A DNA stretch of 20,437 bases. It comes from a virus. This document shows, in pieces, positions 1 to 20,437 of the stretch (position 1 is its first letter; each line of letters opens with the position of its first letter). The translations under genes and the position numbers were made by a program. Under the pieces are notes generated by a model. The model was not told where the DNA came from. It made no database searches and was given only the letters and a program-made list of their open reading frames with translations. Location of the stretch: positions 1 to 20,437 of the IMG/VR virus record IMGVR_UViG_3300028569_000205. One strand, 5' to 3'.

Positions 1-285
1 CAAAAAGTATCCTTGCCCAATTTCCCGGCCTGATTTCCCCAATTCAGAATATGCCTCTCCAGCATATTTACTTTTCAGCACAAATTTGATCTGGCTGAAT
101 TTTTTATCGTCATAACCCCCATCGACCACTTCACACCCGTCAATGCGTCCGTATCCATCCCACGAACCCTCGCGCTTTGTCCCATCAGGGTACAAGGCCA
201 CGACCTCGTTTAATTGAGGAATGCCGATCGCAGGCACGACCACGGGCAAATGCGTTTTCGCGCAAGTCATTGAAAAAAATCCCAT
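1..285 (-). CDS. Conserved-looking hypothetical protein, 3' end outside window
   Basis: This leftward reading frame opens with ATG at 285 and stays open to the window edge (95 codons, C-terminus missing). A GGAG Shine-Dalgarno lies a few bases upstream (TTATCGGAGATTAGC then ATG), which fixes the start. The protein begins MGFFSMTCAKTHLPVVVPA and continues with an acidic, glycine-rich stretch (EGSWDGYGRIDG, then DGGYDDKKF). I see no transmembrane segment, signal peptide or catalytic motif. It is the last gene in the window of a leftward block of small genes and is separated from the previous one by a terminator-like hairpin, so it may need read-through or a promoter of its own. Function unknown; a small accessory phage protein is the best guess. 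Confidence 0.75.
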   Translation of the reverse strand, partial: MGFFSMTCAKTHLPVVVPAIGIPQLNEVVALYPDGTKREGSWDGYGRIDGCEVVDGGYDDKKFSQIKFVLKSKYAGEAYSELGKSGREIGQGYFL

Positions 286-327
286 GCTAATCTCCGATAA
301 AAAGAAAAGAAAAAATAACGGCTAGCC

Positions 328-353
328 AAAAAGCGGCGGCTAGCCAAGCCGCT
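328..353 (-). terminator. Probable intrinsic terminator of the leftward operon
   Basis: On the minus strand AGCGGC (353-348) pairs with GCCGCT (337-332) around a 10-base loop containing the self-complementary octamer GGCTAGCC, and a run of five T follows (332-328). It lies just past the stop codon of the 360-668 gene. A second GGCTAGCC at 320-327 gives an alternative pairing with the one at 338-345. The stem is short, so termination may be partial. Confidence 0.55.
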
Positions 354-359
354 AGACGG

Positions 360-668
360 TCATCCATCGATTAAATTGAAAAGCGTAGCGACCAAATCGG
401 CACGAATTTCGCGGCTTTCGCACCACTCCAGCGCCTCGCTTGGCGACAAAAGTTTGATGACCTTGCCCCCGTAGTTGCCATTTCCCGATCTTTGGGCGCA
501 CCAAGTCAATGCGCCGCCATTTCCGTACAAAAAATGCTGGCCCTTTTTTGTCTGAAAAAGCGTTTCGTCCAGACTGCCAAAATCGTTATCGGGCAGGTCA
601 TTGCACCAAAATGCCAACCGTGTGGCGGTATCAGTGTTGTATATTTTTCCGTCAATAATCTTTTTCAT
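360..668 (-). CDS. Small hypothetical phage protein (MKKIIDGKIYNT type)
   Basis: This 102-residue protein starts at ATG 668, overlapping the stop of the upstream gene by four bases (ATGA), with GAGG about 10 bases upstream. The N-terminus MKKIIDGKIYNTDTATRLA, the central FLYGNGGALTWCA and the C-terminal acidic helix with LSPSEALEWCE resemble, from memory, a family of small hypothetical proteins in phages and conjugative elements of Firmicutes and Proteobacteria (MKKIINGK.YDTETA, then a FLYGEGG-like centre, then a helix with EEEAKEW). No function is established for that family that I can recall. It has no signal peptide or membrane segment and is probably cytoplasmic. It is translationally coupled to 665-1072. 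Confidence 0.85.
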   Translation of the reverse strand: MKKIIDGKIYNTDTATRLAFWCNDLPDNDFGSLDETLFQTKKGQHFLYGNGGALTWCAQRSGNGNYGGKVIKLLSPSEALEWCESREIRADLVATLFNLIDG

Positions 669-1072
669 GCTGAAACCTCAATTGTGTTTGTAGTGACCCA
701 TTCGCCCCGGTCACCGTTCCAAGTGACCTCGGGTAATTTGATTTTGTAGTGCGCGACCACTTGCATGGCCTCGCCTAGCGTCTTTTTGTAGTCGCAAAGG
801 GGCGAACCCTGATTTATCACTGTCCAGCCCCGCTCTGAATGCGACAAATGCGTTTTGTGGTTTTCCGTCCTCCATGCTACTGTTGCGTGATATCCGGGTG
901 CACCCTTTTCAACAAGCACTGCCCCAGGCGCGGGTGTAACCCGCTTTTCGTACCCTCCACCCTCTCGGGCTGCGTGATATCCCCCTTTGGCGGGTATCCC
1001 ATCAGCAAATTGCCAACCTTCGGCAACCAACTCGCGGCGGCGATTTATTGTCAAGTTTGTAAAATCAGTCAT
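665..1072 (-). CDS. Hypothetical protein, 135 aa
   Basis: The start is ATG 1072, overlapping the stop of the 1069-1329 gene by four bases (ATGA), with AGGG upstream. The junctions at both ends have almost the same sequence (GGTTACAGCATGA here and GGTTTCAGCATGA at the next gene), a sign of tight coupling. The N-terminal part contains RRRELVAEGWQF, then a glycine-rich region, several aromatic and histidine residues, and a C-terminal segment with KTLGEAMQVVAHYKIKLP. I recognise no catalytic motif. Function unknown; position in a block of tiny early-type genes suggests a host-takeover or accessory role, which is inference. Confidence 0.8.
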   Translation of the reverse strand: MTDFTNLTINRRRELVAEGWQFADGIPAKGGYHAAREGGGYEKRVTPAPGAVLVEKGAPGYHATVAWRTENHKTHLSHSERGWTVINQGSPLCDYKKTLGEAMQVVAHYKIKLPEVTWNGDRGEWVTTNTIEVSA

Positions 1073-1329
1073 GCTGTAACCCTGTATGCGTTGTAACCAC
1101 GGATAAAACTATCCCCATGCGTGTGGTGTTCCTGAAACTCGAACACTTCGCCAGCAGACCTCAAAGCGTCAAGATAAACCGCGAGATCGCAGTCTTCTTC
1201 AAGGAATGCGGTTTCACCTTTGACGTATGAGTAGCGGCTAATTTTTTGCGCGATGCCCAGGCGCTCAAGCTCCGACAATTTAACCTCTGCCCATCCATGC
1301 GATGAGTCGGAAAAGATATTGATTTTCAT
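1069..1329 (-). CDS. Small hypothetical phage protein (MKINIFSDSSHGW type)
   Basis: This 86-residue protein starts at ATG 1329 with a GGA-type Shine-Dalgarno eight bases upstream. The sequence MKINIFSDSSHGWAEVK, then LGIAQKISRYSYVKG, FLEEDCDLAVYLDAL and a histidine-rich EHHTHGDSFIRGY near the end match in outline a small uncharacterised protein I remember from many proteobacterial phages (MKI.VFSDPGHAW with LEEDCD in the middle). Acidic and soluble, with no membrane segment. It heads a three-gene coupled set (1069-1329, 665-1072, 360-668) and is preceded by two hairpins at 1350-1388. Function unknown. Confidence 0.85.
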   Translation of the reverse strand: MKINIFSDSSHGWAEVKLSELERLGIAQKISRYSYVKGETAFLEEDCDLAVYLDALRSAGEVFEFQEHHTHGDSFIRGYNAYRVTA

Positions 1330-1349
1330 TTGATAATTCCTACGTTATC

Positions 1350-1388
1350 GGGCAGGATTGCCCCATTAGCCCACACGAATGGGCTAAT
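1350..1388 (-). repeat. Paired hairpins between leftward genes
   Basis: Two inverted repeats fill the gap between the 1397-1678 and 1069-1329 genes: GGGCA (1350-1354) with TGCCC (1359-1363) around a four-base loop, and ATTAGCCCA (1365-1373) with TGGGCTAAT (1380-1388) around a six-base loop. There is no T run on either side, so this is not a classical terminator. An RNA processing or stability element, or an operator, is possible. The TAGCCCA core recurs in the hairpin at 2315-2338. Confidence 0.6.
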
Positions 1389-1396
1389 AGAGTTTC

Positions 1397-1678
1397 CTAA
1401 CGTAATTCACGGGCGGGTATGTGTCCATGCTCACGCATGAATTCGGCAACAGTCAGGTTTTTAGCCTTGTAGGTGTCGCCAAATTTGATGAAGCATGAAT
1501 AAACCGCTTCGCCGTGGCCGTTATCGTGCGATGCTTCGCCCACCAAAAAGCTATGGCCCAACATTTTTTCAGGGGGCAGCACCTCCAACATTTCCCAATA
1601 CATATGCTCAGTGGTGGGAATCCATTCGTCCGGGTTCGCGTTCATAGCGTCCCAAAGGTCTTGCCATTCGAGTAACAT
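1397..1678 (-). CDS. Hypothetical protein, possibly DUF1419-like
   Basis: This 93-residue acidic protein starts at ATG 1678. Its Shine-Dalgarno (AAAGG) lies inside the last codons of the upstream 52-residue gene, so translation is probably coupled. The N-terminal half carries aromatic helices (LLEWQDLWDAM, MYWEMLEVLPPE). The C-terminal half reads FLVGEASHDNGHGEAVYSCF, then a short hydrophilic turn and LTVAEFMREHG. That GEAVYSCF...Y.A..LTV.EF arrangement reminds me of the DUF1419 family of plasmid and phage proteins. This is from memory and not certain. No catalytic residues are evident and the function is unknown. Confidence 0.8.
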   Translation of the reverse strand: MLLEWQDLWDAMNANPDEWIPTTEHMYWEMLEVLPPEKMLGHSFLVGEASHDNGHGEAVYSCFIKFGDTYKAKNLTVAEFMREHGHIPARELR

Positions 1679-1681
1679 AAT

Positions 1682-1840
1682 TTAGCCTTTCCATGCTTTG
1701 CAGCAGCGTGAAGAAATGTAATATTGACCGTAAGGGTCACCCCTTGAATACTCGCGCAGCATTGCCCGAGCTTCTTTCAGAGTGGAAAATTCGTCCACTG
1801 TTTCAAGCTGCCATTGATCGCGGCGTTGAATGTATTTCAT
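1682..1840 (-). CDS. Very small conserved-type phage protein, 52 aa
   Basis: A 52-codon frame begins at ATG 1840 and ends TAA at 1684-1682. The start overlaps the stop of the upstream 1837-2082 gene by four bases (ATGA), and the next gene starts four bases past its stop, so it fits the operon exactly and leaves no gap. The protein begins MKYIQRRDQWQLETVDEFST and ends YYISSRCCKAWKG. The ending YxxSxRxCKxWK and the central helix KEARAMLREY match, as I remember, a widespread small protein of unknown function in siphoviruses and podoviruses. It is basic and contains a CC pair near the C-terminus. Confidence 0.8.
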   Translation of the reverse strand: MKYIQRRDQWQLETVDEFSTLKEARAMLREYSRGDPYGQYYISSRCCKAWKG

Positions 1841-2082
1841 GGTGTTTTTGATAATTCATTGTTAAAGACAAAAACGTAGTCGTTGTTTTTGAGTTGCCCT
1901 CCCAATAATTCCCCTGTCCAGCCCAATTTTTCGACCAATTTTTTAGCCGCCAGAGCATGACAAGCCATGCCCGACAGTTCGTGAGGGTAGTCGATAGTTA
2001 CTGAGCCACTTTCGCAAGTAGCCTTGATGCGTGACCCCCTCGTATTTGTCACCCCTAAATATCTCGTTTGAATTGCGTTCAT
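1837..2082 (-). CDS. Small hypothetical phage protein (MNAIQTRYLG type)
   Basis: This 81-residue protein starts at ATG 2082, with AAAGGGG placed inside the 3' end of the upstream gene (AAAGGGGTAACC then ATG). MNAIQTRYLGVTNTRGSRIK, the middle IDYPHELSG and the C-terminal GELLGGQLKNNDYVFVF are typical of a small protein that recurs in proteobacterial phages and prophages, to my recollection always annotated as hypothetical. It is predicted as a compact beta-rich domain with one central helix (HALAAKKLVEKLGW). It has no membrane or export signal. The family's function is not known to me. Confidence 0.88.
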   Translation of the reverse strand: MNAIQTRYLGVTNTRGSRIKATCESGSVTIDYPHELSGMACHALAAKKLVEKLGWTGELLGGQLKNNDYVFVFNNELSKTP

Positions 2083-2084
2083 GG

Positions 2085-2282
2085 TTACCCCTTTATAAAA
2101 TCGTGAATGAATACTTCTAAAATTTGCTCTCTTTCAAGCTCTGCAAAATCCCCGTTTGCATCGTTCCACGCTATCGCGGCTCTGAGTTCCTCGGTCGGGG
2201 CTTTGTAGATAGTCCAAGCTGTTTCAGGTCTACCGTGGAAAAGGCGTACAAGCTGCCCTTCCTTAAAATCGTATGAAATCAT
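2085..2282 (-). CDS. Hypothetical protein, 65 aa
   Basis: I place the start at ATG 2282 because AGAGGT sits at the right distance just before it (AAGAGGTAAAC then ATG). A longer frame reaches ATG 2330, but that start lies within the hairpin at 2315-2338 and has no Shine-Dalgarno. The protein is acidic: MISYDFKEGQLVRLFHGRPE, AWTIYKAPTEEL, then a helix AELEREQILEVFIHDFIKG at the end. Two bases separate its stop from the start of the next gene. No motif is recognised; function unknown. Confidence 0.75.
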   Translation of the reverse strand: MISYDFKEGQLVRLFHGRPETAWTIYKAPTEELRAAIAWNDANGDFAELEREQILEVFIHDFIKG

Positions 2283-2314
2283 GTTTACCTCTTTTAATCG
2301 GTGAAAAGTCACCC

Positions 2315-2338
2315 GATAGCCCATGGTCATGGGCTATC
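2315..2338. repeat. Perfect 10-bp hairpin between leftward genes
   Basis: GATAGCCCAT (2315-2324) and ATGGGCTATC (2329-2338) form a perfect 10-bp inverted repeat with a GGTC loop, placed 33 bases before the start of the 2085-2282 gene on the minus strand. The plus strand has a T run at 2346-2351, several bases beyond the stem. The minus strand has only a short CTTTTC. It could terminate or stabilise the leftward transcript. The stem shares its TAGCCCA core with 1365-1388. Confidence 0.65.
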
Positions 2339-2422
2339 AGTTGCATTTTTTATGCGGTAACCACTTCAATGACGGGGTTATCAGTGCACACACAAACAAT
2401 CCGCTCAAACTTGGGCGCACCC

Positions 2423-2755
2423 TCAATCTGTGTATTTTTCGGCGATATCGCCCCAACACTTCACGCGATAAGCGCCCTTAAAGCGCACTAGTGTTAAGGC
2501 GTATGCGTCCCCGGCGTTCAAGTACAAACAAACCCCGGCCTTCGTTTCGAAACCTTCAACCCCGTGGAATTCGCCCAAAGCGTTCAAGCACTCCATTCTG
2601 ATATCACAAGTTTCTGGTGGGTGATAACACTCAGCGACTCTAGCCGCGCCCGTGGGGGTAGATTCAAGCTGTGCGCGAGTCATCAGCAAAATTTCTTTTG
2701 CTCTGGCGGCGTTTTCGCCAAAAATAGTTTTTAGGGTTTTGATTGATGGTGTCAT
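2423..2755 (-). CDS. Hypothetical phage protein, 110 aa
   Basis: The start is ATG 2755, served by AAGGGG six bases upstream; an in-frame TTG at 2761 would overlap that site and is unlikely. The sequence begins MTPSIKTLKTIFGENAARAK with a helix LLMTRAQLEST, then ECYHPPETCDIRMECLNALG, and a C-terminal part GVCLYLNAGDAYALTLVRF followed by YRVKCWGDIAEKYTD. This pattern resembles, from memory, recurrent phage and prophage proteins of unknown role. Six cysteines, three in the CDIRMEC/VCLYL region, do not form a clear metal site. The frame ends in TGA, but a neighbouring frame stays open for another 24 codons (see findings). Confidence 0.82.
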   Translation of the reverse strand: MTPSIKTLKTIFGENAARAKEILLMTRAQLESTPTGAARVAECYHPPETCDIRMECLNALGEFHGVEGFETKAGVCLYLNAGDAYALTLVRFKGAYRVKCWGDIAEKYTD

Positions 2756-2765
2756 GGTCAACCCC

Positions 2766-2939
2766 TTAAAAATCGTCGGCGTAGTCTTCGAGCGAAGTTA
2801 CAAGCCCGTCAAAATCTTCGCTAGGGCCGAGTAGGTCGGCAAGCATGAAAACGGTCTTTTTGTCTACGCCGATATCCTCAGCGAGACACAATAGATAGTC
2901 ACGGCGGCTTGTGTAGCCCTCTTGCTCATAAATGCTCAT
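2766..2939 (-). CDS. Small acidic phage protein, first gene of the leftward operon
   Basis: The start is ATG 2939 with GGAG upstream (CCGGAGCAAACC then ATG). A GTG at 2969 would extend the frame but lies at the predicted transcription start. The 57-residue protein reads MSIYEQEGYTSRRDYLLCLA, EDIGVDKKTVFMLADLLG and ends SLEDYADDF. It closely resembles a small acidic protein I remember from many phages and prophages (MTIYE.EGY..R.EYL, a middle helix, then EDFDGLVTSLED). Its high negative charge and small size would suit a DNA-mimic or inhibitor role, but that is speculation. It is the promoter-proximal gene of the leftward block. Confidence 0.88.
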   Translation of the reverse strand: MSIYEQEGYTSRRDYLLCLAEDIGVDKKTVFMLADLLGPSEDFDGLVTSLEDYADDF

Positions 2940-2976
2940 GGTTTGCTCCGGTGTTGTGCGGGATTGCACAGCATCT

Positions 2977-3005
2977 ATTGTATGTCAAGCATAGCTTGTC
3001 AACAA
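2977..3005 (-). promoter_or_regulatory. Probable promoter of the leftward operon
   Basis: On the minus strand a -10-like TACAAT (2982-2977) lies 17 bases from TTGTTG (3005-3000), which overlaps a perfect TTGACA (3002-2997). A second TTGACA is at 2988-2983, so the hexamer is directly repeated 14 bases apart. CAAGC-ATA-GCTTG (2986-2998) adds a small dyad. Predicted transcription would begin near 2970, about 30 bases before the first ATG at 2939. The overlap of dyad, direct repeat and promoter suggests control by a repressor. Confidence 0.55.
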
Positions 3006-3069
3006 GTATTTTTGTAGGTGTTTTCCCTAATCCCCGAAGGGGTAGCGGTCTGAGTGGTACAGTATCGCT

Positions 3070-3729
3070 ATGAATACTCGCACCATACCCAAATCATCCC
3101 CTAGACGTAAGCTCACAAGGGCAGAGATAGCGAAGGGCTTAGAAGCTGTCCCAATAGCTCAAGTCATGCTAGGCGCAGTGAATGCCAAAACAACAAAGCT
3201 AACCTACAAACAGCAAAAATTCGCGCAGGCACTCGCCCTGGGCGAGACAAAAGCTGGCGCATATCGAGCGGCATATGACACGCACAGTAGCCCTGCGATT
3301 CAATCTCATGAAGGACTAAGGCTTTCGAATCACCCTAAAATCGCTCTACAAGTGGAAGCCCTCAAGCTGGCGGCTGAAGCTAGGAATTACGCTACCCCTC
3401 CCGCGCTGCGTGCCCTGGTGATAGAAAGACTTACAGCGCACGCTATCGATGACACGATTAACCCGGCCCAACGGCTCCGCGCATTAGAGCTACTGGGAAA
3501 AATTACGGAAGTCGCAGCATTCACAGAACGGCGCGAGATTGTGCGGGTAACTGACAGCGTAACGGCGCGGGACAAACTATTGATGTCGCTTCGTGAAGTA
3601 CTTCAAGCAAGCGCGATTGATGTAACACCGAAACCCGAAACGCTGCCAGCTTCCGACTTGCTCGTCGCGCATGACCCCATCGCCCTGGACGAAGCCGGGG
3701 CCGACCCCCACGCACCCCCCACCCCCTAG
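3070..3729 (+). CDS. terS: Terminase small subunit (TerS)
   Basis: This 219-residue protein is expected to bind the phage packaging site and hand DNA to the large terminase. A helix-turn-helix region near residues 44-75 reads LTYKQQKFAQALALGETKAG followed by AYRAAYD, the usual TerS pattern (T.KQ.KF...L.G.....AY..AY). The downstream helices AQRLRALELLGKITEVAAF are also typical of TerS-like proteins in podoviruses. The C-terminus is low-complexity and proline/aspartate-rich (ADPHAPPTP). It is the first rightward gene; terL follows one gene later. I see no Shine-Dalgarno before ATG 3070; TACAGT at 3058-3063 could make the transcript nearly leaderless. The family call is from sequence pattern, not a search. 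Confidence 0.85.
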   Translation: MNTRTIPKSSPRRKLTRAEIAKGLEAVPIAQVMLGAVNAKTTKLTYKQQKFAQALALGETKAGAYRAAYDTHSSPAIQSHEGLRLSNHPKIALQVEALKLAAEARNYATPPALRALVIERLTAHAIDDTINPAQRLRALELLGKITEVAAFTERREIVRVTDSVTARDKLLMSLREVLQASAIDVTPKPETLPASDLLVAHDPIALDEAGADPHAPPTP

Positions 3730-3817
3730 ATGCGCCGCCTTGCGCTGCGCCCCCCTACGCATAGCAATCTACTCACTAAAACTAGGCTAAATTACGTTGC
3801 GACCAACATCACTAAAT

Positions 3818-3877
3818 CCTAGCGTAACAGGTGTTACACTAAGGGTTTTTACCTAGAGTAACAGGTGTTACACTAGG
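3818..3877. repeat. Two tandem 26-bp palindromes (operator or pac candidate)
   Basis: Each copy has the core GTAACAGGTGTTAC (3824-3837 and 3858-3871), dyad-symmetric except for the central GG. In the second copy the symmetry continues outward: CCTAG, one mismatched base, core, one mismatched base, CTAGG (3852-3877). The first copy has CCTAG on the left and CTAAG on the right. The copies are 34 bp apart, a little over three helical turns. They sit 40-125 bp upstream of the promoter at 3918-3946. A related 19-bp copy occurs at 16262-16280. Confidence 0.85.
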
Positions 3878-3917
3878 GGTAGGGGGGTATAAAATTTAGC
3901 GCGATGGGCGGATGTGT

Positions 3918-3946
3918 TTGATTTGGGAATGCCCCCGGTATATAAT
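3918..3946 (+). promoter_or_regulatory. Sigma70-type promoter for the packaging operon
   Basis: TTGATT (3918-3923), a 17-base spacer, then a perfect TATAAT (3941-3946). Transcription would begin near 3953 and give a leader of about 35 bases before the ATG at 3988, which has GGAG six bases upstream. It can drive the LexA-like gene, terL and the overlapping genes behind them. The tandem palindromes lie upstream of it. Confidence 0.8.
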
Positions 3947-3987
3947 CAGTATGAAACAGGGGTGGGGTATATTTTTTGGAGAAAACG

Positions 3988-4212
3988 ATGACACCGGCGC
4001 AGAAAGAGATTTACTTGGTGATAGATGAGTGGTGGAAGAGGCATGGGTTTGGTCCGTCTGTGGATGATGTGATGTTGATGACGGGTGAGACTGGGAGGGG
4101 GAATGTTCACAGGAAGATGTTGAAGTTGGTGGAGTTGGGGTTGTGTAAGGGGTTGAGGAACCGTCCTCGGTCGATACGGCCTGCGAATTTGAGGGTTCGG
4201 GATATTGTATGA
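3988..4212 (+). CDS. Stand-alone LexA-type winged-helix DNA-binding protein
   Basis: This 74-residue protein starts at ATG 3988, with GGAG six bases upstream; the in-frame TTG at 3976 lies before that site. It begins MTPAQKEIYLVIDEWWKRHG, then FGPSVDDVMLMTG, NVHRKMLKLVELGL and NRPRSIRP. This matches the N-terminal winged-helix domain of LexA repressors in order and spacing (LT..Q.E.L..I..Y....G..PS..EI...., then a recognition helix, a KG.L-like wing, and RPR.I). The catalytic Ser/Lys peptidase domain of LexA is absent, so RecA-stimulated self-cleavage is not expected. Its stop overlaps the terL start by four bases. It may regulate the packaging promoter through the palindromes upstream; that link is inference. 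Codon use is unusually rich in G and T. Confidence 0.82.
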   Translation: MTPAQKEIYLVIDEWWKRHGFGPSVDDVMLMTGETGRGNVHRKMLKLVELGLCKGLRNRPRSIRPANLRVRDIV

Positions 4213-5756
4213 ATGAGATGACGGATGATGAGTTGATGGGTTTGCTCAAGGCGTTGCCGGAGGATAAGTTGTTGTCGGTGATTGATGCGGTGCCGAAGGG
4301 TCAGGGTGAGCATTTGCATATGATGATGTCGGACTATCTGGAGTCTTTGAAGAGAGAGAAGGCTCAGAGGGAGTTTATGGCGTTTGTGAATCTAATGTGG
4401 CCGACGTTTATTGCGGGCAAGCATCATGCGATCATGGCTAATGCGTTTGAGAGGGTGGCGAGGGGTGAGTTGAAGAGGTTGATTATTAATATGCCGCCAC
4501 GGCATACTAAGAGTGAGTTTGCTTCGTATCTGTTACCGGCTTGGTTTTTGGGTCAGTATCCGAGTAAGAAGATCATTCAGTCGTCCAACACGGCTGAACT
4601 GGCGGTGGGGTTTGGGCGGAAGGTTAGGAACCTGGTGGATGGGGATGTTTTTTCCAAGGTTTTTCCGAATGTGAGTTTGAGGCACGACAGTAAGGCGGCT
4701 GGCCGGTGGTCTACGAACTCTTCGGGTGAATATTTTGCTATTGGGGTGGATGGAACGGTAACGGGTAAGGGGGCGGATCTGTTGATAATTGATGATCCGC
4801 ACTCTGAGCAGGAGGCTAAACTGGCTGAAAGTGACCCCGCGATTTTTGATAAGGTGTATGAGTGGTATACGTCGGGTCCAAGACAGCGACTTCAGCCGGG
4901 TGGGTCTATTGTGATGGTGATGACACGCTGGTCTAAGAGGGATTTGACTGGTCAGGTGTTAAAAGCTGCCGCGCAGAGGTCTGGGGAAGAGTGGGAGGTG
5001 ATTGAATTTCCCGCGATTTTGCCGTCTGGTAAGGCGATGTGGCCGGAATTTTGGGATATTAAAGAGCTTGAGAACCTAAAAGCAGAGTTACCCTCATCAA
5101 AATGGCAAGCGCAGTACATGCAGTCGCCGACTTCGGATGTGAGTGCGATCATTAAGAGGGAATGGTGGAAGATTTGGGATGATGATGAGCCGCCGACTTA
5201 TGAGTTTGTGATTCAGTCATGGGATACCGCGTTTTTGAAGACGGAAAGGGCTGACTTTTCTGCATGTACAACGTGGGGGGTCTTTTATCGGTCAGACGAC
5301 AAGGGTGTTTTGCGTCCAAATGTGATTTTGCTCAATGCTTTTAAGAAGCGGATGGAGTTTCCCGAGCTTAAACAGCGGGCGTATGAAGAATTTAAGGAAT
5401 GGAACGTGGATTCACTGATTGTGGAAGCCAAAGCGGCGGGTTCTCCGTTGATATTTGAGTTAAGAGCGATGGGAATCCCGGTCCAGGAATTTACACCGAC
5501 CAAAGGAAATGACAAAATAGCACGGCTAAACGCTGTTTCTGATCTTTTTGCTTCTGGCCACGTTTGGGTGCCTAATACGCACTGGGCTGAGGAGTTGGTT
5601 GAGGAAGTGGCAAGTTTTCCGTCGGGTGAGCACGATGACTTGGTAGACTCTATGAGCCAAGCGTTACTCAGATACAGAAGAGGTGGGTTTATCCAGCTGG
5701 CCTCGGATGAGGAAGATGAGCCAATCCAACACAGACGCAAAGAGCCGTACTATTGA
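4209..5756 (+). CDS. terL: Terminase large subunit (ATPase/nuclease packaging motor)
   Basis: This 515-residue protein is the DNA-packaging motor, cutting concatemers and pumping DNA into the prohead. A variant Walker A PPRHTKS lies at about residues 96-102 and Walker B LLIIDD at 191-196. A coupling motif follows at VMTRW (about 237-241). The C-terminal RNase H-like nuclease carries three acidic positions: SWDTAF (Asp339), LIVEAK (Glu406) and HDDLVDS (Asp476/477/480). Length is normal for the family. The start ATG 4209 overlaps the stop of the LexA-like gene by four bases, and the stop shares one base with the next gene. The first two thirds use AGG, TTG and GGG codons heavily, unlike later genes. 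Domain architecture resembles the P22/T4-type enzymes; the packaging strategy cannot be told from this alone. Confidence 0.97.
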   Translation: MNEMTDDELMGLLKALPEDKLLSVIDAVPKGQGEHLHMMMSDYLESLKREKAQREFMAFVNLMWPTFIAGKHHAIMANAFERVARGELKRLIINMPPRHTKSEFASYLLPAWFLGQYPSKKIIQSSNTAELAVGFGRKVRNLVDGDVFSKVFPNVSLRHDSKAAGRWSTNSSGEYFAIGVDGTVTGKGADLLIIDDPHSEQEAKLAESDPAIFDKVYEWYTSGPRQRLQPGGSIVMVMTRWSKRDLTGQVLKAAAQRSGEEWEVIEFPAILPSGKAMWPEFWDIKELENLKAELPSSKWQAQYMQSPTSDVSAIIKREWWKIWDDDEPPTYEFVIQSWDTAFLKTERADFSACTTWGVFYRSDDKGVLRPNVILLNAFKKRMEFPELKQRAYEEFKEWNVDSLIVEAKAAGSPLIFELRAMGIPVQEFTPTKGNDKIARLNAVSDLFASGHVWVPNTHWAEELVEEVASFPSGEHDDLVDSMSQALLRYRRGGFIQLASDEEDEPIQHRRKEPYY

Positions 5757-6247
5757 TGAACACACATCTCACTTTACCGTCGGTATCTTTGATATCCAAA
5801 GAGCTTTTGAGGCAGGCTTCGGAGACCTATAACTGGGTGCCGTATTACAATTTTCTCGTCACACCTGTACCTTGGAAAATACTTGAAAAAGACCCGTTTC
5901 TTGTCAAGCTGTCCGAAAAACGAATGTTCCACGCTGGCATCTTAAAGATGGATCCTAACACTTGTTACAACTGGCATGTAGACACGGACCGAAAGGTTGG
6001 AGTTAATATGCTGTTGTTGGGCGAGGACAGTCAGTGTCTTTTTTTAGAAGGTGAGCCGGGTGTGGTGGTCAAGACAAAAGAGCTTGAGTACAAGCCGGAC
6101 ACTTATTATGTGTTCAACACGCAGGTTCCTCATATGGTGATCAACACCATTGGCCCGCGCTATTTATTCAGCATTCAGTTTGTAGAGCTGGGGCTGACGT
6201 TTGATCAACTTTGCAAAGACATAAAAGGAATGGATTATGGCTATTGA
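5756..6247 (+). CDS. Probable Fe(II)/2-oxoglutarate-dependent oxygenase-like protein
   Basis: This 163-residue protein starts at ATG 5756, overlapping the terL stop (TGATG). Its core fits a double-stranded beta-helix hydroxylase of the aspartyl/asparaginyl beta-hydroxylase kind. WHVDTDR supplies His74-x-Asp76. A strand GVNMLLLG follows, then FNTQVPHMVIN supplies distal His126, and GPRYLFSIQF nine residues on supplies Arg135, placed to hold the 2-oxoglutarate carboxylate. The complete HxD...H...R set implies a working iron site. Substrate unknown: a host protein, a phage structural protein or a nucleobase are all possible. It sits between terL and the portal gene and overlaps the latter by 11 bases, so it is made with the packaging proteins. 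The family call is from motif reading and could be a non-enzymatic cupin instead. Confidence 0.72.
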   Translation: MNTHLTLPSVSLISKELLRQASETYNWVPYYNFLVTPVPWKILEKDPFLVKLSEKRMFHAGILKMDPNTCYNWHVDTDRKVGVNMLLLGEDSQCLFLEGEPGVVVKTKELEYKPDTYYVFNTQVPHMVINTIGPRYLFSIQFVELGLTFDQLCKDIKGMDYGY

Positions 6248-8783
6248 AAAATCGCTGTATGCAGCGCCACAGGGTCTGGAAGAGCTTTTAATGGATGAAA
6301 CATCTCCTCAAATTGAGATTGAGATTGAAGACCCCGAGTCTGTGACCATTAACACTGGAGATGTGATCATTGAGATCACACCAGAGGCAGATGAGGACTT
6401 CAATGCCAACTTGGCTGAATACATTGATGACGGCGTTTTGCAAAGCATCGCATCAGATTTGATCGGCGATTACGATGAGGATATCTCTAGCCGAAAAGAC
6501 TGGATGCAGACTTATGTAGACGGCCTTGAGCTTTTGGGAATGAAGATTGAAGAACGTAGCGAACCATGGGAGGGTGCGTGCGGGGTGTATCACCCTATGC
6601 TTTCTGAAGCACTGGTGAAGTTTCAGTCCGAGACCATGATGGCCACATTTCCTGCCGCTGGCCCGGTCAAGACGCAGATCATCGGCAAAGAGACTCCGGC
6701 AAAGAAAGAATCTGCGCAGCGTGTGGCAGACGACATGAACTACCAGCTGACGGACGTGATGAAAGAGTACCGTCCCGAACACGAGCGCATGCTGTGGGGC
6801 TTGGGCTTGGCAGGTAATGCGTTCAAGAAAGTGTACTTCGATCCCGGCATGGACCGTCAGGTTTCCTACTTTGTCCCGGCTGAGGATATCGTAGTTCCTT
6901 ATGGTGCAAGCAACTTGGAATCCTCACCCCGCGTTACTCACGTCATGCGCAAGACAGAAAACGAGTTACGCAAACTACAGGTGGCGGGGTTTTACTGCGA
7001 CATTGACCTAGGGACTCCAGACAACGTGCTTGACGAGGTGGAAAAGAAGATTGCCGAGAAGATGGGCTTTCGTGCCACTTCGGACAACCGCTTTAAACTC
7101 TTGGAGATGAATGTAGACCTCGACCTTGAGGGATATGAACACAAAGACAAAGACGGAGAGAAGACAGGAATTGCTCTGCCTTATGTCGTGACCATTGAAA
7201 AGGGTTCAAGCAATGTTTTGGCAATCCGCCGTAACTGGGAGCCAGATGATGAGACCCATACCAAACGTCAGCACTTCGTTCATTACGGATATGTTCCGGG
7301 ATTTGGCTTCTATTGTTTTGGCCTCATCCACCTCATTGGGGCTTTTGCTAAGTCAGGCACTTCTCTTATTCGTCAGCTTGTTGATGCTGGTACGCTGAGT
7401 AACCTGCCCGGTGGGTTTAAAACACGGGGTATGCGGATCAAGGGTGATGACACCCCAATTGCTCCGGGCGAGTGGCGTGATGCTGATGTGGCCAGTGGGG
7501 TGCTGCGGGATAATTTACTCCCTCTTCCTTATAAGGAGCCGAGTCAAACACTGATGACGCTGCTCAACCAGATTGTGGAGGAGGGCAGACGATTTGCCAA
7601 CGCCGCCGACCTAACGTTGAGTGACATGAGCGCACAAGCGCCCGTGGGGACTACGCTGGCAATCCTTGAACGCACTTTAAAGAATATGAGTGCAATTCAA
7701 GCGCGGGTGCATTACTCAATGAAACAAGAGCTAGGTCTCTTGAAAAGAATCATTGCCGATTACGCGCCAGAGGATTATGACTATCAACCCAGCGAGGGCA
7801 GTCGCAAAGCCAAAAAATCGGACTATGAAGATATCAGTGTTATTCCTGTAAGTGATCCCAATGCGTCAACCATGGCGCAAAAGATCGTTCAATACCAGGC
7901 CGTTCTACAGCTAGCGCAGGGCGCACCACAGCTATATAACCTACCGCTCTTACATCGTCAGATGTTGGAAGTTCTAGGAATTAGGGAAATACAAAAACTA
8001 GTTCCTATGGACATTGATCAAAAACCCACAGACCCGGTATCAGAAAACCAAAACTTACTCTCTGGAAAACCTGTCAAGGCATTTATAGCTCAAGATCACA
8101 AGGCGCACATAATTGTCCACATGGCTGCTATGCAAGACCCAAAGATCATGTCTCTGTTACAGCAAAACCCAATGGCCCAACAAATGCAGGCATCCATGAT
8201 GGCGCACATCAGTGAGCACCTGGGTTTTGAGTATCGCAAACAAATTGAGGAGCAGCTGGGAATGCAGTTGCCTGCACAGATGGATGAGTCTGGTGAAGAG
8301 GTGCAGATGTCGCCAGAAGTTGAAGCCCGGTTGTCTCCGTTGTTGGCTCAGGCCGCACAACAGTTACTTCAGAAAAACCAAGGCGAAGCGCAACAAGCCC
8401 AAGCGCAGCAGCAAGCGCAAGATCCTATTGTGCAAATGCAGCAACAAGAACTTCAACTCAAAGCTCAAGAAAATCAGCGTAAGGCCGCAAAAGATCAGGC
8501 CGACAACGAACTTAGAGCACAGCAAATACAAGTTGAACGAGACCGCATTCAGGCGCAGCAATTGACTGAGGACAAGCGAATTCAAACAAAACAAGAGATG
8601 GAAGACAAAAAGGTCCGTATGGATTTGCTTAAAACCTCCGCGCTGATGCAGGGTGATAGACAAACCCAGATGATGGACTTGACTGTTGATGTACTCAAGC
8701 AACTTTCTAATAAGAGTCAAGAAGAAAAACTGCGAATGATGCAAGAGCGCATTCAAAATCGACGCGGAAAGACAGGTGAATGA
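6237..8783 (+). CDS. Portal protein
   Basis: This 848-residue protein forms the dodecameric vertex through which DNA enters the head. The order of parts fits podovirus portals: an acidic N-terminus (to about residue 75), RKDWMQTYVDGLELLG, then SEPWEGACGVYHPMLSEALV near residues 110-130. Next come a stem region with FVPAEDIVVPYGA, the tunnel-loop region PLPYKEPSQTLMTLLNQI, and AILERTLKNMSAIQARVHYS. Residues about 700-795 are glutamine-rich and strongly coiled-coil, with many QQ and QAQ units, as in the P22 portal barrel. It is longer than the P22 portal (725). The start ATG 6237 overlaps the preceding gene and the stop overlaps the next. Assignment rests on pattern and on the position directly after terL. 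Confidence 0.9.
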   Translation: MAIEKSLYAAPQGLEELLMDETSPQIEIEIEDPESVTINTGDVIIEITPEADEDFNANLAEYIDDGVLQSIASDLIGDYDEDISSRKDWMQTYVDGLELLGMKIEERSEPWEGACGVYHPMLSEALVKFQSETMMATFPAAGPVKTQIIGKETPAKKESAQRVADDMNYQLTDVMKEYRPEHERMLWGLGLAGNAFKKVYFDPGMDRQVSYFVPAEDIVVPYGASNLESSPRVTHVMRKTENELRKLQVAGFYCDIDLGTPDNVLDEVEKKIAEKMGFRATSDNRFKLLEMNVDLDLEGYEHKDKDGEKTGIALPYVVTIEKGSSNVLAIRRNWEPDDETHTKRQHFVHYGYVPGFGFYCFGLIHLIGAFAKSGTSLIRQLVDAGTLSNLPGGFKTRGMRIKGDDTPIAPGEWRDADVASGVLRDNLLPLPYKEPSQTLMTLLNQIVEEGRRFANAADLTLSDMSAQAPVGTTLAILERTLKNMSAIQARVHYSMKQELGLLKRIIADYAPEDYDYQPSEGSRKAKKSDYEDISVIPVSDPNASTMAQKIVQYQAVLQLAQGAPQLYNLPLLHRQMLEVLGIREIQKLVPMDIDQKPTDPVSENQNLLSGKPVKAFIAQDHKAHIIVHMAAMQDPKIMSLLQQNPMAQQMQASMMAHISEHLGFEYRKQIEEQLGMQLPAQMDESGEEVQMSPEVEARLSPLLAQAAQQLLQKNQGEAQQAQAQQQAQDPIVQMQQQELQLKAQENQRKAAKDQADNELRAQQIQVERDRIQAQQLTEDKRIQTKQEMEDKKVRMDLLKTSALMQGDRQTQMMDLTVDVLKQLSNKSQEEKLRMMQERIQNRRGKTGE

Positions 8784-8971
8784 TGGACGTTTTTAGCATT
8801 CTCATTAAACAAGCTGACGAAAAGATTGAGCAACTCAAAGATTATTTGGCCGAGGGCAAGGCCGAAACTTTTGAGGAGTACAAGAAACTGTGTGGTGAGG
8901 TTCGCGGTCTACTCATTATGCGGGGATACACTTTAGACCTGAAACAACGAATGGAGAATTCGGATGATTAG
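8780..8971 (+). CDS. Small helical phage protein, 63 aa
   Basis: The start is ATG 8780, overlapping the portal stop (ATGA), with a second ATG directly behind it. The protein is almost entirely helical and charged (IKQADEKIEQLKDYLAEGKA, then YKKLCGEVRGLLIMRGYTLD). From memory, proteins of this size and pattern often stand after the portal gene in uncultured podoviruses, and no function is known. It could be an assembly factor or a small virion component. Its stop overlaps the start of the GroES-like gene by eight bases. Confidence 0.82.
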   Translation: MMDVFSILIKQADEKIEQLKDYLAEGKAETFEEYKKLCGEVRGLLIMRGYTLDLKQRMENSDD

Positions 8972-9386
8972 TTCGATCCTGTTGGCTACAGACGCCAACA
9001 ACCCGCGCCCGGTTGGAGCCTATAACTTTACTGCGAGTTTGGAAGAGAAAGGTAAACAGTTGCCCAAGCCAATGGGATACCGAATACTTTGCGCCATTCC
9101 AGAAGCGGAGCAAGAGTTTGAGGATAGCAACATCATTAAAGCAGATGAGACCATGCGCAACGAAGAGACCCTTACAACGGTCTTATTTGTTGTTGAGCTG
9201 GGTCCAGATTGCTATAAAGATGCGGCTAAGTTTCCAAATGGGCCGTGGTGTAAACAGGGGGACTTCATTCTTGTTCGCCCCTATTCAGGCTCACGCTTGG
9301 TCATTCATGGCCGAGAGTTTCGCATTATCAACGACGACACAGTTGAAGCCGTTGTAGATGATCCCCGTGGTATTAAACGTAAATAA
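8964..9386 (+). CDS. GroES-like co-chaperonin
   Basis: This 140-residue protein resembles the Cpn10 fold. After an N-terminal extension of about 35 residues come PKPMGYRILCAIPEAEQ (the RPL.DRV strand of GroES), a mobile-loop-like segment SNIIKADETMR, then VVELGPDCYKD (the G.V.AVG strand), CKQGDFILVRPYSGS (the VGD.V.F strand) and REFRIINDDTVEAVV (the last GroES strands). The spacing follows GroES, though the protein is longer than the usual 97 residues. By analogy with T4 gp31 it could direct the host GroEL to fold the capsid protein, whose gene lies four genes on. Identification is by pattern only; a head-closure protein of similar fold is the alternative. Confidence 0.68.
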   Translation: MISSILLATDANNPRPVGAYNFTASLEEKGKQLPKPMGYRILCAIPEAEQEFEDSNIIKADETMRNEETLTTVLFVVELGPDCYKDAAKFPNGPWCKQGDFILVRPYSGSRLVIHGREFRIINDDTVEAVVDDPRGIKRK

Positions 9387-9398
9387 AAGGAGTACAAG

Positions 9399-10310
9399 AT
9401 GCCTTTAGATAAAACAGATTACAAGTTTCCTGACGAGGCCGAAGAATCGCCGGATATTGTTATTGAGATTGATGACGATGCTCCAGCGGAAGATAGAGGT
9501 CGTCAACCCCTGCCTAAATCTTTGGTTGAAGAACTAGAGAAAGATGAACTAGATCACTACGACGATGCGGTAAAAACCAAACTCAAGCAGATGCGCAAGG
9601 TCTGGCACGACGAGCGCAGAGAAAAAGAAACAGCGTTACGTGAGCAACAAGAAGCGGTTAATTTTGCTCAAAATCTTTTTCAAGAGAATAAGCGGATCAA
9701 GAACATCCTCAGCATCGGCGAAAAAGAGTATGTATCCACCATTCAAAATTCGGCAGACTTAGAGCTAAAGAATGCCAAGAGAGCGTATAAAGAAGCATTT
9801 GAATCTGGTGATTCAGATCTAGTTGTGGAGGCGCAACAAGTTCTGCAAGAGGCAAACATCAAATCAATGCAGGCAAAGAATTTTCGCATGCCTGCTTTAC
9901 AAGAGAATGAAAATCCTGTACAAAACGAAACACGGCAGGTCCAAGCTCCAGACGAAAAAGCTAAATCGTGGCAAAAGCGAAATAACTGGTTCGGTCAAGA
10001 TAGAAGTATGACGGCGTTTGCTCTAGGTCTACACGAAGATTTAAGGTATAACGGCGTTGAGGTTGGATCTGAAGAGTATTACGGCGAATTAGACAAAACA
10101 ATTCGCAAGCGGTTCCCGGAGAAATTTGAGGACCAGGATCGACAAAGTACTCGTACAAAACTCGGTACAGTCGTTGCCCCGGCAGTTCGTAGCACCGCAC
10201 CCACAAAAGTGCGGCTAAAGCAAAGCCAAGTTAACCTAGCACGAAAATTAGGTCTAACGCCTGAACAATATGTAAAGGCACAACTCGAATTGGAGGCCCG
10301 CAATGGCTGA
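9399..10310 (+). CDS. Probable capsid scaffolding protein
   Basis: This 303-residue protein has a strong Shine-Dalgarno (AAAAGGAG) before ATG 9399. It is highly charged, starting with a very acidic stretch (DIVIEIDDDAPAEDRG), then a long coiled-coil (about residues 50-160: KLKQMRKVWHDERREKETAL, EVVEAQQ-like helices), a low-complexity linker, and a C-terminal helix-turn-helix-like end with LARKLGLTPEQYVKAQLELE. Such an arrangement, between portal and capsid genes, is typical of scaffolding proteins, whose basic C-terminal helices bind the coat protein. The end overlaps the following gene by eight bases. It has no detectable protease domain. Confidence 0.72.
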   Translation: MPLDKTDYKFPDEAEESPDIVIEIDDDAPAEDRGRQPLPKSLVEELEKDELDHYDDAVKTKLKQMRKVWHDERREKETALREQQEAVNFAQNLFQENKRIKNILSIGEKEYVSTIQNSADLELKNAKRAYKEAFESGDSDLVVEAQQVLQEANIKSMQAKNFRMPALQENENPVQNETRQVQAPDEKAKSWQKRNNWFGQDRSMTAFALGLHEDLRYNGVEVGSEEYYGELDKTIRKRFPEKFEDQDRQSTRTKLGTVVAPAVRSTAPTKVRLKQSQVNLARKLGLTPEQYVKAQLELEARNG

Positions 10311-10761
10311 AGTTAAAGAAAACAGAATTTCTCGTGAGATTGAAACAAGAGCGGTGTTGGAGCGTCCCAAACAGTGGGCGCAACCAGAACTTTTACCCGA
10401 GCCAGACAAAATACCTGGGTGGAATTACCGTTGGATTCGTGTTTCGACTTTGAACAACGCTGACCCACGCAACCTTTCGGCCAAGCTCCGCGAAGGATGG
10501 GAACCAGTGCCTGTTGAAGAACAACCACAATTTTTACTGTTAGCTGATCCTCAAAGTCGCTTTAAGGGCAATGTTGAGATTGGCGGGCTATTACTCTGCA
10601 AAACACCAAGTGAATTTGTACAGCAACGCAATGACCACTTTGTCAAGCAAACACAAGCTCAATCGGATGCTGTGGATAATAGTTTCATGCGTCAAAGCGA
10701 TTCGCGGATGCCGCTCTTTCAAGAGCGTAAGTCCTCAAGTAGCTTTGGCAAAGGTACTTAA
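10303..10761 (+). CDS. Conserved-type phage protein of the head module
   Basis: This 152-residue protein begins ATG 10303, overlapping the scaffold gene. Recognisable blocks are RPKQWAQPELLPEPD, NYRWIRVSTLNNADPRNLS, KLREGWEPV and FKGNVEIGGLLLCKTPSEF, followed by a helix rich in Gln and the end MPLFQERKSSSSFGKGT. I remember this order of blocks from many uncultured phages, always between scaffold and capsid genes, without a proven role. Minor virion protein or assembly factor is the likely class. It is soluble and has no membrane segment. Confidence 0.8.
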   Translation: MAEVKENRISREIETRAVLERPKQWAQPELLPEPDKIPGWNYRWIRVSTLNNADPRNLSAKLREGWEPVPVEEQPQFLLLADPQSRFKGNVEIGGLLLCKTPSEFVQQRNDHFVKQTQAQSDAVDNSFMRQSDSRMPLFQERKSSSSFGKGT

Positions 10762-10777
10762 ATTTTAGGAGTCATAA

Positions 10778-11608
10778 ATGGCATATCCTGTGGTTTCAAG
10801 CCCTTATGGGCTAAAGCCGATCAATCTGATCGGTGGACAGGTATTTGCGGGTTCTACTCGTGAATACGCAATCATCAACAACTACGCTACGAACATCTTT
10901 TATGGAGATCTTGTGGCTTTGGTTCGCGGTAACTTAGAACGTATTTCTGTAAGTACTGGTACGTTGGGTACGGTTGTCGGCATCTTTTTGGGATGCTCGT
11001 ATACCAACCCGCTGACCAAACAGAAGACGTTTTCTCAGTATTACCCAGCAAATACTGCTGCGGGCGACATTGTGGCTATCGTTTGTGACGATCCTGACAC
11101 CGTGTTTTCTGCTGTTGTTTGCTCGGCTACTACTACTGTTGCTTCTGGTGCTCGTGCAATGATCGGCCAAAACGTGGCCATGATCAACAACACTGGCAGC
11201 ACTGCAACGGGTAACTCAAAGAACGCGGTTCTAGCTCCAAGCGCTACACCAGCAACGACAGATGCTCTGCCTTTGCGTGTGTTGGGTTTGAATCAAGACA
11301 CTGAAGTCTCTCTTGGTCAAGCTACATTTACTAGCATTTCAACCGCCACCATTACTTGCTCTGCAATTCCATTTGCATTGCCAGTTGGTACTGATGTAGG
11401 TTCATTGGACTCTAATGGCAATTACATTGCTTCGGGTTCCTTTGTGGCTACAGCAGCTACGGCTAATGCTACGACTGTGGTTTTGAATCAAGCCCCCATC
11501 ACTGCGTTTGTTGCAAGCTCCACGTTGGTCTTTAATCAGTTCCCAGAAATTCTGGTCAAACTGAATTTTGGTCAGCATGAGTATTACGCAGCAACTGCAA
11601 CAGCATAA
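10778..11608 (+). CDS. Probable virion structural protein upstream of the capsid gene
   Basis: This 276-residue protein has a TTAGGAG Shine-Dalgarno before ATG 10778. It begins YPVVSSPYGLKPINLIGGQ and VFAGSTREYAI, a pattern I recall from head proteins of uncultured podoviruses. It is rich in Ala, Thr, Val and Ser with alternating beta-strands. Residues about 180-255 (SISTATITCSAIPFALPVG, then TANATTVVLNQA) look like an inserted Ig-like or beta-sandwich module, before a short conserved end LVKLNFGQHEYY. A decoration or head-stabilising protein is the most likely role, made in amounts matching the capsid protein next to it. Confidence 0.75.
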   Translation: MAYPVVSSPYGLKPINLIGGQVFAGSTREYAIINNYATNIFYGDLVALVRGNLERISVSTGTLGTVVGIFLGCSYTNPLTKQKTFSQYYPANTAAGDIVAIVCDDPDTVFSAVVCSATTTVASGARAMIGQNVAMINNTGSTATGNSKNAVLAPSATPATTDALPLRVLGLNQDTEVSLGQATFTSISTATITCSAIPFALPVGTDVGSLDSNGNYIASGSFVATAATANATTVVLNQAPITAFVASSTLVFNQFPEILVKLNFGQHEYYAATATA

Positions 11609-11619
11609 GGAGCTAGATC

Positions 11620-12528
11620 ATGGCTATTTCACGCGCACAACTACTCAAAGAGTTGCTCCCCGGTCTAAACGCATTGTTTGGTCTGGAGTATGAAAAATAT
11701 GGTGAGGAACATAAAGAGATTTATGAAACCGAAACCTCCGAGCGTTCGTTTGAAGAAGAAACGAAACTGTCCGGTTTCTCTGCTGCACCCGTCAAGAATG
11801 AAGGCTCTGCCATCGCTTACGACAACGCACAGGAAGCATGGACTGCTCGTTACAACCACGAAACCATTGCTTTGGGTTTCTCGCTGACCGAAGAGGCCAT
11901 CGAAGACAACTTGTACGACAGCCTGTCTGCTCGTTACACCAAAGCCCTGGCCCGTGCTATGTCGTACACCAAGCAAGTTAAAGCTGCTGCCGTCTTGAAC
12001 AACGGCTTCAGTGCTGCTTTCCCTGGTGGTGACGGCGTTGCTCTTTTCAGCAGCGCACACCCATTGGTCTCTGGCGGAACCAACAGCAACATTCCATCTA
12101 CCCCAGCCGACTTGAACGAGACTTCCTTGGAAGCCGCCGTTATTCAAATCAGCTTGTGGACAGATGAACGCGGTCTGTTGATTGCATCCAAGCCCAAGAA
12201 ATTGGTTGTTCCTCCTTCATTGCAGTTCGTAGCAACACGCTTGCTTGAAACTGATCTGCGGGTTGGTACTGCTGACAACGACATCAACGCATTGAAGAAC
12301 AATGGTTCAATCCCTGGGGGTTACACCATTAACCACTTCTTAACCGATACAAACGCTTGGTTCCTTTGCACCGACGTTCCAAACGGCATGAAGCACTTTG
12401 TGCGTACACCACTGGCCCAGTCAATGGACGGTGACTTCGATACAGGTAACGTCCGTTACAAGTCTCGTGAGCGTTATAGCTTTGGCTTCTCAGACCCTCT
12501 GGGTATGTTTGGCTCCGCAGGCGCGTAA
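11620..12528 (+). CDS. Major capsid protein (gpT-like, HK97 fold expected)
   Basis: This 302-residue protein has TAAGGAG before ATG 11620. The order SEEETKLSGF-like N-arm, ARYNHETIALGFSLTEEAIE, a long helix with RYTKALARAMSYTKQ, VALFSSAHPLVSGGT, an axial helix with LLIASKPKKLVVPP, and the C-terminal RYKSRERYSFGFSDPLG corresponds to Mu gpT-like major head proteins, which have the HK97 fold. Codon use is regular and C-ending for many residues, as for a highly expressed gene, and a strong terminator follows directly. It probably forms the head shell, with the scaffold at 9399 assisting assembly. There is no N-terminal protease-cleaved delta domain of obvious length. Confidence 0.92.
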   Translation: MAISRAQLLKELLPGLNALFGLEYEKYGEEHKEIYETETSERSFEEETKLSGFSAAPVKNEGSAIAYDNAQEAWTARYNHETIALGFSLTEEAIEDNLYDSLSARYTKALARAMSYTKQVKAAAVLNNGFSAAFPGGDGVALFSSAHPLVSGGTNSNIPSTPADLNETSLEAAVIQISLWTDERGLLIASKPKKLVVPPSLQFVATRLLETDLRVGTADNDINALKNNGSIPGGYTINHFLTDTNAWFLCTDVPNGMKHFVRTPLAQSMDGDFDTGNVRYKSRERYSFGFSDPLGMFGSAGA

Positions 12529-12530
12529 TT

Positions 12531-12560
12531 GAAAGGGAGCCTTGTGCTCCCTTTCTTTTT
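12531..12560 (+). terminator. Strong intrinsic terminator after the capsid gene
   Basis: GAAAGGGAGC (12531-12540) pairs perfectly with GCTCCCTTTC (12546-12555) around a CTTGT loop and is followed by TTTTTATT. It begins three bases past the capsid stop codon and should set the level of downstream tail transcripts below capsid mRNA. Confidence 0.95.
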
Positions 12561-12578
12561 ATTGTACATTTAGACATC

Positions 12579-12651
12579 CCGGACTCATCCGGTGTTCTGA
12601 CAGCTCCGGGCTGACGACATGCAGACAGAACACCTCAACTCGCATGTGAGG
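12579..12651 (+). promoter_or_regulatory. Structured leader with possible H-type pseudoknot
   Basis: Between the capsid terminator and the 12659 gene lie about 98 non-coding bases rich in dyads. GGTGTTCTG (12591-12599) pairs with CAGAACACC (12626-12634). CATGC in its loop (12618-12622) pairs with GCATG (12642-12646) downstream, which is pseudoknot topology. Smaller stems CCGGA/TCCGG (12579-12592) and CAGC/GCTG (12601-12613) compete or stack. The Shine-Dalgarno GAGG (12648-12651) begins two bases after the last pairing. No comparison with known riboswitch families was possible. Confidence 0.5.
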
Positions 12652-12658
12652 AATCATT

Positions 12659-13177
12659 ATGAGCAATACGACCTTTTCCGGCCCAGTTCGATCAGAGAAC
12701 GGCTTTCAAGACATTACCGTCAACGCCACTACTGGCGCAGTTACCGTCGATGCCACCTTTGGTGCTACGACCAGCGTAACCAATCTGACGACCACCAATT
12801 TGGTGTTCACTGATCAAAACCACCCATCAACTGCCGCAATCAACGCCACTGCAACAGCCACTGCTGCTGAGGTCATCACCGGCTACATCACCTCTACATC
12901 CGCAGCAGCAACCACCATCACTTTGCCTACTGGCACTTCGCTTGGCGCGGCTTTGGGGGCAGTTCGCGGCACCGTGATGGATCTGTATGTGGACAACACT
13001 GCTGGCGCAAGCACTGTGACCATTGCTGTTGCCACCAACGGCATTTTGTCTAGCGCTGCTGCTGACACCCCTGGCAGCTTTGGTGACCTGACAATCGCCT
13101 CTGGCGCTACTGGTCTGGCACGATTTACCATCATGTTCTCCAGCGCCACTGCATACGTGTTTACACGCACTGCCTAA
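12659..13177 (+). CDS. Probable head decoration or virion surface protein
   Basis: This 172-residue protein begins ATG 12659 with GAGG seven bases upstream. MSNTTFSGPVRSENGFQDI is followed by a beta-rich, Thr/Ala/Val-rich body (TTSVTNLTTTNLVFTD, TAAEVITGYITSTSA, GAVRGTVMDLYVDN, ASTVTIAVATNGIL) ending with a strand FTIMFSSATAYVFTR. Low charge and strand periodicity suggest a trimeric beta protein on the capsid. The SGPVRSE..F start is, as I recall, common in proteins encoded directly after gpT-like capsid genes. It has its own terminator, so it may form a separate transcript under the structured leader. Confidence 0.75.
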   Translation: MSNTTFSGPVRSENGFQDITVNATTGAVTVDATFGATTSVTNLTTTNLVFTDQNHPSTAAINATATATAAEVITGYITSTSAAATTITLPTGTSLGAALGAVRGTVMDLYVDNTAGASTVTIAVATNGILSSAAADTPGSFGDLTIASGATGLARFTIMFSSATAYVFTRTA

Positions 13178-13184
13178 TCAACCC

Positions 13185-13205
13185 AAGGGGCTTCGGCCCC
13201 TTTTT
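13185..13205 (+). terminator. Intrinsic terminator with TTCG tetraloop
   Basis: AAGGGGC (13185-13191) pairs with GCCCCTT (13196-13202) around TTCG, the most stable tetraloop, followed by TTT. It lies eight bases beyond the stop codon of the decoration-type gene and overlaps closely with the Shine-Dalgarno region of the next gene (AAAGGAG at 13206-13212). Confidence 0.92.
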
Positions 13206-13219
13206 AAAGGAGATTGATT

Positions 13220-13501
13220 ATGTCAATGCAATATGACGTTAAATCGGCTCATACCGAAACAACAGGCACGCTAGTGTCACAACGAACGCGTTTGAAGGCA
13301 TATCACTGCATTTCTGGCGGAACCGCTGGAGATGTTATTTTTCGTGATGGCGGGTCAGGCGGCACCTTATTGTTGCAATTTAATATTGGTACTGGTACGC
13401 AACCAATCAATATGCTGATACCCGGCGAAGGTATTTTGTTCCAAACAAACATACACGTTACGCTACCAGCTACTGCAAAAGTCACGGTGTTCTATGGCTA
13501 A
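13220..13501 (+). CDS. Small beta-rich virion protein, 93 aa
   Basis: ATG 13220 is chosen because AAAGGAG lies seven bases before it; an in-frame TTG at 13214 is inside that spacing. The protein reads MSMQYDVKSAHTETTG, AYHCISGGTAGDVIFRDGG, INMLIPGEGILF and ends TLPATAKVTVFYG. It is a compact beta sandwich by strand pattern, with one cysteine. I recall similar short proteins in the head-to-tail region of uncultured podoviruses, without assigned role. The stop overlaps the next gene by eight bases. Confidence 0.8.
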   Translation: MSMQYDVKSAHTETTGTLVSQRTRLKAYHCISGGTAGDVIFRDGGSGGTLLLQFNIGTGTQPINMLIPGEGILFQTNIHVTLPATAKVTVFYG

Positions 13502-13751
13502 GAAGAAAGGCCCAGTTCTCTCGGTTGGTCGGGGTGAGAAACTACCGATCTCCAAGGGGGCGGGCCTGACTGCCAAAGGTAGAGCTAAATATAACGCAGC
13601 AACAGGCAGCAACCTGAAGGCTCCTCAGCCCCAGGGTGGCAAGCGCAAGGACTCGTTTTGCGCACGCATGTCAGGTATGCCCGGTCCAATGAAAGACGAG
13701 AAGGGCAAGCCCACTCGCAAAGCCGCGTCACTGGCGCGATGGAAATGCTGA
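13494..13751 (+). CDS. Small basic DUF6321-like protein
   Basis: This 85-residue protein is very basic and glycine-rich: MAKKKGPVLSVGRGEKLP, then KGAGLTAKGRAKYNAATGSN, GGKRKDSFCARMSGMPG and the end KAASLARWKC. The blocks GLTAKG..KYN..TGS.L and KSFCARMSGM....K..., with a terminal LxxW.C, fit what I remember of the DUF6321 family of cyanophage and marine phage proteins. Three cysteines are not arranged as a zinc site. A nucleic-acid-binding or internal virion role is plausible from charge, but no function is established. It overlaps the preceding gene by eight bases. Confidence 0.82.
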   Translation: MAKKKGPVLSVGRGEKLPISKGAGLTAKGRAKYNAATGSNLKAPQPQGGKRKDSFCARMSGMPGPMKDEKGKPTRKAASLARWKC

Positions 13752-13752
13752 T

Positions 13753-13995
13753 ATGGAAATGATGTTGTGGAATGCAGCCTTGAGCGCCGTTGTGGCGGTT
13801 ATGGGCTTTTTGCTCAAGGGCAAGTTTGACGAAATTTCCCGGTTGGGCATTTTGCTGAACAAGACCCGCGAGGAAGTGGCACGCGACCACGTTACTCGTC
13901 AAGAGTTCCGTGCCGACATGCAACAGTTGTTAGACAGGTTTGACCGGCTTGAGCGCAAGATTGACAGCTTGCGTAATATTAATGTATCTAACTAG
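13753..13995 (+). CDS. Small membrane-anchored coiled-coil protein
   Basis: This 80-residue protein has a hydrophobic N-terminal segment (residues about 5-21, LWNAALSAVVAVMGFLL) and a long charged helix behind it (KTREEVARDHVTRQEFRADM, then LLDRFDRLERKIDSLR), a typical heptad coiled coil. ATG 13753 follows the previous stop by one base. One membrane helix plus coiled coil occurs in phage inner-membrane and lysis-associated proteins (holin-like or i-spanin-like), but also in small tail proteins. No endolysin is nearby, so I do not call it a holin. Its end overlaps the start of the next gene. Confidence 0.75.
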   Translation: MEMMLWNAALSAVVAVMGFLLKGKFDEISRLGILLNKTREEVARDHVTRQEFRADMQQLLDRFDRLERKIDSLRNINVSN

Positions 13996-14638
13996 TAACA
14001 TTCCCTACTTCAAGTGCTGGGTGCGTAAGGAGTTTACAAACGCTCATCAGAACTACCAAGGCGAGTACCTGCACGGTCTTGCGGTGGCAGTGACCACTAT
14101 TCCTGACCGCAGCCTGAGTTTTCAGATCATCTTTACGGGGCTTGAGGCCGAAGATGAAAACTTACATGGCGGTGCGATGTGGGCGCGAATGCCCCTTGCT
14201 GCGTTGGTTGGGGATATTCCGTTGGAAGTGTGGCCCGAACGCATGTTGAATCATTTGTCGCAACCTTGGGACTGCAACTCGTACAACCATTCAATCATCA
14301 GTTTAGAGAGAGCCAAACCTTCTCCTTGGATATGTAAAATTGGTGGCGAGTTTTACACCGGACGGTATCTATTCACGGTAGACTACGCAGAAAGCGATGT
14401 GTCGGAAGACCCATCCCAACATAAACAAAGTCATGTCTTGATACTTACGGACGCAGGTAAATGGACTGGGAATGTTGTGGCGCTGCCAAACAACCGGGTT
14501 CGGGTAACAAGCCCTGCCTATTGGCAAACAGGGCAGGGTGCGCCTGATTTCAGGCCCAACCAATGGATTCATTGTGCAGAGCAGGATAACTCGTACATGG
14601 ATGCAGGTGAAACTTTTAATAATCTTTATCAGGAGTAA
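13982..14638 (+). CDS. Hypothetical phage protein, 218 aa
   Basis: I place the start at ATG 13982 (MYLTSNIPYFKCWVRKEF), 14 bases before the end of the preceding gene; an upstream in-frame ATG at 13940 would lie further inside that gene and adds a segment that reads like its shadow. Blocks such as YLHGLAVAVTTIPDRSLSFQ, GGAMWARMPLAALVGDIPL, GGEFYTGRYLFTVDYAE, HKQSHVLILTDAGKWTGN and FRPNQWIHCAEQDNSYMD are well spaced and look like a single folded domain. I recall close relatives in podoviruses and burkholderial prophages with no assigned role. No catalytic motif is evident; a virion or head-tail connector role is likely from its position. Confidence 0.82.
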   Translation: MYLTSNIPYFKCWVRKEFTNAHQNYQGEYLHGLAVAVTTIPDRSLSFQIIFTGLEAEDENLHGGAMWARMPLAALVGDIPLEVWPERMLNHLSQPWDCNSYNHSIISLERAKPSPWICKIGGEFYTGRYLFTVDYAESDVSEDPSQHKQSHVLILTDAGKWTGNVVALPNNRVRVTSPAYWQTGQGAPDFRPNQWIHCAEQDNSYMDAGETFNNLYQE

Positions 14639-14643
14639 GAGAA

Positions 14644-15009
14644 ATGATGAAATCTAAAATGATGGCCTCTGGTGGCGCTATGAAATCCAAGATGATGGCA
14701 AGCGGCGGTATGACCATGGTTAAAAAAGGCGACAAGATGGTCCCTGACTTTGCTGCTGACGGCAAAGGCAAGATGGCCAAGGGTGGCATCGCCCATAAAG
14801 ACGTAAAAATGGACAAAGGCATGATGCAAAAAGCCGTGAACAAACACGAAGGCCGTTTGCACAAAGGTGAGTCAATGACCAAGCTGAACATGGGCGGTAT
14901 GGCCAAGATGATGTCCTCTGGCGGTTCCGCATCCAAACGCGCTGATGGTATTGCAATCAAAGGCAAGACCAAAGGCATGATGATGTCTAAGGGCGGTAAA
15001 GCCTGCTAA
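14644..15009 (+). CDS. Small Lys/Met/Gly-rich protein with RADGIA motif
   Basis: This 121-residue protein has GGAG eight bases before ATG 14644. It opens with a tandem duplication, MKSKMMASGGA then MKSKMMASGGM. The middle is basic (KMAKGGIAHKDVKMDKGMMQ) and the end carries GGSASKRADGIAIKGKTKG. That last motif also ends the next protein. About a fifth of residues are lysine and another large part is methionine and glycine. This composition suggests a disordered, nucleic-acid-binding or internal virion protein. I recall RADGIA-type tails in small proteins of uncultured podoviruses but know of no function. Confidence 0.8.
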   Translation: MMKSKMMASGGAMKSKMMASGGMTMVKKGDKMVPDFAADGKGKMAKGGIAHKDVKMDKGMMQKAVNKHEGRLHKGESMTKLNMGGMAKMMSSGGSASKRADGIAIKGKTKGMMMSKGGKAC

Positions 15010-15018
15010 GGAGTTATT

Positions 15019-15240
15019 ATGAGCGAAGCAGAGCAACGTGCTCGTAAAGAGCAAGAAGACCGCAAGGCACAAGATGCTGCGACTAAGGCGTTTAACGCTG
15101 CAAGCAAAACTCCGCCTTCTGACGACCCCCGAGATGGCGTCCGAGGACAAAAAGGTTATGCCAAAGGCGGCGCAGTTTCGGCTTCCCGCCGTGCAGACGG
15201 AATTGCCAAGCGCGGCAAAACCAAAGGCAGGATGATCTGA
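15019..15240 (+). CDS. Small charged protein ending in RADGIA-GKTKGRM
   Basis: This 73-residue protein begins ATG 15019 with AAGGAG upstream. The N-terminal half is a charged helix (SEAEQRARKEQEDRKAQDAA), followed by a Pro/Asp/Gly linker and the basic tail KGGAVSASRRADGIAKRGKT then KGRMI. The tail is nearly the same as in the preceding protein, while the N-terminal halves are unrelated. This modular arrangement suggests that the tail is a separate functional element such as a binding or sorting signal (inference). Function unknown. Confidence 0.8.
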   Translation: MSEAEQRARKEQEDRKAQDAATKAFNAASKTPPSDDPRDGVRGQKGYAKGGAVSASRRADGIAKRGKTKGRMI

Positions 15241-15241
15241 C

Positions 15242-15529
15242 ATGATGTCCAGTCGCGGCATGGGGGATATCGCCCCCTCTAAAATGCCCAAGGGTGTCAA
15301 GAAAGCCCGACGGGATGACACCGACTTCACGCAGTACAAAGAGGGTGGAAAAGTAAAATCCAAAGTAAATGAGGCGGGTAACTATACCAAGCCCGGTTTA
15401 CGTAAACGGATTTTTAACAGCGTCAAAGCTGCGGCAATTGTTGGTACTGGCGCAGGGCAATGGTCGGCCCGTAAAAGTCAAGTACTAGCAAAACGATATA
15501 AAGCTGCTGGGGGCGGGTATCGTGACTAA
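15242..15529 (+). CDS. Small basic protein (MSSRGMGDI type)
   Basis: Two adjacent ATG codons, at 15242 and 15245, follow the previous stop by one base. The 95-residue product reads MSSRGMGDIAPSKMPKG, then a Lys/Asp-rich segment, GGKVKSKVNEAGNYTKPGLR, KRIFNSVKAAAIVGTGAGQW and SARKSQVLAKRYKAAGGGY. This order of blocks is, as I recall, found in many uncultured phages with no known role. The SARK..LLAK.YK..GGGY end somewhat resembles DUF5872-type domains of large DNA viruses, but I am not sure of that. It is probably nucleic-acid-binding by charge. The stop overlaps the following GTG start. Confidence 0.78.
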   Translation: MMSSRGMGDIAPSKMPKGVKKARRDDTDFTQYKEGGKVKSKVNEAGNYTKPGLRKRIFNSVKAAAIVGTGAGQWSARKSQVLAKRYKAAGGGYRD

Positions 15530-15860
15530 GTGGTCTGAAAAGCGCAAGAAGTCTATAGACTGCGATAACCCAAAAGGTTTTTCGGAGAAAGCACACTGCG
15601 CAAGTAAGAAAATGGCCGGGGGTGGATTGGCTAAACCGCAACAGTCCCTTAAAGATTGGACAAAAGCTGATTGGGGCACCAAAAGTGGTAAAAAATCTTC
15701 TGAAACTGGTGAGCGATACCTTCCAAAAGCTGCGATCAAAAGTCTCAGCCCTGCTGAATACGCTGCGACGACGAAAGCCAAACGGGCAGGAAAAGCCGCC
15801 GGAAAACAATTCGTAGCCCAGCCCAAAAAGATAGCAAAGAAAACAGCAGGTTTTAGATAA
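15522..15860 (+). CDS. Small basic protein with SPAEYAATTKAKRAGK motif, GTG start
   Basis: The start is GTG 15522, overlapping the preceding gene by eight bases; no ATG exists nearby in frame. The 112-residue protein reads TKWSEKRKKSIDCDNPKGF, SEKAHCASKKMAGGG, SLKDWTKADWGTKSGK, then TGERYLPKAAIKSLSPAEYA, ATTKAKRAGKAAGKQF and ends KKIAKKTAGFR. The blocks DW..K.W.TKSGK, GERYLP..A...LSPAEYAATT and KGKQFV.QP..IAKKT are, as I remember, a distinctive phage family also seen in some large eukaryotic viruses. It has about 22 percent lysine. Role unknown; DNA or capsid binding is plausible. The stop shares one base with the next gene (TAATG). Confidence 0.82.
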   Translation: MTKWSEKRKKSIDCDNPKGFSEKAHCASKKMAGGGLAKPQQSLKDWTKADWGTKSGKKSSETGERYLPKAAIKSLSPAEYAATTKAKRAGKAAGKQFVAQPKKIAKKTAGFR

Positions 15861-16792
15861 TGGCAAAAACTACTGGTACAACAGCATTCAATCTGGACAT
15901 GAATGACCTCATTGAAGAGGCGTTTGAGCGTTGCGGCCAGGAACTTCGTACAGGATATAACTTTCGCACTGCTCGGCGTTCATTGAACTTGCTGACAATT
16001 GAGTGGGCCAATCGGGGACTTAACTTTTGGACCGTAGAGCAAGGCCAGATTCCCATGGTTACTGGGCAAGCAATTTATCCTATGCCAACAGACACCATCA
16101 ATCTTTTGGATATGGTAATTCGGCAAAATAACAGCACAACCAATCAAACCGATATCAACATCAGTGGCATATCAGAGTCTACTTATATGAGCGTGCCCAA
16201 TAAATTGGCGCAGGGTAGGCCCATCCAGGTTTGGTTCAACCGCCAGTCAGGTCAAGAAAACGTAACAGCTGTTACACTAGCCGCCACAATCAGCGCAACG
16301 GCTACGACCATCACAGTGTCTAATGTTTCTGCTCTTGCAACGGCTGGATTTATCAAGATCGGTACTGAGACAATTAGCTACCCCAACGTTAATCCAGTAA
16401 CAAATCAACTGCTTAATTGTGCTCGTGGGCAGAACTACACCACGGCAGCAGCTCACACAAGCGGTGACGCTATTTCAGTCCAGAATTTACCCGCTATTAA
16501 CGTATGGCCAACCCCTAATGCACCGGGCGATCAGTACATGTTTGTGTATTACCGCATGCGCCGCATTCAAGATGCTGGCTCTGGTGTAACAGTGCAGGAT
16601 ATTCCGTTCCGTTTTATTCCCTGCATGGTGGCTGGTTTGGCGTATTTACTCAGTATGAAATTACCCAATGTAGATCCAGGTAGGGTTGGTGGGCTAAAGG
16701 CGGAATACGAACAACAGTGGGACTTGGCGCAAGCTGAAGACAGAGACACTTCGCCGTTGAGATTTGTACCGAGAAACATGAACTATGCCTAA
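15860..16792 (+). CDS. Head-tail adaptor or tail-tube-like protein with inserted beta domain
   Basis: This 310-residue protein begins ATG 15860, overlapping the previous stop. The N-terminal helices DLIEEAFERCGQELRTGYN and TARRSLNLLTIEWANRGLNF and the later VYYRMRRIQDAGSG, FRFIPCMVAGLAYLLSMKLP resemble P22 gp4/T7 gp11-type connector proteins of podoviruses. Residues about 130-207 look like an inserted beta-sandwich module (ATATTITVSNVSALATAGFI, IGTETISYPNV, LLNCARGQNYTTAAAHTSGD), a cassette also found in unrelated tail proteins. Without it the protein would be about 230 residues, near the 228 of the 17498 gene. A palindrome related to the operators near 3850 lies at the start of the insert. 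It probably sits below the portal. Confidence 0.75.
   Translation: MAKTTGTTAFNLDMNDLIEEAFERCGQELRTGYNFRTARRSLNLLTIEWANRGLNFWTVEQGQIPMVTGQAIYPMPTDTINLLDMVIRQNNSTTNQTDINISGISESTYMSVPNKLAQGRPIQVWFNRQSGQENVTAVTLAATISATATTITVSNVSALATAGFIKIGTETISYPNVNPVTNQLLNCARGQNYTTAAAHTSGDAISVQNLPAINVWPTPNAPGDQYMFVYYRMRRIQDAGSGVTVQDIPFRFIPCMVAGLAYLLSMKLPNVDPGRVGGLKAEYEQQWDLAQAEDRDTSPLRFVPRNMNYA
16262..16280 (+). repeat. Third copy of the terS-terL palindrome, inside a coding region
   Basis: GTAACAGCTGTTACACTAG at 16262-16280 is a perfect 14-bp palindrome (16262-16275) with the same right flank as the copy at 3858-3876, differing by one base (C for G at the centre). The left outer arm CCTAG is missing. It lies at codons 135-141 of the 15860 gene, at the edge of its inserted module. 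Confidence 0.8.
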
Positions 16793-17213
16793 TCGTTTTG
16801 CATCCGGTAAGTACGCAATTGCAGAGTGTGACCGCTGCTCTCAGCGTTACAAGCTCAAAGAGCTACGGATTCAAACGGTTAAAACCAAGCCTTTTAAGGT
16901 CAAGGTTTGTCCCGCTTGTTACGACCCGGATCATCCTCAGCTTCAACTGGGCATGTATCCCGTCAACGATCCGCAGGCCGTGAGAGATCCCCGGCCAGAT
17001 GTTAGTTTTACAGTGTCAGGACAAAGCGGTTTGCAGATTTTGCAAACCAACAGCGTTGATCCAAATGCGTTTGGCTACCCAGAGGGCGGCAGTAGGATTT
17101 TTCAGTGGGGCTACAATCCCGTGGGTGGATCAAGCGGCTTTGACACTGTTTTAACACCAAATAATTTGGTTTTAGGCATAGAACTTGGTACAGTAACGGT
17201 AGCAGTCACATAA
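16785..17213 (+). CDS. Small virion-region protein with a zinc ribbon
   Basis: This 142-residue protein overlaps the preceding gene by eight bases. Its N-terminus carries two CxxC pairs, Cys15/Cys18 (ECDRCSQRY) and Cys42/Cys45 (VCPACYDPD), spaced as in a zinc ribbon. Then come HPQLQLGMYPVNDPQAVRDP and, after a short linker, RIFQWGYNPVGGSSGFD and the end LTPNNLVLGIELGTV. From memory, this arrangement is common in uncultured podoviruses next to the adaptor genes and is unassigned. A structural zinc site in a tail or head-closure component is more likely than regulation, because the gene is embedded in virion genes. Confidence 0.82.
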   Translation: MPNRFASGKYAIAECDRCSQRYKLKELRIQTVKTKPFKVKVCPACYDPDHPQLQLGMYPVNDPQAVRDPRPDVSFTVSGQSGLQILQTNSVDPNAFGYPEGGSRIFQWGYNPVGGSSGFDTVLTPNNLVLGIELGTVTVAVT

Positions 17214-17223
17214 GGAGTTTGAT

Positions 17224-17487
17224 ATGGCAAAGTTTACTCAGAAGGTCAAAGGCAAAGAGATTGGTAGTGCAGAGGTTTATGCAGAACCGCACACCGGCAC
17301 AAAAGCAGGTGTTGATATCAAAAACAGCGGATACGATGGCGGAAGCCGGTATACGGCAGAAGACGTGCGTATGTCTGTTGGCAACATTCGCTCTAAGCCT
17401 TACAAGGAACCAAAGTCGGATGGCATTGTGACCCGTGGTAACGGAGCGGCCATAAAAGGCATTACAGCCAGAGGCCCAATGGCGTAA
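17224..17487 (+). CDS. Small hypothetical protein with GAA-KG-ARGPM tail
   Basis: This 87-residue protein has AAGGAG before ATG 17224. It begins MAKFTQKVKGKEIGSAEVYA, with a middle NSGYDGGSRYTAEDVRMSVG, and ends SDGIVTRGNGAAIKGITARG followed by PMA. The ending is a second type of short basic Gly-rich tail. Its DGI..RG...KG...GPM spacing somewhat parallels the RADGIA tails of the 14644 and 15019 products. No fold is recognised. It may be a minor virion protein. Confidence 0.78.
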   Translation: MAKFTQKVKGKEIGSAEVYAEPHTGTKAGVDIKNSGYDGGSRYTAEDVRMSVGNIRSKPYKEPKSDGIVTRGNGAAIKGITARGPMA

Positions 17488-17497
17488 GGTCAAAAAC

Positions 17498-18184
17498 ATG
17501 AACTACGCTGAACTTGTTGCTGCTATTGAGTCCTATACGGAAAATAACTTTCCGGATATAACTTTGGCCGATGGTTCTACGGAAACAACGACCGAGCAGA
17601 TCAACCGCTTTATTCAACAGGCGGAAAAACGCATTTACAACACGGTTCAATTTCCATCATTGCGGCGTAACGTTACAGGAACAGTCACTGTAAACAATAA
17701 ATACTTGGCATGCCCCAACGATTTTCTATCTGTGTTTTCTTTGGCCGTAGTAGATGCTGCTGGTGCTTATGAGTTCTTGCTTAATAAGGATGTCAACTAT
17801 ATCCGTCAAGCATATCCAACTCCAACAGATACCGGTTTTCCAAAACACTATGCGCTGTTTGGCTCACAGTCGATTGATCCCAATGAATTAACTTTTATTT
17901 TGGGACCAACACCTGATGGTACTTATGTAACCGAGTTGCACTACTTTTATTACCCCGAGTCTATTGTTACTGCGAGTACAACCTGGTTGGGTGATAACTT
18001 TGACCCTGTTTTATTGTATGGATCACTGGTTGAGGCATACACGTTTATGAAGGGCGAGTCTGACATGATGGCCCTGTATGACGGAAAGTACAAAGAAGCT
18101 CTTGGTCTTGCCAAACGTTTGGGTGATGGTTTGGAGCGTCAAGACGCTTATCGGTCAGGTCAATTCAGACAGGCGGTGACTTGA
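17498..18184 (+). CDS. Phage adaptor protein (T7 gp11 tail-tubular A-like)
   Basis: This 228-residue protein begins ATG 17498, ten bases after the previous stop. The blocks YAELVAAIESYTENNFPD, INRFIQQAEKRIYNTVQFPS, a strand pair VTGTVTVNNKYLACPNDFLS, AGAYEFLLNKDVNYIRQAYP, FPKHYALFGSQ, LTFILGPTPDG and ELHYFYYPESIV, followed by helices GSLVEAYTFMKGES and YKEALGLAKRLGDGLE, agree with podovirus adaptor proteins that join portal and tail nozzle. Length is as expected. It is one of two adaptor-like genes here (the other is 15860). The end shares its last base with the next start. Family call from pattern only. Confidence 0.82.
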   Translation: MNYAELVAAIESYTENNFPDITLADGSTETTTEQINRFIQQAEKRIYNTVQFPSLRRNVTGTVTVNNKYLACPNDFLSVFSLAVVDAAGAYEFLLNKDVNYIRQAYPTPTDTGFPKHYALFGSQSIDPNELTFILGPTPDGTYVTELHYFYYPESIVTASTTWLGDNFDPVLLYGSLVEAYTFMKGESDMMALYDGKYKEALGLAKRLGDGLERQDAYRSGQFRQAVT

Positions 18185-18606
18185 TGGCTTTTACCGGCAA
18201 CTTTTCTTGCAATACGTTACGTAGCGGAATGGCTAATGGAACAATCAATTTGACCACAGACACTTTTCTATTGGCTTTGTACACCAATGCCGCAACGCTT
18301 AATCAGACAACAACAGCGTATACCGCAAACGGTGAAGCAACAGGTGGAAACTACACACCAGGCGGCATCCAAGTGGCGGCAACTGTGAGTTCAGAATTAA
18401 CGGTCAATGGCAGCGTCATTTTTGTATCATTTGCAAATGCAAGTTTTACGGGGGCTATCACGGCGCGAGGTGCTTTAATTTATAAAGCCGGAGCAAATGG
18501 CGCTGTATGCGTATTGGATTTTGGTGGAGACAAGATATCTACCAACACTTTTGTCGTGCAGATGCCCGCCAATACCAGCACGTCTGCACTTATTAGATTA
18601 ATCTGA
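18184..18606 (+). CDS. Beta-rich tail or surface protein, paralog of 18820 gene
   Basis: ATG 18184 overlaps the preceding stop (TGATG); a TTG before it is a worse start. The 140-residue protein is almost all beta and Thr/Ala/Asn-rich. LALYTNAATLNQTTTAYTAN and GGNYTPGGIQV, then GALIYKAGANGAVCVLDFGG and TFVVQMPANTSTSALIRL, can be aligned with the product of the 18820 gene block by block, so the two are probably old duplicates. Such proteins stand near tail fibre genes in uncultured podoviruses, as I recall. Likely a tail or decoration component. Confidence 0.78.
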   Translation: MAFTGNFSCNTLRSGMANGTINLTTDTFLLALYTNAATLNQTTTAYTANGEATGGNYTPGGIQVAATVSSELTVNGSVIFVSFANASFTGAITARGALIYKAGANGAVCVLDFGGDKISTNTFVVQMPANTSTSALIRLI

Positions 18607-18615
18607 GGACACATC

Positions 18616-18810
18616 ATGCTTATCACCACCACCAAAGGTCCAATGGACGACTCCTTGCTAGAGAAGCGCGAGGGCTTACTGGACAATGACAATGAGCGAA
18701 CTACATGGGTTGAGTATTGGATGGGCGAAGAACTTGTTCACCGCTCGGCGCATGTGGCATTGAAACAAACACTGACACACCTTGCTGCGGAAGCAGCATC
18801 CATTGCATAA
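18616..18810 (+). CDS. Small acidic hypothetical protein, 64 aa
   Basis: ATG 18616 follows a GAGGA Shine-Dalgarno in the short gap behind the previous stop. The product reads MLITTTKGPMDDSLLEKREG, LLDNDNERTTWVEYWMGEEL, VHRSAHVALKQTLTHLAAEA. From memory, MLITTTKG.MD..LLEKREG and WVEYW...ELVHRS recur in small proteins between tail genes of uncultured phages, without known function. It lies between two paralogs (18184 and 18820), so the duplication is interrupted by this gene. It has no membrane segment. Confidence 0.8.
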   Translation: MLITTTKGPMDDSLLEKREGLLDNDNERTTWVEYWMGEELVHRSAHVALKQTLTHLAAEAASIA

Positions 18811-18819
18811 GGAAATACC

Positions 18820-19296
18820 ATGGCAAACACCCAAAGCATGTGCACCTCGTTTATGGGCGAGTTGATGACCGCAACCCATAACTTTGGGACGGCACCCACC
18901 CGTGGAACAAGCGCAGCGGATGCGTTTAAAGCAGCCCTGTATTTGACCTCGGCAACGGTCAATGCGGCTACCACGGCCTACTCGGCTTCAAATGAAGTCT
19001 CGGGTACAGGCTACACGGCAGGCGGCGTGGCAGTTACGATTGCAAACCCCCCTACGGCAACAAACAGTTCAGCGACTGCGGGCGTAGCGTTCTTCACGCC
19101 ATCAGCGTCCATCACGTACACCACCGTGACACTGAGCACAGCGTTTGATGCGGTGCTGATCTACAACTCTACGCAGTCCAATAAAGCTGTGAGTGTCCAC
19201 ACGTTTGGTAGCCAGACCATCACGGCAGGCACCTTCACGTTGACGATGCCGACGAACAACACATCAACCGCGTTGTTGCGCTTGAGCACAACCTAA
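18820..19296 (+). CDS. Beta-rich tail or surface protein, paralog of 18184 gene
   Basis: ATG 18820 has AAGGAAA upstream. The 158-residue protein begins MANTQSMCTSFMGELMTATH, then FKAALYLTSATVNAATTAYS, GTGYTAGGVAVTIANPP, a variable middle, FDAVLIYNSTQSNKAVSVHT, FGSQTITAGTFTLTMP and STALLRLSTT. Core blocks correspond to the 18184 product: ALY...AT.N..TTAY....E..G..YT.GG, then VLIYNS against ALIYKA, then F.L.MP.N.STALLRL against FVVQMPANTSTSALIRL. The N-terminus is longer. It is likely a tail or surface protein; role not proven. Confidence 0.8.
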   Translation: MANTQSMCTSFMGELMTATHNFGTAPTRGTSAADAFKAALYLTSATVNAATTAYSASNEVSGTGYTAGGVAVTIANPPTATNSSATAGVAFFTPSASITYTTVTLSTAFDAVLIYNSTQSNKAVSVHTFGSQTITAGTFTLTMPTNNTSTALLRLSTT

Positions 19297-19301
19297 CGCT
19301 C

Positions 19302-20126
19302 ATGGCTCTTGGGTGGGGCGACAATGCGTGGGGTGATAACGGATGGGGCGGCACACTTGAAGCAGTAGGTGTACCGGCTGCTGGCTCCGTTGGGACTGTT
19401 GCGCCTTCTCGTACTGTAGCCCTCTCTGGAGTTGGAGCTGTTGGCGCGGTCGGGGATGTTGTAGAGACAAACAGCCCAACAGAAGACGGGACGTTTGCCT
19501 CGGGCGCAGTTGGAACGGTAGAGAGCAGCAGAACCCTTGCAATCACTGGCGTAGGCGGATCAGGGGCGGTGGGTACGGTAGACCACAGCAAAGAGGCGGC
19601 GGTAACAGGTGTAGAGGCCACAGGACAGGCGGGATCAGTCTCTAGGGGGGCAACGCTGCTGGACCTGATTGGGGTCACGGCCACAGGGCAGATCAGTTCG
19701 TTAGGGGTGGAGCGGGACACGCTGGTATCAGGTGTTGAAGCAAGCGGGCTTTCGGGCACGGTTGTCCAGTCTTTTGCCGTGGACGTATCCGGCGTGTTTG
19801 CGATGGGCTTGGTATCTCAGGTCATTGTCCCGCTCGGCTCGGATGAGGCAGTGGGAGAGGTTGGCACTGTGATCAGTGTACTGACCATAGCTTTGACTGG
19901 TGTGGGCGCGGCAGGTGCAGTAGAGGCAATAGCAGTGGACCCTCGGGTTTTGGGCTTAACAGGGGTATTGGCGACGGGCAGTGTGGGTGATGTAATTGCT
20001 GTGTACTGGAAACCAATAGATGACACGCAAGTACCTAACTGGCAAAATATCACCAACACGCAGGGGTCCGGCTGGACAGATGTGAACGATACACAAGTGC
20101 CAAATTGGCAAGACATTCCAACATAA
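19302..20126 (+). CDS. Repeat-built fibre-like virion protein
   Basis: This 274-residue protein begins ATG 19302, five bases past the previous stop and without a clear Shine-Dalgarno, so coupling is likely. The N-terminus is tryptophan/glycine-rich (GWGDNAWGDNGWGG). The body repeats a unit of about 20-25 residues with the pattern L-S/T-GV-A-G-VG-V: ALSGVGAVGAVGDV, AITGVGGSGAVGTV, AVTGVEATGQAGSV, LIGVTATGQISSL, LVSGVEASGLSGTV, DVSGVFAMGLVSQV, ALTGVGAAGAVEAI, GLTGVLATGSVGDV. The C-terminus carries DDTQVPNWQNI, TNTQGSGWTDV and NDTQVPNWQDI, three short tryptophan repeats. A beta-solenoid or fibrous trimer is likely, perhaps a tail fibre or its tip. Function by analogy only. Confidence 0.75.
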   Translation: MALGWGDNAWGDNGWGGTLEAVGVPAAGSVGTVAPSRTVALSGVGAVGAVGDVVETNSPTEDGTFASGAVGTVESSRTLAITGVGGSGAVGTVDHSKEAAVTGVEATGQAGSVSRGATLLDLIGVTATGQISSLGVERDTLVSGVEASGLSGTVVQSFAVDVSGVFAMGLVSQVIVPLGSDEAVGEVGTVISVLTIALTGVGAAGAVEAIAVDPRVLGLTGVLATGSVGDVIAVYWKPIDDTQVPNWQNITNTQGSGWTDVNDTQVPNWQDIPT

Positions 20127-20135
20127 GGAAATAAC

Positions 20136-20437
20136 ATGGCAAGCACGTATTCAGACCTTAAATTTGAGCTGATTGGCACAGGCGATCAGTCCGGTGTTTG
20201 GGGCACCACGACCAACGACAACATCGGCACGGCCATTGAGCAGGCGCTGGTTGGGCTTGGTAATCCCATTTTCACCACTGATGCCAACCTGACGATTAGC
20301 CTGACCAACACGGTTGCTCTACAGACAGCGCGGGCCTTGGTCCTCAACGCTACGTCTTCGGGCAGCTTGACCGCAACCCGAGAGCTGGTGGTGCCGACCA
20401 TTGAGAAGCAGTACATCGTCCAGAACAACACCACGGG
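20136..20437 (+). CDS. Tail-fibre-like protein, 5' part only
   Basis: ATG 20136 follows AAGGAAA, nine bases after the previous stop. The frame is open to the window end (100 codons). It reads MASTYSDLKFELIGTGDQSG, VWGTTTNDNIGTAIEQALVG and LTISLTNTVALQTARALVLN, then LTATRELVVPTIEKQYIVQN. The start MASTYS.LK.ELIGTG.QSG.WG..TN.N.GTA.EEA is, as I recall, common in long tail-fibre or receptor-binding-region proteins of uncultured podoviruses. The C-terminus, which would carry the receptor-binding part, is outside the window. Confidence 0.82.
   Translation, partial: MASTYSDLKFELIGTGDQSGVWGTTTNDNIGTAIEQALVGLGNPIFTTDANLTISLTNTVALQTARALVLNATSSGSLTATRELVVPTIEKQYIVQNNTT

What the first reader, a model, noticed from the sequence alone, without database searches (positions are those of the whole stretch)
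3818..3877. Tandem 26-bp palindromes between terS and the LexA-like gene
Two nearly perfect dyads with the core GTAACAGGTGTTAC and outer CCTAG/CTAGG arms stand 34 bp apart in the only long non-coding gap of the packaging module, upstream of a clear promoter. Such paired operators usually bind a dimeric regulator; the LexA-type winged-helix protein encoded just downstream is the obvious candidate. The site does not look like E. coli LexA boxes (CTGT-N8-ACAG). A TerS-recognised pac site is the competing explanation.
Basis: partly seen in the sequence, partly recalled or inferred. Interest (0 to 1): 0.62.

Follow-up and report, generated by a model that had tools for sequence, protein, structure and literature searches.

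The report
Phage operators for a ParB/KorB-like protein
Two matching DNA palindromes beside this phage's packaging genes are most likely docking sites for a chromosome-partition-type (ParB/KorB-like) protein encoded elsewhere in the phage genome, and the sites and that protein have changed together across dozens of related phages.

Summary
The tandem palindromes are real: core GTAACA-GG-TGTTAC, 34 bp apart, cumulative GC-skew minimum at 3819. Comparison of related IMG/VR loci shows a family of sites, TAACA-N(1-3)-TGTTA. The outer arms are self-complementary, shared within a genome and different between genomes. Sites recur at three conserved places: the terS/lexA-like gap, the 1 kb upstream of a ParB-like gene, and upstream of an exonuclease/ERF operon. 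The LexA-like neighbour is not what sets the sites: proteins identical over 74-75 residues sit beside four different arm sequences. The determinant is very probably a 270-residue phage ParB/KorB-fold protein with no detectable ParA. Its recognition-helix residue 132 is the best of 245 columns for predicting the base next to the core (K/R/H with G in 16 of 17; otherwise 1 of 18). Phages whose helix lacks xMT[VI][GS]R lack the sites (2 of 33 against 35 of 42). Residue 132 aligns with ParB R173, which contacts parS guanine 1; the site reads like parS (GTTTCA-CG-TGAAAC) with TT changed to AA. Binding is strongly inferred, not measured. The function, most likely KorB-like transcriptional control of early and packaging operons, is less certain. 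No source found describes it.

The parts
3818..3843 (.). Palindromic site 1: CCTAGC-GTAACA-GG-TGTTAC-ACTAAG (core 3824-3837)
   Evidence: homologous sites in the terS/lexA-like gap of relatives
3852..3877 (.). Palindromic site 2: CCTAGA-GTAACA-GG-TGTTAC-ACTAGG (core 3858-3871)
   Evidence: same pair with 34-bp spacing in L083/L084/L085/L086/L088/L089
16259..16278 (.). Third site, inside a structural gene: AAC-GTAACA-GC-TGTTAC-ACT (core 16262-16275)
   Evidence: the same site in the homologous gene of G001 at 28165, though the two proteins are 90% identical
5955..5968 (.). Degenerate, possibly chance copy CTAACACTTGTTAC inside the cupin-like gene
   Evidence: weak; no counterpart found among the G001 sites
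3070..3729 (+). Small terminase subunit terS (219 aa), upstream border of the gap
   Evidence: phrog_51 terminase small subunit, E 6e-6
3918..3946 (+). Candidate sigma-70-type promoter TTGATT-N17-TATAAT for lexA-like/terL
   Evidence: 10 of 12, but not enriched over shuffles; also scored in L085/L086
3988..4212 (+). Stand-alone LexA-type winged-helix protein (74 aa; 78 aa if TTG 3976 is used): neighbour, not the specificity determinant; possible KorA-like partner (speculation)
   Evidence: (phrog_3502); against it as the determinant
4209..5756 (+). Large terminase subunit terL (515 aa)
   Evidence: relatives

Best explanation
The palindromes are parS/OB-type operators for a phage-encoded ParB/KorB-like DNA-binding protein of about 270 aa: ParB N-terminal fold, helix-turn-helix, then a linker and a long C-terminal coiled coil. 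In the relatives its gene lies about 8-11 kb upstream of the terS gap; it falls outside this 20-kb fragment. Each half-site in the window is G-TAACA. The invariant TAACA/TGTTA core goes with the conserved MT[VI][GS]R of the recognition helix, and the base outside the core goes with helix residue 132. The protein likely dimerises through its coiled coil, and flexible linkers would explain why 1-, 2- and 3-bp spacers all occur. It probably acts like KorB of plasmid RK2: loading at a few scattered sites in front of its own PAPS-reductase/ParB-like/helicase operon, the exonuclease/ERF recombination operon and the lexA-like/terL operon, and setting their transcription in concert, possibly from a distance. 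Shown computationally: site family, positions, co-variation, fold. Inferred: binding itself, dimer geometry, transcriptional role, and its sign (repression more likely than activation).
For: Private half-sites recur at distant sites of one genome: outer 4 bases identical in 44 of 57 distant pairs within genomes, against 11% between genomes. Three hot spots relative to the ParB-like gene: 0.26 sites/kb in the 1 kb upstream, 0.16-0.27/kb at +8 to +11 kb (terS gap), 0.11-0.22/kb at -8 to -10 kb (exo/ERF operon), nearly none in between (gene identities). Co-variation: residue 132 ranks first of 245 columns for base -1 (z 6.2 for all bases, 7.8 for G/non-G); K/R/H with G 16/17, others 1/18, Fisher 7e-8. 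Helix xMT[VI][GS]R: sites in 35/42 loci; other helices 2/33, Fisher 5e-12; core density 0.12 against 0.009 per kb. Fold: Foldseek ParB 7bnk E 3e-9, KorB 8qa9 5e-8, ParB-parS 6t1f, Noc; structural alignment to KorB over model residues 1-143, Z 10.8; phrog_1033 ParB-like, E 2e-19. PMC7383237: ParB R173, directly after G170-K171-S172, H-bonds parS guanine 1; phage K132 directly follows G129-C130-S131. No ParA found in 9 relatives. Site position relative to the lexA-like gene is loose (8 to >300 bp), as for KorB OB sites, 4-10 bp or 45 to >1,000 bp upstream of promoters (PMC11790492).
Against: No binding or expression data. The tree-based check is weak: each trait changes 7 times, but only 2 well-supported independent pairs exist, 1 agreeing and 0 opposing, so shared ancestry explains part of the Fisher p-values. 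Exceptions: L313 (K but A), L276 (A but G). Spacer length varies 1-3 bp even within a genome, unlike parS. Seven canonical-helix loci have no qualifying site, and only 13 of 41 representatives have one within 1.2 kb upstream of the ParB-like gene. Several TerS columns also correlate with base -1 (best z 6.0, D127). The window's own ParB-like gene is not in the fragment. Promoters at the sites are not demonstrated.
Confidence: 0.75

Rival explanations
1. Operators of the adjacent LexA-type winged-helix protein, which represses its own promoter and terL.
For: Adjacency; LexA-like wHTH; the terS-gap-lexA-like cassette is conserved; among the larger relatives examined, lexA-like and ParB-like genes tend to occur together.
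Against: Proteins identical over 74-75 residues (L003, L004, L095, L096, L099) beside ACTA, AGTG, ACTC and AGGG arms; 18 of 77 pairs at 95% identity or more differ in base -1; best column z 1.5. Sites recur at other operons.
Confidence: 0.06
2. A pac site recognised by TerS, marking where packaging starts.
For: Immediately downstream of terS; some TerS columns correlate with base -1 (z up to 6.0 at D127); TerS pairs at 95% identity or more nearly always share base -1 (35 of 36).
Against: The same private half-sites sit in front of the exonuclease/ERF and ParB-like operons many kb away and inside structural genes. The top TerS column lies outside residues 44-106, the part matched by all the small-terminase families and the likely place of an HTH (inference). 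The ParB-like helix predicts presence or absence of sites.
Confidence: 0.07
3. The same ParB-like protein binds the sites, but its job is genome segregation, condensation, replication or packaging assistance (a true parS/centromere) rather than transcription control.
For: ParB fold and parS-like site; scattered intergenic and intragenic sites; GC-skew minimum exactly at the site in the window.
Against: No ParA hit (PF13614) in 9 relatives; the sites cluster upstream of three operons rather than at one locus; the skew minimum partly reflects gene strand, as cumulative skew in long relatives is near-monotonic.
Confidence: 0.2
4. RNA hairpins (terminators or processing signals) that happen to be palindromic.
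For: The stems could fold; outer arms co-vary; spacers of 1-3 nt fit hairpin loops.
Against: No terminator call; no clear G-U over A-C excess among mismatches (63 against 43); the loop-proximal TAACA/TGTTA is invariant in sequence, and arms are identical between distant sites of one genome.
Confidence: 0.03

Closest known systems
KorB/OB regulatory system of IncP plasmid RK2
   Same: ParB-family N-domain plus HTH fold (KorB 8qa9 aligned over model residues 1-143, Z 10.8); a few palindromic operators scattered over a mobile genome at variable distance from promoters; sites at several operons, including the protein's own.
   Different: Encoded by phages; operator GTAACA-N(1-3)-TGTTAC, not the KorB operator (TTTAGCSGCTAAA, from memory); no KorA identified (the LexA-like protein is only a candidate); CTP binding and repression untested.
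Chromosomal ParB-parS (and Noc-NBS)
   Same: Half-site layout G-T-x-x-C-A with a 2-bp spacer in the commonest form (parS GTTTCA-CG-TGAAAC, from memory; phage GTAACA-GG-TGTTAC); the recognition-helix residue equivalent to ParB R173/Noc Q158 tracks the outer base (PMC7383237).
   Different: No ParA partner found; TT changed to AA in the half-site; spacer 1-3 bp; the Glu of the ParB ENxxR motif is Ala in the family alignment (invariant A90), so CTP hydrolysis is doubtful.
ParB-like proteins of other phages (phrog_1033; Vibrio phage CHOED, Aeromonas phages MQM1 and 1233)
   Same: Same N-domain plus HTH; E 2e-19 to phrog_1033, 30-39% identity over the first half in named phages.
   Different: Annotated as partition protein or 'streptomycin biosynthesis operon regulatory protein'; no binding sites found described in the papers searched.
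LexA/SOS boxes
   Same: A LexA-type wHTH gene lies next door; the Gram-positive box GAACN4GTTC (from memory) superficially resembles AACN4GTT.
   Different: The LexA-like protein does not track the site sequence.

Membership tests
ParB/Noc/KorB protein family (for the proposed binder) | ParB N-terminal domain followed by HTH | tested here: met
   Foldseek ParB 7bnk E 3e-9, KorB 8qa9 5e-8; Z 12.1 ParB, 10.8 KorB; phrog_1033 E 2e-19. Pfam ParB_N matched only below its cut-off, in 3 of 9 genomes.
ParB/Noc/KorB protein family (for the proposed binder) | Recognition-helix residue (ParB R173) contacting the outer base of a palindromic site | tested here: inconclusive
   Strong co-variation of the equivalent residue 132 with base -1; the contact in ParB is from PMC7383237. 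Correlation only; limited phylogenetic independence.
ParB/Noc/KorB protein family (for the proposed binder) | CTP binding and sliding-clamp formation | not testable with these tools
   GxxRxxA is present as GFHRxxA and R94 of the ENxxR region is invariant, but the Glu is Ala; activity unknown.
ParABS partition system | Cognate ParA ATPase | tested here: not met
   PF13614 absent from 9 relatives while found in 14 of 14 control genomes; records may be incomplete, and only this one ParA family was searched.
KorB/OB-type global regulator | Several operators scattered upstream of different operons | tested here: met
   Three positional hot spots upstream of three operons.
KorB/OB-type global regulator | Transcriptional repression of the target promoters | not testable with these tools
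   Needs reporter assays or RNA-seq.
LexA operator | Site sequence tracks the LexA-like protein | tested here: not met
   Identical proteins with four different arms; best z 1.5.
TerS pac site | Site at or near terS, recognised by TerS | tested here: inconclusive
   Sites are not unique to the terS region, but TerS columns correlate with base -1 (z 6.0) and packaging starts could not be mapped.

The most novel reading that the evidence does not exclude
A widespread group of aquatic podovirus-like phages carries a ParA-less ParB turned into a lytic-cycle master regulator: a sliding-clamp-type protein loaded at parS-like sites co-ordinates recombination, replication and packaging operons, possibly with the LexA-like protein as its KorA-like clamp lock. 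Its specificity diversifies quickly through one recognition-helix residue, giving a natural one-residue/one-base recognition code.
Probability: 0.3. Interest if true: 0.8.

Novelty: new variant of a known kind. Interest (0 to 1): 0.62.

Why it matters
It assigns a binding protein, a sequence code and a likely regulon to palindromes in a large, mostly uncultured group of aquatic phages (TerL about 53% identical to Pelagibacter phage HTVC027P). It offers dozens of natural ParB-like proteins with matched sites, on which the ParB R173-guanine 1 rule, established by structure and mutagenesis, can be tested. It also makes directly testable whether ParB-type clamps regulate phage transcription.

Tried and rejected
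Exact search of a 21-bp piece of the site in viral contigs and blastn of the gap against named phages: nothing. Named phages carry no tblastn relative of the LexA-like protein. LexA-like protein as binder: rejected. Terminator/RNA hairpin: no terminator call, no clear G-U asymmetry. Replication origin from the cumulative GC-skew minimum at 3819: not taken as the main reading, because long relatives show near-monotonic skew following gene strand, though a local G-rich burst after the lexA-like start is family-wide. Host-factor site: unlikely, since arms are private to each phage genome and track a phage protein. Genomes with a ParB-like protein but no TAACA core (G016, G017) were scanned de novo for other recurrent palindromes; nothing convincing, but their recognition helices differ (SPSFVSE, SKMMVTR). 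The named-phage terL loci L187-L190 and the dispersed-palindrome phages gave no ParB-like hit in the stretches held. The papers searched and the HTVC023P-type paper PMC9599517 do not mention ParB or palindromes in these phages; most subscription journals are not held.

Full report
Observation. Two 26-bp dyads at 3818-3843 and 3852-3877, 34 bp apart, occupy the 246-bp gap between terS and a LexA-like gene. The core occurs 13 times in the window at up to 3 mismatches, against 1.31 in shuffles. A third perfect core palindrome lies inside a structural gene at 16262-16275.

Relatives. The window is a 20.4-kb IMG/VR fragment. TerL, TerS and LexA-like searches gave about 160 loci. Named kin are Pelagibacter phages HTVC027P/HTVC023P, phage 023Pt_psg01 and phage DSL-LC04 (TerL 51-56%). 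The cassette terS-gap-lexA-like-terL is conserved, and most gaps carry one to five palindromes of the form TAACA-N-TGTTA. Spacers in 91 unique gap sites are 2 (44), 1 (30) or 3 (17) bp, and the base next to the core is symmetric in 86%. In 22 longer records the true pattern matched in 20; the reversed control pattern matched in 1.

Arms are private to a genome and shared at a distance. In G011 the half-site ACTGTAACA recurs perfectly at 5211, 15293, 15365, 30544 and 60810; in G007 AGTGTAACA at 33607 and 54214; in G015 ACCTTAACA at 7758 and 27015. Across 23 genomes or loci, 44 of 57 distant pairs share all four outer bases, against 11% between genomes. This points to a trans-acting phage protein of diverging specificity, not an RNA hairpin.

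The neighbour is not the determinant. LexA-like proteins identical over 74-75 residues (L003, L004, L095, L096, L099) lie beside ACTA, AGTG, ACTC and AGGG arms; 18 of 77 pairs at 95% identity or more differ in base -1; the best column has z = 1.5.

Which protein? Site C lies upstream of an operon of PAPS reductase-like, ParB-like HTH and ResIII-helicase genes; site B upstream of PDDEXK exonuclease and ERF recombinase genes; site A is the terS gap. Relative to the ParB-like gene, sites pile up at -1 to 0 kb, +8 to +11 kb and -8 to -10 kb, with almost none between.

Co-variation. Scans with the ParB-like protein gave about 180 loci. In 35 representatives under 85% identity, residue 132 is the best of 245 columns for base -1: K/R/H with G 16 of 17, others 1 of 18. 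Phylogenetic control is limited: each trait changes 7 times on the tree, with only 2 well-supported independent pairs. Separately, loci whose helix matches xMT[VI][GS]R carry sites in 35 of 42 cases, others in 2 of 33.

Fold and the parS parallel. The AlphaFold2 model (mean pLDDT 79, pTM 0.50) matches ParB, KorB and Noc. In Caulobacter ParB, R173 follows G170-K171-S172 and hydrogen-bonds parS guanine 1, and Noc uses Q for adenine (PMC7383237). The phage residue K132 follows G129-C130-S131. Written as half-sites, parS GTTTCA-CG-TGAAAC and phage GTAACA-GG-TGTTAC differ by TT to AA (and the spacer). This residue alignment is mine, made without gaps from the published residue numbers; the parS sequence is from memory.

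Function. No ParA hit in nine relatives. Site-to-gene distance varies from 8 to over 300 bp, as for KorB operators, which act from 4-10 bp or 45 to >1,000 bp (PMC11790492). A KorB-like, co-ordinating transcriptional regulator is the most economical reading; segregation, condensation or packaging roles remain open. Among the larger relatives examined, LexA-like and ParB-like genes mostly co-occur, so the LexA-like protein could be a partner, but this may only reflect clade membership.

Limits. All evidence is computational; the window's own ParB-like gene is outside the fragment; two exceptions (L313, L276) break the residue-base rule; relatives are mostly incomplete metagenomic records.

Noticed in passing
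window 3880-5600; relatives aligned at the lexA-like start: Sharp local G (and T) excess on the + strand just after the palindromes: GC skew 0.58 at 4001-4400, fading over about 1.5 kb; median 0.41 just after the lexA-like start in 58 relatives. Cause unknown (strong transcription, R-loop or origin?).
   Followed up: partly
G021 (L020) 606-726 and 53608-59450; also L015, L026, L033, L059, L067: Related-terminase phages without LexA-like or detectable ParB-like genes carry many dispersed CTAACA-n-TGTTAG palindromes (11 in G021). A different binder probably recognises a similar core.
   Followed up: partly
L167:14751-17189 (G001 terL): TerL of the closest long relative holds an intein (PF14890, E 2e-14); displaced or partial TerL matches in L098, L100, L141, L142, L146 suggest insertions there too.
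   Followed up: partly
window 5753-6247: Cupin-like gene between terL and portal, shared among the genomes compared only with G001.
   Followed up: no
G001 50404-59169, G006 22405-34401 and homologues: Giant ORFs of about 1,800-4,000 codons next to site B; weak ParB_N matches inside two of them (G006, G009).
   Followed up: no
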